Below are positions 1 through 64,000 of a DNA stretch of 64,000 nucleotides, one piece after another. The stretch's first letter is position 1; each line of letters starts with the position of its first letter. The DNA lies in assembly GCF_013409065.1 (NCBI RefSeq), contig NZ_JACBZP010000001.1, forward strand, positions 2,046,001 through 2,110,000, written 5' to 3'. Position numbers and translations under genes: made by a program. Origin of the DNA: Spelaeicoccus albus. GTDB lineage: Bacteria > Actinomycetota > Actinomycetes > Actinomycetales > Brevibacteriaceae. The notes beneath the pieces were generated by a model, which worked only from the letters and a program-made list of their open reading frames with translations, was not told the origin of the DNA and ran no database searches.

Positions 1-68
1 ACCCACCCCAATTGGTGAACGACGGTCGTCCCGGCCACCCCCGGAACGGCTGGGAGGTCCCCAGTGGT

Positions 69-1049
69 TCACTTTTCTCCCGGCGCCGTTGAGCCGGACG
101 CACCGTGGTGTCGATAGGCGCGCGGCGTCACGCCGTAGGCCGATCGGAATGCGCGCGCGAAATACGCCGGATCGGCAAAGCCCCACCGATGTGCGATAGT
201 CCGAATGCTCGAACTCTCGCCCGGCGCTTCGAGGTCGCGGCGCGCCATGTCGAGCCGACGCTCGCGGATCCACGTGCCGACGGTCGTTCCTTGTTCTTGG
301 AACAACACGTGCAACTGGCGCGTGGACACGAAATGCGCAGCGGCAATCCTCTCGGGGTTCAGGTCCGGGTCCGCGAGCCGCGTCATGATCCAGTGTCTGA
401 TCGTCATGACCTGGTCCAAATGGCGAGCGGACGGATGCGGGGCGACAACTCCGAACTTCTCGGCAAAGGTGCTGGTGACGAGTTCGATCATGGCGTGGAC
501 GGTGCTGATCCCTTGTGCCGAAGTCAGGTGGGACAGATTTCTCGCAACCGCCGTGAGAAACGGCGACACTATTGCGCCCATGCCGCTTTCCGGGCCGATT
601 CCCAGCGCGGAGATGAGAGCGAGGGCCCGCGGTGGCAAGGCAATGAGCTGTTGCGGAATGATCGCCACGAACGTTTCGGAGTCACCCGGGAACTCGCGTC
701 GATACGGCATCGACGAATCGTAGAGCGCAAAATCCCCTGGCCGCAGCTCCGAACGGTTCCCTGCTTGTTCGACAGTGCTGACCCCCACGATTTGGAGCCC
801 CAGCCAATAGTGCGGATCGCCGGCCGCGGCAAGGCGTCGCGTCCGCTCGGCCACATGCGCGCCGGTCCGGACGACCGCCAAGCCCACGCCGCCGAACCGG
901 CGCGTCACAACCGATCCCTCGAATTCGGGATTGGACGTCGTGTCGATGGCGAGCGGCATGAGCTGCTCGGACACGACCCTCTGCCACTCGGCCATGCCGT
1001 GGGCCGCGATGAGATCGCCGACGCCGTCCTCCGCTGCGCTCGCGTTCAC
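69..1049 (-). CDS. AraC-family transcriptional regulator
   Basis: A transcription factor of about 326 residues. The C-terminal hundred residues form an AraC/XylS double helix-turn-helix; the second helix is seen in IAHRWGFADPAYFARAFRSA followed by YGVTPRAYR, the family signature. The N-terminal two thirds resemble the AraC-binding-like (cupin-type) sensor half. The reading frame stays open far upstream, but I chose the GTG at 1049 because AAGGAGG lies 7 nt before it and because an earlier start would run into the upstream gene. It lies 85 bp behind an FAD aromatic monooxygenase on the same strand, so it probably responds to an aromatic substrate and regulates that gene (inference from position). 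The effector is not visible from sequence. Confidence 0.88.
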   Translation of the reverse strand: MNASAAEDGVGDLIAAHGMAEWQRVVSEQLMPLAIDTTSNPEFEGSVVTRRFGGVGLAVVRTGAHVAERTRRLAAAGDPHYWLGLQIVGVSTVEQAGNRSELRPGDFALYDSSMPYRREFPGDSETFVAIIPQQLIALPPRALALISALGIGPESGMGAIVSPFLTAVARNLSHLTSAQGISTVHAMIELVTSTFAEKFGVVAPHPSARHLDQVMTIRHWIMTRLADPDLNPERIAAAHFVSTRQLHVLFQEQGTTVGTWIRERRLDMARRDLEAPGESSSIRTIAHRWGFADPAYFARAFRSAYGVTPRAYRHHGASGSTAPGEK

Positions 1050-1134
1050 GAAGTAGCCTCCTTGCGCTCCCGCCGATCGCCGGCAGACGCCATCCGGCCG
1101 CTTGTGCGCCGTCCGTGCGCCGTCCGATGCTCGG

Positions 1135-3069
1135 TCAGGCGTGCGCCGGAGCGGCAGCCGTCTGCGGAAGCATGATTGTGTCGAAGTAGGCGGCCAGCTT
1201 ATCCGGCTCGGACAGCGGAACGACCGCCGAGACGTACATGTCCGGGCGTACGACGACGACGGCGCCGCTCCTGTCGATGCCGCGCGCATCGAAGATGTCA
1301 TCGGACGGATCCGTGGCAAACACCTTTTCGTAATCGATCAGATCGAAAGGAGTTCGCCGCGGCAAGAAAATCTCGGGAGCATCGATCGCGTCGAATTCCG
1401 TGTGATCGCCCTGGTACACGACCTTGACGTCGAAGACGGCATCGGTCTCGGCGCCTTCGGGCGTGTACCGGTTCACCGGCGACTCCGCCGCCTCGGCCAT
1501 CCAATCGGCCCAGTCGGCCACCGCGGACTTCCCGCCGGGAACTCGCGTATCGGCGAACGCATAGATGCGCCACCTGCCGTCCGCCGTCGCATGGTGTCCG
1601 AGGTGGATCGGATTTGCATCGGACACTCGGACGACCGGCGCTGAATGGAACCGGCGTCCGAGAGGAAAACCGCCGGCAAGATTCTGATGATCCGCCGACG
1701 CCGTCAACGGGGCGAGTTCGTACTCCGTGCTGAAACCCATGATGAAGTCGAACGTTTGCACGTAGAAGTTCTGAAACTCCTCCGGATCGACCCCGCCGAG
1801 CTCCGGGTGTTCGGGATCCATGGGCTTGGCGCCCATCATTCGCGACCATTCCTTGTCGAAATCGATCAGCTTTTGGGCGACGGGCTGTCGTTCGCCCGAA
1901 TACGTATCGAGCAGCGACTCCGGGGCCAGCCCCCTGAGGACCGAGGCCAGCTTCCAGCCCAGGTTGAATCCGTCCTGCATCGAGACGTTCATGCCCTGGC
2001 CGGCTTTGGCGCTGTGCGTATGACAGGCGTCGCCGGTGATGAAAACTCGAGGCGTGCGCCGGCCAATCATGTCATTCGGGACGTCGTCAAAATGATCGGT
2101 CACGCGCTGGCCGACCTCGTAGACGCTGTACCACGCGACATGCTTCACATCGAGCGTGTACGGGTGAAAAATGCGCTGAGCAATCGCGATGGACTCCTCC
2201 GGCGTGGTTTGCCGGATCGCCGCCGAGTCCTTTCCGCTCATCACGCCGAGGTCGACGTACAAGCGGAAGAGGTGCCCGCCCTCGCGGGGGATGAGCAAGA
2301 TGTTGCCGCCCTCGTTCGACGTGATGAGACCCTTGGTGCGGATATCCGGGAAATCCGTCACGGCGAGAATGTCCATCACGCCCCAAGCGTGGTCGGCCGA
2401 GTCGCCGTCGAGCGTGCGCCCGATGGAACGCCTGACGTTGCTGCGCGCGCCATCGCAGCCGACAACGTATTTGGCGCGGACCGTGAGGTCGTCGCCTTCG
2501 CGCTCCCCGGCGGTGCGGTTCAAAGTGACGGTCACCGGGTAGTCGCCTTCGTCGGCAACAGTGAGATCGACGAACTTCAACCCGAAGTCCGGCGTCATCC
2601 TTGTCGGCGAGTTCTCCATGACTTCGGCAAATTTGTCCTGCACCCGGGCTTGATTGCAGATCAGGTGCGGAAACTCGCTGATTCCGTGGGGATCGTCCTT
2701 GGTGCGCGCCGTCCGCACCAGATTGTTGCGGTCGTGCGGGTCCGGCCCCCAGAACACCGACTCCGTGATGCGATAAGCCTCGCGAATGAGATCGTCCGCA
2801 AACCCGAATGCCTGGAACGTCTCGACGCTGCGGCAGGCCACGCCGTCCGCCTGTCCGATCGCCAACCGCTCGGGTCGCTTTTCGACGATCCGCGTGGTGA
2901 TGTCGGGGAATTGAGACAGCTGAGCGCCAAGAATCATCCCGGCCGGCCCGGTGCCGACGATCAGCACGTCGACTTCCTCCGGAATTTCCGCGGGCCTGTC
3001 GATACCGCAGCCCGCGACTTCTTGAATACGCGGATCGGTCGACACGTAGCCGTGATGATGGAATTGCAA
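1135..3069 (-). CDS. FAD-dependent aromatic-ring monooxygenase (phenol 2-monooxygenase / 3-hydroxybenzoate 4-monooxygenase type)
   Basis: A class A flavoprotein hydroxylase of 644 residues, expected to hydroxylate a phenolic ring using NAD(P)H and O2 in the cytoplasm. The Rossmann motif GTGPAG is at about 39-44, the DG motif GCDGARS near 204, and the GD motif GDACHTHSAKAGQG near 344-358. The length and the extra C-terminal region ending in VVVVRPDMYVSAVVPL fit the phenol hydroxylase group, which carries a C-terminal thioredoxin-like domain, rather than the 400-residue PobA group. The start is TTG at 3069, with GGAGA five bases upstream; this gives MQFHHHGYVSTDPR, typical of MobA-like proteins. 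The AraC regulator follows downstream. The substrate cannot be fixed from sequence; phenol, 3-hydroxybenzoate and resorcinol are all possible. Confidence 0.88.
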   Translation of the reverse strand: MQFHHHGYVSTDPRIQEVAGCGIDRPAEIPEEVDVLIVGTGPAGMILGAQLSQFPDITTRIVEKRPERLAIGQADGVACRSVETFQAFGFADDLIREAYRITESVFWGPDPHDRNNLVRTARTKDDPHGISEFPHLICNQARVQDKFAEVMENSPTRMTPDFGLKFVDLTVADEGDYPVTVTLNRTAGEREGDDLTVRAKYVVGCDGARSNVRRSIGRTLDGDSADHAWGVMDILAVTDFPDIRTKGLITSNEGGNILLIPREGGHLFRLYVDLGVMSGKDSAAIRQTTPEESIAIAQRIFHPYTLDVKHVAWYSVYEVGQRVTDHFDDVPNDMIGRRTPRVFITGDACHTHSAKAGQGMNVSMQDGFNLGWKLASVLRGLAPESLLDTYSGERQPVAQKLIDFDKEWSRMMGAKPMDPEHPELGGVDPEEFQNFYVQTFDFIMGFSTEYELAPLTASADHQNLAGGFPLGRRFHSAPVVRVSDANPIHLGHHATADGRWRIYAFADTRVPGGKSAVADWADWMAEAAESPVNRYTPEGAETDAVFDVKVVYQGDHTEFDAIDAPEIFLPRRTPFDLIDYEKVFATDPSDDIFDARGIDRSGAVVVVRPDMYVSAVVPLSEPDKLAAYFDTIMLPQTAAAPAHA

Positions 3070-3283
3070 TGAACTCTCCTCGCGCCACAAACTTTCCGGC
3101 CGCGGAGTGCGTCCAGCCCTCCATTAGACCGCTTGAGTCACAAGTTTACTGTTCGCCGTGGTCAGTGTGAGCGCCATCACGCGCACAGAAATAGGACGAG
3201 AGCGCACGCTCAGTCACAAATGAACGAACATTGGCCCGGTGCGTTCGGCGATGTCAATGAATGCCATGAGCGGTCGGGCGATT

Positions 3284-3399
3284 GAGTGGCGGTGAATGGC
3301 TGCGGTGCCTTGCCGAGTGGTGGCGAATGGCTGCGAAATCGGCGATTTCGCAGCCATTCGCCACCACTCGGCGGGAGGGGAGAGCCATTCGCCACCACC
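3284..3399. repeat. Palindromic repeat cluster, four units of GAGTGGYGG(Y)GAATGGCTG
   Basis: Four copies of a roughly 17-20 bp unit lie in a 371-bp gap between two genes. Units at 3284 and 3315 are direct, while those around 3356 and 3383 are inverted. The two central copies form a perfect inverted repeat, with 30-nt arms at 3312-3341 and 3343-3372 separated by a single G. As RNA this would fold into a very stable hairpin. It is followed by a purine-rich stretch (GGGGGAAGGAAC twice) leading to the end of orn. The rest of the gap, 3070-3283, shows no gene. Related palindromes occur at 11512 and 43626. Confidence 0.85.
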
Positions 3400-3460
3400 T
3401 GGTGGCAAGGGCAAGGGGGAAGGAACAAGGGGGAAGGAACGAAGGAGGGCAGGAGGAGCT

Positions 3461-4069
3461 CTACCCCTCGGGGTTGTCTGCGACTTTGGCAGCAATGGCC
3501 TTTGCGTCCTCCGACGTGGGGCCGGGCTGCTCCACGAAGAGCGCTTCCCGGTAGTAGCGCAATTCCGTGATCGATTCCCGGATGTCGGCCAGGGCGCGAT
3601 GACCGCCGTTCTTTTCCGGCGATTGGAAGTACACGCGCGGATACCAGCGGCGCGCCAGTTCCTTGATCGATGACACATCGACGATGCGGTAATGGAGGTG
3701 GTCGACCAGCTCGGGCATCTCTTGCACCAGGAAGCCGCGGTCGGTGCCCACCGAGTTTCCGGCGAGCGGCGCCTTGCCGGACGGAACCCATTTCTTGATG
3801 TAATCGAGCGCAATCTGCTCGGCTTCGCGGGCGCTCACGCCGTTGTCCAGATCGTCGAGCAGCCCCGATTTCGTGTGCATCTCGCGCACCACGTCATTCA
3901 AATTGTCCAGGGCGCCGGCAGGCGGCTTGATGACGACGTCCACGCCGTCGCCGAGTACGTTCAGTTCCGAGTCGGTCACGAGAACGGCCAGTTCGATGAG
4001 GACGTCCGACTTCAAGTCGAGTCCGGTCATTTCACAGTCGATCCAGACCATTCGATTCTTATCAACCAC
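3461..4069 (-). CDS. orn: Oligoribonuclease
   Basis: A 3'-5' exoribonuclease of 202 residues that clears 2-5 nt RNA fragments (and pGpG in some bacteria) in the cytoplasm. It is a DEDDh nuclease: exo I is WIDCEMTGLD, giving D11 and E13; exo II includes TDRGFLVQEMP; exo III is HRALADI near 157-163, supplying the catalytic His and Asp. Length and motifs match actinobacterial Orn. The start is the GTG at 4069; a -10-like TAGGTT ends six bases before it, so the transcript may be leaderless. An internal ATG seven codons later is the alternative start. It stands alone, with a repeat cluster downstream. Confidence 0.95.
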   Translation of the reverse strand: MVDKNRMVWIDCEMTGLDLKSDVLIELAVLVTDSELNVLGDGVDVVIKPPAGALDNLNDVVREMHTKSGLLDDLDNGVSAREAEQIALDYIKKWVPSGKAPLAGNSVGTDRGFLVQEMPELVDHLHYRIVDVSSIKELARRWYPRVYFQSPEKNGGHRALADIRESITELRYYREALFVEQPGPTSEDAKAIAAKVADNPEG

Positions 4070-4075
4070 GTATCT

Positions 4076-4081
4076 AACCTA
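4076..4081 (-). promoter_or_regulatory. -10-like box TAGGTT for leaderless orn
   Basis: Read on the minus strand, TAGGTT is followed by exactly six bases and then the GTG start of orn, with no Shine-Dalgarno sequence between. This is the spacing expected when transcription starts at or next to the start codon. Confidence 0.5.
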
Positions 4082-4379
4082 CGCCACGCCGCCGCCGACC
4101 ATGGTTCCGGACGCCGCACAGCATGGTTCCGGACGTCGTTCGGCCCCTGCGCCAGGCTGAACGTTGCCCGATAAAATACGTCGAATTCATCACGTGGGAG
4201 CTTCTCAAGTCGGATATTCTGCCGGAAACCCCTATTCTGGAAGATCGGTAATGATAACGGGTCGATCATCCAGGCCCTCTGCCGCCGCACGCTCAAGCAA
4301 CGTTTTCGCGACGACCGCTGGGTCGCCGACCGGGAGTCGTGCCTACTAGACATCGAAGACAGACGGAAGGAAACGTTTC
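4082..4379. other. Intergenic region with a 14-bp direct repeat
   Basis: Nearly 300 bases without a convincing gene between the divergent orn and the membrane-protein cluster. It holds two copies of CATGGTTCCGGACG (4100-4113 and 4122-4135), spaced 22 bp apart (two helical turns), close to the orn promoter; this could be a protein-binding site. The cluster's own promoter should lie further right, where AT-rich stretches such as GATAAAATAC (about 4170) and GGTAATGATAACG (about 4247) occur. GGAAGGA precedes the GTG at 4380. Confidence 0.4.
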
Positions 4380-6059
4380 GTGCGCTACGCCCTCGCGGTG
4401 CTCCTGATCGTGGTCGGTCTCGTCGCCGGCGGCATCGGAGTGCTGCAAAAAACTCTCTGGGCGCCGTCGGACACCATCACGGCTTCCGCCACCATGCACA
4501 AGTCCGATGATCTCATCGTCGTCGAACCCGGCATGCTCAACCTGTACGACCCGCCCGCCACTTTGAAAGTCTCGGGTCATGGCGACTTGTCGATCAGCCA
4601 GGCCCCGGCCGACAACGTCGACGCCTGGGTCGGCAACTCGCCGCACACCGAAATCACCGGGCTGAAGAGCCAACACACGCTTGCCACGAAGACCGCGAAA
4701 GGATCCGGGCCGTCGGCCGATCCGCGCGGGGACGACCTGTGGGTGAAGCAGTCGACCGGAACCGACACACTGTCGATGAAATGGGACAAGGAAGCCGGCC
4801 GCACCGCTTTCCTGATCGCGACGGACGGGGCGTCCCATGCCAACGGCAAGGATTCGGCCAAAGACTCCGGGAAGAGCACGGACAAGACCACCGTCTCCAT
4901 CAGCTGGCCGTCGCACGCCACGACGCCGTGGGCCACCCCGCTGATGGTGATCGGCGGGATCATCCTACTGATCGGACTGATCCTGCTCGGGTTCTTCTTC
5001 GTCGATGGCTTCCGCAGGCGCAAACGCCGCAAGGCACGCGCTTTCCGCCATAAGAACGCCGCCATGCCCGGAGGGGCAGCCATGATTGCCGCCGCACTCG
5101 TGCTGGCCGGATGCAGCGGGCCGCCCGAACTTCCCAAGCCGTCGCCGTCCGCGTCACCCACGGCCGCGCAACCCGTGCTGACCAAGGGGCAGCTGCACAG
5201 CGTGCTCGATAAGATCTCCGCGGCCACCGAGGCCGGGGACAAGGCGAAGTCGGCGGACAAGCTCGGCGACAGGGTAACCGGTCCGGCTTTAGCGAAACGC
5301 AAAGCCATCTACCGCTTGCAAAAGAAGAAGGCCACCACCGAGAAACCGACGGCCGTCGCTGCCGATCCGGTATTGCTGAACGTCACCACCGCCACCGACT
5401 CATGGCCGCGTGTCACAGTCGTCGTCACGAAGAGCAAGAACGCCGACGTCCCGCAGCTTCTCGACCTGTATCAAAAGAACCCGCGCAGCCCGTACCAACT
5501 TTGGTCATCGGTCAATTTGCTGCCGGGCGCCCAGGTGCCGCCGACTCCGAACCCGAAGAACGGCTCCGCTCTGCTGCCGCCGGACGAGGACGGGCTCGAA
5601 CTCACGCCGCGCGACGCGGCCAAGCACTATGCCGACATCCTGACGAAGGGCGCGAAGAGCAAATACGACAAGCAGTTCGCTCCGGACGCCTTCCGTAAGA
5701 ATTTGCTGAAATATCAAAAGAAGCAGAAGGACTCCTTGGAATCCGCAAAGGCCACCATCGACTTCGAGCACAAGGCCGACCCCAAGGGAATGGTCGTGAC
5801 GGAGGCCGGGAACGACGGTGCACTCGTGCTGGCGCACCTGTCGAGCACAACGACGATCAAGCCGGAAAGCGTCGATGGCCGGACCGGGTCGATCACGGTG
5901 CCGGACAAACTCGCTAAGCTGCTCGGTGAGAAGACTACGCACAGCCCGGTGAGAACGAACTACAGCGAGACGGTCCTGTTCTTCGTGCCCAAGAAGTCGA
6001 GCGGGCACATCAAGGTTCTCGGCGTCGACAACACGCTGACCGGCGGCAAAACGCTGTAG
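4380..6059 (+). CDS. Membrane protein with internal lipobox, unknown function (first of a pair)
   Basis: 559 residues, function not recognised. Visible architecture: transmembrane helix at 4-22; an exported domain to about 185; a second helix at about 188-212; a strongly basic stretch RRRKRRKARAFRHK; then a short hydrophobic segment ending in the lipobox LVLAGC (Cys245); then a Pro/Ser linker (PKPSPSASP) and a Lys-rich exported domain. The middle therefore looks like a lipoprotein signal peptide inside a longer protein. A GGAGGGG sits five bases before an internal ATG at 5082 (Met235), so a separate lipoprotein could also be made by internal initiation. The main start is GTG with GGAAGGA eight bases upstream. 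The gene two downstream (7057) has the same layout, so the fusion is unlikely to be a sequencing error. Confidence 0.85.
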   Translation: MRYALAVLLIVVGLVAGGIGVLQKTLWAPSDTITASATMHKSDDLIVVEPGMLNLYDPPATLKVSGHGDLSISQAPADNVDAWVGNSPHTEITGLKSQHTLATKTAKGSGPSADPRGDDLWVKQSTGTDTLSMKWDKEAGRTAFLIATDGASHANGKDSAKDSGKSTDKTTVSISWPSHATTPWATPLMVIGGIILLIGLILLGFFFVDGFRRRKRRKARAFRHKNAAMPGGAAMIAAALVLAGCSGPPELPKPSPSASPTAAQPVLTKGQLHSVLDKISAATEAGDKAKSADKLGDRVTGPALAKRKAIYRLQKKKATTEKPTAVAADPVLLNVTTATDSWPRVTVVVTKSKNADVPQLLDLYQKNPRSPYQLWSSVNLLPGAQVPPTPNPKNGSALLPPDEDGLELTPRDAAKHYADILTKGAKSKYDKQFAPDAFRKNLLKYQKKQKDSLESAKATIDFEHKADPKGMVVTEAGNDGALVLAHLSSTTTIKPESVDGRTGSITVPDKLAKLLGEKTTHSPVRTNYSETVLFFVPKKSSGHIKVLGVDNTLTGGKTL

Positions 6060-6084
6060 AGGCATCCGCGAAAAGGAGCACACG

Positions 6085-7047
6085 ATGAGTCAAGACGCAT
6101 TTGGCGCCGCTACGCCCGAACAGCCCCGCGAAGGGCTCGACCTGTCCGCTGCCCGCAACCCGCAAGCGGCAGGCTCCGCCGGCGCCGCGCCAGCCGGGGC
6201 CCCCGCCGCCGGAGCCAATTCCGAATCGGTGGTCGTTTCGTCGATCGTTCAGGACGTCACGGAACAATCGTTCAATGACATCGTCGAACTCTCGACGCGC
6301 GTGCCGGTCGTGGTCGACCTCTGGGCCGACTGGTGCGAACCGTGCAAGCAGCTGTCGCCGATCTTGGAAAAAGTCACTCGCGAGTTCGGCGGACGCATAG
6401 TGCTGGCCAAGGTCGACGTCGACAAGAACCCGCAAATCCAGCAGGCTTTCGGGGCCCAATCAATTCCGACGGTCGTGGCGATCGTCAAGGGGCAGCCCGT
6501 CCCGCTGTTCACGGGGGCGGTTCCGGAAAGCCAGGTTCGAGGCTACTTCGACGAGCTCGACAAGGTTGCCGCGCAAAACGGCGTGAACGGCCGGGCAGTC
6601 GCCACCGGCGACGACGAGCCCGCCGAAGCGCCGTTGCCGCCGCTGCACCAAGAGGCGTACGACGCGCTGGAAAAGGGAGATCTGGACGGCGCGGCGAACG
6701 CCTTCACCCGGGCGCTCAAGGAAAACCCCGGGGACGACGACGCCAAGGCCGGACTTGCGCAAGTCGGCCTCCTGCAGCGCACGCGAGACGTCGATCTCGA
6801 CCAGGCCCGTGCGGCGGCCGCCGACCAACCGTCGAATTTGGACGCCCAGTTCCTCGTCGCCGATCTCGACGTCTCCGGAGGCCACATCGACGACGCATTT
6901 GCTCGAATGCTCACGCTCATCCGGACAACGGCGGGTGATGACCGCGAGCGGGTTCGTGTGCGCCTGCTCGAACTCTTCGAGGTCGTCGGCGCCGCCGATC
7001 CACGCGTGACGAAGGCTCGTGCCTCGCTGACCCGCGCGCTCTTTTAA
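6085..7047 (+). CDS. Thioredoxin-domain protein with TPR-like tail (YbbN/CnoX-type)
   Basis: 320 residues. After a Gly/Ala/Pro-rich N-terminus of about 55 residues comes a thioredoxin fold with active site W83-C-E-P-C87, the cis-proline loop SIPTVV, and then a C-terminal half built of TPR-like helices (YDALEKGDLDGAANAFTRAL and following). This is the layout of YbbN/CnoX co-chaperones; unlike E. coli YbbN, both active-site cysteines are present, so redox activity is possible. There is no signal peptide, so it is cytoplasmic. GGAG lies seven bases before the ATG. It sits between two similar membrane/lipoprotein genes, 25 bp after the first and 9 bp before the second, so the three are probably co-transcribed. 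Confidence 0.9.
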   Translation: MSQDAFGAATPEQPREGLDLSAARNPQAAGSAGAAPAGAPAAGANSESVVVSSIVQDVTEQSFNDIVELSTRVPVVVDLWADWCEPCKQLSPILEKVTREFGGRIVLAKVDVDKNPQIQQAFGAQSIPTVVAIVKGQPVPLFTGAVPESQVRGYFDELDKVAAQNGVNGRAVATGDDEPAEAPLPPLHQEAYDALEKGDLDGAANAFTRALKENPGDDDAKAGLAQVGLLQRTRDVDLDQARAAAADQPSNLDAQFLVADLDVSGGHIDDAFARMLTLIRTTAGDDRERVRVRLLELFEVVGAADPRVTKARASLTRALF

Positions 7048-7056
7048 TCCGCTTCG

Positions 7057-8661
7057 GTGTCCCGCCTGATCGGTGCGTGCGCGTGCACGGTGTTGAGCGT
7101 GCTCATCCTGCTCATCGCCGTCCCCACCGCATTCAAAGTCGGCACCGACGATGTCATCGATACGCCCGCCCGCACTCTGCACGGCGGACAAGCGGTCGTC
7201 TTCGACGAGAACCTCGTGCCGTTCAGCGGGGCCACGGCGTTCCTGCACATCTCGTCGGATTCCGATCTGTTCGTGGGCACGGCAAACGGAGTCGACGTCG
7301 ACGATTACGTCGCCGATACGAGTTACCACCTGATCACCGACGTCGAGTTCCCCGGTGACTTCACGCAGCGGCTCGTCAGCGGATCGTCGACGCTAGGCGC
7401 CGATCCCGGGGATCTGGACTGGTGGACGTCGAAGCAGACCGGTAAATCCGTGACGGTGCGATTCTCCCCGACCGAACGCCCCCAATACATAGTTGTGGCC
7501 TCGCCGTCGGGCGCGAAAGCGATCGACGTCGACGTCCGAATGGGTCTGCAGACCTCCGGCGTCTTCGGCTATTGCATGATTGGATTCGGCCTCGCGCTGG
7601 TGCTGCTTGCGATAGCGGCACTGCTTTTCACCTGGTGGCGTTCGAACCGGCTGCCGCCGGCTCGTCCACTCGGGGCACGCAGGGGGACGCGCAGAGGCAC
7701 GGCCGCATCTCGCACACTGGCCGGCGCGATCGCCGGCACGGCGGTGCTCGCGGCGTCCGGCTGCACCGCGCCCGTACAACCCCGCACCGTCGAGCCCGTC
7801 GTGCCCACGAAGATCGCAATACCTCACAGCAAGGCCCCCGCGTTCATCAAGCGCTACTCGACGCAGCTCGAGAAATCCTACCGGCACGACCTGCACGGCC
7901 TGAGCAACATCCAGGCCGATCCGCAGCTGACGCGCACTCGGGCGCTCGCCGTCACCAGCGACGCCGCCGACGGCCGGCTGCGCGCACCGGCGTACTCGTC
8001 GGTGACCGTCGCAGCGCCGCGACTGACGAAATATCCCCTGTGGTTCATCGCGCGGGCCAAGGACGGCGGCCCCGACTACCTCCTCGTCGAACGCGACAGG
8101 TCGACGTCCCCGTGGCGCGTGGTGCAAACCGTTCACGCCGGCAAAAAATTGCCGGCCATGATCGGGCGCAGCGACGGCTCGACGCCGCAAGCCTCGAGCA
8201 AAGAAGTCGCCGAGCTGACGACGTCCGCGAAAGCCGTTGCCCATTTCCTGCAGACCGGCTCGAAGCCGGACGACGGCACCCGGGTGAGTGCCAAGGGGCT
8301 CACCGACTACCGGTCGTACGTCGGGCGGCTTCGCAGCAAGAAGAGCGGATTCAAATCGGTCAAGCCCGCATGCAAGGTCGACGATGCCGACATGACGAGC
8401 CGAGCCATCAAAACGAAGGACTCCGTCACGGCACTGGCCGAAATCCGGTGCACCCTGAGCGTCAGCGTGCCGTCGAGCTTTTCGCTCGATCTCGGATCGT
8501 CGATCGAGGCCCTGCTCGGCGGACAGGGACAGGAATCGGAGTCCGGGAACAACACCATCGAAGTCACCTCGAGCCACCCGATCGTCTTGTCCCGGGCGGA
8601 TGACGGCACTACCGAAGTGGTCGGCACCGACTGGTACTTGATCGGCGCCGACTCGAAATAG
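7057..8661 (+). CDS. Membrane protein with internal lipobox, unknown function (second of a pair)
   Basis: 534 residues, function not recognised. It repeats the layout of the protein at 4380: transmembrane helix at about 4-26, an exported domain, a second helix at about 168-194, an Arg-rich segment (RRGTRRGTAASR), then a hydrophobic segment ending in AVLAASGC (Cys236), which reads as a lipobox, and a large exported C-terminal domain. Sequence similarity between the two is low outside the architecture. There is no internal ATG with a ribosome-binding site here, so a single long product is the simplest reading. GTG starts nine bases after the thioredoxin stop, with a poor Shine-Dalgarno, implying translational coupling. 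The C-terminal domain contains few cysteines. Confidence 0.82.
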   Translation: MSRLIGACACTVLSVLILLIAVPTAFKVGTDDVIDTPARTLHGGQAVVFDENLVPFSGATAFLHISSDSDLFVGTANGVDVDDYVADTSYHLITDVEFPGDFTQRLVSGSSTLGADPGDLDWWTSKQTGKSVTVRFSPTERPQYIVVASPSGAKAIDVDVRMGLQTSGVFGYCMIGFGLALVLLAIAALLFTWWRSNRLPPARPLGARRGTRRGTAASRTLAGAIAGTAVLAASGCTAPVQPRTVEPVVPTKIAIPHSKAPAFIKRYSTQLEKSYRHDLHGLSNIQADPQLTRTRALAVTSDAADGRLRAPAYSSVTVAAPRLTKYPLWFIARAKDGGPDYLLVERDRSTSPWRVVQTVHAGKKLPAMIGRSDGSTPQASSKEVAELTTSAKAVAHFLQTGSKPDDGTRVSAKGLTDYRSYVGRLRSKKSGFKSVKPACKVDDADMTSRAIKTKDSVTALAEIRCTLSVSVPSSFSLDLGSSIEALLGGQGQESESGNNTIEVTSSHPIVLSRADDGTTEVVGTDWYLIGADSK

Positions 8662-8707
8662 CCTGCTGCCGCGCCCGCCGGTCGGCGCGTGGTGCGACGA
8701 CGGCCGG

Positions 8708-9142
8708 TCAGGAAGACAGGCGACCGGGCTCCGTCACTCGACGCGCAGTATGACGAAGCCACAGCAAACCAAGCACCGGCAATACCAACGGCACGAAGCC
8801 GTAGCCGATTCCGAACAGCGACCAGACCGATGGTTGCCGGAAATATTCGGGGGCGAAAATGCTCAAGAACCCGACGACGATGACCCCGACGAATTCAATG
8901 GCGCACGAGATGACGGCGATATGGTGGGACAGCCGCGAAGCACGCACCAAACACACCGTCGCCACGATGTACACGACCGCCGAAAATGCCGAGAGCAAAT
9001 AAGCGACCGGAGCGGAATGGAAATCGTCGTAAATCTGGTAGGCGGCCCGCGCCGTCGCGGCCAGCGCGAAAATGGCGTACACGGCCACCAACCCGCGTCC
9101 CGGGCCGGTACGAAGGCTCGAGTACGACGCTTGATCTTCCAA
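8708..9142 (-). CDS. Small integral membrane protein, four predicted helices
   Basis: 144 residues, mostly hydrophobic: helices at about 17-36, 46-66, 72-95 and 105-130 by inspection. It begins at a TTG only three bases after the stop of the upstream membrane-protein gene (9146), so the two are translated together. A short polar N-terminus and an Arg-rich C-terminal tail (HTARRVTEPGRLSS) suggest both ends are cytoplasmic. It resembles conserved actinobacterial hypothetical membrane proteins, but no function is known to me and no catalytic motif is visible. Confidence 0.75.
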   Translation of the reverse strand: MEDQASYSSLRTGPGRGLVAVYAIFALAATARAAYQIYDDFHSAPVAYLLSAFSAVVYIVATVCLVRASRLSHHIAVISCAIEFVGVIVVGFLSIFAPEYFRQPSVWSLFGIGYGFVPLVLPVLGLLWLRHTARRVTEPGRLSS

Positions 9143-9145
9143 AAC

Positions 9146-9493
9146 TCAACCCCAGATCTGTTGCATGCGAACGGTCATGACCGCGATGGCCAGGCAGGCG
9201 ATCACCAGGACGCCGGCGCCCCAGCGGGTCACCTCCGCGTACGCCCAGAATCCCGCGCCGGCCACAATCAGGATTGCCGAGACAACGTAGCCGATCAGCA
9301 GGACGCCGTTTGCATGGCTGCCCGGCAACAGGACACTGGAAATCACCAACTGGGCAATGAGCAGCACTTCCAGTACAGCGAGCCCCAGGAACACAACCGG
9401 GCCGGTCGGCCGGTCCACTATGGCAAGAACGAGCGCCCAGATCGCCATGGCGATACAAGCAGCGATCAGAAAGACGGTGAAGACTGGCAGCAC
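9146..9493 (-). CDS. Small integral membrane protein, four predicted helices
   Basis: 115 residues consisting almost wholly of four hydrophobic segments (about 3-24, 31-53, 60-82 and 89-108), with a very short cytoplasmic tail ending in QQIWG. It starts at GTG 9493, with no strong ribosome-binding site, and its stop lies three bases before the TTG of the next membrane protein. The two proteins may form a complex (inference from coupling). Function unknown. Confidence 0.72.
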   Translation of the reverse strand: MLPVFTVFLIAACIAMAIWALVLAIVDRPTGPVVFLGLAVLEVLLIAQLVISSVLLPGSHANGVLLIGYVVSAILIVAGAGFWAYAEVTRWGAGVLVIACLAIAVMTVRMQQIWG

Positions 9494-9698
9494 GTCTATT
9501 CACTTTACGGCAGCCCGACGGTCGCCCCCTCCTCGGCCACGGGAGACGGAAACAGTGCGAATATGATGCAATAATAACCAACAAAAATGTGAATGCCGAT
9601 TAACTGAAATTCGGCGCCGTATGTTACCCATGAGTAAAGGCAACGACGCAACTCGAACGGACGCGTCGCCATACGAAGGAGAGGTCGATCCGAAGACC

Positions 9699-10487
9699 AT
9701 GAAGATTGTTGTTTTTGTGAAGTTTGTGCCGGATGCTCAGTCGGATCGTGGGTTTGGGTCTGATGATCGGGTGGATCGGTCGGTTGATGGTTTGTTGTCG
9801 GAGTTGGATGAGTATCCGCTTGAGCAGGCGTTGCAGATTGTTGAGGATGCCGGCGATGGTGAGGTTGTTGCTGTGACGATGGGTCCGGAGGATGCGTCGG
9901 ATGCGGTGCGTAAGTCGTTGCAGATTGGCGCGAATTCGGGCGTTCATATTGTTGATGATGGTCTTGCGGGTACGGATGCTGCGGGGACGTCGTTGGTGTT
10001 GGCGCGGGCTGTGGAGAAGATCGCCGAGGATGGCCCGGTGGATTTGGTGTTGACGGGGATCGCGTCGACGGATGGTGGGTCGTCGGTGGTGCCGGCGCAG
10101 GTGGCTGAGCGTCTTGGGTGGCCGCAGGTGACGTTTGCCTCGACGTGTGAGGTTGCTGATGGGGTGGTGCGGATTCGCCGGGATGGTGATGTGTCCTCGG
10201 AGACGGTGGAGGCGTCCTTGCCGGCGGTGGTGAGTGTGACGGATTTGATCAATGAGCCGCGGTATCCGTCGTTCAAGGGGATTATGAAGGCGAAGAAGAA
10301 GCCGGTGGCCGAGTGGTCGTTGGATGATCTGGGCATTGACGCCGGCCAGGTTGGCGTGGGTGGCGCGTGGACGCGGGTGGAGCGGATCACGGAGCGTCCG
10401 GCCCGTACGGCCGGTGAGGTCGTGGCTGATGAGGGTGATGGCGGTAACGCGTTGATCGAGTTCTTGGCCGGCCGGAAGCTGGTGTGA
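9699..10487 (+). CDS. etfB: Electron transfer flavoprotein beta subunit
   Basis: 262 residues. It forms the FAD/AMP-binding ETF heterodimer with EtfA and passes electrons from acyl-CoA and other dehydrogenases to the quinone pool. The N-terminus MKIVVFVKFVPD, the segment TGIASTDGGSSVVPAQVAERLGWP and the late signature INEPRYPSFKGIMKAKKKP are characteristic of FixA/EtfB. The frame is open further upstream, but ATG 9699 gives the family N-terminus; GAAGGAGAGG lies about 14 bases before it, a rather long spacing. Codon use is odd: GAT, GTT, GTG, TTG, CGT and GGT replace the C-ending codons used in the rest of the window, pointing to foreign origin or gene replacement. Confidence 0.95.
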   Translation: MKIVVFVKFVPDAQSDRGFGSDDRVDRSVDGLLSELDEYPLEQALQIVEDAGDGEVVAVTMGPEDASDAVRKSLQIGANSGVHIVDDGLAGTDAAGTSLVLARAVEKIAEDGPVDLVLTGIASTDGGSSVVPAQVAERLGWPQVTFASTCEVADGVVRIRRDGDVSSETVEASLPAVVSVTDLINEPRYPSFKGIMKAKKKPVAEWSLDDLGIDAGQVGVGGAWTRVERITERPARTAGEVVADEGDGGNALIEFLAGRKLV

Positions 10488-10542
10488 GTGTGCCGGGTCC
10501 GGGTTGTGTCTGGTTTTTTGTTGTTGAGGGGATTGGTTTGTG

Positions 10543-11490
10543 ATGGCTGAAGTTTTGGTGTTGGTCGATCATGCGGCTGGTGAGGTGCGGAAGAGCACTT
10601 TGGAGTTGTTGACGATCGCGCGTGGTTTGGGTGAGCCGTCGGCGGTGTTTGTCGGTGCGGGCGTGGACGGAGCGGCGCCGAAGCTTGGCGAGTACGGGGC
10701 GGAGAAGATCTATGTCGCTTCGGGGAGCGACTACGAGGATTTCCTGGTCGCGCCGGTGGCGGAGTTGCTTGCTCATTTGGTGGAGTCGGTGTCGCCGGCG
10801 GGCGTGTTGGTGTCGGCGTCGTCGGATGGTAAGGAGATTGCCGGCCGGGTGGGTGTGAAGACCGGGTCGGGCGTGTTGGTCGACGCGGTGGGCGTGGCTG
10901 ATGGTTTCGTGGTCACGCAGTCGGTGTTTGCCGGGGCGTTCCAGGTGGAGTCGACGGTGTCGCATGGCACGCCGGTTGTGGCGGTGAAGCCGAATTCGGT
11001 GTCGCCGGAGGTGTCGAGTGGTGCCGGGGCCGTTGTGGAGGTTGAGTTCGCGGTGTCGGACGGGGCGAAGGGTGCCCGGGTCGTGTCGCGTGAGGCGAAG
11101 GCGGCGTCGGGTCGTCCGGAGTTGACGGAGGCGTCGATCGTGGTGTCCGGCGGTCGGGGTACTGGTGGGGATTTCTCGCCGGTGGAGGCGTTTGCCGATA
11201 GTTTGGGTGCTGCTGTGGGGGCTTCGCGTGCGGCGGTGGATGCGGGTTGGTATCCGCATTCGTCGCAGGTGGGTCAGACGGGTAAGACGGTGTCGCCGCA
11301 GTTGTATGTGGCGGCGGGTATTTCCGGTGCGATTCAGCATCGTGCGGGGATGCAGACGTCGAAGACGATTGTGGCGGTGAATAAGGATGATGAGGCGCCG
11401 ATTTTCGAGCTTGTCGATTTCGGCGTGGTGGGGGATTTGTTCGATGTGTTGCCGCAGGCCACGGAAGCGGTGAACGCGCGCCAGGGGTAA
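10543..11490 (+). CDS. etfA: Electron transfer flavoprotein alpha subunit
   Basis: 315 residues. It is the FAD-binding partner of EtfB. The C-terminal FAD domain is clear: GGRGTGGDFSPVEAFADSLGAAVGASRAAVDAGW, then VGQTGKTVSPQLYVAAGISGAIQH and the late IVAVNKDDEAPIFELVDFGVVGDL. ATG 10543 gives the usual MAEVLVLVDH; a GTG directly before it at 10540 has the better spacing (8 nt) to GAGGGG and may be the real start. It lies 55 bp after etfB and shares its unusual G/T-ending codon use, which also produces a long but meaningless open frame on the other strand. In mycobacteria the same pair lies next to the cysteine desulfurase and mnmA genes, as here. Confidence 0.95.
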   Translation: MAEVLVLVDHAAGEVRKSTLELLTIARGLGEPSAVFVGAGVDGAAPKLGEYGAEKIYVASGSDYEDFLVAPVAELLAHLVESVSPAGVLVSASSDGKEIAGRVGVKTGSGVLVDAVGVADGFVVTQSVFAGAFQVESTVSHGTPVVAVKPNSVSPEVSSGAGAVVEVEFAVSDGAKGARVVSREAKAASGRPELTEASIVVSGGRGTGGDFSPVEAFADSLGAAVGASRAAVDAGWYPHSSQVGQTGKTVSPQLYVAAGISGAIQHRAGMQTSKTIVAVNKDDEAPIFELVDFGVVGDLFDVLPQATEAVNARQG

Positions 11491-11511
11491 TTCTTTTCGT
11501 TTTCCTATCGC

Positions 11512-11543
11512 CGAGTGGTGGACGGGTGCCCGTCCACCACTCG
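11512..11543. terminator. Bidirectional terminator-like hairpin, member of the GAGTGGYGG palindrome family
   Basis: A perfect 15-bp inverted repeat (arms 11512-11526 and 11529-11543, two-base loop) begins CGAGTGGTGGACGGG. It sits between the convergent ends of etfA and the F420 oxidoreductase gene, where it could stop transcription from both sides. Its first ten bases match the core of the repeats at 3312 and 43626. Confidence 0.7.
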
Positions 11544-11580
11544 ACGCGTGTGCGCGACCGTGTCGGGGCCCGGTGGAGGG

Positions 11581-12567
11581 CTACCGGCGGAGTTTGGGCA
11601 GCACGTCCCGGCCGAACGTCTCGATCCATTCACGCTGGTTCCGGCCGACATTGTGCAGGTAAATCCGGTCGAACCCCAGATCGACGAAGCGCTGGATATA
11701 CGCCCGGTGCTCATCGGGATCCGACGAGATCACCATCCGGCCGTCGAAGTCCTCGAGTCGCACGAGTTTGGCCATTTCGGCGAAATCGTGCGGCGAGCGG
11801 ATATCGGCCTTGGGAAACTTCATCCCGCCGTTCGGCCACTCGACAAGCGCATTGCGCTGTGCCTCCTCGTCGGTCTCGGCCCACGACATGTGCAGCTGCA
11901 GCACCTTCGGCATCGAGTCGGGATCCTTGCCCGCCGACTTGGCCCCTTCGGCGAACTTTCCGAACAGCATGTCGATCTTTTCCAGCGGCGCCCCCACCGT
12001 GATGATGCCATCGGCGAACCGTCCGGTCCGTTTGGCGTTATACGGGCCGGCCGTGGCCACCAGGATTTCCGGCGGCACCTCGGGCATCGTCCACAGCCGG
12101 GTCGTTTCCATCCGGAAGTACTCGCCCTTGTGCTTGACGTCTTTGCCCGTGAAGAGCTTGGCGATCATCTCGACGGCCTCGAACATGCGGTGACTGCGCT
12201 CGGCTGCCTCGGGCCAATAGCCGGCGATCACATGCTCGTTGAGCGCTTCGCCGGCCCCGATACCCAGCCAGTGCCGTCCCGGGTACATGGCTGCCAGGGT
12301 GGCGGACGCCTGCGCCACCAGCGCCGGATGCCACCGAAAATGCGGGGCGACCACACCCGGCCCGATATCGCCGCTGGTCCGCTCGCCCAGCGCCGTCAGC
12401 ACATTCCATACGAACGCGGACTGGCCCTGCTGCGGCACCCACGGCTGGAAATGATCGGCAGCCATCACGCCCGAGAATCCATGCTGTTCGGCGTGGGCAC
12501 TGTACTCGAGCACTTCCGACGGATGAAACTGCTCGAGCATTGCGGCGTAGCCGATAGTCAAAGTCAT
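11581..12567 (-). CDS. F420-dependent LLM-class oxidoreductase, glucose-6-phosphate dehydrogenase-like subfamily
   Basis: 328 residues, a luciferase-like TIM-barrel. The segment GYAAMLEQFHPSEVLEYSAHAEQHGF, the motif ADHFQPWVPQQGQSAFVW and RHWLGIGAGEALNEHV place it in the F420-dependent glucose-6-phosphate dehydrogenase-like group (the TIGR03557 type), which reduces F420 using a sugar phosphate or related hydride donor. I cannot tell whether the true substrate is glucose 6-phosphate. It implies the organism makes F420. ATG 12567 has no ribosome-binding site; a -10-like TAGCCT ends six bases before it on the minus strand. It is convergent with etfA and divergent from ptsI. Confidence 0.9.
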   Translation of the reverse strand: MTLTIGYAAMLEQFHPSEVLEYSAHAEQHGFSGVMAADHFQPWVPQQGQSAFVWNVLTALGERTSGDIGPGVVAPHFRWHPALVAQASATLAAMYPGRHWLGIGAGEALNEHVIAGYWPEAAERSHRMFEAVEMIAKLFTGKDVKHKGEYFRMETTRLWTMPEVPPEILVATAGPYNAKRTGRFADGIITVGAPLEKIDMLFGKFAEGAKSAGKDPDSMPKVLQLHMSWAETDEEAQRNALVEWPNGGMKFPKADIRSPHDFAEMAKLVRLEDFDGRMVISSDPDEHRAYIQRFVDLGFDRIYLHNVGRNQREWIETFGRDVLPKLRR

Positions 12568-12573
12568 GCCATC

Positions 12574-12579
12574 AGGCTA
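12574..12579 (-). promoter_or_regulatory. -10-like box TAGCCT for a leaderless start
   Basis: On the minus strand TAGCCT is followed by six bases and the ATG of the F420 oxidoreductase gene. No Shine-Dalgarno sequence is present. Confidence 0.4.
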
Positions 12580-12733
12580 TCGGCTCCGGAAGTGCGTTGG
12601 ACGGCCGCGCGCTGGATCGGGGTTCGGCGGCAAGGGTATGCTCGGATGAATTCCAGCCGCCGCCGTCACGACCTGACGGAGCCGAGACCCGACGGGGGTC
12701 GCGGCTCGGCCGGAGCATTCGGGAAGAGGGCCG

Positions 12734-14413
12734 ATGACCACCTATTCCGGAGTCGGCGTCAGCGCGGGCCGCGTGATCGGGCACATCCGGAGGATGCCGA
12801 CGGCCATAGTCGAGCCGTCCGCCGAACACGCCGATGATCCGGCACGCGAACTCGACCGCCTTCAGGACGCTTCCGACGCCGTCCACGCCGACTTGCAACG
12901 GCGCGCCTTGGACGCCGCCGACGCGGGCCACGATGAAGCGCGATCCATCCTCGAGGTCACGGCGCACATGGCAATCGACCCGCAACTTGCCAAAGCTGCC
13001 GGCCAGTTCATCACGGACGGGACCACCGCCGAATACGCCATCTGGAAAGCCGGCGACGATATTGCCGCGAAGCTGACGGGACTCGGCGGATACTTGGCCG
13101 AGCGCGCCGGCGACGTCGCCGACGTCCGCGCCCGCATCGTGGCGCGACTGCGCGGCGATCAGCCGCCGGGCATCCCCGAGTCGGACACTCCGTTCATCCT
13201 GGCGGCCGACGACCTGGCCCCGGCCGACACGGCCGCCCTCGACCCCGAGCACGTCATCGGCATCGTCACGTCCGGCGGCGGTCCGCAGTCCCATACGGCG
13301 ATCCTGGCCCGCGCGCACGAGATTCCGGCGGCTGTCGCCGTGCGCGGCGCCGACGCATTGGCCGACGGCGACGTGGTGTATCTGGACGGCACGGCCGGCA
13401 TCGTCACGGCGGACCCGGGCCCCGGCGAATACGCGCGCGTCGCCGAAGCCGCTGCAGCTTCCATCCCCGAGTTCGACGGTGCCGGACGGCTCGCCGACGG
13501 CCACCCGGTCGAGTTGTTGGCCAATATCGGCACGCCGGACGACGCGGAACCGGCAGCGTCGTCCGGCGCCGAAGGAATTGGCCTGTTCCGCACCGAGTTC
13601 TGCTTTCTGGGCCGGGAGACCGAGCCGACACCGGAGGAGCAGGCGGAGGCGTACCGACGGGTCTTCGAGTCGTTTCCCGGACGCAAGGTCGTGGTCAGGA
13701 CGCTGGACGCCGGCGCGGACAAACCCCTGCCGTTCCTCACCGACCGGACCGAGCCGAACCCCGCGCTCGGCGTCCGCGGATTTCGCACGGCCGACGCCCG
13801 GGCCGACGTGCTCCGCCGCCAGCTCGGCGCGGTCGCCGCGGCACGGTCGGCTTGTCCGGACGTCGACGTGCGGGTGATGGCCCCGATGATCGCCACGGCA
13901 GAGGAGGCCGGCGCATTCGCCGAGCTGTGCCGCGACGCCGACCTGCCGACGTCCGGCGTCATGATCGAAGTGCCGGCCGCCGCGCTGAAAGCCGAATCGA
14001 TCCTGCGGGCGGTCGACTTCGCATCCGTGGGAACGAACGACCTGACGCAATACACGATGGCGGCCGACCGGGAGCTTTCGGCGCTGGCATCTCTCAGCGA
14101 CCCGTGGCAGCCGGCGGTATTGCGGCTCGTCGCCGACACGGTCGAGGGCGCCGGTGCAGCGGGCGGCAAGCCGGTCGGCGTGTGCGGCGAAGCGGCAGCG
14201 GACCCGGCATTGGCGGTCGTGCTGGTCGGTCTGGGAGTATCGAGTCTGTCAATGTCACGAGCATCGATCCGAGCAGTCAGCGCCGTGTTGCGCAGCATCG
14301 ATCTCTCCGACGCGCGCCGGCTTGCCGCCGACGCCGTCGAGGCGGAGTCGGCTGCGGCCGGCCGAGCAGCGGTGCGCGTCGGGCTGCCGGCACTCGACAC
14401 GCTCGGACTGTGA
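12734..14413 (+). CDS. ptsI: Phosphoenolpyruvate-protein phosphotransferase (PTS enzyme I)
   Basis: 559 residues, cytoplasmic. It autophosphorylates with phosphoenolpyruvate and passes the phosphate to HPr. The swivelling His domain has GGGPQSHTAILAR with the active His at 187. The PEP-binding barrel follows, with GIGLFRTEFCFL, VVVRTLDAGADKPLPFL, FASVGTNDLTQYTMA and the catalytic region GVCGEAAADP. GAGGG precedes the ATG. Length is near the usual 550-575. HPr follows 30 bp downstream, giving a ptsI-ptsH operon; no sugar-specific EII is in the window, so it must serve EIIs elsewhere. Confidence 0.96.
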   Translation: MTTYSGVGVSAGRVIGHIRRMPTAIVEPSAEHADDPARELDRLQDASDAVHADLQRRALDAADAGHDEARSILEVTAHMAIDPQLAKAAGQFITDGTTAEYAIWKAGDDIAAKLTGLGGYLAERAGDVADVRARIVARLRGDQPPGIPESDTPFILAADDLAPADTAALDPEHVIGIVTSGGGPQSHTAILARAHEIPAAVAVRGADALADGDVVYLDGTAGIVTADPGPGEYARVAEAAAASIPEFDGAGRLADGHPVELLANIGTPDDAEPAASSGAEGIGLFRTEFCFLGRETEPTPEEQAEAYRRVFESFPGRKVVVRTLDAGADKPLPFLTDRTEPNPALGVRGFRTADARADVLRRQLGAVAAARSACPDVDVRVMAPMIATAEEAGAFAELCRDADLPTSGVMIEVPAAALKAESILRAVDFASVGTNDLTQYTMAADRELSALASLSDPWQPAVLRLVADTVEGAGAAGGKPVGVCGEAAADPALAVVLVGLGVSSLSMSRASIRAVSAVLRSIDLSDARRLAADAVEAESAAAGRAAVRVGLPALDTLGL

Positions 14414-14443
14414 CAATGCCGGGCCCGCAACTAAGGAGACACA

Positions 14444-14734
14444 ATGCCCGAACGCACAGCGACAGTAGCAAGCACGGTTGGGCTGCATGCCCGTCCCGCC
14501 GCGGCACTTGTCGAAGCCGCCGCGCAGCAGCCCGTCACGGTGATGATCGCCCGCGACGGGGTGGGGCCGGACGGCGGCCGCGGGGAGGCCGTCGACGCCT
14601 CGAGCATCCTGAGCCTGATGACGCTGGGCGCCGAATACGGCTCGGTGGTCGTGCTGACGGCCGAGGGGGACGGCGCCGAAGCCGCCCTGGACGTACTCGC
14701 CGCAGTCATCGAGACGAACCTCGACGAGGACTGA
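14444..14734 (+). CDS. ptsH: Phosphocarrier protein HPr
   Basis: 96 residues. It relays phosphate from enzyme I to EIIA domains. The active-site motif GLHARPAA gives His15. The region corresponding to the regulatory serine of Gram-positive HPr reads DASSILSLMTLG, so Ser phosphorylation cannot be excluded although HPr kinase is generally absent from Actinobacteria. AAGGAG lies seven bases before the ATG. It follows ptsI directly; a strong hairpin 18 bp beyond the stop closes the operon. Confidence 0.96.
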   Translation: MPERTATVASTVGLHARPAAALVEAAAQQPVTVMIARDGVGPDGGRGEAVDASSILSLMTLGAEYGSVVVLTAEGDGAEAALDVLAAVIETNLDED

Positions 14735-14751
14735 CCCCCAGCGCACGTCGA

Positions 14752-14812
14752 CGATGCAGTTTGTTCCCCGTGATGCGGGTTCAGCGCGCATCATCGGGAA
14801 CAAACCGCATCG
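14752..14812. terminator. Bidirectional terminator hairpin
   Basis: An inverted repeat with 26-nt arms (14752-14777 and 14787-14812) that match at 23 positions, with a nine-base loop. It lies between the convergent ends of ptsH and the small conserved gene at 14837. The arm sequence CGATGCRGTTTGTTCCC is unrelated to the GAGTGGYGG repeat family. Confidence 0.7.
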
Positions 14813-14836
14813 TGAGCTCCTTTCGGCGGCTATGAC

Positions 14837-15193
14837 CTACCGGCTGAGTGCCTGCGAGACAGGCACCTCGAGCGTGAACAAGTCTCCGATGTTCCCGTCG
14901 TGACCGTAATCGACGTTCTTCACGGTGAGCCGGTCCGGATTCGCCTCGACGATCTGCACGGCGATCGGCTCGCGGGCGCCGTCCAGTCGCAACGTCCACC
15001 GGTCCGCCAGGTAGCTCAGCCCGGTCGACTCCAAAGCAGCCACGGCGTCCGGATACACGCCCGCATCGCCGAGCGGATACCCGAAAACCGTCATGGGCGT
15101 GTACACGCCGTCCGACTCGTCGCCGGGGGAGAGATAGCCGATCAACTCGTCGTCGTCTTCACGGCGATATTCGAGCCAGTGCTGGGGAATCAT
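14837..15193 (-). CDS. Conserved hypothetical protein, about 118 residues
   Basis: Function not recognised. A small acidic soluble protein (MIPQHWLEYRREDDDELIGYL), with no signal peptide, membrane segment or obvious motif. The -10-like CAAAAT ends six bases before the ATG at 15193, so the start is probably leaderless; an upstream in-frame extension of twelve codons has no support. It is divergent from the cysteine desulfurase gene, with only about 110 bp holding both promoters. Confidence 0.75.
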   Translation of the reverse strand: MIPQHWLEYRREDDDELIGYLSPGDESDGVYTPMTVFGYPLGDAGVYPDAVAALESTGLSYLADRWTLRLDGAREPIAVQIVEANPDRLTVKNVDYGHDGNIGDLFTLEVPVSQALSR

Positions 15194-15199
15194 GCCTTT

Positions 15200-15205
15200 A
15201 TTTTG
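15200..15205 (-). promoter_or_regulatory. -10-like box CAAAAT for a leaderless start
   Basis: Read on the minus strand, CAAAAT, then six bases (AAAGGC), then the ATG of the 118-residue gene. The AAAGGC directly touching the ATG is too close to act as a Shine-Dalgarno. Confidence 0.45.
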
Positions 15206-15267
15206 ACATGAAGGGCGCGCGCCGTGCACCGCAATTGCCAGCCGGCCGGGCTCGCGAAAATTCTCGG

Positions 15268-15297
15268 TTGGGGCCCGGGCCGACGGCGTCCTACACT
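15268..15297 (+). promoter_or_regulatory. Promoter for leaderless cysteine desulfurase mRNA
   Basis: A -35-like TTGGGG (15268-15273), an 18-bp spacer and a -10-like TACACT (15292-15297). The GTG start codon begins six bases after the -10, so transcription should begin at or beside it. Confidence 0.5.
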
Positions 15298-15303
15298 GGA
15301 ACG

Positions 15304-16521
15304 GTGCGCGTTTATCTCGACCACGCCGCGACCACCCCCATCACCGATGCTGCACTCGCGGCCTACACCGCCGAGTTGTCCAAGCTGGGCAACCCGTCGT
15401 CCCTGCATGCCTCCGGGCAGGCCGCCCGTCGCCGCCTGGAGACGGCCCGCGGCGAGATCATGCACGCCGTCGGCGCATCGACGCCGTCCGAAATCATCCT
15501 GACGTCGGGCGGTACCGAAGCGGACAATTTGGCTCTCAAGGGCCTCTACTGGGCGCGGCGGGCCGCAGATCCGCGGCGACGGCGCGTGTTGGTGTCCGGG
15601 ATCGAGCACCACGCCGTCATGGACACGGCCGAGTGGCTGGAATCCGCGCAGGGCGCCGAAATCGTCTGGCTGCCCGTCGGACGCGACGGAATCGTCGACA
15701 TGGACGCCGTGGACGCAGAACTGGCCGATCACGCCGACGAGATCGCCCTCATGTCGGTGATCTACGCCAATAACGAGACGGGTGCCGTGCAACCGATCGC
15801 CGATCTGACGTCTCGAGCACACGCTCATGACATCCCGATTCACACCGACGCCGTGCAGGCATTCGGCCACCTGGAGGTTGACTTCGCCCGGCTCGGCGTC
15901 GATGCCATGAGCATTTCCGCGCACAAGATCGGCGGCCCGGTCGGCATCGGCGCTCTCGTGCTCGCCCGGTCGGCCGTTCCGGTCCCGGTACTGCACGGCG
16001 GCGGGCAAGAACGCAGCGTCCGGTCCGGCACTCTGGATGTGGCGGGTACCGTGGCGTTCGCCGCTGCCGCGCAGGACGCCGTCCAGGCCCGTGCCGCCGA
16101 GTCGGAGCGGCTGGCGGGCCTGCGCGACTCACTCACCGCCGGTATCGCCGAGCGGATCCCCGAGGCCGAGCTGTTGGGCCCGTCGGACGGCCGTACGCTT
16201 CCGGGTACCGCCCAGTTCGTGTTCCCGGGTTGCGAAGGGGATTCGTTGTTGTTTCTGCTCGACGCCGCCGGCATCGACTGCTCGACCGGGTCGGCGTGCC
16301 AGGCCGGTGTTTCTCGGCCGTCGCACGTGTTGCTGGCCATGGGGTTCAGCGAGGACGACGCCAGATCGGTGCTGCGATTCAGCTTGGGACGCACGTCCAC
16401 GTCCGACGACGTCGAGCGCCTCCTCACGGTGCTGCCCGAAGCATGGACGCGCGCCAAGACGGCCGGCATGGTTTCCACGCAAGGGGCATGGCGCAAGTAT
16501 TCCGACGGAGGAGTGAAGTGA
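15304..16521 (+). CDS. iscS: Cysteine desulfurase (IscS/NifS family)
   Basis: 405 residues, PLP-dependent. It removes sulfur from cysteine as a persulfide for Fe-S clusters and tRNA thiolation. The N-terminus VYLDHAATTP is diagnostic; the PLP lysine is in SISAHKIGGP (Lys208) and the catalytic cysteine in CSTGSACQAG (Cys332). An earlier in-frame start would add about 32 residues with no family match, so GTG 15304 is preferred; it appears leaderless. mnmA follows 30 bp downstream, which fits sulfur transfer from this enzyme to tRNA, the same order as in mycobacteria. The last residues (TQGAWRKYSDGGVK) are a short strain-specific tail. Confidence 0.94.
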   Translation: MRVYLDHAATTPITDAALAAYTAELSKLGNPSSLHASGQAARRRLETARGEIMHAVGASTPSEIILTSGGTEADNLALKGLYWARRAADPRRRRVLVSGIEHHAVMDTAEWLESAQGAEIVWLPVGRDGIVDMDAVDAELADHADEIALMSVIYANNETGAVQPIADLTSRAHAHDIPIHTDAVQAFGHLEVDFARLGVDAMSISAHKIGGPVGIGALVLARSAVPVPVLHGGGQERSVRSGTLDVAGTVAFAAAAQDAVQARAAESERLAGLRDSLTAGIAERIPEAELLGPSDGRTLPGTAQFVFPGCEGDSLLFLLDAAGIDCSTGSACQAGVSRPSHVLLAMGFSEDDARSVLRFSLGRTSTSDDVERLLTVLPEAWTRAKTAGMVSTQGAWRKYSDGGVK

Positions 16522-16534
16522 AGGTATGCAACTG

Positions 16535-16563
16535 ATGAAGGTTTTGTTCGTATGAAGGTTTTG
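16535..16563 (+). repeat. Tandem copy of the mnmA start region with a six-codon leader ORF
   Basis: The 12-mer ATGAAGGTTTTG occurs at 16535 and again at 16552, 17 bp apart. The first copy opens a frame of six codons (MKVLFV) whose TGA stop overlaps the true mnmA ATG. It is either a recent duplication or a small leader peptide coupling translation into mnmA. Confidence 0.6.
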
Positions 16564-17751
16564 GCAGCAATGAGCGGCGGAGTCGATTCGGCGGTCGCGG
16601 CGGCGCGGGCCGTGGATGCCGGGCACGAGGTCGTCGGCGTCCACCTGGCGCTCTCGCGGATGCCCGGCACGTTGCGCACCGGATCGCGCGGGTGTTGCAC
16701 GATCGAGGATTCGATGGACGCGCATCGCGCCGCCGATGTGCTCGGGATCCCGTTCTACGTGTGGGACTTCTCGGAGCGGTTCAAAGAGGACATCGTCGAC
16801 GACTTCATCGCCGAGTACGCCGCCGGCCGCACGCCGAACCCGTGCATGCGCTGCAATGAGCGGATCAAGTTCGCCGCGCTTTTGGACAAGGGGCTGGCAC
16901 TCGGCTTCGACGCCATCGCCACCGGCCATTACGCCGAAGTGAAGTATGACGACGCCGGCAACCCGGAACTGCACCGCGGCAACGACATGAACAAGGACCA
17001 GTCCTACGTCCTCGGCGTGCTCACCACCGAACAGCTGAAGCATTCGTACTTCCCGATCGGCGTCTCGGCGTCAAAGGCCGACGTCCGCGCCGAAGCCGCC
17101 GAGCGCGACCTGTCCGTGGCGAACAAGCCGGACAGCTATGACATTTGCTTCATTCCGGACGGCGACACCAAGACCTGGCTGGCCGATAAGATCCCGATGC
17201 GCCCCGGCGCCGTCCTCGATCAGACCGGCGAACAGGTCGGCACGCACGACGGGGCGACGGCGTACACCGTCGGCCAGCGCCGCGGCCTGCAATTGGGCAG
17301 GCCGGCAGCCGACGGGCAGCCCCGGTACGTGCTCGAGGTCAAGCCCGAGGACAACACCGTCGTGGTCGGCCCCAAGCGAATGCTCGCCGTCGACGAACTC
17401 AAGGGAATCCGGACGACCTGGTGCGGCCTGCCGCCGTCCGATATCGGCGAGGGGCCCGACGAGGCAATCGACTGCCTCGTGCAAGTACGCGCGCACGGTG
17501 ACCCGGTGCCGGCCCACGCCTGGGTGGACACCACGGATCCCGCGGACGCCCCGCCGGTCGAGCGTGGTGACGAACCCGAGGGTGATGCGGCCGCGACACC
17601 GGCTCCGCGCGGGCCGGGCAGGCGGATCGTCGTCCGGCTCGAGGAAGCGTTGACCGGCGTGGCGCCGGGGCAGACGGCGGTGCTCTACCGGGGCACGCGC
17701 GTGCTGGGGCAGGCGACTATCGATGCGGCGCGCGCCCTCGAACCCGCCTGA
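16552..17751 (+). CDS. mnmA: tRNA-specific 2-thiouridylase MnmA
   Basis: 399 residues. It installs sulfur at position 2 of the wobble uridine in tRNA Lys, Glu and Gln, using ATP and a persulfide relay from the cysteine desulfurase. The PP-loop SGGVDS is at 8-13; the two catalytic cysteines are Cys98 (NPCMRCN) and Cys199 (DICFIPDGD). Late in the protein is a low-complexity insertion rich in Glu, Pro and Ala ([19 protein letters not shown]) in the beta-barrel domain, absent from E. coli MnmA. The real start is the second of two tandem ATGAAGG copies, because only this one gives [13 protein letters not shown]. Confidence 0.96.
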
Positions 17752-17850
17752 CGGGTCCTGTGCTCGCCTTACCCCACTTCCGCTTACCCCGGTGGCGGAG
17801 ACAGTATCGGATGGGGCGTTTCGCGGACGAGGTATGCGTCGTCCAGCGCT

Positions 17851-17856
17851 TAAACT
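17851..17856 (+). promoter_or_regulatory. -10-like box TAAACT for a leaderless start
   Basis: TAAACT, six bases, then the GTG of the MFS transporter gene; no ribosome-binding site is present. Confidence 0.5.
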
Positions 17857-17862
17857 GACCCG

Positions 17863-19029
17863 GTGACGACACCAGGGCCCGGCTTGACCCGTGCACTTGT
17901 GGCGCTGTGCCTCACGGAAATCGTCAGCTGGGGCACGCTGTACTATTCGCTGCCGGTCGCGGTCTCGCAGATCGCCGGCGACACCGGATGGTCGGACGAG
18001 CTCATCACCGGCATCTTTTCGGCCAGCCTGGCCATCTCGGCGATCATGGCCATCCCCGTCGGCCGACTGATCGATCGGATAGGTCCACGAATCGTCATGA
18101 CGGCCGGCGCCGCCGTGTCGTCCGCTGCGCTGGCGGCCGTGGGCTTGAGCCGCACGCTTCCCGAATTCATCCTCGCCTGGTTGATCGCCGGCGCCGCGCA
18201 AGCCGGAGTGCTCTACCCGCCGGCGTTCACTGCCATTACGCGCTGGTACGGGGCGAAGCGTACCTGGCCCCTGACGATCGTGACCTTGACCGGCGGGCTG
18301 GCATCGACGGTGTTCGCGCCGCTCACCGCACATTTGGCGGCGAGTTTGGGCTGGCACAAGACATACTTCGTGCTTGCCGCCCTGACAGCGGTCATCACGA
18401 TCCCGCTGCATGCGGTTTTCTTGTCCCCTCCGTGGCCGGGATTGCGAAAGTCGAAATCCGAACACTCCCGGACGGCCACGTCCATTCGCCGATCGGCCAA
18501 GTTCCGCTGCCTGCAAGTGTCATTGACTGCGATCATGTTGGCGTTGTTCGCCGTCACCATCAACATGGTGCCGCTCATGATGGCCCGCGGACTGTCCTAC
18601 CAAACCGCGGCGACCACCCTGGGGTTGGTCGGCGCCGGACAGTTGGCCGGCCGATTCCTGTTCACCGTGTTGCCCCGGCACGCCGCGCCGTCGTCCCAAT
18701 TAACAGTGTTGACGGTGACCGGAGCCGTTGCGCTCGGCCTAATTGCCGTGATCCCGGGTCCGGCCGCCATCCTCATCGCATCGGCAATCTTTGCCGGCGC
18801 AATTCGCGGATCGGCCACGCTCGTGCAGGCGAACGCCGTGTCCGAGCGGTGGGGGACCGAGCAGTACGGCACGTTGAACGGTCTGCTCAGCGCTCCCGTC
18901 ACCTTCGCCATGGCGGCGGCACCGTTCCTCGGCTCGTTCGTATTCGGTCTGACCGGAAGTACCGCCATGACGGCGGCCATTTTCGCGCTGGTCGGATTGG
19001 TCGGCGTCGTATTCGCGACGAAGTCGTGA
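17863..19029 (+). CDS. Major facilitator superfamily transporter
   Basis: 388 residues with about twelve hydrophobic segments. The loop between helices 2 and 3 reads GRLIDRIGPR, the classic MFS A-motif region, and the longer central loop (LRKSKSEHSRTATSIRRSAKFR) splits the two six-helix halves. The N-terminal segment LTEIVSWGTLYYSLPVA resembles the monocarboxylate/oxalate-formate antiporter-like group common in Actinobacteria. The substrate cannot be inferred. It stands between mnmA and the S9 peptidase without obvious operon partners; the start is leaderless-type GTG. Confidence 0.9.
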   Translation: MTTPGPGLTRALVALCLTEIVSWGTLYYSLPVAVSQIAGDTGWSDELITGIFSASLAISAIMAIPVGRLIDRIGPRIVMTAGAAVSSAALAAVGLSRTLPEFILAWLIAGAAQAGVLYPPAFTAITRWYGAKRTWPLTIVTLTGGLASTVFAPLTAHLAASLGWHKTYFVLAALTAVITIPLHAVFLSPPWPGLRKSKSEHSRTATSIRRSAKFRCLQVSLTAIMLALFAVTINMVPLMMARGLSYQTAATTLGLVGAGQLAGRFLFTVLPRHAAPSSQLTVLTVTGAVALGLIAVIPGPAAILIASAIFAGAIRGSATLVQANAVSERWGTEQYGTLNGLLSAPVTFAMAAAPFLGSFVFGLTGSTAMTAAIFALVGLVGVVFATKS

Positions 19030-19208
19030 GCTATGGCGGCCAGGGCAATTGGGTCGGCCCTGGAAAGCCGGCTCGAGATCGGCAGATCGCGTGGAGCAAA
19101 CGCGGAAGCGGTCTCGGTCACCGCGGCCTCAGCCGGGTGAGGCCCACGCGCCGGGCGTTTGCAGCTTTCAGCGTAATCCGCGGCTGGTTGCCTCCTCGCG
19201 CGAGCAAT

Positions 19209-19214
19209 TAAGCT
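19209..19214 (+). promoter_or_regulatory. -10-like box TAAGCT for a leaderless start
   Basis: TAAGCT, seven bases, then the ATG of the S9 peptidase gene, with no Shine-Dalgarno between. The 180 bases upstream, from 19030, contain no gene. Confidence 0.45.
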
Positions 19215-19221
19215 AAGCCGT

Positions 19222-21176
19222 ATGACTTCATCCGATACGACCCAGCCGACTGTCGCCCCGTACGGGGAATGGGTGTCTCCCATTCGTGCAAGCGATTTGA
19301 CGGCCAGTTCCCACCGGGTCTCCGGCGGGGCTTTCGTCGGCGACGAGGTCTGGTGGGCCGAGGACCGTCCCGAAGAAGGCGGCCGTACGGCGATCCGGCG
19401 AAACGGCGCGGACGGCACCCCCGTTGACGTCCTGCCGGCCCCGTTCAATGCCCGCACCCGCGTCCACGAATACGGCGGCGGAGCATGGTGCGTCGCCGAA
19501 TACCCCGGCGCGGGGCCCCGCCTGATCTTTGCCGAATTCACCGACCAGAGGCTGTATCGCCTCGACCCGGGCAGCGAGCACCCGATCCCGCTGACCCCTG
19601 CCGGGCTCGGCATGCGATTCGCGGATCTGACGGTGAACGGCAACCTCATCTGGTGCGTACGCGAAACACACTCGGAAGGCTACCTGCGCCGCGACATCTG
19701 CACGGTCCCGATCGACGGTGCCGCCGCCGACTCGGCCGAAATGATCACGTCGGTCGTATCCGGATCGCGGTTCCTGGCCTATCCGAAAATATCGCCGGAC
19801 GGCGCGCGCCTGGCCTGGATCTGCTGGGACCACCCGCAAATGCCCTGGGACGGCACGGAACTGCGCGTCGCCGACCTCGACGGCGCCGCCGGCGAACCGA
19901 CCACGCTGATGGGATCGACAACGGAGTCCGTGCTCCAACCCGAATGGCTGAGCGCTACGACCCTCGCCGCAATCAGCGACCGATCGGGCTGGTGGAACCT
20001 GTACTCCGTCGATGCGGCCGGCCACGAGGAGCCAACGGCGCTGCTGACCGACGAAGCCGAATACGGCGGCCCGCTGTGGCAGCTCGGGTCCCGCTGGTAC
20101 TCGCTGTTGGACGACGGCTCGCTCCTGACGGTGCGCACGCGCGGGACGTCGCGACTGGGCATTCTGACTCCCGACACCGCCGAGCGCCGCGGCATCACCA
20201 CCGGCCTGGATTCGATCGCCCTCGCGGCGGTGCGCGGCACGAAGGCCCTGATCATCGGCGGGAGCGCCGACCACGCGGCCGGCCTGCGCGAAGTCGATCT
20301 GGGCACCGGCGACGTCCGCGATATCCGGCTCGGCGTCGATCAGCTGCCGCCCGCGGAGTATCTGCCGGAATGCCGGTCGATGACGTTCACGGACGGCCGC
20401 GACGTGCACGCGTTCGTGTACTCGCCGTTCAATAAGCATTTCACCGCCCCGGACGGCGAGCTGCCGCCTTTTATCGCGTTCGTCCACGGCGGGCCGACAA
20501 GTCAGACGGTGCCGAAAGCAAGCACCCTCATCGCGTATTTCACGTCGCGCGGCATCGGAGTCATCGACGTCAACTACGGCGGCTCGAGCGGCTACGGGCG
20601 CGAATACCGCGACCGGCTCAGGGGCCAGTGGGGGATCGTCGACGTGCAGGACGTCGTGGCCGCCGTCCGCGGTCTCGCCGACCAAGGCATCGCCGATCCC
20701 GAGCGGCTGGCGATCGAAGGCGGGTCGGCGGGCGGGTGGACGGTGCTTGCCGCACTCACCGGATCCGACGTATTCGCGTGCGGCGCATCGTATTTCGGGG
20801 TGGCGGAGCTCGTCGAATTCGCCAAGGAGACGCACGACTTCGAATCGCGCTACCTGGACGGGCTGATCGGGCCGCTGCCCGAGGCCGAGGATCTCTACGT
20901 GGAGCGGGCACCTCTCACGCACGCCGATTCGCTGACCTGCCCCGTGCTGCTTCTGCAAGGTCTCGACGACCCGATAGTGCCGCCCAGTCAGGCCGAACGA
21001 TTCCGCGACGCGCTCGCAGCCAAGCACATTCCGTACGCGTACTTGGCCTTCGACGGCGAATCGCACGGTTTTCGACGAGCCGAAAACATCATCGCGTCCC
21101 GCGAAGCCGAACTGTCGTTTTACGGTCAGTGCCTGGGCTTCACGCCGCCGGACATTCCGCAGCTGGAACTGATTCG

Positions 21177-21180
<4 letters not shown>
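19222..21180 (+). CDS. S9 family peptidase (prolyl oligopeptidase / acylaminoacyl-peptidase type)
   Basis: 652 residues, no signal peptide, so probably cytoplasmic. The first 380 residues form a beta-propeller-like region (LAYPKISPDGARLAWICWDHPQ is a typical WD/TolB-like blade). The C-terminal alpha/beta hydrolase has the nucleophile Ser502 in EGGSAGG, an aspartate near 582 in GLDDPIVPP and the catalytic histidine near 615 in GESHGF. It cleaves short or N-blocked peptides; specificity is not predictable. Its stop overlaps the next start (ATGA), so it is coupled to the MetE-like gene. Confidence 0.92.
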
Positions 21181-24469
<3,289 letters not shown>

Positions 24470-24494
24470 CAAAGGCGGGGCCGGAGAAACCCGT

Positions 24495-24842
24495 TTACGC
24501 GGATTCCGGTCTGCCCGTGTAGTCCTGGTTTTGCGGCGGCAGCGCGGCGATCATCGGGTGATCGGTGTGTGTATTGCCGAGCTTGGCCGCGCTGCCGGGT
24601 GAGCCGATGTCGTCGAAGAATTCGACGTTCGCCGTGTAGTAATCGGCCCATTCCTCAGGGGTGTCGTCTTCGTAGTAGATCGCCTCGACCGGGCACACCG
24701 GTTCGCATGCTCCGCAGTCCACGCACTCGTCGGGGTGGATGTAGAGTGAGCGTTCGCCCTCATAAATACAATCGACCGGGCACTCGTCGACACATGCCTT
24801 GTCTTTGACGTCCACGCACGGCTGGGCAATCACATAAGTCAT
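24495..24842 (-). CDS. fdxA: Seven-iron ferredoxin
   Basis: 115 residues. An electron carrier with one [3Fe-4S] and one [4Fe-4S] cluster. Cys9, Cys17, Cys21 and Cys25 (with CP after Cys21), and Cys40, Cys43, Cys46 and Cys50, form the two cluster motifs. The C-terminal 45 residues (DDTPEEWADYYTANVEFFDD) match the FdxA tail of actinobacterial ferredoxins. AAGGGG lies seven bases before the ATG. It is convergent with ligA and monocistronic. Possible partners include cytochromes P450 and ferredoxin-dependent reductases; none is adjacent. Confidence 0.95.
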   Translation of the reverse strand: MTYVIAQPCVDVKDKACVDECPVDCIYEGERSLYIHPDECVDCGACEPVCPVEAIYYEDDTPEEWADYYTANVEFFDDIGSPGSAAKLGNTHTDHPMIAALPPQNQDYTGRPESA

Positions 24843-25088
24843 CGATCCGCCCCTTTCATTTCATTTACGTCACATTTTCGTTCGCTAATTCAGTCTAGTG
24901 GCGATTTGGCCGGCGTCGTCGATGCGGCGCCGCAAAGATGAATAGCTGCGAGCGCACGGCGTGCCGCCCGGGATATCGAGGCGAGAGCGCGCTTTGTCAT
25001 CAGTGGTCGTTGGTGCCGGCAGCTGCTATGGTCCAACTAGGAACGCCTTCGCGGTGGAAGGCAGGCTCTGAGAGGGAGGGCGATCCCC

Positions 25089-25547
25089 ATGGTGATTCAC
25101 CACTTCGACGACGGCGCGGTAGCTCCGGACGGTTGTTGGGACTTGCTGCGGAGCGCGGTCGTCGGCCGGTTGGCGGTGTGGTCCGGCGACAGGCCCGAGA
25201 TCTTCCCGATCAATTACATAGTTGATCGCGGCACAATCGTCTTCCGTACGGCCCCGGGAAAGAAGCTCGACTCGGCGATCGGCCACCAGCTGCTGGCTTT
25301 CGAGGCGGACGGCTACGACACCGACTCCGACCTCGCGTGGAGCGTCGTGGTGCACGGCAAAGCAGAAATGCTCACGAACTTCGACGAAGTCGTCGATGCG
25401 TCGGCGCTGCCGTTGTTCCCGTGGCATCCGGGAGCGAAAGGAATATTCGTGCGCATCGTCGCCGAACAGCTGAGCGGGCGCGCTTTTTCGGTCGTCGACC
25501 CGCAGGTCTGGGGCGTGTGGGCCAGCTCAAAACCGGTTGTCGACTGA
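25089..25547 (+). CDS. Pyridoxamine 5'-phosphate oxidase-fold (flavin-binding) protein
   Basis: 152 residues. The split-barrel fold is recognised by VVGRLAVWSGDRPEIFPINYIVDRGTIVFRTAPGKKLDSA, the hallmark of the Pyridox_ox_2 group, and by SVVVHGKAEML. Family members bind FMN, F420 or heme and carry out redox or degradation reactions; this one cannot be assigned further. A Shine-Dalgarno GAGGGAGGG precedes the ATG at somewhat long spacing. It stands alone, divergent from fdxA and convergent with sdhB. Confidence 0.88.
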   Translation: MVIHHFDDGAVAPDGCWDLLRSAVVGRLAVWSGDRPEIFPINYIVDRGTIVFRTAPGKKLDSAIGHQLLAFEADGYDTDSDLAWSVVVHGKAEMLTNFDEVVDASALPLFPWHPGAKGIFVRIVAEQLSGRAFSVVDPQVWGVWASSKPVVD

Positions 25548-25566
25548 AGCCCGGCTCCGCGGTCGC

Positions 25567-26319
25567 TCAGCGCTTTTCGCTCCGGCCCAGCGATGCGATG
25601 ACGTCGCGGTTGAGTTGCGAAATCATGTCCAGCGGGATCCCGACGGGGCACACAGCAGTGCATTCGCCAATTTCGGTGCAGCCGCCAAACCCTTCGGCAT
25701 CGTGTTGTCGGGCCATGGTGGCCGCTCGCGAAGCTCGTTCCGGCTGGCCTTGCGGCAAGGATCCGAGATGAGTGGCCTTTGCGCCCGTGAACAGCATTGC
25801 CGATCCATTCGGGCACGCCGCAACGCACGCGCCACAGCCAATGCACGCGGCCGCATCGAAAGCTCTGTCGGCGTCCTTCTTCGGCACCGGGACGGCGTGC
25901 GCGTCGGGTGCCGTGCCCGTCGGTGACGTGATGTAGCCGCCGGCTTGGACGATCCGATCGAGCGCGCTGCGGTCGACTATCAGGTCCTTCACGATGGGGA
26001 ACGGACCGGCGCGCCACGGTTCGACGTCGATGACGTCGCCGTCGTGGAAAAACCGCATCTGCAACTGGCACACGGTCGTCAGCGATTCGGGGCCGTGCGC
26101 GATCCCGTCGATGACAAGGCTGCACATGCCGCAAATGCCCTCTCGGCAGTCGCTGTCAAAGGCGACGGGGACGTCGCCGCCGAGCGTCAGGCGTTCGTTG
26201 AGCACATCGAGCATTTCCAAAAACGACATGTCCGGCGAAACGTCTGCAATATCGTAGGCGACGAACCGGCCCGGGGCATCCGGGCCCTCTTGGCGCCAGA
26301 TCCGCAAAGTGATGTTCAT
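25567..26319 (-). CDS. sdhB: Succinate dehydrogenase / fumarate reductase iron-sulfur subunit
   Basis: 250 residues. It carries electrons between the flavoprotein and the membrane heme subunit. The [2Fe-2S] site is in [17 protein letters not shown], the [4Fe-4S] site in [14 protein letters not shown] and the [3Fe-4S] site in [16 protein letters not shown]. Its size and motifs match the Bacillus/B558-type enzyme and the mycobacterial Sdh1 Fe-S subunit. ATG 26319 overlaps the sdhA stop (ATGA). It is the last gene of the sdhCAB group, itself placed behind narI. Direction of catalysis (succinate oxidation or fumarate reduction) cannot be read from sequence. Confidence 0.94.
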
Positions 26320-28253
26320 TTGTAGCTCCGTTGTTTCAATTTGACGAACTGGTATTCCAAGTCCTCCTTGTGCAGTACCGGCGCGTCCGGCGCGTGTTCC
26401 CACGCCGCCACATAGGTGAACGCGTCGTCATTGCGCAAGGCCTCGCCGTCCGGAGTCTGGCTTTCGGCGCGGAAGTGCGCGCCGCACGACTCGGTACGGT
26501 GCAAGGCGTCAATGCACATGAGCTCAGCGAGCTCGAAGAAGTCAGCGACGCGTCCGGCGCGTTCAAGGGCTTGGTTGAGCTCTTCGTCCTCACCGGGCAC
26601 CTTCACATTTGCCCAGAACTCGTCTTTCAGCGCGCGGATATCGGCAAGTGCGGCGGTGAGGCCCTCGGCGGTCCGCTCCATTCCGCAGTGCTCCCACAGG
26701 ATCCCGCCGAGTTCTTTGTGGAACGAATCGACTGTTCGCTCTCCGCCGGCGCCGAGCAGCGCATCGATGCGGGCGTGGACGGCGTCGAGCGCGGCCGCGG
26801 CGTCCGGATGACTGTCGTCGACGTCGTCGGGCAGCGGATTGTTGGCCAGATAATCGGTGATGGTGGTGGGCAGAATGAAGTAGCCGTCGGCAAGGCCCTG
26901 CATGAGAGCGCTTGCCCCGAGTCGATTCGCGCCGTGGTCGGAGAAGTTTGCTTCGCCGATGACGAAAAGCCCCGGAATCGTCGATTGCAAGTCGTAATCG
27001 ACCCACAAGCCGCCCATCGTGTAATGCACTGCGGGGTAGATCCGCATGGGCACCCGGTACGGATCTTCGCCCGTGATGCGTTCGTACATCTCGAACAGGT
27101 TGCCGTATTTCGTCTCGACGGCGGCCCGGCCGAGCCGTTCAAGGGCATCGGCGAAGTCGAGATAGACTCCGAGACCGCTCGGGCCGACGCCGCTTCCGGC
27201 GTCGCAGATGTTCTTGACGGCCCGCGAGGCGACGTCGCGGGTCACGAGGTTTCCGTACGACGGGTACAGACGTTCGAGGAAGTAGTCGCGTTCTTCGTGC
27301 GGGATCTTCTCCGGCGACCGGCCGTCGCCCGGTTCGGCGGGGACCCAAATGCGTCCGTCATTGCGCAGGGATTCGCTCATCAGGGTCAACTTGGACTGGT
27401 AATCGCCGCTGACCGGGATGCAGGTCGGATGGATCTGCGTAAAACACGGATTGGCGAAGTAGGCTCCCTTGCGATGAGCCCGCCACGCCGCCGAGACATT
27501 GCAGCCCATGGCGTTCGTCGACAAATAATAGGCGTTGCCGTATCCGCCGGACGCGAGGACGACGGCGTCGGCGAACTGCGTGCTGATGGCACCGGTGACG
27601 AGATCGCGGACGACGATTCCGCGTGCCCTGCCGTCGATGACGATGAGTTCGAGCATTTCGTGGCGAGCGCGAACCTCGACGGTACCGGCGGCCACTTGCC
27701 GCTCGAGCGCTTGATAGGCGCCGAGCAGCAGCTGCTGGCCGGTTTGGCCGCGGGCATAAAACGTGCGCGACACTTGCACGCCGCCAAATGAGCGATTGTC
27801 GAGCAGCCCGCCGAGTTCGCGGGCAAAGGGGACTCCTTGCGAAACGCACTGGTCGATGATGTTCACGCTGACCTGGGCCAGCCGGTAGACGTTCGACTCG
27901 CGCGAGCGAAAGTCGCCGCCCTTGACGGTGTCGTAAAACAGCCGTCGAATGCTGTCGCCGTCGTTGCGGTAGTTTTTGGCGGCGTTGATCCCACCTTGCG
28001 CGGCAATGCTGTGCGCCCTTCGAGGGCTGTCCTGGAAGCAATAACTCGTGACCCGGTACCCGCTTTCGCCAAGAGTGGCGGCGGCCGAAGCGCCGGCCAG
28101 GCCGGTTCCGATCATGATGATCGAATGTTTGCGCCGATTGGCCGGATTCACGAGTTTCGCGTCGAATTGCCGGGTGTCCCACCGGCTCTCGAGCGGCCCG
28201 TCCGGGATTTTCCGGTCGATCAGCGCCGCGCCTTCCACGTATAAGTGCGTCAT
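26316..28253 (-). CDS. sdhA: Succinate dehydrogenase / fumarate reductase flavoprotein subunit
   Basis: 645 residues. Catalytic subunit interconverting succinate and fumarate. The FAD-binding motif is [15 protein letters not shown]; the covalent flavin histidine should be in [13 protein letters not shown]; active-site segments include HPTCIPVSG, with [20 protein letters not shown] and [25 protein letters not shown] further on. The start ATG 28253 gives MTHLYVEG and overlaps the sdhC stop; the frame is open upstream through sdhC but has no support there. It resembles the Rv0248c type (Sdh1) in length and order. Confidence 0.95.
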
Positions 28254-28987
28254 TGGCCCACTCCGCCGAAGTAGATGGAAAATGGAGGTACGAGGAAGCC
28301 GACCGTGATGACGCCGGCAAGGACGGAAGCGACGACATTGAACTGTCGGCGGCGCGTCGGACTGGTATTTGCCCCCAAGGACGCAAGGGCCGACCAGAAT
28401 CCGTGCCGCAGGTGCAGACCCAGCGCGATCAGCGCAACGGTGTAGCTGGCGAGCACCCACCAGATCGAAAACCCCGCCGTCATGCGTTCATAGGGACTCG
28501 TCGATGCGCCGCCGGGGTGGATGACGTTGTCAGCGGACAAGTGCAGCAGGTGGTAGACGACGAACAGGCCGATGACGACGCCGCCCCACCGCATCGTGAA
28601 CGATGAATAGGTCCGCTGAACGCCTCGCCTGTTCTTCGTCGTTCGATACCGTGTGCTTCCTCGGCCGCCGGTGGCACGGCGCATGCGTTTCCACAACACC
28701 GTTGCCGACGCGATGTGAACGATCACGCTGACAATGAGCACGATCCGGATGACCCACAGCACAACCGAGTACTGCACGATGGGTTCGCCCATTTCCAGCA
28801 GGAAATGGGAGTACCCGTCGAACGTCTCGCGTCCGGCGAAGACTTTGTAATTGCCGTACGCATGCGCGAGCAGGAATAGAATCATCACCAGGCCGGACAC
28901 GGCCATGGCCGCGTGCAGCGCCGCGGACGAACGCCAGAGCGGGAGCCGGCGGGTGTTGCCGGCTCGCCGGGGAGCACTTAGTGCCAT
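28250..28987 (-). CDS. sdhC: Succinate dehydrogenase / fumarate reductase cytochrome b558-type membrane subunit
   Basis: 245 residues with five predicted transmembrane helices, the single-anchor diheme type. Candidate heme histidines are in [30 protein letters not shown] and [11 protein letters not shown]. Such subunits react with menaquinone. A basic loop ([23 protein letters not shown]) lies between helices 2 and 3. It starts 32 bp after the narI stop, so the sdh genes are likely read from the nar promoter at least in part. It is overlapped by sdhA at its stop. Confidence 0.93.
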
Positions 28988-29019
28988 GACGCCACGACCT
29001 TCCCGTTGCCACCGGCCGG

Positions 29020-29760
29020 TTATCGACGCCGCGGAATAGTGTCGACCTTGTTCCAGCCGCGTCGGCGCTCACGCGAGCCTTCGTGGTCGTCGCGGCTGCG
29101 GTAGAGCACGTACGGCCGGAAGACGTAACCGAGCGGAGCCGTGAACACGTGCACGAGACGGGTGAACGGCCAGAACGCGAAAAGCAAGATCGCGGCGATG
29201 CCGTGCAATTGGAAGCTGAGCGGGGCCTCGACCATCAAGTCCGGTTGCGGGTTGAAGAAGAAGATACTGCGGAACCAGATGGACACGCCCTCGCGATAGT
29301 TGTACGTCGTCGCTACGCCGGACACGGTGTTGATCAGTCCGAGCAAGATCACCAACCCGAGCAGGACGTACATGATCTTGTCCATCACGGTCGTGGCGCC
29401 CAGCACGGCTTTGGTAAATCGGCGACGATACAGCAGGCCGATCAGGCCGACGATTGTGCAGAACCCGGCGACGGCTCCCACCGATACGGCCATCACGTGA
29501 TACATGGTTTCGGAGATTCCGACGGCATCGGTCCACGACTGGGGGATGCCCAGGCCCATCACATGGCCGAGGAAGACTGCGAGGATGCCGAAGTGGAACA
29601 TCGGATTGGCCCAACGCAGGATCCGGCTTTCGTACATTTGGCTCGAGCGCGACGTCCACCCGAATTTGTCGTACCGGTAACGCCAAATGTGCCCGAGCAC
29701 GAAAATGGTCAGGCAGATGTACGGGTAGATCAGCCATAAAAACGTATCGCCGACACTCAT
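29020..29760 (-). CDS. narI: Respiratory nitrate reductase gamma subunit (cytochrome b)
   Basis: 246 residues, five transmembrane helices. It oxidises menaquinol and feeds electrons through two b hemes to NarH. Heme-ligand histidines are in NPMFHFGILAVFLGHVMGL and in LHGIAAILLFAFWPFTRLVH, the two conserved pairs of the family. The N-terminus is periplasmic-facing without a signal peptide, as usual. ATG overlaps the narJ stop. The C-terminal tail (RSRDDHEGSRERRRGWNKV) is basic. Confidence 0.95.
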   Translation of the reverse strand: MSVGDTFLWLIYPYICLTIFVLGHIWRYRYDKFGWTSRSSQMYESRILRWANPMFHFGILAVFLGHVMGLGIPQSWTDAVGISETMYHVMAVSVGAVAGFCTIVGLIGLLYRRRFTKAVLGATTVMDKIMYVLLGLVILLGLINTVSGVATTYNYREGVSIWFRSIFFFNPQPDLMVEAPLSFQLHGIAAILLFAFWPFTRLVHVFTAPLGYVFRPYVLYRSRDDHEGSRERRRGWNKVDTIPRRR

Positions 29761-30416
29761 GGCATTCCTCCGGGAGTAGCGCTCAGCGCGGCCGCGCCGT
29801 ACGGTTCGAGACCAACCTCTTCGTCCGGCGGCCCCTCGGCCGCAAGCCGTTGCACCGCCTCGTAGTCCTTACCCTTCAACGCCGGAAGCGTCCTGCACAC
29901 GGTCTCCAGGGCCCCGAGCCACGGCGAGTCGATATCGGCCAGGTGCAGGCGCAACAGCTCCAGGCCCGCGCGGTTGTCGAGGATGATCTTCAGGCCGGCC
30001 CGCAGATCGGTTGTGGCGGCGAACTCGAGAACGACGCACAGGTGGTCCGGCAGTTGGTCGTCGGTCAGGACCAGCCCGGCCTTCGTGTACACCTGCTTGA
30101 TCCGCAGCAGCGCCAAACCCCGCTTCCTGGTCTCGCCGTTGGAGAAATAGGTGAGGAACAGGCAACCGCGGCGCCTGGTATCGAATGTCTCGACGTAGTC
30201 GCCTTGCACGTCGACCAGCGACCGATTCCGTAAATGCTCGATGGTTGTCACAAGCGATGAGCCGAGTTTTTCCGGCAAGCTCGACGCGACCTCACCGAGT
30301 AGATCGAGCCGGCCCGGCAGATCCTCGTCGGGATAATCCATCAGGATGGACGCGGCCTGCCACGCCCGCACCAGCTGGTCGTCGGAATACTTCAAGGTCG
30401 GCACGCGCGGACTCAT
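29757..30416 (-). CDS. narJ: Nitrate reductase assembly chaperone NarJ
   Basis: 219 residues. A cytoplasmic chaperone needed for molybdenum cofactor insertion into NarG; not part of the final enzyme. Recognised by WQAASILMDYPDEDLPGRLDLL near the N-terminus, YVETFDTRRRGCLFLTYF and the segment VVLEFAATTDLRAG, which are typical for the TorD/NarJ family. Start is ATG 30416, three bases after the narH stop; its own stop overlaps narI. Confidence 0.94.
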   Translation of the reverse strand: MSPRVPTLKYSDDQLVRAWQAASILMDYPDEDLPGRLDLLGEVASSLPEKLGSSLVTTIEHLRNRSLVDVQGDYVETFDTRRRGCLFLTYFSNGETRKRGLALLRIKQVYTKAGLVLTDDQLPDHLCVVLEFAATTDLRAGLKIILDNRAGLELLRLHLADIDSPWLGALETVCRTLPALKGKDYEAVQRLAAEGPPDEEVGLEPYGAAALSATPGGMP

Positions 30417-30419
30417 GAC

Positions 30420-32072
30420 TCATCGACCCCCGGGTCCGGAACCGTTGCCCGGATCACTTGCGGCGTCCCGGTTGGGGAACAGGCCTTCCGGAGTGCCCTT
30501 CCCGTCCCAGTTCAGCAAGTTGATCCGCACGCCTTCCGGCCGTCCCGGAGTATCGGGTGAGCCGACGCCCGGGTCGGCACCGAACGACTCATCGAAACCG
30601 CCCAGGCCGCCCATCCCGGGGCCGCCGTCGACGTCCAGCGAGCACTCAGTGGCGATATTCTCCAGCTTGTGTGCGTCTTCATAGTGCGCGGGCGGGATCA
30701 CGTACCGTTCATCGTATTTGGCGATCGCCAGCAGCCGGTACATGTCCTTGACCTCTTGGCCGCTCATTCCGACGGACTCGGCGATCGACTCGTTCGTCTC
30801 CCAGCCCATGTTGATATCGCGCATATAGGACCGCATGGCCGCCAGTTTGCGCAGGACCCGGTCCACCGGAGCGGTGTCGCCTGCCGTGAACAGTCCCGCC
30901 AGGTAATCGATCGGGATACGCAGCGAGTCGATTGCGTTGAACAAATTGTCCTTCGATTCGCCGTCCTCGCCCGTGTCGCTGACGGCGTCGACGACCGGTG
31001 ACAGCGGCGGGATGTACCAGACCATCGGCATCGTGCGATATTCCGGGTGCAGCGGAAGGGCGACCCGGTATTTATTGATCAGCGCCCAGATCGGGGACCG
31101 CTGGGCCGCGTCGATCCAGTCCTCCGGGATCTCCGCCTCCCGAGCCGCCTCGATCACCTCGGGATCGTGCGGGTCGAGAAAGACATCGCGTTGCGCTTCG
31201 TACAGGTCGTGCTCGTCTTGCGTCGAGGCGGCGTCCAAGACGCGGTCGGCGTCATAGAACATCAGCCCCAGATACCGTAAGCGACCGACGCACGTCTCGG
31301 AGCAGATCGTCGGCTGCCCCACTTCGATCCGCGGATAGCAGAACGTGCACTTCTCCGCTTTGCCGGTCTTGTGGTTGAAGTACATCTTCTTGTACGGGCA
31401 GCCGGTGATGCACTGTCGCCAGCCGCGGCATCGGTCTTGGTCGACAAGAACGATGCCGTCCTCTTCGCGCTTGTAGATCGCGCCGGTCGGACACGCCGAC
31501 ACGCACGACGGGTTCAGACAATGTTCGCAAATACGCGGCAGGTAGAACATGAATGCTTGTTCGTACTCGAACTTGATCTTGTCGCCGACCTGCTTGAGAA
31601 CCGGGTCGTCGTGCGTGTTCTCGACCGAGCCGGCCAAATCGTCGTCCCAGTTCGACGACCAGGTGACCTTCGTGTCCTCGCCGGTGAGCAGCGACTTCGG
31701 GCGCGCGACGGGCATGTGCTCTTGCGCGGGCGCCGTTGTCAGATTCTCGTAGTCGTACGTCCACGGCTCGTAATAGTCCTTGAATTCCGGCAAGTTCGGG
31801 TTCGCGAAGAGCGTCGCCAAGTTCTTCAGCCGGCCGCCCGCCTTGAGCTTCAGCTTGCCGCGCTTGGTCAGCGTCCAGCCGCCCTTCCACCGCTCCTGGT
31901 CCTCATAGGTGCGCGGGTATCCTTGCCCCGGCCGCGTCTCGACGTTGTTGAACCAGATGTGTTCCGCACCCGACCGGTTGGTCCAGACCTGTTTGCACGT
32001 GACCGAGCAGGTGTGACAGCCGATGCACTTGTCCAGGTTCATCACCATCGCCATTTGCGCCATAATGTGCAT
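30420..32072 (-). CDS. narH: Respiratory nitrate reductase beta subunit
   Basis: 550 residues. It carries four Fe-S clusters linking NarI to NarG at the inner face of the membrane. Cysteine groups: CIGCHTCSVTC (16-26), CEHCLNPSCVSACPTGAI, CRGWRQCITGCPYKK (Trp in place of one Cys, as expected for the [3Fe-4S] cluster) and KCTFCYPR with a later GQPTICSETC. ATG 32072 overlaps the narG stop; a second ATG three codons later (MAQMAMVMNLDKC) is equally plausible. The C-terminal 50 residues are Gly/Pro-rich and variable. Confidence 0.96.
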   Translation of the reverse strand: MHIMAQMAMVMNLDKCIGCHTCSVTCKQVWTNRSGAEHIWFNNVETRPGQGYPRTYEDQERWKGGWTLTKRGKLKLKAGGRLKNLATLFANPNLPEFKDYYEPWTYDYENLTTAPAQEHMPVARPKSLLTGEDTKVTWSSNWDDDLAGSVENTHDDPVLKQVGDKIKFEYEQAFMFYLPRICEHCLNPSCVSACPTGAIYKREEDGIVLVDQDRCRGWRQCITGCPYKKMYFNHKTGKAEKCTFCYPRIEVGQPTICSETCVGRLRYLGLMFYDADRVLDAASTQDEHDLYEAQRDVFLDPHDPEVIEAAREAEIPEDWIDAAQRSPIWALINKYRVALPLHPEYRTMPMVWYIPPLSPVVDAVSDTGEDGESKDNLFNAIDSLRIPIDYLAGLFTAGDTAPVDRVLRKLAAMRSYMRDINMGWETNESIAESVGMSGQEVKDMYRLLAIAKYDERYVIPPAHYEDAHKLENIATECSLDVDGGPGMGGLGGFDESFGADPGVGSPDTPGRPEGVRINLLNWDGKGTPEGLFPNRDAASDPGNGSGPGGR

Positions 32073-35000
32073 CAGTACGTCACCTCTTGACTGCGACGGC
32101 GGATCACCGTGACCTCGTCGCGTTGATTGCCGGTCGGTCCCATGTAATTGAAGGCGTACGTTTGCTGGGCGTAGCCGCCGATCATGTGCGTGGGCTTGAT
32201 CATCAGCCGGGTGAGCGAGTTGTGGTTGCCGCCGCGTTCACCGCTCGTCTCCGACAACGGCATGTCGATCAGCCGGTCCTGCGAGTGGTACATGTACACG
32301 GTCCCTTCCGGCATCCGGTGGGACACGATGGCACGAGCGGTGACGACGCCGTTGCGGTTGACCGCTTCGATCCACTCGTTGTCCCGGACGCCGATCTTCT
32401 CCGCGTCCAGCGGGCTCATCCAGATCCCCGGGCCGCCGCGGAACAGCGAGAGCATGAACAGATTGTCCTGGTACTCGGAATGGATCGACCATTTGTTGTG
32501 CGGCGTCAGATACCGTACCGAGACCCCTTTGGACGGCGTATCGCCGATTGCCGCTTCGTCGAACAGGGCCGTCATGTCCAGCGGCGGCCGGAATGTGGGG
32601 AACCCTTCGCCGAGTTCGGTCATCCAGTCGTGATCGAGATAAAACTGCTGGCGCCCCGTCAACGTGTGCCAGGGTTTGAGCCGCTCCACATTGATGGTGA
32701 ACGGCGAATAGCGCCTGCCCCCGCTTTCGGATCCGGACCATTCCGGTGACGTGATCACCGGCACCGGGCCGTGTTGCGTATCGGAGAACGTGATGCGTTT
32801 GCCTTCGTGTTCCGAAGCCAAGTCGTGTAAAAGCCTGCCGGTGCGCTTTTCCAGGCTCTTGAATCCCTGTGTGGCCAGATGGCCGTTGGTCGTCCCCGAC
32901 AGCGTCAGGACCATTTCGCACGCCTGGCTCGCGTGCAGGATGTCCGGGCGGCCGTCCGCCGCGCCGCCGCGGACCGCGCCGTTCTTCACGGTGAGTTCCT
33001 TGATCTCCCGGGTCAGGTCGAACGTGACTCCCTTCGTGGTCGCGCCGAGCGTGTCCATGAGCGGGCCCACGCCGCGCATCATGTCGCCGATTTGGGTGTA
33101 ATCGCGTTCGACTTCGAGGATCCGCGGCATTGTCACGCCCGGCTCGGGTTCGCAGTCGCCGTATTTCCAATCCCGCACCCGGCCGTGAGGGGAGGCCATG
33201 GCATCCGGAGTGTCGTGCGTGAGGGGAGCCGCGACGACGTCCGTCTGCTTGCCGAGATGTCGTTCGGCGAGACGGCTGAACACGCGGGAAATCTGCTGCC
33301 ACGCGTCCCAGTCCGTGCGTGACTGCCAAGGCGGTGAGATCGCCGGATTGAATGAATTCACGAACGGGTGCATGTCGGTCGTCGACAGATCGTGCTTTTC
33401 GTACCAGGTCGCTGCCGGCAACACGATGTCGGACAGCAGCGTCGAACTCGTCATGCGGAAGTCGAGGGTGGTCAACAGATCGAGCTTTCCCACCGGAGCC
33501 TTGTCGTGCCATTTGACTTCCCGCGGGCGGAACCGTTCGGCGGTCTCCTCAGCGCTGATGGTGTGTTCGGCGCCGAGGAGATGGTTCAGAAAATATTCGT
33601 TTCCCTTGGCCGATGACCCGAACAGATTCGATCGCCACAGCGACAGGACGCGGGGGAAGTTCTCCGGTGCGTCGGGGTCCTCGGCGGCGAAGTTCAGCCT
33701 GCCTGCCTTGAGCTCGTCCACGACGTAGTCTTTTGCGGATTTTCCGTCCCGCCGGGCCTCGGCTCCGATGATGAGCGGATTGCGGTCGAACGTCGGGTAG
33801 GAGGGCATCCACCCGAGGCGCGCTGATTGCGCAATCACATCGGCGGTCGATTTTCCGGAAAGCTGGCCTTTGCCGGTTTCGGCCGTCAGCGTATCGGCGC
33901 CGAACTGGTCGTACCGGTACTGGTCGGTGTGCAGGTACCAGTACGCAGTTTGCACCATATTGCGCGGGGGCCGCATCCAGTCCAACGCATTGGCCAGCTG
34001 CGTGTACCCGGTCAGGGGCCGGACCTTTTCCTGTCCGACGTAATGTGCCCATCCGCCTCCGTTGACGCCCTGACATCCGGTGATGGTCGTCATGGTCAGG
34101 AAAGTCCGGTAGATGGTGTCGGAATGGAACCAGTGGTTCGTGCCGGCTCCCATCAAGATCATCGAGCGGCCCTTGGAATCCTCGGCGTTCTGGGCGAATT
34201 CGCGGCCGATCCGGATTGCGGCTTCGGCCTTCACCCCGGTGATGTCCTGCTGCCACGCCGGCGTGTAGGGCGAGCTCGCGTCGTCGTAGCCGGTGGGCCA
34301 CGTGCCCGGCAGGCCGGGGCGGCCGACGCCGTACTGCGCCAGGAGCAGATCGAAGACCGTGGTGACGAGCCGGCCCTCGATCCGGCGGGCCGGTACGCCG
34401 CGCCGAATGACGCCGATGTCGCCCTGCCCGGTATCGAAGCGCGGCATGTCGACCGGAACCGACTCGTCCGCGCCGTCGAGGAGTGACAGGCGCGGGCGGA
34501 TCTCGCCGAGGTCGAGGTTCCAATTGCCCTCGCCGCTTTCACCATAGCGATGGCCGAGGGTGCCGGGCGGCACGACCGGCTGGTTCGTGACCTCGTCCAC
34601 CAGCACCGTTTTGAATTCGGCATTCTCCTGATCGCGCATGCCGGCGTCCGACAGATCCGCGGCGGTGAGGAATTTGCCCGCCGTATAAGTCGTGTCGCCG
34701 GCGGCGTCCCGGGCTTCATCGAGCGTGACCAGGAACGGAAGATCGGTGTACTTCTTCACGTAGTCGGTGAAATACGGCGTCGTGCGGTCGACGTAGAACT
34801 CCTTCAAGATGACGTGCCCCATGGCCATGGCCAGTGCGCCGTCGGTGCCGGGCTCCGCCGGCATCCACTCATCGGCGAATTTGGTGGAGTCGGCGAAATC
34901 AGGGGAGACGACCACGACTTTCTGCCCGCGGTAGCGCGCTTCGACCATCCAGTGCGCATCGGGCGTGCGCGTGACCGGAACGTTGGTGCCCCAGATCATC

Positions 35001-35776
35001 AGGTAACCGGCGTCCCACCAGTCGCCGGACTCGGGCACGTCGGTCTGGTCGCCGAACACTTGCGGAGACGCGACCGGCATATCGGCGTACCAGTCGTAAA
35101 AGCTCAGCATCGAGCCGCCGATCAGATTGACGAATCTGGCGCCGGACGCGTGCGAGATCATCGACATGGCCGGAATCGGGGAGAAGCCCGCGACTCGGTC
35201 GGGCCCCCATTTGCGAATCGTGTGAACGTGGGCGGCCGCCACGATTTCGATTGCCTCGTCCCAGGTGGCGCGCACCAGGCCGCCCTTGCCGCGCGCCCGC
35301 TTGTATGCGGCGGAACGTTCCGGGTCCTCCGTGATGTCGGCCCAGGCCAGCACGGGGTCCTTCAACCGGCTCTTGGCCTCCCGGTAGAGCTCCAACAACA
35401 CCCCGCGGATGTACGGGTACCGGGTACGGGTCGGCGAATACGTGTACCAGGAAAATGAGGCGCCGCGCGGGCAACCGCGCGGCTCGTACTCCGGTTTGTC
35501 GGGCCCGGTGGTGGGGTAGTCGACGGCTTGCGTCTCCCACGTGATGATGCCGTCCTTGACGTAGACGTTCCACGAGCACGAGCCGGTGCAGTTCACGCCG
35601 TGCGTGGAGCGGACAACCTTTTCGTGGCTCCACCTGTCGCGGTAGAACGAGTCCCCGGTCCGCCCGCCGACCTTCAACAATGTTCGCCCGTCCGGCGAGA
35701 CCGTCTGCTTGGGGGTGAAGAATCTGCGCGTCCGGATCAATGCATCCGTCAAGCCGCTGTTGATCGTTCCGCTCAT
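32072..35776 (-). CDS. narG: Respiratory nitrate reductase alpha subunit
   Basis: 1234 residues, the full family length. Catalytic molybdo-bis-MGD subunit reducing nitrate to nitrite in the cytoplasm. The FS0 cluster ligands His59, Cys63 and Cys67 are in THGVNCTGSC, with a further Cys in PRGCPRGAS; the Mo-ligand Asp region reads WGTNVPVTRTPDAHW. GAGGGAG precedes the ATG. It is the first gene of a narG-H-J-I run that continues into sdhCAB with overlaps or gaps under 35 bp. No narK nitrate transporter is present in the window. Confidence 0.97.
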   Translation of the reverse strand: MSGTINSGLTDALIRTRRFFTPKQTVSPDGRTLLKVGGRTGDSFYRDRWSHEKVVRSTHGVNCTGSCSWNVYVKDGIITWETQAVDYPTTGPDKPEYEPRGCPRGASFSWYTYSPTRTRYPYIRGVLLELYREAKSRLKDPVLAWADITEDPERSAAYKRARGKGGLVRATWDEAIEIVAAAHVHTIRKWGPDRVAGFSPIPAMSMISHASGARFVNLIGGSMLSFYDWYADMPVASPQVFGDQTDVPESGDWWDAGYLMIWGTNVPVTRTPDAHWMVEARYRGQKVVVVSPDFADSTKFADEWMPAEPGTDGALAMAMGHVILKEFYVDRTTPYFTDYVKKYTDLPFLVTLDEARDAAGDTTYTAGKFLTAADLSDAGMRDQENAEFKTVLVDEVTNQPVVPPGTLGHRYGESGEGNWNLDLGEIRPRLSLLDGADESVPVDMPRFDTGQGDIGVIRRGVPARRIEGRLVTTVFDLLLAQYGVGRPGLPGTWPTGYDDASSPYTPAWQQDITGVKAEAAIRIGREFAQNAEDSKGRSMILMGAGTNHWFHSDTIYRTFLTMTTITGCQGVNGGGWAHYVGQEKVRPLTGYTQLANALDWMRPPRNMVQTAYWYLHTDQYRYDQFGADTLTAETGKGQLSGKSTADVIAQSARLGWMPSYPTFDRNPLIIGAEARRDGKSAKDYVVDELKAGRLNFAAEDPDAPENFPRVLSLWRSNLFGSSAKGNEYFLNHLLGAEHTISAEETAERFRPREVKWHDKAPVGKLDLLTTLDFRMTSSTLLSDIVLPAATWYEKHDLSTTDMHPFVNSFNPAISPPWQSRTDWDAWQQISRVFSRLAERHLGKQTDVVAAPLTHDTPDAMASPHGRVRDWKYGDCEPEPGVTMPRILEVERDYTQIGDMMRGVGPLMDTLGATTKGVTFDLTREIKELTVKNGAVRGGAADGRPDILHASQACEMVLTLSGTTNGHLATQGFKSLEKRTGRLLHDLASEHEGKRITFSDTQHGPVPVITSPEWSGSESGGRRYSPFTINVERLKPWHTLTGRQQFYLDHDWMTELGEGFPTFRPPLDMTALFDEAAIGDTPSKGVSVRYLTPHNKWSIHSEYQDNLFMLSLFRGGPGIWMSPLDAEKIGVRDNEWIEAVNRNGVVTARAIVSHRMPEGTVYMYHSQDRLIDMPLSETSGERGGNHNSLTRLMIKPTHMIGGYAQQTYAFNYMGPTGNQRDEVTVIRRRSQEVTY

Positions 35777-36087
35777 GCTGCTCCCTCTTCAACGAATCGG
35801 GTAACGCCGTCCGTCACGACGAACAACCAATGCCGTCGCGTGACGAAAACACCGGGCCGGGTAGTGATCTACCTCACGATAACAGAGTAATTTCGGTTGT
35901 TCGCAGAGAGCGTAAAAAGACATGAAATCGCAATGCGCGGGCGCATCTCGAACAGTTACCGGCGCACGGATGCTGCCGGCGAACCGATTCTCAGGAAACA
36001 TGCGGGCTCGCCATCAGCCGGGGCACAAGAACGACTGGAATAGTGTGACTGACCGGCGATGGCCGGTAGTCTCGCGAAAGGGGCATC
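35777..36087. other. Intergenic region upstream of narG
   Basis: About 310 bases between the divergent narG and a small plus-strand gene. It contains the CRP/GlxR-like palindrome at 35863-35878. Near the right side, the inverted repeat ACCGGC-gatg-GCCGGT (36052-36067) precedes the GAAAGGGG ribosome-binding site of the small gene. No FNR-type TTGAT-N4-ATCAA site was seen. Confidence 0.5.
35863..35878 (-). promoter_or_regulatory. CRP/GlxR-like binding site upstream of narG
   Basis: AGTGATCTACCTCACG matches the consensus TGTGA-N6-TCACA at eight of the ten defined positions, with a perfect GTGA/TCAC dyad. It is centred about 95 bp before the narG start codon. In Corynebacterium the cAMP-responsive regulator GlxR uses this consensus, and nar genes are among its targets (established for that genus; inferred here). 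Confidence 0.6.
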
Positions 36088-36456
36088 ATGCCCGAGCACA
36101 GTCGGCCGGAACTGCGGCGCACGCTCAAGGCGGCGCTGTCGGTCACCGGAAGCCTCGCCGGTGCGTGCGCGGTGGCCGCAGTGGTCGCCATCTCGCCGGC
36201 GCAGGTCCCGACCGCGTCGTCCGTCCGTCCGGCCTCGATCGCCCCCAAGACCTCTGTCGAATCCACGGGGATCGAAAAACGGCGCGGCACGCTGCAGGCA
36301 AGCGCCAGGCCGGCGTCGGACCGCCTCGACGGGCTGCACGCCGACTTGGCGCGCGCCGTGGCCATGGGCCATGCCACGCCCCAACAGGCGGAACGGTTCG
36401 AAGCCGAAATGGCCGGGTACATCACCGGCGCCCGGCAGCTGCCCGAACAAGCGTGA
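36088..36456 (+). CDS. Small exported or membrane-anchored protein, unknown function
   Basis: 122 residues, not recognised. A basic N-terminus (RPELRRTLKAAL) precedes a hydrophobic helix at about 17-36 (VTGSLAGACAVAAVVAI), then a Ser/Pro linker and a short helical tail (LDGLHADLARAVAMGHATPQQAERFEAEMAGY). GAAAGGGG four bases before the ATG supports translation. Divergent from narG, convergent with the alcohol dehydrogenase gene. It could be a cell-envelope protein; there is no lipobox. Confidence 0.62.
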   Translation: MPEHSRPELRRTLKAALSVTGSLAGACAVAAVVAISPAQVPTASSVRPASIAPKTSVESTGIEKRRGTLQASARPASDRLDGLHADLARAVAMGHATPQQAERFEAEMAGYITGARQLPEQA

Positions 36457-36473
36457 CCGCCTCCGGTCGACGG

Positions 36474-37508
36474 TTACGGCCGGATCATCGTGACGCCGTG
36501 TCCGTGCCGGGAATCCATGGAAGCCAAGGCGTCGGGCACGTCGTCCAGCGTGATCGTCTCGGTCACGAGATCCCCGGGACGCAGCCGACCCGACTCGACG
36601 AGCGCCATCAGCTCCGGGTAGTCGTGCGCAGGCATGCCGTGTGAACCGAAAACGGACAGTTCTCCGGCGATCACGTGCGCCATCGGTATGTGCGGCGGCT
36701 CGGCGAAAAGACCGATTTGAACGTGTCGGCCCCGGGGCCGAAGCGACCGGATCGCCGCGGCGGTTGTCTGTTCTCGGCCGAGCGCCTCCACCGAGACGTC
36801 GGCGCCGCCGGGCGCCGCGGCAGCGATAGCGGCGCCCGCCGCCGCATCGGACAGCCCCGCCGTGTTCACGGTGCGGGCCGCACCAAACCCGGCGGCCAGG
36901 TCCAAGGCCGCCGAGGCGATGTCGACGGCGACCACATCGGCACCGATGGCTGCCGCGATCATGACGGCGCTCAGACCGACCCCACCGCACCCCACGACCA
37001 CGACAGTTTCTCCGGTGGTGAGCGCGGCACGGTGGATGAGACCGCGGTACGCGGTCGCGAACCGGCACCCCAATCCGGCCGCCGCGCCGGCGTCCAGGTG
37101 GTCCGGCACTCGCACCAGATTCACGTCGGCGTGACGCAGGGCGACGAGTTCGGCGAATGATCCGGGGTCGGTGAAGCCGGGCTGCGTTTGGTAGGGGCAC
37201 ACGTGCGAATCGCCGGCGGCGCACTCGCGACATGTCCCGCAGCCGCACACGAAGGGCGTCGTGACCCGGTCGCCGACCGTGAAATGTTTGACGTCTTTGC
37301 CCGCGCTCTCGATCGTGCCAACGAGTTCGTGCCCGGGCACATGCGGAAGCGTCACGGTGTCGTCGTGGCCGGCCCACGCGTGGTGATCGCTGCGGCAGAG
37401 GCCGGTTGCCTCGACACGCACGACGACGCCGTCCGGACTCGCCACCGGATCTCGGACGACCTGCACGGTTGGCCGGGTTCCGAACTTTTCGACGACTACG
37501 GCTCGCAT
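36474..37508 (-). CDS. Zinc-dependent alcohol dehydrogenase (MDR superfamily)
   Basis: 344 residues. Catalytic zinc ligands: Cys in TGLCRSDHHAW and His in PHVPGHELVG; structural zinc cysteines in CGCGTCRECAAGDSHVC; NAD(P)-binding motif VVVGCGGVGLSAVM. Oxidises or reduces alcohols or aldehydes; the substrate is unknown. ATG 37508 gives the usual MRAVVVEKFG and has a -10-like GATAAT six bases upstream instead of a ribosome-binding site. The next gene upstream (antiporter) ends 75 bp before. Confidence 0.93.
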   Translation of the reverse strand: MRAVVVEKFGTRPTVQVVRDPVASPDGVVVRVEATGLCRSDHHAWAGHDDTVTLPHVPGHELVGTIESAGKDVKHFTVGDRVTTPFVCGCGTCRECAAGDSHVCPYQTQPGFTDPGSFAELVALRHADVNLVRVPDHLDAGAAAGLGCRFATAYRGLIHRAALTTGETVVVVGCGGVGLSAVMIAAAIGADVVAVDIASAALDLAAGFGAARTVNTAGLSDAAAGAAIAAAAPGGADVSVEALGREQTTAAAIRSLRPRGRHVQIGLFAEPPHIPMAHVIAGELSVFGSHGMPAHDYPELMALVESGRLRPGDLVTETITLDDVPDALASMDSRHGHGVTMIRP

Positions 37509-37514
37509 ACCTCG

Positions 37515-37520
37515 ATTATC
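37515..37520 (-). promoter_or_regulatory. -10-like box GATAAT for a leaderless start
   Basis: Minus-strand GATAAT, six bases (CGAGGT), then the alcohol dehydrogenase ATG. The GAGGT abuts the ATG too closely to be a useful Shine-Dalgarno. Confidence 0.5.
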
Positions 37521-37582
37521 GCCGCCTCGGCCCCGCCCGTGTCGGGGGCGGGTGCCGCAATGGCCGGAAGGGGCCGGGTCCG

Positions 37583-39274
37583 TCACGGATCGGGCGGCGA
37601 CCCCTTCAACTCGAGGCTGATCTGATCGGCGTCCAAGTTGGTCAGTGCGGCATCGAGCGACTCGGCACCGAACACGCCGTCGTCGCGGGCATCCAGCAAC
37701 GCGGACCGTTGCGCGGCGATCACCGCGAGATCGAGTCTTTTTGCAGCCCAGGCGTCGGTGCCGCTCCCGCTCCGTGCCTCGTCCCGAGTTCCTCCGGCGT
37801 CATTGCGCCCGGCTGCGTCATTGCGCCCGGCGGCGCCGCGCACGCGCCGATCGACGTCGCCGAGCATCTGGAGCATCCGCGCGCGCTCACCGACATTCGC
37901 ATGGTCGCTTGCCATCGCGGGCTTGATCCATGCGACACTCGCCGACAGCGTACCGCCCTGGATGACCAGGGACGCCGCAGCGACCGTGAAAGCGATCAGG
38001 ATCATCAGCGATCGGTTCGGGGCGTCAGCCGGCAACGTTTGCGCTGCGGCAAGCGTGACGGCGCCGCGCATCCCGGCCCACACGAGGATCGACCCCTCGC
38101 GCCAGCCCAACGGCGCCGACAAAAAGAAGTCGACGTCGTTTTGCATCCGTCGCAGTCGCGTCATGAACCGGGCGATGCGCTTGGCGGTCGGGCCGGCGTG
38201 ATCCGCTCGGTCGGGCGTGCGCGCCCGGTCGGCGAACTGGACCCGCTCCACCATACGGTCCAAACGCGGCTTGCTGCGCTCTTGTCGACGGGTCCTCCTG
38301 CTCCCTGCGAAGAGAAGCATTGTGACGTAAACCGTGCGGATCACCACAGTGAGCAGCAACGCGATTGCCGCCGCGGCGAAGGCCGGTCCGATTCCTTCGC
38401 TGCGCACATCCGCCACGATGCCGGAGAGCTCGAGACCCATGATCAAGAAGATGGCGCCCTCGAGGACCAATTCGATGGTGTGCCAATTTTGGTTGTCGGA
38501 CAATCGGTGCTGCGGCGAGAGCCGGGCGGCGGCGCCGTGGCCGGTGACCAGGCCGGCCACGACCGCGGCCACCAGGCCCGACCCGCCCAGCAACTCGACG
38601 GGGATCGACGCGATGAACGGCACGGTGAACGAGACGACCGTGTTCACCGTCGAGTCCGTGATCTTCGACCGTACCCACAGATTGAGGTGGCCGACGACCA
38701 TACCGACTGCCACGGCGAGCAGGACGGCGTAAGCGAATCTGCCCAGCACGCTCCACAGCGAGACCGACGCGGCAGTGCCGATGATCGCCGTCCTGAGCAG
38801 GACGAGAGCTGTCGCGTCATTGAGCAGACTTTCGCCTTCCAAGACCGACACGATGCGCCTCGACACGCCGAGTCGTTTCACTATCGACGTGGCGACCGCG
38901 TCGGTCGGGCTGACGATCGCCCCCAGCGCGATTCCCCACCAAAGTCCGACGCCCGGGATCAGCCAGCTGAACATCAGGCCGATCAGAACGGACGACCCGA
39001 CCACCAGCACGACGGCGAGACCGCTGATCGCGGTGAATTCGCGGCGAAAGTTCATGGTCGGCATCGACACCGAAGCCGAATAGAGCAAGGGCGGCAGGAT
39101 TCCGGCCAACACCCACTCCGGGTCGAAACTGATTGTCGGAGTGAACGGCAGGAAGCTCACGCCGATTCCCGCCAGCACCAGAATCAACGGCGCGGCAATG
39201 CGCAACCGCGGCGCCAGCGCGGCTGCGGCCGCAACCGCCAGCAGACCCGCCACTGCAATGATCAGCTCGCTCAC
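37583..39274 (-). CDS. Na+/H+ antiporter, CPA1 family
   Basis: 563 residues, about twelve transmembrane helices followed by a cytoplasmic tail of roughly 100 residues. The ion-binding helix motif ALGAIVSPTDAVA, with the conserved Asp, and the later GWREGSILVWAGMRGAVTLAAA are typical for NhaP/CPA1 exchangers. GTG 39274 has GGGGAGAA eight bases upstream; an earlier in-frame ATG lacks this. The tail contains a short duplication (GRNDAAGRNDAGG), matched in DNA by two copies of TCATTGCGCCCGGC around 37800-37830. Confidence 0.93.
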   Translation of the reverse strand: MSELIIAVAGLLAVAAAAALAPRLRIAAPLILVLAGIGVSFLPFTPTISFDPEWVLAGILPPLLYSASVSMPTMNFRREFTAISGLAVVLVVGSSVLIGLMFSWLIPGVGLWWGIALGAIVSPTDAVATSIVKRLGVSRRIVSVLEGESLLNDATALVLLRTAIIGTAASVSLWSVLGRFAYAVLLAVAVGMVVGHLNLWVRSKITDSTVNTVVSFTVPFIASIPVELLGGSGLVAAVVAGLVTGHGAAARLSPQHRLSDNQNWHTIELVLEGAIFLIMGLELSGIVADVRSEGIGPAFAAAAIALLLTVVIRTVYVTMLLFAGSRRTRRQERSKPRLDRMVERVQFADRARTPDRADHAGPTAKRIARFMTRLRRMQNDVDFFLSAPLGWREGSILVWAGMRGAVTLAAAQTLPADAPNRSLMILIAFTVAAASLVIQGGTLSASVAWIKPAMASDHANVGERARMLQMLGDVDRRVRGAAGRNDAAGRNDAGGTRDEARSGSGTDAWAAKRLDLAVIAAQRSALLDARDDGVFGAESLDAALTNLDADQISLELKGSPPDP

Positions 39275-39394
39275 GGCCCTGCTTCTCCCCAATCCGCGAC
39301 TATTTTCAAAAGCGCCCGCCTTTCCCGTATGGGTAGCCAAATCGACAATAGACTGGATTGCAACCCCTTTTCGCAATCACATCAAGGAGAATTC

Positions 39395-40177
39395 ATGAGC
39401 AGCGTCGTCATCGCCTCCAACGAACAAGATGCCGGCGTCGGTCCGCGACTGGTCGAGCGCCATGCCGAACTTGCCGGAGGACTCAGCGTGCGTATCGACG
39501 CCGTGATCCGGGCCGCCGAAGCCGGCGACGCCGCAGATTTGGCGGGCTTGGCCGAATACGTCCGATTGATCGGCGCGCACTTGGACAGCGCCGAGTCCAG
39601 CACTATCGCCGTGGCATCGACACTTCCGGACGTCGCCCCGGTGGCCGCCACAATGACCGAGAACCTGGCTGCGGCCCGCACGAGCATTGCGGAACTGACC
39701 GCGGCCACGAGCGCCGTTCGTGCTGCAGCAGCCGGCGGCAACTTGCTCTCCACCTTCTCCACGCACGTGTCGCTCGCCGATGAATACCTCATGCCCGCGC
39801 TCGCGTCGGCGCCCACGGTGTCGCTGGCGGACGTTGTGGGCAGCGCTCCCGAGCTTCTGGGCGAGGGGGCCGATCAGGCTGCGAACGAGGCCGCCGGGAC
39901 GGAACCGGACGGGCACGTGTGCGCATGCGGCGTCGTCGACGGGCCCGAACTGCCCGAGCTCGACGCGCGCAGTATTCCGCACGCCATCCGGCATTCCACG
40001 ATCTTCGGTGCGCTGGACGCCGTGAAGCCGGGCGACGGGATGATTCTGGTGGCACCGCACGACCCGCTGCCGCTGCTCGACCAGCTCGAAGCGCGCGCTC
40101 CCGGTCAATTCGCCATCGACTACATCGAACGCGGCCCCGAGGCATGGCGGCTGCAATTCGTGCGCATTCACGACTGA
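39395..40177 (+). CDS. DUF2249 protein with hemerythrin-like N-terminal helices
   Basis: 260 residues. The C-terminal 75 residues (ELDARSIPHAIRHSTIFGALDAVKPGDGM and on to GPEAWRLQFVRI) are a clear DUF2249 domain. The first 140 residues are helical, with spaced His/Glu (ERHAEL, IGAHLDSAES, STHVSLADEYLMP), resembling an HHE/hemerythrin-like di-iron bundle; I cannot confirm all ligands. Between them is HVCACGVVDGPELP, with a CxC pair. DUF2249 proteins are often found near denitrification and nitrosative-stress genes, so a link with narGHJI 4 kb away is plausible. AAGGAG precedes the ATG. Confidence 0.85.
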   Translation: MSSVVIASNEQDAGVGPRLVERHAELAGGLSVRIDAVIRAAEAGDAADLAGLAEYVRLIGAHLDSAESSTIAVASTLPDVAPVAATMTENLAAARTSIAELTAATSAVRAAAAGGNLLSTFSTHVSLADEYLMPALASAPTVSLADVVGSAPELLGEGADQAANEAAGTEPDGHVCACGVVDGPELPELDARSIPHAIRHSTIFGALDAVKPGDGMILVAPHDPLPLLDQLEARAPGQFAIDYIERGPEAWRLQFVRIHD

Positions 40178-40292
40178 CATTTCGGATGGGCCGATGCGGC
40201 CCGGAGCCGGCGGTCGAACTGGCCCGTCGGCTCGTCGGCGTGGACGGTTAGACTGAAGGGGAACCCACCCAACGAGGAAGGCCACGCCTGAA

Positions 40293-40592
40293 ATGTCTGC
40301 CATCACCCGGGCCGAGGTCGACCACCTGGCGGCGCTGGCGCGAATAGCCATGTCCGACGACGAGCTCGATCAGCTCGCCGGCGAACTCGACGTGATAGTC
40401 GGTTCGGTCGCCAAGGTCTCCGAGGTCGCCACCGACGAAATTCCCGCCACATCGCATCCGCTGCCGATGACGAACGTTTTCCGTGAGGACGTCGTCGAGA
40501 CGCCGCTGACGGCGTCCGAAGCCTTGTCCGGTGCGCCGGCAGCCGAAGACGGAAAGTTCTTGGTACCGCAGATCTTGGGAGATGAGCAGTGA
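40293..40592 (+). CDS. gatC: Asp-tRNA(Asn)/Glu-tRNA(Gln) amidotransferase subunit C
   Basis: 99 residues. It stabilises GatA in the amidotransferase that converts misacylated Glu-tRNA(Gln) and Asp-tRNA(Asn). Family features: [22 protein letters not shown] at the N-terminus and the late LRxD-like segment FREDVVE. A -10-like TAGACT at about 40250 precedes a leader of roughly 35 bases. Its stop overlaps the GTG of gatA. This resumes the housekeeping block begun by etfBA-mnmA-ligA, which in mycobacteria lies close to gatCAB. Confidence 0.95.
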
Positions 40593-42091
40593 GCGACGTG
40601 ACCCGCTTGAGCGCCGCCGAACTGGCGGAGCAACTGGGCCGCGGCGACGTCACGAGCGTCGAAGTCACCCAGGCCCACCTTGACCGCATTGCCGCCGTCG
40701 ACCCGGCCATCCACGCGTTCTTGCACGTGTCGTCCGATGAGGCGCTTGCCACGGCCGCCGACGTCGATGCCCGTCGCGCCGCCGGCGAACCGCTTCATGC
40801 GCTCGCGGGCGTGCCGATCGCAGTGAAGGACGTCGTCGTCACCAAAGACATCCCAACGACCGCCGGGTCGAAAATCCTTGACGGTTGGATACCGCCGTAC
40901 GACGCCACCCTGGTGACCCGGCTGCGGCAGGCCGGCCTGCCGATCCTCGGCAAAACCAACATGGACGAATTCGCCATGGGCTCGTCCACCGAGCATTCGG
41001 CATACGGCCCCACCCGCAACCCGTGGGATGAGACCCGGATCCCGGGCGGCTCCGGCGGGGGTTCCGCCGCTGCCGTCGCCGCGTTCGAGGCCCCGCTGGC
41101 CATCGGAACCGACACGGGCGGCTCGATCCGCCAGCCGGCAGCCGTCACCGGGTCGGTCGGTGTGAAACCCACCTACGGCGGCGTGTCCCGCTACGGTCTC
41201 ATCGCGATGGCCTCCAGCCTGGATCAGGCCGGCCCCGTCACGCGGTCCGTGCTGGACTCGGCGCTGTTGCACGAACTGATCGGCGGACACGACCCGCGCG
41301 ACTCGACGTCGATCCCGGAGTCGCTCCCGGAGCTCGTTGCCGCCGCACGGGGCGGGGACGTCGCGGGGATGCGCCTCGGCGTGGTCAGCCAATTGTCCGG
41401 TGACGGGTACGAGCCCGGCGTCAAGGCACGATTCGACGATGCGCTGGCGCTGCTTGCCGATGCCGGCGCCGAAATCGTCGAAGTGTCCTGCCCCTCGTTC
41501 GACTACGCGCTCGACGCTTATTACCTGATCATGCCGTCGGAGGCTTCGAGCAACCTGGCCCGCTTCGACGGGATGCGGTTTGGCGCTCGAACGCTGCCGG
41601 ACGAAGGGCCTGTCACTGCCGAGCGCGTCATGGCGGCGACCCGCGGCGCCGGCTTCGGCCCCGAGGTCAAACGCCGCATCATGCTGGGGACGTACGCGCT
41701 GTCGGCCGGCTATTACGACGCCTACTACGGCAGTGCCCAAAAAGTGCGCACCTTGATCCAGCGCGACTTCGCCGCCGCGTTCGACAAGGTCGACGTGCTC
41801 GTGTCGCCGACCTCGCCGACCACGGCGTTCGAGCTGGGCGCCAAACTGGACGATCCGATGGCGATGTACTTGAACGACGTCGCGACTATTCCGGCCAATC
41901 TGGCAGGGGTCCCGGGCATTTCATTGCCCAGCGGCCTGTCGAGCGACGGCCTTCCTGCCGGATTCCAGATCCTGGGTCCGGCAAAGGCCGACGATCGACT
42001 GTACCGGGTAGGCAGCGTGCTGGAAAGACTTTTGGAACAACAGTGGGGCGGGCCGCTACTGGCTCAGGCGCCCACCCTGGAGGTGGCGTGA
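40589..42091 (+). CDS. gatA: Asp-tRNA(Asn)/Glu-tRNA(Gln) amidotransferase subunit A
   Basis: 500 residues, amidase-signature enzyme that releases ammonia from glutamine. The Ser-cisSer-Lys triad is represented by Lys in [10 protein letters not shown], the Gly/Ser-rich [15 protein letters not shown], and [11 protein letters not shown] carrying the nucleophile. Starts at GTG overlapping the gatC stop (GTGA). Length and motifs are standard. Followed by gatB after three bases. Confidence 0.96.
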
Positions 42092-42094
42092 GAA

Positions 42095-43600
42095 ATGGCC
42101 GAAACCATGACTGACCTCGTCGATTACGACGAGGCCATCGCCGAATTCGACCCGGTCCTGGGCATCGAGGTGCACGTCGAGCTCGGCACCGCGACGAAGA
42201 TGTTCGACGGCGCACCGAACAGTTTCGCGGCCGAACCGAACAGCCAGGTGACGCCCGTGTCCCTCGGCCTGCCCGGCGCGCTGCCGGCCGTCAACCGGCG
42301 CGCCGTCGAATACGCAATCAAAATCGGCCTGGCTCTGAACTGCGAGATCGCCGAGTATTGCCGGTTCGCGCGGAAGAACTACTTTTACCCGGATAACCCG
42401 AAGAACTTTCAAACCTCGCAGTACGATGAACCGATCGCGTACGAGGGCCACCTTGATGTGGAACTGGACGACGGCGAAGTGTTCCGGGTCAAGATCGAAC
42501 GCGCGCATATGGAAGAGGACGCCGGCAAGAACACGCACGTGGGCGGGTCCGGCCGCATCCAAGGCGCCGACCACTCGCTCGTCGACTACAACCGGGCAGG
42601 CGTGCCGCTCGTGGAGATCGTCACCCATCCGATCGAAGGCGCCGGCTCCCGCGCCCCCGAAGTCGCCCGCGCCTATGTGCGCACGCTTCGCGACATCTTT
42701 CGCACGCTGGGCGTCTCCGAAGCACGAATGGAACAAGGCAATGTGCGCGCCGACGTGAATTTGTCGCTCCGTGCCGACCCGGGGGCGCCGCTCGGCACGC
42801 GCACCGAGACCAAGAACGTCAACTCGTTCCGGTCGATCGAGCGTGCGGTGCGCTACGAAGTCTCCCGCCAGGCCGGCGTCCTGCGCGCAGGCGGCGCCGT
42901 CACGCAAGAGACCCGGCATTTCCACGAGGACACGGCTTCCACGTCGTCCGGGCGCCCGAAATCGGACGCCGACGACTATCGGTACTTTCCCGAACCGGAC
43001 CTGGTACCGGTCGCACCGAGCCGTGAATGGGTCGAAGAGCTGCGCGCTGCGCTGCCCGAGCCGGCCAGTGATCGCCGCAAACGGCTGCAGGCCGAATGGG
43101 GGTACAGCGATCTGGAGATGCGCGACGTCGTGAACGCCGACCTGCTCGAACCGATCGAGCAGACCGTCGCAGCCGGCTGTGCGCCCGCCGCCGCCCGCAA
43201 GTGGTGGTCCGGCGAACTTGCCCGGACGGCGAAGGCCAAGGACGTCGAAGTCACCGAGCTCGGGGTCGGTCCGGCGCACATCGCCGAACTAGCCGGCCTC
43301 GTCGACGCCGGTAAGCTCAATGACGCGCTGGCCCGGCAAGTCCTCGAAGGCGTCATCGCGGGGGAGGGCGCTCCGAGCGAGGTCATGGCCGGCCGCGGGC
43401 TGGAAATGGTGTCGGACGACGGCGCCCTCACGGCGGCCGTCGACAAGGCGATGGCCGATCAGCCCGACGTCGTTGCCAAGATTCAAGGCGGCAAGGTGCA
43501 AGCCGTGGGCGCCCTCATCGGCCCGATCATGAAAGAAATGCGCGGTAAGGCCGATGCATCGAAGATCCGTGAACTGATCTTGGAAAGAGCAGGGCAGTAG
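42095..43600 (+). CDS. gatB: Asp-tRNA(Asn)/Glu-tRNA(Gln) amidotransferase subunit B
   Basis: 501 residues. Kinase/amidotransferase subunit that phosphorylates the misacylated tRNA and amidates it. Motifs: [58 protein letters not shown] and [28 protein letters not shown]. The C-terminal YqeY-like helical tail ([26 protein letters not shown]) is complete. The operon ends in the palindromic repeat at 43626. Confidence 0.97.
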
Positions 43601-43625
43601 GCCCGCCTCCGTAGCCCCGTCCTCC

Positions 43626-43720
43626 CGCCGAGTGGCGGCGAATGGCTGATTTTTGTTCGGAAAATCAGCCATTCGCCGCCACTCGGCGCGGGACAACGGC
43701 CATTCGCCGCCACTCGGCGG
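43626..43720. repeat. Palindromic repeat cluster, three units of GAGTGGCGGCGAATGGC
   Basis: A perfect 28-bp inverted repeat (arms 43626-43653 and 43661-43688, seven-base loop) is followed by a third, inverted unit at 43698-43720. The unit matches the cluster at 3284-3399 with only C/T changes. It lies just after gatB and before efeU, and as RNA would form a very strong hairpin; a terminator-like role is possible, but it lacks a U-tract. Confidence 0.85.
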
Positions 43721-43784
43721 GCGCGGCGAATTGGGAATTAGGCCACACCGACCGCGCGTAAATCATTCCTTGGTGTAATGTAGC

Positions 43785-43803
43785 TTTGGCTTACCTAAAC
43801 TAG
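43785..43803 (+). promoter_or_regulatory. DtxR/IdeR-like iron box upstream of efeUOB
   Basis: TTTGGCTTACCTAAACTAG matches the 19-bp consensus TTAGGTTAGSCTAACCTAA at about 13 positions. It overlaps a -10-like TAAACT (43796-43801) and lies 37 bp before the efeU start, as expected for iron-dependent repression of iron uptake. Confidence 0.65.
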
Positions 43804-43840
43804 GTGCCCCAAAGACTTAGACTCACGCCGGAAGGAAGCC

Positions 43841-45427
43841 GTGCTCGCGACACTGGTGATCGGTCTTCGTGAAGGCCTCGAAGCTGCGTTGATCGTCGGC
43901 ATCATTGCTGCCTTCTTGAAGCGCAACGGTAAAGCGCTGAAGGCCATGTGGATCGGCGTCACGCTGGCCGTCGTCCTGAGTATCCTGGTCGGTGTCGCCC
44001 TCACCGTCGTCGAACGGGCGCTCCCGCAGACCGAACAAGAAGCCATGGAGACGATCATTGGCGGCGTGGCAGTCGTCTTCGTCACCGGAATGATCGTGTG
44101 GATGCGCACGCATGCCCGCTATATGAAGCGCGAGCTGGAACATTCCGCCACCGAAGCGCTCGGCCAGGGCACGTCGCTGGCTCTTGCCGCAATGGCATTT
44201 TTGGCAGTGCTCAAAGAAGGATTCGAAACTTCCGTCTTCCTGTTGGCGACGTTCCAAGCGTCCACGAGTGTGGTGGCGGCGGTGATCGGCGCGGTCGTCG
44301 GCATCCTGATCTCCATCGGCATCGGAATCGGCCTGTACACCGGCGGCGTCAAGCTGAACCTCGGTAAATTCTTCACGGCAACCGGAGTGTTCTTGGTCTT
44401 CGTCGCTGCCGGCCTGGTGATCAGCGCGTTGCGTACCGCCCACGAAGCGGGCTGGATAGTCTTCGGGCAACAGCCGACCGTCGACCTCGCCTGGTTGGCT
44501 CCCGGCGGCTCGATCCGGGCGGCGCTGATCACCGGCGTTCTCGGCATCCCGGCCGACCCGCGCACCGTCGAAGCCGTCGGCTGGTTCCTCTACATCATTC
44601 CGATGCTGCTGATCACGTTGCTTCCCCGAGCGCTCCGCCCCAAGCCCGCGCATCAGCCGCGCGCGCATGGAATCGTGGCAGCAGGCCTGGGAGTCGGCGC
44701 CATCGCGCTGTTCGTCGCCATGCCGGACGCGCCACGGGCTGCGATCCCGGCGTCGGTGCCGTTGGGGTCGTCCGGCTCGGTCAGCGCGACCGGTGAATCA
44801 CCGGCTCCCGTCATCACTGTCCGCCGCGCCGGCGAATCGACGACCGTGCGTTTTGCCGCCGGGGACGGCGCTCCCAGCACGCACGCCGGCGCCGACACCC
44901 GTTGGCGCACCACGGTACCGGTGCCGCAAGGCCCTCGGCGGCTGACGCTCGACCGCTTGGTCAAGTTGAACGACGGATCCATTCCCGTCGGCCTCAGCCC
45001 CCGGCGCAACCCCGGGCCGTACGAGGCGAACTGGAAGCGCACGGCGACTGTGACGGCGTGGACGAAGGACGGGGCGTTGGTGGACGCCAAGCGGACATCC
45101 CGGACGATAGTCACACTGACCGGAGGCGGCCTGTCCGGCGCCCGAGTGGTGACCGTCGACCCGACCGGCGACTGGAGCGCCGCCCCGGACGCCGTTGCCG
45201 CGAATGCCGACGCCGTCGGTGCGGCTGACGCGGCCGCGCGCGATAGGGCGCTGTGGACGTTCTGGCTTCCCGGCGTACTGGCGATCGGAGCGATTGCCAC
45301 GGCACTGCGCGGGCTCGTCATTCGGCGGAAGCTGACCAAGCAGGACGACGAGCGCGCGCCGGAGACCGCCGGCGTACCGACAACGAACCTGAACGACACC
45401 TCTAGGAGAATGACCAATGCGACGTAG
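43841..45427 (+). CDS. efeU: FTR1-family iron permease EfeU with long C-terminal extension
   Basis: 528 residues. The first 280 are a seven-helix FTR1 permease with both REGLE-type iron motifs: LREGLEAAL (about 10-14) and LKEGFETSVF (about 125). The remaining 250 residues are an extra exported region (from about 310 to 480), rich in beta-like sequence (ITVRRAGESTTVRFAAGDGAP, RRLTLDRLVKLNDGS), ending in one more transmembrane helix (WTFWLPGVLAIGAIATALRG) and a cytoplasmic tail. E. coli EfeU lacks this part. GGAAGGA precedes the GTG. First gene of efeUOB; a DtxR-like box lies upstream. Its stop lies inside the start of efeO. Confidence 0.93.
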   Translation: MLATLVIGLREGLEAALIVGIIAAFLKRNGKALKAMWIGVTLAVVLSILVGVALTVVERALPQTEQEAMETIIGGVAVVFVTGMIVWMRTHARYMKRELEHSATEALGQGTSLALAAMAFLAVLKEGFETSVFLLATFQASTSVVAAVIGAVVGILISIGIGIGLYTGGVKLNLGKFFTATGVFLVFVAAGLVISALRTAHEAGWIVFGQQPTVDLAWLAPGGSIRAALITGVLGIPADPRTVEAVGWFLYIIPMLLITLLPRALRPKPAHQPRAHGIVAAGLGVGAIALFVAMPDAPRAAIPASVPLGSSGSVSATGESPAPVITVRRAGESTTVRFAAGDGAPSTHAGADTRWRTTVPVPQGPRRLTLDRLVKLNDGSIPVGLSPRRNPGPYEANWKRTATVTAWTKDGALVDAKRTSRTIVTLTGGGLSGARVVTVDPTGDWSAAPDAVAANADAVGAADAAARDRALWTFWLPGVLAIGAIATALRGLVIRRKLTKQDDERAPETAGVPTTNLNDTSRRMTNAT

Positions 45428-46640
45428 CAGCCGGCCGATGCGCGCCACGATGACGATAGCGGCAATTGCCGCGCTGACGGGCTTGACCGCCTGCTCCTCC
45501 TCGCCGACCGATGCGGGCGACAAGACCGATACCGCCCAAAAGACGACCTCGAAGATCGGCATCACGTTGAAGTCCGGCGGCTCGGGCGACACCTGCGACA
45601 TCGATTCGACCACCGCACACGCCGGGCCGGTCACGTTCACAGTCACGAACAAGAACTCGACGGCCATCACCGAAGTCGAGCTGCAAAGCGATCAGCGCAT
45701 TCTCGGCGAGAAGGAAAACCTCGCGCCCGGGTTGAAACCCGTCAGCTTCACCGTGACGCTCGACGGCGGTAAATACCAGATCTATTGCCCGAACGCCGAA
45801 AAGCAAATGCAGACCCTCACCGTCACGGGCAAGGCAGCCAAACCCACCGGGTCCACGCACGCGTTGCTCAAGCAGGGCACCAAGGGATACGCGAAATACG
45901 TCTCGGCGCAGGTCGCGTCCATGAAGGATGCCGCCGCCACACTGGAAAAGAAGATCGACGAGGGCGACTTGGCCGGGGCGAAGGCCGAATACGCGAAGGC
46001 GCGCCCGTTTTACGAGCACATTGAATCGGACGTCGACGGATTCGTGCTGCCCGGATTCAAGGCCACCGACAACAAGGGCAACCTCGACTATCTCATCGAT
46101 ATGCGGGCGTCGAACCTGGACAAGAGCGCAGGCTGGCACGGGTTCCACGCCATCGAGCGCGATCTGTACAAGCGAGGTGCCATTACCGACCAGACCAAAC
46201 GCTATGCGGCCGAGCTGACCAAAAACGCCACGACGCTCGTCGGCGTGGCGAAAAAGCTGCAGTACAAACCCGAAGACCTGGCCAATGGTGCGGCGGCCCT
46301 GCTCGAAGAAGTGCAGTCGTCGAAGATCAAGGGTGAAGAGGAACGGTACAGCCATCTCGATCTCGTCGACTTCGCCGCTAACGTCGAAGGCGCCCAAGAA
46401 GCGTTCGCCGAGCTCAAACCGGGCTTGAAGAAGATCGACGCCGGGTTGACCAAGCGAATTGCCGCGCAGTTCGACACGGTGAACTCCATGCTCGACGCGT
46501 ACCGCGATTCCGATGCGACCGGCGGCTACAAGTCCTACACGCCGGCGCTGCGCCACAAGAATGCCAACAAGCTCAGCCAGACGGTGCAAGCGCTGCAGGA
46601 CCCGTTGTCGCACCTTGCCGAAAAGGTCGCATCGGCGTAA
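45417..46640 (+). CDS. efeO: Iron uptake lipoprotein EfeO (cupredoxin + M75 imelysin-like)
   Basis: 407 residues. The lipoprotein signal ends in LTGLTAC (Cys26). An N-terminal cupredoxin-like domain (VTFTVTNKNSTAITEVEL to QIYCPN) is followed by the EfeO/imelysin helical domain with the iron motif HGFHAIE (about 241-247). In the EfeUOB system it is thought to bind iron outside the membrane and hand it to EfeU. ATG 45417 overlaps the efeU end by 11 bases, with AGGAG upstream; its TAA stop overlaps the efeB ATG, so all three are translationally coupled. Confidence 0.95.
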   Translation: MRRSSRPMRATMTIAAIAALTGLTACSSSPTDAGDKTDTAQKTTSKIGITLKSGGSGDTCDIDSTTAHAGPVTFTVTNKNSTAITEVELQSDQRILGEKENLAPGLKPVSFTVTLDGGKYQIYCPNAEKQMQTLTVTGKAAKPTGSTHALLKQGTKGYAKYVSAQVASMKDAAATLEKKIDEGDLAGAKAEYAKARPFYEHIESDVDGFVLPGFKATDNKGNLDYLIDMRASNLDKSAGWHGFHAIERDLYKRGAITDQTKRYAAELTKNATTLVGVAKKLQYKPEDLANGAAALLEEVQSSKIKGEEERYSHLDLVDFAANVEGAQEAFAELKPGLKKIDAGLTKRIAAQFDTVNSMLDAYRDSDATGGYKSYTPALRHKNANKLSQTVQALQDPLSHLAEKVASA

Positions 46641-47920
46641 TGGCGGGACGGCGCGAGCAAGCGGACGGCGATTCGGGCACGACTTCTCGGTTGAGCCGGC
46701 GGGGGTTCTTCACCGGCGCGGCCGGCGGTTTGGCGGCCGGTGGTCTGGCAGGGGTCGGCGGGACCCTTGCGGCCGGGGCGGTGGAGGGCCCGGGCAGCTC
46801 GGGGCAGCAATCGAATTCCGACCTGACGTATTCGTTTTACGGCTCCGGCCCGCAAGCGGGCGTGCGGACGCCGCCGCAACAATATTGCGTCTTCATGACG
46901 TTCGATCTGCAAATTGAGACGGCCCGGGAACTACAAGTCCTGTTGGCGACGTGGTCGGGAGCGATCGACCGGCTCATGAGCGGAAAGGCGATCGGCAGCG
47001 TGGAACCGAGCAGGTCGTCCGCAGTGCCCACCGATACCGGTGAAGCGCAGGAGCTCGGACCGAACGGGCTGACCGTCACGCTTGGACTCGGACCCGGTGT
47101 CTTCGACAAACGATTCGACCTGGCCGCGATGAAACCAGCGCTGCTTGCGGATCTGCCCTCGCTGCCGAGCGACCAGCTGCGAGCGGAATTGACCGGCGGC
47201 GACATCAGCTTGCAAGCGTGTGCCGACCATCCGCAAGTTGCCTATCACGCGATCCGCGACTTGGCCCGGATGGCCCGCGAAAGCGTGCACACCCGGTGGA
47301 CAGTGATGGGGTTCGGCAAGGCATCGGCCGGCGCCGGACAAAAGACTCCGCGCAATTTGCTCGGATTCAAGGACGGCACCAGGAACATCACGGAGAAGTC
47401 CGATTACGATGACTTCGTCTGGCTCGGGAAGGATGCCGGGTGGATGGCCGGGGGCACTTACCAGATCGCCCGAAAGATTCAAATGAACATCGAGATCTGG
47501 GACGCCGATCACATCGGCGACCAGCAGGACGTCTTTGGCCGGACGAAACACGTCGGCGCTCCGCTGACGGGAAAACACGAATTCGATACCCCGGACTTCG
47601 CGAAGAAGAAGGCGGACGGCGATCCGGTCATTCCCGCCACATCGCACATAGCGCTTGCCGCACACGAGAACAACGACGGCATCAAGATCCTGCGCCGGCC
47701 CTACAACTACACCGACGGCATCAGCAGATTCGGCCAGTTGGACGCCGGGCTGCTGTTCATGGTGTACACGAACGATCCGGACAATTTCAGCCGCTTACAA
47801 CGCAAACTTGGCGCCTCGGACCGGCTGAACGAATACATCGGGCACATCGGCTCTGCCGTTTTTGCCGTGCCGCCGGCCGTGAAGTCGGGGCACTATCTCG
47901 CCGAGGAACTCTTCGGCTGA
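46640..47920 (+). CDS. efeB: Dyp-type heme peroxidase / deferrochelatase EfeB
   Basis: 426 residues. A Tat signal peptide, SRRGFF at 19-24 followed by a Gly/Ala-rich hydrophobic stretch, directs export with heme bound. The Dyp-type signature GFKDG (242-246) holds the distal Asp245; the late region INRFGQ-like (SRFGQLDAGLLFMVYTNDP) is conserved in the family. It oxidises ferrous iron or releases iron from heme for EfeU/EfeO. ATG overlaps the efeO stop (TAATG). The gene ends convergent to the sugar operon, with no strong hairpin in the 37-bp gap. Confidence 0.95.
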   Translation: MAGRREQADGDSGTTSRLSRRGFFTGAAGGLAAGGLAGVGGTLAAGAVEGPGSSGQQSNSDLTYSFYGSGPQAGVRTPPQQYCVFMTFDLQIETARELQVLLATWSGAIDRLMSGKAIGSVEPSRSSAVPTDTGEAQELGPNGLTVTLGLGPGVFDKRFDLAAMKPALLADLPSLPSDQLRAELTGGDISLQACADHPQVAYHAIRDLARMARESVHTRWTVMGFGKASAGAGQKTPRNLLGFKDGTRNITEKSDYDDFVWLGKDAGWMAGGTYQIARKIQMNIEIWDADHIGDQQDVFGRTKHVGAPLTGKHEFDTPDFAKKKADGDPVIPATSHIALAAHENNDGIKILRRPYNYTDGISRFGQLDAGLLFMVYTNDPDNFSRLQRKLGASDRLNEYIGHIGSAVFAVPPAVKSGHYLAEELFG

Positions 47921-47957
47921 CCGGCCGCCCGGTACACGCCCCGCCGGTGGGCGAGCC

Positions 47958-48959
47958 TTACCCCTGGTTGGAAAAGGCTGCGTCGAACGAGGTCTCGGAC
48001 GGCGCGAAGTCGAACTTCTTCAACGCGTCCAAGGCTTCCGGAGCACCGCGCAGACGATCCATGCCGGCGTCCTCCCACTCGACCGAGATCGGCCCGTCAT
48101 AGGAAATCGCGTTCAGTGCGCGGAAGCACGACTCCCACGGCACGTCGCCGCGCCCGGCCGACACGAAATCCCACCCGCGACGAGCATCGCCCCACGGCAG
48201 GTGCGAGCCGAGGCGCGTATTGCGTCCGGTCACGCGCAGCTTCGTATCCTTGCAATCCACGTGATAGATCCGGTCGCGGAAGTCCCAAATGAACTCCACC
48301 GGGTCGATCTGCTGCCACATGAAATGGCTGGGGTCCCAGTTGAGACCGAACGCGGGCCGGTGGCCGATCTCGTCCAAGGTCCGCACCGTCGTCCAATAGT
48401 CATAGGCGATCTCGGACGGATGAACCTCGTGGGCAAAGCGCACGCCGCATTCGTCGAACACGTCGAGGATCGGATTCCATCGGTCGGCGAAATCCTTGTA
48501 GCCCGCGTCAATGACTGACTGCGGGACCGGCGGGAACATCGCCACATATGGCCAGATCTTTGACCCGGTGAATCCGACAACCGTCTTCACGCCGAGCCGC
48601 TGTGCAAGCCGAGCCGTCAGTTTCATCTCTTCCGCGGCCCGGGTGCGCACGCCTTCGGGATCCCCATCGCCCCAGACGCGGCTGCCGACGATCGCCTGGT
48701 GGCGGAAGTCGATCGGGTCGTCGCATACGGCCTGGCCCTTCAAATGGTTCGAGATGGCGAATACCTCGAGGCCGTTCTTGTCCAAGATGTCGAGCCGGTC
48801 TTGAATGTACTCATCATCATCCCACCGATAGGCGTCGAGATGGTCACCGGATACGGCGATCTCCAAGCCGTCGTATCCCCAGCCCGCCGCCAGTTCGGCG
48901 ACCTGCTCGAAGGGCAGGTCCGCCCATTGTCCGGTGAACAGCGTGAACTTGCGTGCCAT
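47958..48959 (-). CDS. Sugar phosphate isomerase/epimerase-like TIM-barrel protein (AP endonuclease 2 family)
   Basis: 333 residues. A xylose isomerase-like TIM barrel: FEQVAELAAGWGYDGLEIAV near the N-terminus, and metal-site candidates in FAHEVHPSEIAYD, NWDPSHFMW and HVDCKDTKL. Members include isomerases, epimerases, dehydratases and enzymes that cleave 3-keto-glycosides. Last gene of a four-gene minus-strand operon (gap of three bases to the preceding oxidoreductase), so the oxidoreductase probably makes its substrate or uses its product. Confidence 0.9.
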   Translation of the reverse strand: MARKFTLFTGQWADLPFEQVAELAAGWGYDGLEIAVSGDHLDAYRWDDDEYIQDRLDILDKNGLEVFAISNHLKGQAVCDDPIDFRHQAIVGSRVWGDGDPEGVRTRAAEEMKLTARLAQRLGVKTVVGFTGSKIWPYVAMFPPVPQSVIDAGYKDFADRWNPILDVFDECGVRFAHEVHPSEIAYDYWTTVRTLDEIGHRPAFGLNWDPSHFMWQQIDPVEFIWDFRDRIYHVDCKDTKLRVTGRNTRLGSHLPWGDARRGWDFVSAGRGDVPWESCFRALNAISYDGPISVEWEDAGMDRLRGAPEALDALKKFDFAPSETSFDAAFSNQG

Positions 48960-48962
48960 GAC

Positions 48963-50105
48963 CTAGACTCCTCGGATGTCGATTGTCTGATTTTGCTTTT
49001 GGTCGCTGACCTCGATGGCGTCGAGCACTTGTTGGACGGCCAGCCCGTCAGCGAACGACGGGGCCGGGTTCGTGTGGTCGGCAGCCCCGAACAACAGGTC
49101 GCGGACCTCGTGGGTAAACGTGTGCTCCCAGCCGAGCACGTGCCCTTGCGGCCACCAGCCGTCCAAGTACGGGTGTTCCGGTTCGGTGACGAGAATGCGT
49201 CGCTCGCCTTGCTCGGCTGCCGGAAGCCCGGCGTCGTGGAACCACAGCTCGTTCGGCCGCTCGAGATCGAACCGCAGGCTGCCGCCGTCCCCATAGACTT
49301 CGATTTGCAAGGCGTTCTTCCGGCCGGTCGTCACCCTGGAAACCTCGATGGATGCCACTGTGCCGCCGTCCGTGACCAGCGTGGCCCACGCCGCGTCGTC
49401 CACCGTGACATCTTCGAGACCGTGCGGACCCGGACGGCGGGAAGTGAACGTGCGCATGCGCGCCGACACCGATTCGACGTCGTCGCCCAGCAGGAACCGC
49501 ACCTGGTCGACGGCGTGCGATCCGAGATCGCCAAGTGCTCCGGAGCCGGCTTGCTCCTTGCGCAGCCGCCAGCTCATCGCTGCGGTCGGATCCGACAGCC
49601 AGTCCTGATAGTAGGCAACGCGCATTTGCGCAGGGGCGCCGATCCTGCCGTCGGCGATCATCGAGCGGGCCAGCGCGAGAGCCGGCATGCGACGGTAATT
49701 GAACCCCACCATGGCGATCTGACCGCGCACCGCGGCCGACTCGGCGACCGACGCCATCTCTTCGGCCTCGGCGAGTGTGTTGGCCAGCGGTTTTTCCACC
49801 AGCACGTGTTTGCCGGCGCGCAACGCGGCCACGGCGATCTCGGCGTGCAGCATGCCGGGAGCGCAGATATCGACGATATCGACGTCGTCCCGCGTCACGG
49901 CGGCCCTCCAATCGGCGGACGAATCCGACCAGCCCAGCCCGGCTGCCGCCTCCCGGGCGCGGTCGGGATCCCGGCCGACAAGCACTGTGCGCTCGAAGGC
50001 CGGCACGTCGAACACGCTCGCCACATTGCGCCAGCCTTGAGAGTGGGCGCGGCCCATGAACGAGTGGCCGACTATCGCGACACCGAGGGGACGGTTCGAT
50101 TGCAT
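48963..50105 (-). CDS. Gfo/Idh/MocA-family oxidoreductase
   Basis: 380 residues. N-terminal Rossmann fold (GVAIVGHSFMGRAHSQGW; the usual GxGxxG is altered to VGHSFMG), then the catalytic EKP motif in VLVEKPLAN and the C-terminal substrate domain with GDLGSHAVDQVRFLLGD, whose histidine is the usual active-site residue. Oxidises a sugar or cyclitol hydroxyl with NAD(P). ATG 50105 has AGGAG four bases upstream; the frame extends much further upstream without support. Partner of the TIM-barrel gene downstream. Confidence 0.93.
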   Translation of the reverse strand: MQSNRPLGVAIVGHSFMGRAHSQGWRNVASVFDVPAFERTVLVGRDPDRAREAAAGLGWSDSSADWRAAVTRDDVDIVDICAPGMLHAEIAVAALRAGKHVLVEKPLANTLAEAEEMASVAESAAVRGQIAMVGFNYRRMPALALARSMIADGRIGAPAQMRVAYYQDWLSDPTAAMSWRLRKEQAGSGALGDLGSHAVDQVRFLLGDDVESVSARMRTFTSRRPGPHGLEDVTVDDAAWATLVTDGGTVASIEVSRVTTGRKNALQIEVYGDGGSLRFDLERPNELWFHDAGLPAAEQGERRILVTEPEHPYLDGWWPQGHVLGWEHTFTHEVRDLLFGAADHTNPAPSFADGLAVQQVLDAIEVSDQKQNQTIDIRGV

Positions 50106-50170
50106 GGTGCTCCTGACAATTAAATGGTCGACACCGGGTCGCTGGGCGCCCAGTCGATCACGAACGCTGG

Positions 50171-51283
50171 TTACGACAACGTGGCAGCGGTGGTGTCCCA
50201 GTCCTCGGGCAATGGTTCGGCGGCGGTGGCAGTGCTTGTCACATCGACGAACGCTCCCGTGTCGATCGATTCGGTGATCGACACCATGGTGTCCAACACA
50301 TGGAAGGCTGTAGCACCTTGCGCGCGGTGCGGGCGCCCGGCCCGGAGGGCCCGTGCCATTTCCAGGACGCCGGAACCGCGCGAGCTTGTCGCGCCCACGG
50401 CCGGGATCGTGACCGGATCGGCGCCGGTCCGGGTGAGGACCGCGTCGCCGTCGAACATGTTCGGATCCGGCAGCGAGATCGTGGCGTCGGTCCCGGTGAT
50501 CTCGACGAATCCGGCACGCTGCTTGGGGGATTCGAAGCTGAAGATGCTTTGGGACGACTCGCCGCCCGCGAACCGGGCGATGGCGCTGACGTGTGTCGGT
50601 ACCGTGACGGCGAATTCCTGGCCGGCCTTCGGACCGGAGCCGATCACGCGGGTATCGCGGGAGCGCGATCCGAATGCGGCGACGGATTTGAATGCGCCGA
50701 ACGTCTGCACAAGGGTCGTGAGGTAATACGGGCCGACGTCGAACAACGGGCCGGCGCCCTCCTGGAACAAGAACGCCGGATTCGGGTGCCACGATTCCGG
50801 GCCGGGGGACTGGATCAGAGTCAAGGCCGTGAGCGGTGTGCCGATATCGCCGCGGCGGATCGTCCGCAACGCCGTTTGCAGACCGGCGCCCAAGAAGGTG
50901 TCGGGCGCGCAGCCCAGTCGCACGTCGGCCGCTTCGGCCGCTTCGAGCAGCTTCCGTCCGGAAGCCGGATCGAGCGCGAACGGCTTTTCGCTCCACACGT
51001 GCTTACCGGCCGCCACGGCGGCAAGTCCGACATCGACGTGCGCGGCCGGGATGGTCAGGTTGATCACGATCTCGACGTCGGGATGATTCAGGACGACGTC
51101 CACGTCGCCGTGCGCGTCAATGCCGTACGCGGCGGCCTTGGCCGCAGCCGCCTCGGGGAACATGTCGCCGATGGCGTGAACGACGATGTCCGGAAACGAC
51201 GTCAGATTGTCCAGGTATTGTTCACTGATGGTGCCGGCACCGATGACGCCGACGCCGACCGGGCCGGATGTCCGATTCGCCAT
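50171..51283 (-). CDS. Gfo/Idh/MocA-family oxidoreductase
   Basis: 370 residues. Rossmann motif GVGVIGAGTISEQYL, catalytic EKP in VWSEKPFAL, and the C-terminal DVGPYYLTTLVQTFG in place of the GSHxxD pattern: a Tyr stands where many relatives have His, so its chemistry may differ from the oxidoreductase at 48963. Its ATG directly abuts the TAA of the TIM-barrel gene upstream, with no gap, so the two are tightly coupled and may act on the same sugar. Confidence 0.93.
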   Translation of the reverse strand: MANRTSGPVGVGVIGAGTISEQYLDNLTSFPDIVVHAIGDMFPEAAAAKAAAYGIDAHGDVDVVLNHPDVEIVINLTIPAAHVDVGLAAVAAGKHVWSEKPFALDPASGRKLLEAAEAADVRLGCAPDTFLGAGLQTALRTIRRGDIGTPLTALTLIQSPGPESWHPNPAFLFQEGAGPLFDVGPYYLTTLVQTFGAFKSVAAFGSRSRDTRVIGSGPKAGQEFAVTVPTHVSAIARFAGGESSQSIFSFESPKQRAGFVEITGTDATISLPDPNMFDGDAVLTRTGADPVTIPAVGATSSRGSGVLEMARALRAGRPHRAQGATAFHVLDTMVSITESIDTGAFVDVTSTATAAEPLPEDWDTTAATLS

Positions 51284-52015
51284 TTACTTGCCGCCTTCCA
51301 AAAAGTTCAAGCTGTCGGTCACTGCGGTGAACATGTCGCCCGCGAAGTCGTCGAGTTCGACGACACCCGCGTCGATGGACCCCGCAGCCTCGATGATGTC
51401 CCAAATCGGTAGGGTGCCCGATCCGACGGCGACTTGGTCGCCGGGCTCCTTGGTAGCCGGGCCGTCCTTGATGTGGATGAATTTCACTCGGTCGCCCAGT
51501 GAGCGAAGCAGTGCGGCAGGATCGGCGCCTCCGACCTGGGCCCAGTACGTGTCGACTTCGAGGACGACTGCCGGATCGAGGTGGTCGGCAAGAACTTCCA
51601 AGCCGAATTTGCCGTCGAACGTCGACTCCAGCTCAAACCAGTGGTTGTGGTATCCGACCCGAATGCCGTGGCCGGCGCCTCGGGCAGCTGCGGCATTGAG
51701 CTTGTCGGCCGTGGCCCGGATGGCATCGACGCTCGTCCACAATTCCGGGGCAACGAACGGGTCGATGACCGTCCCGATCCCGAGCGTTGCGGCCGCCGCA
51801 AAGATTTCGTCCTGATCCTCGCGCAGCAACGGGGCGTGTCCGCTGGGTGCGCTCAGCCCGTTCGCCTCGAAGGCGTCGCGCAATTGATCCGCCGTGGCGA
51901 CGAAGTTGTACGGTTCGACGGCCGAGTATCCGATGCCGGCAACGCGTGTCAGCGTGCCCGGCAGGTCGGCGGCCATCGCGTCGCGCAGGGAATAAAGTTG
52001 GAGGGAATACGACAC
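51284..52015 (-). CDS. Sugar phosphate isomerase/epimerase-like TIM-barrel protein
   Basis: 243 residues. First gene of the minus-strand operon. Barrel motifs: SYSLQLYSLRDAMAADLPGTL, then GYHNHWFE, VLEVDTYWAQVGG and KFIHIKDGP, which supply Glu, Asp and His metal ligands as in IolE/hydroxypyruvate isomerase relatives. GGAG precedes the GTG. It is shorter than its relative at 47958 and only distantly similar. The promoter with an overlapping 27-bp operator lies 58-93 bases upstream. Confidence 0.92.
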   Translation of the reverse strand: MSYSLQLYSLRDAMAADLPGTLTRVAGIGYSAVEPYNFVATADQLRDAFEANGLSAPSGHAPLLREDQDEIFAAAATLGIGTVIDPFVAPELWTSVDAIRATADKLNAAAARGAGHGIRVGYHNHWFELESTFDGKFGLEVLADHLDPAVVLEVDTYWAQVGGADPAALLRSLGDRVKFIHIKDGPATKEPGDQVAVGSGTLPIWDIIEAAGSIDAGVVELDDFAGDMFTAVTDSLNFLEGGK

Positions 52016-52072
52016 GGGCGTCTCCTTTGCCGGCGGTTGTCGGACTGCGTCATTGATCGACTATGCCATTCG

Positions 52073-52101
52073 ACAGTAGATCAGCTTTTGACGACGGTCA
52101 A
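52073..52101 (-). promoter_or_regulatory. Promoter of the sugar-metabolism operon
   Basis: On the minus strand: -35 TTGACC (52101-52096), 17-bp spacer, -10 TACTGT (52078-52073). The -35 and most of the spacer lie inside the operator at 52082-52108. Confidence 0.6.
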
Positions 52102-52108
52102 GCAAAAG
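52082..52108 (-). promoter_or_regulatory. Operator-like 27-mer, copy 1 (probable ROK regulator site)
   Basis: Read on the minus strand: CTTTTGCTTGAC, three variable bases, CGTCAAAAGCTG at its right end. It is an imperfect palindrome (TTGAC/GTCAA inside CTTTTG/CAAAAG) and matches copy 2 at 53498-53524 at 25 of 27 positions in the same orientation relative to its promoter. Confidence 0.75.
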
Positions 52109-52148
52109 ATGCCTGACAGAAATTATTCTTTTGGAGTATGACAGGCAT
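52109..52148. promoter_or_regulatory. Second inverted repeat in front of the ROK gene
   Basis: ATGCCTG (52109-52115) and CAGGCAT (52142-52148) flank an AT-rich 26-bp stretch (with AATTATTCTTTTGG). It directly follows operator copy 1 and precedes the ROK start, so it may be an additional control site for the regulator's own promoter. Confidence 0.4.
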
Positions 52149-52174
52149 AATTGCCGCATGCTATTTGTAGGTAC

Positions 52175-53380
52175 ATGGTGAACCCGGTGCGAGACCAGTC
52201 CGCAGCAGGCACGTTGTCCCGTGCCGGAGACCTCTTTCAGTTGCTTCGCGACGGCAAGGCGCGCACGCGCGCCGAGCTTGCCTCGACGACCGGGCTGGCG
52301 CGCTCAACTGTTGCGTCGCGCATCGATGCGCTGATCTCGTCGGGCTTCGTCGGCGCGGCCGGCGAAGCTGCGTCGTCCGGCGGGCGCCCGCCGTCCCGGT
52401 TTGCGTTCAATCCCTCGGCTCGGATCGCCATGGCCGTGGATGTCGGCGCCATGCACGTGGTCGTCGCCCTGACGGACCTGAACGGCACCGTGCTGTCCGA
52501 GGAGCGCGGCGATCTCGAAGTGGCGGCCGGCCCGGACGTCGTCCTCGACTGGGTGATTGACAGCGGGAGTCGCCAGATCCGTCAGATCGGACGGCCGGCG
52601 TCGTCCCTGACCGGGATCGGGATCGGCCTGCCGGGGCCGGTCGAGCATTCCACGGGTCGACCCGTCAACCCGCCGATCATGCCGGGGTGGGACGGATTCG
52701 ACGTACCGGCGCGTGTGCAAAGCACCTTCGACGTGCCGGTGCTGGTCGACAACGATGTCAACATCATGGCCCTCGGCGAGCAGGCGACGTTTTGGCCGGG
52801 CGACGACAACCTCTTGTTCGTGAAGGTGGCGACGGGTATCGGCGCCGGAATCATCAGCAGTTCGCGCCTCCAGCGCGGCGCCGTCGGCACTGCCGGGGAT
52901 CTTGGGCACGTACGGGTGCCTCGCGGTGAGGGGGTGGTGTGCCGATGCGGCAACATCGGGTGCCTCGAGGCCTTGGCGTCCGGCCCGGCCATCGCCAAGA
53001 GTCTCAGCGAGATCGGACTGCCCACGGCCGGCCGCGAAGATTTGCTCGAGCATGTGCGGCATGGACGAATTCAGGCCATCCAAGCACTTCGGCAGGCCGG
53101 ACGCGATGTCGGCGATGTGCTTGCCACCTGCGTCAATTTGCTCAACCCGTCGGTCATCGTCATTGGCGGGAGCCTGTCCCACTTGGGTGAGCATCTGATG
53201 GCGGGAGTGCGTGAAGTGGTGTACCACCGTTCGCTTCCGCTGGCGACCTCGAGCCTAAGGATCGCGCCGTCCATGGCCGGTGATCAGGCAGGCGTCTTGG
53301 GGGCCAGCCGGATGGTCATCGAGCATGTGCTCTCGCCGGCAAATATCGAAGCGGCAGTCGCCCCGAACGGCGAGAACTGA
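52175..53380 (+). CDS. ROK-family transcriptional regulator
   Basis: 401 residues. An N-terminal winged helix (about 25-70: ARTRAELASTTGLARSTVASRIDALISSGFV) is joined to a ROK sugar-kinase-like domain with IGIGLPGPVEHSTGRPV, VLVDNDVNIMALGE, KVATGIGAGIISS and the zinc motif CRCGNIGCLEA (about 255-265). Such proteins are sugar-sensing repressors or activators. ATG 52175 is chosen; a TTG eight codons earlier is possible. It sits between the sugar-metabolism operon and the ABC transporter, each of which has a near-identical operator over its promoter, so it most likely controls both. Confidence 0.9.
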   Translation: MVNPVRDQSAAGTLSRAGDLFQLLRDGKARTRAELASTTGLARSTVASRIDALISSGFVGAAGEAASSGGRPPSRFAFNPSARIAMAVDVGAMHVVVALTDLNGTVLSEERGDLEVAAGPDVVLDWVIDSGSRQIRQIGRPASSLTGIGIGLPGPVEHSTGRPVNPPIMPGWDGFDVPARVQSTFDVPVLVDNDVNIMALGEQATFWPGDDNLLFVKVATGIGAGIISSSRLQRGAVGTAGDLGHVRVPRGEGVVCRCGNIGCLEALASGPAIAKSLSEIGLPTAGREDLLEHVRHGRIQAIQALRQAGRDVGDVLATCVNLLNPSVIVIGGSLSHLGEHLMAGVREVVYHRSLPLATSSLRIAPSMAGDQAGVLGASRMVIEHVLSPANIEAAVAPNGEN

Positions 53381-53497
53381 GCCGGGTCGCCGCGCTGCGC
53401 CACTAGCGGTGCAATGCCCGTTTTAGGCAGCTGCATGCTTTCGTTTTGCAGCCCAAACTGTGTGTCTACGATCCGGAAGATGCCGATTAGTTATCAA

Positions 53498-53524
53498 CTT
53501 TTGCTTGACGCTCGTCAAAAGCTG
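53498..53524 (+). promoter_or_regulatory. Operator-like 27-mer, copy 2 (probable ROK regulator site)
   Basis: CTTTTGCTTGAC, three variable bases, CGTCAAAAGCTG. Differs from copy 1 only in two central bases (GC versus CG). It covers the -35 hexamer and spacer of the ABC-transporter promoter. Confidence 0.75.
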
Positions 53525-53533
53525 GCCTAGGTT
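53505..53533 (+). promoter_or_regulatory. Promoter of the sugar ABC-transporter operon
   Basis: -35 TTGACG (53505-53510), 17-bp spacer, -10 TAGGTT (53528-53533), giving a leader of roughly 40 bases before the binding-protein start. The 110 bases between the ROK stop and this site hold no gene. Confidence 0.65.
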
Positions 53534-53581
53534 GAACCTAGCCGAATCATCGGGTGCACAAAACGACGAGGGAGTCCAGTG

Positions 53582-54904
53582 GTGAAAACTTCTAAAACTT
53601 TGGTGGGTATTGCGGCGGCCGTCGCATTGACGCTCACTACCGCGGCCTGCGGTAACGGCGGTTCCGACAACGCTTCATCAAACGGCGATTCCAAAACGCT
53701 CACCTATTGGGCGAGCAACCAGGGCACGAGCATCCAGAACGACAAGGACGTGTTGAAGCCCGAACTGAAGAAGTTCGAAAAGAAAACGGGCATCAAGGTC
53801 AATCTGGAAGTCATCGGCTGGAACGACCTGCAAACCCGAATTCAAACGGCCATCACGTCGGGCCAGGCTCCGGACGTCGTCAACATCGGCAATACATGGG
53901 CCGCCTCATTGCAGGCCACGGGAGCCTTCCTGCCGTTCGACTCGGCAAATATGAAAGCGATCGGCGGCAAGGACAAATTCGTCGAAACGGCGTTGAAGAC
54001 CGGTGGCGCGCCGGGCAAGACGTACACGTCCGTGCCGCTCTACGGGCTGGCGTACGGCCTCTACTACAACAAGAAGATGTTCGCCGATGCCGGGTTGAAG
54101 CCGCCGACGAGCTGGCAAGAGCTCGTCACCGACGCCAAGAAGCTGACCAATCCGAAAAAGGACGTCCACGGCCTTGCCCTTGCGGCGGGCAGCTACACCG
54201 AGAACGCGCACTTCGCGTTCATCAACGCGGCACAGGACGGCGGCGGATGGTTCGATTCGAAGGGCCAGCCGACGTTCACGAAAGCGGGCAACATTTCGGG
54301 CATCAAGCGCTACCTCGACCTGATGCAGACGGACAAGGTCGCGCCGACGTCGAATGCGCAATATGACAACGGCACCAAATCCGTGAATGACTTTGCCAAC
54401 GGCAAGGCTGCAATGGTGATCAATCAGAACAACGCCGACAACTCGATTCGCTCGCAGGGCATGAAGCCGAATGAGTACGGCGTCGTGCCGTTCCCCGCGC
54501 CGACGGGCGGCCAGCCGGTCGCCAGCCACGTGGCCGGAATCAATTTGTCGGTCTTCAAGAACACGGACAACAAGGCCGGCGCGCTGAAGTTCGTCAAGTT
54601 CATGACGAGCAAGGATGTGCAAAAGACGCTGGACAAGCCCTACTCGGCGCTTCCGGTGCTGAAAGACGGCAAGGTGACGTTCACGTCGAAGGCCAAGGAG
54701 GCCAAGACGTTCCAGAAGATCTACAACACGATGTCCAAGCCGCTTCCGCTGGTGGCCAATGAGGACCAGTTCGAAAGCACTGTCGGAAAGGCGATGAACA
54801 AGATGTTCGCGCAGATCGCGACAGGGAAGTCCATCACCAAGAGCGACATCAAGCAAGCACTGTCGACGGCGCAGCAGCAAGTGGCTGCCTCCTCAGCCGG
54901 CTGA
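53582..54904 (+). CDS. ABC transporter substrate-binding lipoprotein, CUT1 type
   Basis: 440 residues. Lipoprotein signal ending TLTTAAC (Cys23), then a mature family-1 solute-binding protein: LTYWASNQGTSIQNDKDVL, an aromatic-rich pocket region, and the typical GKAAMVINQNNADN and VASHVAGINLSVFKN. Binds a sugar outside the cell and delivers it to the permeases downstream. Two GTG codons stand in tandem; GGAG is seven bases before the second (53582), which is preferred. Lys-rich and highly regular codon use suggests strong expression. Followed by an intercistronic hairpin. Confidence 0.93.
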   Translation: MKTSKTLVGIAAAVALTLTTAACGNGGSDNASSNGDSKTLTYWASNQGTSIQNDKDVLKPELKKFEKKTGIKVNLEVIGWNDLQTRIQTAITSGQAPDVVNIGNTWAASLQATGAFLPFDSANMKAIGGKDKFVETALKTGGAPGKTYTSVPLYGLAYGLYYNKKMFADAGLKPPTSWQELVTDAKKLTNPKKDVHGLALAAGSYTENAHFAFINAAQDGGGWFDSKGQPTFTKAGNISGIKRYLDLMQTDKVAPTSNAQYDNGTKSVNDFANGKAAMVINQNNADNSIRSQGMKPNEYGVVPFPAPTGGQPVASHVAGINLSVFKNTDNKAGALKFVKFMTSKDVQKTLDKPYSALPVLKDGKVTFTSKAKEAKTFQKIYNTMSKPLPLVANEDQFESTVGKAMNKMFAQIATGKSITKSDIKQALSTAQQQVAASSAG

Positions 54905-54918
54905 CACTCGCGAGTAGA

Positions 54919-54955
54919 GGCGGGCGGAGCCGGCATTGCACCGGCTCCGCCCGCC
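54919..54955 (+). terminator. Intercistronic hairpin after the binding-protein gene
   Basis: Perfect 15-bp arms GGCGGGCGGAGCCGG (54919-54933) and its complement (54941-54955), with a seven-base loop and no U-tract. In other sugar ABC operons such hairpins protect the binding-protein mRNA and lower permease expression, which fits this position. Confidence 0.65.
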
Positions 54956-54989
54956 CTACGGCAATCAACCCGTGAGACGAAAGGATTCC

Positions 54990-55961
54990 ATGTCAGTCGT
55001 GACGAAGTCTCCGGACCGCAAGGTCCGAAGGCGTGGGGGCGCACCGGAACGCCGGCGACGCAAGCCCGGATGGTGGCTGCCGTACGCGCTGCTCGGCCCC
55101 GCAGTGCTGTTCGAGATCCTCGTTCACCTGATTCCGATTGTCATCGGCGTCTGGATGAGCTTCATCAAACTGACGAAATTCTTCATCGCCAATTGGGGTG
55201 CGGCTCCGTTCGCCGGCCTGGCGAACTTCCGCATTTCCCTCGACTTCAGCGGCGTGCTCGGCAAATCGCTGCTCAACTCGTTCTTGATCACCTGTGCATT
55301 CACCGTATTGGCCGTTGGCCTGTCGTGGGTGCTCGGCATGGCCGCCGCCGTGGCGCTGCAAAAAGCGTTCAAAGGCCGCGCGATCTTTCGCACGCTGTTC
55401 CTCGTGCCGTATGCGCTGCCCGTTTACACGGGCGTCATCGCGTGGAAGTTCATGCTGCAGAAGGACAACGGTGCCATCAACCACCTGCTGGTCGACAATC
55501 TGCACGTGCTGGGCGACAAGCCGTTCTGGCTTCTCGGTGACAACACCTTCGTTTCGATAGTGATAGTGGCAGCTTGGCGGCTCTGGCCGTTCGCCTTCCT
55601 GATGCTGATGGCCGGCCTGCAGAGCATTCCCGAGGACCTGTACGAAGCAGCGGCGATCGATGGAGCCAAACCATTTCGTCAATGGACGAACGTGACGCTG
55701 CCGATGCTGCGCAGCGTCAACACAGTCGTCCTGCTGGTGATGTTCCTTTGGACGTTCAACGACTTCAACGTGCCGTACGTGCTGTTCGGCACATCCGAAC
55801 CGGCGGGCGGCGACCTCATCTCGTTCCACATCTACAACACGTCGTTCCTGACCTGGAACTTCGGTCTCGGCTCCGCGATGTCCGTTCTGCTCGTCGTCTT
55901 CCTGCTCATCGTGACGGGCGCCTATCTCATCCTGACGAACCGGAGGGCCCGCCGTGCGTGA
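54990..55961 (+). CDS. Sugar ABC transporter permease (MalF-like)
   Basis: 323 residues, six transmembrane helices after a strongly basic N-terminus (RKVRRRGGAPERRRRKPGWW). The cytoplasmic EAA loop that docks to the ATPase reads EAAAIDGAKPFRQWTNVTLP. AAAGGA lies before ATG 54990; an in-frame ATG upstream falls in the intercistronic hairpin region and is rejected. Forms the channel with the next gene. Confidence 0.94.
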   Translation: MSVVTKSPDRKVRRRGGAPERRRRKPGWWLPYALLGPAVLFEILVHLIPIVIGVWMSFIKLTKFFIANWGAAPFAGLANFRISLDFSGVLGKSLLNSFLITCAFTVLAVGLSWVLGMAAAVALQKAFKGRAIFRTLFLVPYALPVYTGVIAWKFMLQKDNGAINHLLVDNLHVLGDKPFWLLGDNTFVSIVIVAAWRLWPFAFLMLMAGLQSIPEDLYEAAAIDGAKPFRQWTNVTLPMLRSVNTVVLLVMFLWTFNDFNVPYVLFGTSEPAGGDLISFHIYNTSFLTWNFGLGSAMSVLLVVFLLIVTGAYLILTNRRARRA

Positions 55962-56793
55962 GACCAAACCCGAAAAGCTCTTCCGCGTGATAGTGCTCGT
56001 CGTGCTGTCGCTGTTCACGATCCTGCCGCTCTATGTGATGATCACCTCGTCGATCAAGCCCCTCGGCGACGTCCAGAGCGCGTTCCAATGGATACCGAAG
56101 CACCTGACGATCCAACCCTTCATTCAAATGTGGTCGACTGTGCCGCTGGCAAGCTACTTCGTCAACAGCATCATCGTGTCGGCCGCGGCAACTCTGTTCA
56201 GCGTGGCGATCGCGATCTTCGCGGCCTTCGCCGTGTCGCGTTACAAATTCTTCGGCCGGAACGTGTTCACCACCACTGTCCTTTCGACGCAGATGTTTCC
56301 GGGCATCCTCTTCCTGTTGCCGCTGTTCCTGATCTTCGTGAACATCGACAGGTCGCTCGGTGTTCAGCTGGTCGGTACGAGGATCGGGCTGATCATCACG
56401 TATTTGACCTTCTCGCTGCCGTTCTCGATCTGGATGCTTGTCGGGTATTTCGACGGCATCCCGCGCGAACTGGACGAGGCGGCGAAGGTCGACGGGTCAT
56501 CGCCCCTGGGGGCCTTGTTCCGCGTCGTGCTTCCCGCCGCGAAGCCCGGGTTGACGGCCGTTGCGATTTATTCGTTCATGACGTCCTGGGGCGAGGTGCT
56601 CTTTGCCTCGGTCATGACGACCGACGCCAACAGAACGCTTGCCGTTGGTCTGCAACTGTATTCGACGCAGACGAACGTGTACTGGAACCAGATCATGGCC
56701 GCCTCGCTGATCGTGAGCATCCCGGTGGTGGTCGGGTTCCTCGTACTGCAACGGAGCTTCGTGGCGGGCCTGACGGCCGGCGCCGTCAAGTAA
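55954..56793 (+). CDS. Sugar ABC transporter permease (MalG-like)
   Basis: 279 residues, six transmembrane helices. EAA loop: ELDEAAKVDGSSPLGALFRVVLP. GTG overlaps the previous gene by eight bases. No ABC ATPase follows; in many Actinobacteria CUT1 permeases share a single housekeeping ATPase of the MsiK type encoded elsewhere (established for Streptomyces), which is the likely case here. Confidence 0.94.
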   Translation: MRETKPEKLFRVIVLVVLSLFTILPLYVMITSSIKPLGDVQSAFQWIPKHLTIQPFIQMWSTVPLASYFVNSIIVSAAATLFSVAIAIFAAFAVSRYKFFGRNVFTTTVLSTQMFPGILFLLPLFLIFVNIDRSLGVQLVGTRIGLIITYLTFSLPFSIWMLVGYFDGIPRELDEAAKVDGSSPLGALFRVVLPAAKPGLTAVAIYSFMTSWGEVLFASVMTTDANRTLAVGLQLYSTQTNVYWNQIMAASLIVSIPVVVGFLVLQRSFVAGLTAGAVK

Positions 56794-56863
56794 AACGCCG
56801 ATTCGCGACATGGCCGGGTCACGCCGTCCCCAGTAGACTTGACTGAGTGCTGAAGGGAACGAG

Positions 56864-57985
56864 GTGGCGACCGTGAGCGGATTTATCGGCAGGCCGGACG
56901 GTGCCGGGCGTCGCCGTACCGCCCCGGGGTGGCGTGAGCTGCACCGGGCCGAAGTCGGCCTGGCACGTCCGAATTACCGGATTCTGGACGTCGGCAGTGC
57001 GCCGGACGCGGTCCGGCGCCGCTGGGCGGCCAGGCAAGTACGAATGAGCGCCGGCATTCCGGGACGGCTGTACCCCGAATCGTTGCTCGGCCGGAACGTG
57101 ATAGCCAGCCGCGCATGGGTCTGGGGGTTCGGCGTTGCCACGGTGCTGGCCGAGGCCGGCTCGTCCCTCGTCCTCGTCCCGTCGTCATTGCTCGGCCTGA
57201 TGCCTGCCGCCGGCACCGGCGGGGCACTCGGAGGGATAGCCGTCATCGGCGGGGGCGCTACCGCAGTCACCGGTTGGCGGTATTGGCGCGATCCGAAAAG
57301 GCTGCGCCGTCGCGAACGCGCAGCGGCCCGTGCCGCCATGTGGATCACGCCTGCCGCGTTGGGATATCGGCGAGCGAAAGCGCTCGGCCGCACCACCGAC
57401 GAAGAACGGCTATTCCACCTTGCCGTGCACACTGCCGAAGGAATCGTGGCAACGAATGCGTGGCGTTCTTCGTTGTTGGACGGACATCGCGTTCGCCTCG
57501 ATCTCGACGAGAACCTGAGCCAGATCGGCAGACGGCTCGTACACATTCGCCGGCTGCGCGATGAAATGGTTGCGGCCGACGGCCCGGCCACTCGTCGCAC
57601 CATTGACGGGTACCGACGTAGCCTGGACCAGGCGTTCGACTCGATCGCGGGCCGAGTCGTTGCCCTGCACGGCTATCTGAACCAATTGCGCCGGCTGGAC
57701 GGCGGGTTGGCCCGCCTGGCGCAAGCCGAACACGCCGAGTCACTGTCCGATCGCGTACTCGATGTGTTGGCTGCCACGGCAGCCGACACGACTGCGGCCG
57801 AGCAGATCTCCGAACTTGGCGTGCAGGCCGTCGACAGCGCCGCATCGGTCGACCAGCTCCTCGGCGAACTGGCCGAGACCGTCAGCACGTTCGACAGCGG
57901 AGCATTTGCCGAATTCCCCGCGGGCGCCGACGGGCCGGATTCCCCCGATGAGCCGGGTTCCGCCGGCCGTAAAGGAGACAAATGA
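56864..57985 (+). CDS. Membrane protein of unknown function with helical C-terminal domain
   Basis: 373 residues, not recognised. Two hydrophobic segments at about 86-110 and 118-138 (GFGVATVLAEAGSSLVLVPSSLLGLM, GGALGGIAVIGGGATAVTGW), followed by an Arg-rich stretch and a long helical, probably coiled-coil cytoplasmic region (LSQIGRRLVHIRRLRDEMVAAD). A second GTG at 56873 is an alternative start. A -10-like TAGACT lies about 25 bases upstream. Its stop overlaps the dipeptidase ATG, so the two are coupled. Confidence 0.78.
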   Translation: MATVSGFIGRPDGAGRRRTAPGWRELHRAEVGLARPNYRILDVGSAPDAVRRRWAARQVRMSAGIPGRLYPESLLGRNVIASRAWVWGFGVATVLAEAGSSLVLVPSSLLGLMPAAGTGGALGGIAVIGGGATAVTGWRYWRDPKRLRRRERAAARAAMWITPAALGYRRAKALGRTTDEERLFHLAVHTAEGIVATNAWRSSLLDGHRVRLDLDENLSQIGRRLVHIRRLRDEMVAADGPATRRTIDGYRRSLDQAFDSIAGRVVALHGYLNQLRRLDGGLARLAQAEHAESLSDRVLDVLAATAADTTAAEQISELGVQAVDSAASVDQLLGELAETVSTFDSGAFAEFPAGADGPDSPDEPGSAGRKGDK

Positions 57986-59190
57986 CCCGCCTGCTGATCG
58001 ATACGCATAACGATCTGCCTGCGGCGCTGCGAGAAAAAGCGGGCTATGCGGTGTCCGGACTCGACCGGGTCAGGCCGGAGTTGCATACCGACCTGGTCAA
58101 GCTGAAGGCCGGCGGGCTGTCCGCCCAGTTCTGGTCCGTGTGGGTGCCGTCCGATCTCGCTGAACCGGACGCCGTGGCGGCGACGATGGAGCAGATCGAC
58201 GCCGTCTACCGTCTCGTTGCCGAATATCCGCACGTCTTTGCGTTTGCCGCGACGGCGGATCAGGTCGACAACGCAGTCGCCGGCGGCAGGATCGCTTCGC
58301 TGCTCGGCATCGAAGGGGGACACTCGATCGGTGAATCGCTCGGCGTCCTGCGCTCGTTCGCCCGACTGGGGGTGCGGTACATGACTGTGACGCACAATGA
58401 CGACACGTCGTGGGCGGCATCCGGCACGGGGGAGCGCCAGACAACCGGGTTGAACGCCATGGGGATCGCGATCGTGGCGGAGATGAACCGGATCGGCATG
58501 ATGGTGGACATCTCGCACACGGCCGAGTCGACGCAGCTCGATGCCCTTGCAACGTCGCGCGCCCCGGTGATCTTTTCGCACTCGTCGTGCCGCGCCGTCG
58601 CCGACCATCCGCGAAATGTGTCGGACGCGGTGCTTGAAAAGATGGCCTCACTCGGGGGAGTCCAGCACGTGACGTTCGTGCCCGGATTCGTGTCGCAGCC
58701 GCGCATTGACTGGCGACTGCGGATGCTCGAGGTCAGGGCGGAGCTCGGGCTGCCGGGCGACGGTGCATCGGCGTTCGCCGAGGCTCCGAAACCCGGCGAA
58801 TCACCCGCGGACGTGATGGTCCGGAATGACGAGCTGCTCGGAGCCGATCCGGACGCCGGTCGGCCGGAAACCGCCCGCGCTGATTGGGCGCGCTGGCTCG
58901 AGGAGAACCCTGCCCCCGCCGCAACCGTGAACGACGTCGTACGCCATATCGAGCATGCCCGGGACGTGGCGGGTGTCGACCACATCGGGCTGGGCGGCGA
59001 TTTCGACGGCACCGGCGAGTTGCCGGTGGGGCTTGAGGACGTCAGTTGCTACCCGGCCATCTTCACCGAACTGAGCGCTCGCGGGTGGTCGGAATCCGAT
59101 CTGGACAAATTGGCCGGCGTCAACACGCTCCGCGTGATGCGTGACATCGAGGACGCCGCCGAGGATCTCATTGTGCCCGGCTTCGCGTAA
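57982..59190 (+). CDS. Membrane dipeptidase family protein (peptidase M19)
   Basis: 402 residues. Zinc dipeptidase of the renal dipeptidase family: metal ligands His9 and Asp11 (IDTHNDLP), Glu111 (IEGGHSIG), histidines in DISHTAES and SHSSCRAV, and the late Asp in HIGLGGDFDG. Hydrolyses dipeptides, including some D-residues, possibly in peptidoglycan recycling. No signal peptide, so cytoplasmic. The ATG overlaps the stop of the upstream membrane protein. Confidence 0.94.
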   Translation: MTRLLIDTHNDLPAALREKAGYAVSGLDRVRPELHTDLVKLKAGGLSAQFWSVWVPSDLAEPDAVAATMEQIDAVYRLVAEYPHVFAFAATADQVDNAVAGGRIASLLGIEGGHSIGESLGVLRSFARLGVRYMTVTHNDDTSWAASGTGERQTTGLNAMGIAIVAEMNRIGMMVDISHTAESTQLDALATSRAPVIFSHSSCRAVADHPRNVSDAVLEKMASLGGVQHVTFVPGFVSQPRIDWRLRMLEVRAELGLPGDGASAFAEAPKPGESPADVMVRNDELLGADPDAGRPETARADWARWLEENPAPAATVNDVVRHIEHARDVAGVDHIGLGGDFDGTGELPVGLEDVSCYPAIFTELSARGWSESDLDKLAGVNTLRVMRDIEDAAEDLIVPGFA

Positions 59191-59239
59191 CTCCCCGCCG
59201 GTAGGTCGCCGCGTTTTGCGGGCCGGGAAATGAGAATCT

Positions 59240-59256
59240 TCTCATCTGGGTCTTAC
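59240..59256 (+). promoter_or_regulatory. Direct repeat upstream of the two-component operon
   Basis: TCTCAT, five bases, TCTTAC: two hexamers 11 bp apart, the spacing used by OmpR/PhoB-type regulators. The first hexamer is also part of a palindrome ATGAGAA-TC-TTCTCAT (59230-59245). A related array lies in front of the DUF4956 gene. Confidence 0.5.
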
Positions 59257-59289
59257 TTCCACCCCACCTTGTCTCGACAGGCTTGAACC

Positions 59290-59760
59290 ATGTCACGAAT
59301 CGGCTGGGCTGTTGTGCCGGCCGGGCTCATCGTCGCGGCCGGCATCTATTGGTTCGCGGACACGATGGTGATCCCCGATGAGCCCGACCTTGGACCGGCA
59401 GTCGTCGTCACTCCTACCGAAACTCCCACGCCGCATTCGCCGTCACCGTCCCCCTCCATACCGCCGACGAGATCCGGCATCAAACCACCGGTGTACTCGC
59501 CGGCGCCATCGTCGAAGCCGCGCACCACGCAGCCGTCGGAGACGACGCCGGACCACGAGTCTCCGGACTCCTCGACGCAGCCGAAGAAGCGTACGAAGGC
59601 TCCCGAGAAGAGCTCGCACGGCAGCACCAGCGAGCAGGACGGCGCTTCCAAGGTTCGTCACCGGCCCCCTCATCACTCGCGGGATGGCGATGAGGACGAT
59701 GATGGTGACGACGATGGCGACGGCGATGGCGACGATGGGGGAGACGGCGACGATGACTGA
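59290..59760 (+). CDS. Small membrane protein with acidic Asp/Gly tail
   Basis: 156 residues, not recognised. One N-terminal transmembrane helix (IGWAVVPAGLIVAAGIYWFA), then an exported Pro/Ser/Thr-rich linker and a last 25 residues made almost only of Asp and Gly, which could bind Ca2+ or other cations. The DNA for this tail is an imperfect tandem of GATGGCGAC-type units. The coding sequence overlaps the histidine kinase start by eight bases, so its function is probably tied to that sensor, for example as an accessory ligand-binding subunit (inference). Confidence 0.72.
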   Translation: MSRIGWAVVPAGLIVAAGIYWFADTMVIPDEPDLGPAVVVTPTETPTPHSPSPSPSIPPTRSGIKPPVYSPAPSSKPRTTQPSETTPDHESPDSSTQPKKRTKAPEKSSHGSTSEQDGASKVRHRPPHHSRDGDEDDDGDDDGDGDGDDGGDGDDD

Positions 59761-61165
59761 GCGTCGCGGTCTGTCGGCACGCGCCCGCATCTTGGCATGG
59801 ATCATGCTGATCGTCTCGGTCGCGGCCGTCGCGATCGTGGTGCTCACCGGAAGCGCCCTGATCTCCCGCGTGAACGCCGCAACCAACACCGAACTCGGCC
59901 ATGAGGTCGCCAAGTTTCGTGCGTTCGCGGCCGATCCCGAGCCCGAGGCCCGAGGTGACACCTCCACGGTTTCCGGGTTATTGACCAGCTACCTGTGGCA
60001 CAATCTGCCCGATCGTTCGGAAGCGCTCTTCAGCATCGTGAACGGGAAGGCGGACCGCCGTACGGTCGGCGATCCGCCGGTACGGCTCGATTCCAATCGC
60101 GCATTCGTCCGGCGGGCGGCGTCCGCAACGAAACCGACGTCGGGCACGATAGCGACCTCGGCCGGCAAAGCCGAATATGTCGTCGTACCTGTCCGTATCG
60201 TCGGTAAAAGTGCCCGCGGCCAGCTCGTGATCGCCGAGTTCGTGGCACCCGCGTACGACCACGCATGGTCGACGATTTGGACGATGTCTGCCATCGCGTT
60301 TGCCGCGCTTGTCGTGGCGGCCGTCACGGGATGGTTCGTCGCAGGCCGTGTCCTCGCGCCCATCCGCAAGGTGCGAGAAACCGCCGCTCGGATCAGCGAC
60401 ACCGATCTCGGACGGCGCATCGATGTCGTCGGCTCCGATGACGTCGGCCGGCTGGCACAGACGTTCAACACCATGTTGGATCGCCTCGAGACCGCGTTCG
60501 ACGGACAACGCCGCTTTCTCAATGACGCCGGACATGAACTTCGCACGCCGATCACGGTGGTCCGCGGGCATCTCGAAGTAATGGGCGACGATCCGGACGA
60601 ACGCGAGCAGACCATGCATTTGGTCGACGACGAACTCCGGCGCATGTCTCGAATCGTCGACGACCTGATCATGCTGGCGCGCAGCGAGCGGACTGACTTC
60701 GTCGTGCCGGGACCGACCGATCTGACGGACCTCGTCGTCGAGAGCTTCACGAAAGCCACTGCCCTCGCCGACAGGCGATGGTCGATCGACGAAACCCCTG
60801 AAGGCATCGCGATTGCGGACGGTCAGCGTTTGACCCAGGCACTGCTCCAGCTGACGTCCAATGCCGTCGCGCACACGGGGCCGGGCGACCGGATCTCGAT
60901 GGGCGGCCGGTTGTCCGACGGGCGGATCCGGCTGTGGGTGGCAGATACCGGAACCGGGATCTCGCCGGCCGACCACGAACGGATTTTCGAACGATTCGCC
61001 AAAGCTAGCCATTCGCGCCGATCGCGCGGCACCGGCCTCGGGTTGGCGATCGTGTCCAATATCGTCGAAGCCCATCATGGGACCGTCAGCGTCGAATCGG
61101 TGCCGGGACGCGGCACCACTTTCACCCTTGAACTGCCTTGGAACCGAACGATGGAGGGCCCGTGA
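59753..61165 (+). CDS. Sensor histidine kinase
   Basis: 470 residues. Two transmembrane helices (about 10-36 and 180-205) flank an exported sensor region; then a HAMP domain (VLAPIRKVRETAARISDTDLGRRI), the phosphorylated His261 in DAGHELRTPIT, and the ATPase domain with N, G1 and G2 boxes (LQLTSNAVAHTG, VADTGTGI, GTGLGLAIV). ATG 59753 lies inside the upstream gene; translation is coupled. GTGA overlap to the response regulator. Ligand unknown; the cotranslated acidic protein may be the clue. Confidence 0.95.
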   Translation: MTERRGLSARARILAWIMLIVSVAAVAIVVLTGSALISRVNAATNTELGHEVAKFRAFAADPEPEARGDTSTVSGLLTSYLWHNLPDRSEALFSIVNGKADRRTVGDPPVRLDSNRAFVRRAASATKPTSGTIATSAGKAEYVVVPVRIVGKSARGQLVIAEFVAPAYDHAWSTIWTMSAIAFAALVVAAVTGWFVAGRVLAPIRKVRETAARISDTDLGRRIDVVGSDDVGRLAQTFNTMLDRLETAFDGQRRFLNDAGHELRTPITVVRGHLEVMGDDPDEREQTMHLVDDELRRMSRIVDDLIMLARSERTDFVVPGPTDLTDLVVESFTKATALADRRWSIDETPEGIAIADGQRLTQALLQLTSNAVAHTGPGDRISMGGRLSDGRIRLWVADTGTGISPADHERIFERFAKASHSRRSRGTGLGLAIVSNIVEAHHGTVSVESVPGRGTTFTLELPWNRTMEGP

Positions 61166-61824
61166 ACCGTATTCTCATTGCCGAAGACGAGGACCGCATC
61201 GCATCGTTCATTCACAAGGGCCTGACAACGAACGGATTCCGCTCCGAAACAGTCGCCGACGGACATTCGGCCGTTGAGTTCGCCAGGACCGGCGACTTTG
61301 ACCTGATCATTCTGGATATCGGTCTTCCCGGCCTGGACGGATTCAGTGCCTTGCGGCGTATCCGCGCCGACCGCAACGACATCCCCGTCATCATCCTCAC
61401 GGCCAGGGATGCCGTCGAAGACACGGTTGCGGGCCTGTCGGGCGGCGCCGACGACTATATGCGCAAACCGTTCGCCTTCGACGAACTTCTCGCCCGCGTC
61501 CGGCTCCGTCTTCGTTCGGAGCCGGGGCAGGAAACCACGCTGCTCAAAGTCGCGGATCTGTCCCTCGACGTCCGCACCCGGCGAGCACTCGCCGCCGACA
61601 AAGCAGTGGACCTGACCACCCGGGAGTACGCGCTGCTTGAAGTGTTCATGCGTCACCCCGATGTCGTGCTGACCCGGCAACAATTGCTCAGCCAAGTGTG
61701 GGGATTCGATTTCGACCCGGGCTCCAACGTGGTCGATGTCTACGTACGGTATTTGCGCACCAAGCTCGGCACGGACCGTATTGAAACCGTGCGCGGCGCG
61801 GGTTACCGCCTGCGTGCGCAGTAG
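61162..61824 (+). CDS. Response regulator, OmpR/PhoB family
   Basis: 220 residues. Receiver domain with acidic pocket EDED near the start, phospho-acceptor Asp52 in LIILDIGLPG, and Lys in YMRKPF; C-terminal winged helix with LTTREYALLEVFMRHPDVVLTRQQLLSQVWG and VDVYVRYLRTKLG. GTG 61162 overlaps the kinase stop, with GGAGGG upstream. Likely binds the 11-bp-spaced repeats in front of its own operon and of the DUF4956-VTC genes 110 bp downstream. Confidence 0.95.
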   Translation: MNRILIAEDEDRIASFIHKGLTTNGFRSETVADGHSAVEFARTGDFDLIILDIGLPGLDGFSALRRIRADRNDIPVIILTARDAVEDTVAGLSGGADDYMRKPFAFDELLARVRLRLRSEPGQETTLLKVADLSLDVRTRRALAADKAVDLTTREYALLEVFMRHPDVVLTRQQLLSQVWGFDFDPGSNVVDVYVRYLRTKLGTDRIETVRGAGYRLRAQ

Positions 61825-61859
61825 CAGTCGACAGGCAGTGCTTGCGAACATGTGAAGCC

Positions 61860-61887
61860 TCTCATTTTCGCTTCATGCCCCTCTTAT
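61860..61887 (+). promoter_or_regulatory. Three 11-bp-spaced direct repeats upstream of DUF4956
   Basis: TCTCAT (61860), CTTCAT (61871) and TCTTAT (61882), each 11 bp apart, 47 bp before the DUF4956 start. Similar to the pair at 59240; the arrangement is typical for an OmpR-type response regulator. Confidence 0.55.
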
Positions 61888-61933
61888 CGGCTACGCACAG
61901 GATGAGTGGTGCACGCTAAATAAGGAGCACACC

Positions 61934-62614
61934 ATGTCATTTGCCATCGCCATCGGAACCGATCTGGCCGCGATTATCATCCTCGCCTATGCGCTGTACT
62001 TTCGCAGGCATCAGCGGCGCGACCTCATGCTGTCCTACATTGCATTGAACGTCGGCGTCGTCGCCGTCACGATTGCCCTGAGCTCGGTCGAGGTCGGCAT
62101 CGGACTCGGTATCGGATTGTTCGGGATTCTTTCGATAATCCGGCTGCGCTCCGATCAGATCACGCAACAGGAGATCGCCTACTACTTCGTGTCACTGGCG
62201 CTCGGCTTGCTGGCGGGCTTGCGCCCCTCGCCGCTGTGGATCACGCCGGCGCTGTCGGCGCTGGTGCTGTTGGTGATGGTCGTGGTCGACAGTCCACGGG
62301 TCGCGCCGCGCGCTCGTCGGCACTCACTCACCGTCGACCGCGCATTCCTCGACGAGGCGGCGCTGACGGCGCATACCGAACAGCTGCTGGGTGCGCACGT
62401 GACGCGAATCGAAGTTTTGAGCGTCGACCTGGTCCGTGACGTCACGGTGATCGACGTCCGCTACCGACTCGCGGCCGGCCGGTCGGGCCGGCGGGCCGTC
62501 GACAACTCGTCCGTCGAATCCCTGCCGGCAAATGCCCCGCGTACGATGCACGCTGCAGCAAATGTCGGGGTGGCCGCGAGCCGCCCGGTCCGCGGAACCG
62601 AGCGGGTCTCCTGA
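61934..62614 (+). CDS. DUF4956 membrane protein
   Basis: 226 residues. Four hydrophobic segments in the first 130 residues (FAIAIGTDLAAIIILAYALYF to LSALVLLVMVVV), with the conserved GIGLFGILSIIRLRSDQI, typical for DUF4956; the cytoplasmic tail folds as a small alpha/beta region. Such genes are found next to VTC-domain genes, as here (overlap by one base), suggesting joint function in polyphosphate or another anionic polymer pathway at the membrane. GGAG precedes the ATG. Confidence 0.9.
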   Translation: MSFAIAIGTDLAAIIILAYALYFRRHQRRDLMLSYIALNVGVVAVTIALSSVEVGIGLGIGLFGILSIIRLRSDQITQQEIAYYFVSLALGLLAGLRPSPLWITPALSALVLLVMVVVDSPRVAPRARRHSLTVDRAFLDEAALTAHTEQLLGAHVTRIEVLSVDLVRDVTVIDVRYRLAAGRSGRRAVDNSSVESLPANAPRTMHAAANVGVAASRPVRGTERVS

Positions 62615-63414
62615 TGCCCGTTGTGCCGCCCCGGCCGACCCGACGTCCCGACACGTCCGGCCTGTATTCGGCAATGAGTTCGCTGCCGCCGATCTCGCTG
62701 ACCGAGCTCAACGCGCAGGCCGAGTTGATGACGCGCGTCGACCGCAAATATTTCGTTCCGCGCGAGCTGTTCGTCGACCTGCTCGAACGGTCGGCAGGGC
62801 AATTCCGCGCTCTTCAGATCGGCCGTACCCGGGTGTTCCGGTATAGGACCATCTACTTCGATACCCCGCAATTCGAATTCTTCCGGCAGCATGCGCAGGG
62901 ACGTCGGCACCGGTTCAAGGTGCGTACGCGCACTTATTGCGAATCCGGCGACTGCCGTCTCGAAGTGAAGTCGAAAGGTTACCGGGATCGGACAGTGAAA
63001 CAGCGAATCGCACACGATCCGACACGCTCGGCAGCGCTCAGCCTCGGCGACCTGGACTTCATCGGTCGGATCACCGGCACGGATCCGACAGGCTTGCGAC
63101 CGGTGCTCGAAACGCTCTACCGCCGTGCGACTTTGTGTCACGACGATCAACGCGTCACGTGTGACATCGAATTGCAGAACACGGCCGGAAGTCTGGTGCA
63201 TGAGGGGCCGAGCGATGTGCTCGTCGAAACAAAGTCCTCCGGGTCGGCCGGGCCGCTCGATCTGCTGCTGCGATCTGCGGGCGTCCGGACGCACTCGGTC
63301 AGCAAATACTGCGTGGCGGCATCATTGCTTTATCCCGAATTGCCGCATAACAAGTGGAATCGGACGCTCAGCCGCTATTTCGGCGCCGAACCGCGGTACC
63401 AAACGGCAGCCTAG
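62614..63414 (+). CDS. VTC-domain protein (polyphosphate polymerase-like)
   Basis: 266 residues. The tunnel-forming VTC domain is shown by TRVDRKYFVP, IYFDTPQFEFFRQH, FKVRTRTY, RLEVKSKG, VLVETKSSG and SKYCVAASL, in which basic residues bind polyphosphate/nucleotide and the Glu residues bind metal in yeast Vtc4. It may therefore make polyphosphate from ATP at the membrane with DUF4956. The start overlaps the DUF4956 stop. The pair lies directly behind a two-component system and its putative binding sites. Confidence 0.9.
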   Translation: MPVVPPRPTRRPDTSGLYSAMSSLPPISLTELNAQAELMTRVDRKYFVPRELFVDLLERSAGQFRALQIGRTRVFRYRTIYFDTPQFEFFRQHAQGRRHRFKVRTRTYCESGDCRLEVKSKGYRDRTVKQRIAHDPTRSAALSLGDLDFIGRITGTDPTGLRPVLETLYRRATLCHDDQRVTCDIELQNTAGSLVHEGPSDVLVETKSSGSAGPLDLLLRSAGVRTHSVSKYCVAASLLYPELPHNKWNRTLSRYFGAEPRYQTAA

Positions 63415-63471
63415 ACTTGCCGCCTCCCGGGAAGGGCAGGAGAGCAGAGAGGGCAACGGACCGGCGGACAG

Positions 63472-64000
63472 TCAGTGACCGAACGGGTCGGGATCGACGC
63501 CCGGCATCCAAGTCAGCCCCGGCACACCCCAGCCGTTGGCCTTGATCGTCTTTTTGGCCCGCTTCGCCCACCGGGCGTTCAACCTGTCGATATACAGCTT
63601 GCCGTCCAAATGGTCGTATTCGTGCTGCATGCATCGGGCAAACCAGTCCCTCGCCTCGATCTCGACCGGGGCGCCGTACTGGTCGACACCGTTCACGCGT
63701 GCCCAGTCGGCGCGTTTGAGCGGAAAATGCTCACCGGGGGCCGACAGACACCCCTCGGCCTCGTCATCCTTGTCCGGGGCCGTGCCCGGCACCTTCGACG
63801 TGGCTATGCGGGGATTGACGAAGACTCCGCGGCGCGGCGTGCCGTCGTCGGCTTGCATGTCGTAGACGAAGATACGTTTGCCGACGCCGATTTGGGGAGC
63901 GGCAAGCCCGACGCCGTTCGACGCGTCGAGGGTGTCGAACATATCCGCCACCAGCTGCTCCAAGTCGTCGTCGAAGGCTTCGACTTCGGCCGCGCGAGTG
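63472..64000 (-). CDS. def: Peptide deformylase, 5' end outside the window
   Basis: Removes the formyl group from nascent protein N-termini. All three family motifs are present: GVGLAAPQIG, EGCLSAPG (metal Cys) and HEYDHLDG (two metal His and the catalytic Glu). The coding frame runs open to the right edge (reading TRAAEVEAFDDDLEQLVADM there), so the N-terminus and start codon lie beyond position 64000; the TTG at 63963 is internal. The C-terminal extension (WAKRAKKTIKANGWGVPGL) is common in actinobacterial enzymes. Confidence 0.95.
   Translation of the reverse strand, partial: TRAAEVEAFDDDLEQLVADMFDTLDASNGVGLAAPQIGVGKRIFVYDMQADDGTPRRGVFVNPRIATSKVPGTAPDKDDEAEGCLSAPGEHFPLKRADWARVNGVDQYGAPVEIEARDWFARCMQHEYDHLDGKLYIDRLNARWAKRAKKTIKANGWGVPGLTWMPGVDPDPFGH

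Follow-up and report, generated by a model that had tools for sequence, protein, structure and literature searches.

A candidate ROK operator overlapping both outward promoters of a sugar cluster in Spelaeicoccus albus and recurring with its ROK subfamily in actinobacteria

Introduction

Mlc and NagC of E. coli and Lmo0178 of Listeria (PDB entry 5f7q) are regulators that share a helix-turn-helix (HTH), a ROK domain and a zinc motif, and they use a T-rich/A-rich palindromic operator at sugar promoters. The long-spaced layout of such ROK palindromes, with one T-rich and one A-rich arm, is summarised in PMC4856308. RokB and CsnR of Streptomyces are actinobacterial members, and RokB has two binding sites at its own divergent promoter (PMC4856308). 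The available text of two further reports describes levoglucosan clusters consisting of lgdA-lgdB1-lgdB2-lgdC and an ABC transporter, in Bacillus smithii (PMC7676230) and in Paenarthrobacter (PMC10066097).

Here we analyse a stretch of 64,000 nucleotides of Spelaeicoccus albus DNA (the window) that carries a ROK gene within a sugar cluster. Its product has the architecture of Mlc, NagC and Lmo0178, at 21-23% identity over the aligned model, and its candidate operator is of their type.

The sugar cluster and its ROK protein

The cluster contains the following genes.

47958..48959, minus strand, TIM barrel protein (2zds, 544 bits; 2-hydroxy-3-keto-glucal hydratase 8ro4, 138 bits)
48963..50099, minus strand, Gfo/Idh/MocA oxidoreductase, levoglucosan-dehydrogenase-like
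50171..51283, minus strand, Gfo/Idh/MocA oxidoreductase
51284..52015, minus strand, xylose-isomerase-like TIM barrel, first leftward gene (weak likeness to xylose-isomerase-like 8bvk)
52175..53380, plus strand, ROK-family transcriptional regulator, 401 aa (HTH ~17-56, ROK domain 86-382, zinc motif)
53579..54904, plus strand, sugar ABC transporter substrate-binding lipoprotein
54936..55961, plus strand, ABC permease 1 (coordinates from the first possible ORF start; translation may begin further inside)
55954..56793, plus strand, ABC permease 2

The ROK domain is recognised at 198.6 bits (PF00480, residues 86-382), and Pfam HTH matches at the N-terminus lie just over the cut-off. In the fold model (mean pLDDT 86) the winged-HTH helices span residues 17-24, 32-39 and 43-56, and the alignment with Lmo0178 and Mlc runs from residues 5-16 onward. 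The top full-length structural match is operator-bound Lmo0178 (5f7q, Z 37.1, rmsd 4.7, 378 aligned), and Mlc is on a par with it (3bp8, Z 36.5, rmsd 3.2, 370 aligned). The zinc motif GH..CxCGxxGCxE is intact, and its residues His245, Cys256, Cys258, Cys263 and Glu265 are invariant in the alignments.

Two Gfo/Idh enzymes, two isomerase-like enzymes and an ABC importer make up the lgdA-B1-B2-C parts list, and thus the cluster likely encodes a putative 3-keto (levoglucosan-type) oxidative sugar-cleavage pathway, judging by analogy. Candidates for the partners of LgdA have the expected fold classes (TIM barrels, a second Gfo/Idh), and one of them gives the 138-bit match to 8ro4. The published lgdA-lgdB1-lgdB2-lgdC cluster likewise combines a pair of Gfo/Idh enzymes with a pair of TIM barrels of the xylose-isomerase type and a sugar ABC transporter, as far as the available text of PMC7676230 and PMC10066097 describes it. 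We rejected the outright name levoglucosan degradation because the dehydrogenase at 48963-50099 misses the curated LgdA cut-off NF052479 (304 versus 650 bits). Its nearest solved relative is 4h3v, and the levoglucosan dehydrogenase LGDH 6a3f is a weaker match. No ABC ATPase gene is found in the sugar cluster. To be noted, the deposited name of 2zds, 'putative DNA-binding protein', is probably wrong because 2zds groups with 3-keto-glucal hydratase-like TIM barrels. An efeUOB iron-uptake-like set (permease, lipoprotein and, by sequence, Dyp-type peroxidase) lies directly before the sugar module at 43841-47920.

Operator copies and the outward promoters

A preliminary description of this DNA had reported two near-identical 27-mers with the ROK gene between them. 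Both are present at 52082-52108 (minus strand) and 53498-53524 (plus strand) with 25 of 27 positions identical, and the ROK gene at 52175-53380 does lie between them. Read from 52108 to 52082, the minus-strand copy is CTTTTGCTTGACCGTCGTCAAAAGCTG, and the plus-strand copy is CTTTTGCTTGACGCTCGTCAAAAGCTG. With up to 3 mismatches the 27-mer has 2 matches in the window, against 0 expected from shuffles. The candidate operator proposed earlier is supported after refinement; overlooked were the outer dyad, a weaker third copy and the likely leaderless start of rok.

52085..52108, minus strand, operator O1, CTTTTG-N12-CAAAAG core (within the 27-mer 52082-52108)
52128..52151, plus strand, operator O2, weaker copy with 2 mismatches (on the rok side of O1, 43 bp away)
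53498..53521, plus strand, operator O3, CTTTTG-N12-CAAAAG core (within the 27-mer 53498-53524)

Both strong copies are fused to a predicted promoter.

52096..52101, minus strand, -35 element TTGACC of the leftward (catabolic) promoter, inside O1
52073..52078, minus strand, -10 element TACTGT of the leftward promoter, 17-bp spacer
53505..53510, plus strand, -35 element TTGACG of the rightward (transporter) promoter, inside O3
53528..53533, plus strand, -10 element TAGGTT of the rightward promoter, 17-bp spacer

TTGAC had been proposed as the -35 element, followed after 17 bp by TACTGT or TAGGTT; this spacing is exact at both sites and is conserved in relatives. TTGAC occupies the same operator register at 47 of 61 N12 sites from homologous loci. 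At 44 of these 47 it is followed by TAnnnT after 16-18 bp (33 at 17, 9 at 18 and 2 at 16), while any other offset has TAnnnT in at most 2 sites of 47. The conserved spacing supports both promoters. A strict E. coli-type scan of the window region found no promoter, which is due to the weak -10 boxes (TAnnnT).

We propose that the ROK protein would act as a local repressor, binding the 24-26 bp dyad ACTTTTG-N12-CAAAAGT at O1 and O3. With the -35 TTGAC placed in the operator spacer, the bound protein would physically keep RNA polymerase off both promoters, shutting down the TIM-Gfo-Gfo-TIM catabolic operon to the left and the genes for the substrate-binding protein and two permeases to the right. 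O2, on the rok -35 element, would set the rok level through autoregulation. A sugar or pathway intermediate filling the sugar pocket of the ROK protein would release the DNA; this inducer probably belongs to the anhydrosugars or glycosidic sugars, or is the 3-keto product of one of them. We hold this reading, local repression at O1 and O3 with autoregulation at O2 and sugar-triggered release, with high confidence.

It is improbable that the ROK protein binds the same sites and works as an activator or dual regulator. The operators do sit at the -35 region, and some ROK proteins act otherwise than by simple repression, such as CysR of C. glutamicum, which requires effectors for binding (PMC4856308). 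However, both strong operators straddle the -35 element, and the constant register of TTGAC within the dyad fits steric exclusion. Activators usually bind upstream of -35.

Conserved form of the operator

Phylogenetic footprinting identifies the outer dyad ACTTTTG-N12-CAAAAGT as the invariant element upstream of ROK homologues, whose axis of symmetry falls between core positions 12 and 13. The preliminary description had taken GAC-N3-CGTC as the conserved dyad, which is incorrect: the outer CTTTTG...CAAAAG is conserved and the inner dyad just partly. The outer dyad is a long-spaced palindrome with a T-rich left and an A-rich right arm, located at promoters, as is typical of ROK operators. With at most 2 mismatches it is present upstream of rok in 27 of 30 relatives (0 of 30 coding controls). 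The same search in 80 named genomes of several actinobacterial orders (Arthrobacter, Cellulomonas, Oerskovia, Microbacteriaceae, Glycomyces, Nocardiopsis and Aeromicrobium) places it directly upstream of rok at 61 of 80 homologous loci, against 1 of 80 coding-sequence controls. Shuffles for the two sets give 0.2-0.9%; this recurrence sustains the earlier proposal of a candidate new ROK operator. A good operator within 350 bp was not found at about one fifth of the 80 loci. CAAAAG and CTTTTG are the most conserved positions among the 61 sites, mostly at 1.4-2.0 bits.

Seven of the 68 upstream sites with at most 2 mismatches under either spacer have N13. The 13-bp spacer, in place of 12 bp, is seen in Amycolatopsis and some others, where TTGAC keeps a fixed distance from one half-site. 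At Cellulosimicrobium and Oerskovia loci, the intergenic region upstream of rok contains a pair of operators separated by about 225-310 bp.

Linkage to a ROK subfamily

The combined operator pattern, with 1 mismatch allowed, gives 73 matches in 396 genomes of the order, and the reversed control gives 0. An orthologue of the ROK protein is encoded in 60 of the 61 genomes with the pattern, compared with 142 of 396 in the background; the sole exception is a genome that is 76% complete. The hypergeometric probability of this association is 4e-30 with kinship ignored, which inflates the figure and not its direction. Fifty of the 73 sites lie at most 300 bp upstream of a ROK start; another 8 are no more than 20 kb away. 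About one third are not directly upstream of ROK, some of them lying elsewhere in ROK-bearing genomes. The upstream regions of eight ROK paralogues at 34-46% identity give nothing above background for the operator.

Six relatives also have an O3 copy ahead of the orthologous substrate-binding gene, at 0-1 mismatch in Paenarthrobacter sp. DKR-5, A. silviterrae, A. terrae, Arthrobacter HY1533 and GMC3 and at 3 mismatches in Tersicoccus solisilvae. In the first five the order of the eight-gene cluster is identical and both operators are present. The motif, whose absence near orthologous clusters had been named as evidence against an operator, is present in these syntenic Arthrobacter relatives. 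In other actinobacteria the same ROK/operator pair precedes RbsA/AraG-type ABC ATPases, and overall the operator accompanies the ROK subfamily across several actinobacterial orders. Subfamily linkage, promoter fusion and the recurring O3 together argue for the earlier view that a ROK operator probably covers both outward promoters. Since the same arrangement recurs across actinobacteria, it very probably represents an ordinary on/off switch for a sugar pathway that was hitherto undescribed.

A regulator encoded elsewhere might instead read the inner palindrome TTGAC-N4-GTCAA, with the ROK gene as a bystander. Both window sites carry this palindrome intact, and relatives retain part of it, with G at core position 17 in 53 of 61 sites. 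We nevertheless rejected it as the operator because most relatives lose the inner dyad and keep the near-invariant outer CTTTTG/CAAAAG. Furthermore, in Brevibacterium-like relatives TTGAC is shifted onto the right half-site while the outer dyad persists, which points to the outer arms as sites of the protein and TTGAC as that of the polymerase. As site presence also tracks the ROK orthologue (60 of 61 genomes), a bystander role of ROK is highly improbable, and the inner palindrome is, judging from the alignments, a by-product of the -35 element and a partly conserved CG.

Genome-wide search

Exact CTTTTG-N12-CAAAAG occurs twice in the single 4.03-Mb contig, as O1 and O3 only. TTGACN4GTCAA occurs three times, at O1, at O3 and within an ABC ATPase gene. 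Weaker look-alikes of the 26-mer pattern (at most 3 mismatches) number 37 in the genome, versus 53 for reversed controls. Four of them were considered as extra targets and rejected: genome positions 608714 and 595822 lie within a dispersed repeat, and 3428253 and 1478441 are intragenic. The repeat is nearly identical over about 75 bp in two copies 13 kb apart, and it mimics the operator by chance. As the look-alikes do not exceed the controls and the best ones fall in the repeat or in genes, the strong regulon appears to be local. The 'complete regulon' of the preliminary description would accordingly comprise what just two strong sites in the genome control.

That the repeats are just strong promoters of similar sequence, or a repeat that is mobile or due to chance, and hold no operator, is the least credible reading: TTGAC is indeed a -35 element and the dispersed repeat mimics the motif, but CAAAAG/CTTTTG are the most conserved positions without being promoter elements, and the pattern, with 73 matches against 0 in the control, tracks one protein subfamily.

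O2 and the promoter of rok

Local repression by the ROK protein would include its own gene, whose predicted promoter elements are the following.

52139..52144, plus strand, predicted rok -35 element TGACAG, overlapped by O2 (TGACA conserved in Arthrobacter-type relatives)
52162..52167, plus strand, predicted rok -10 element TATTTG, 17-bp spacer, with 7 bp between it and the ATG at 52175

An O2-type site at the matching offset (at most 3 mismatches, N12 or N13) is present at 9 of 22 Arthrobacter-type loci including the window, and at 0.4% of control offsets. The overlap of O2 with the conserved TGACA suggests autoregulation of rok. In relatives too, a conserved TAT-type -10 element lies just a few bases ahead of the rok ATG, at a similar distance. 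From the closeness of the -10 box to the ATG, the rok mRNA is probably leaderless. In several relatives the gene divergent from rok also looks leaderless.

Comparison with known systems

In the available text of PMC7676230 and PMC10066097, ROK genes are among the reported lgdA neighbours, as in the window cluster, and no operator description for levoglucosan clusters is found. The B. smithii cluster has a LacI regulator where a ROK protein is present here, according to the available text of PMC7676230. The motif also ties the ROK subfamily to a pathway resembling the recently described oxidative (3-keto) levoglucosan-type route. A broader proposal, which we consider possible at somewhat less than an even chance, is that a hitherto undescribed ROK subfamily in several actinobacterial orders, with the promoter-fused operator ACTTTTGCTTGAC-N6-CAAAAGT followed by TAnnnT, may be a general control of clusters for oxidative 3-keto cleavage of sugars or glycosides, sensing a 3-keto or anhydrosugar intermediate.

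Few actinobacterial ROK operators have been described so far, and for one ROK subfamily, in about one third of the sampled genomes of the order, there is now a sharply defined motif. It is usable for finding more target genes and for building sugar-responsive promoters. A published description of the motif was not found in the literature, and an earlier RegPrecise prediction is possible.

The RokB site at novH, AGTTTGTTC...GAACAAAG, has the same long-spaced layout as the window operator (PMC4856308). In contrast, the genomic RokB sites have a TVCVT centre and the CsnR site CCTCTTCTGGTAGGAAACTTTCCTATCAGT is unlike in sequence, and the targets of both proteins differ from those here (PMC4856308). 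Unlike Mlc, NagC and Lmo0178, the window ROK protein is associated with the half-site ACTTTTG and a distinct local regulon. The candidate operator and the predicted regulon are new; the type of regulator, a local ROK repressor, is already known.
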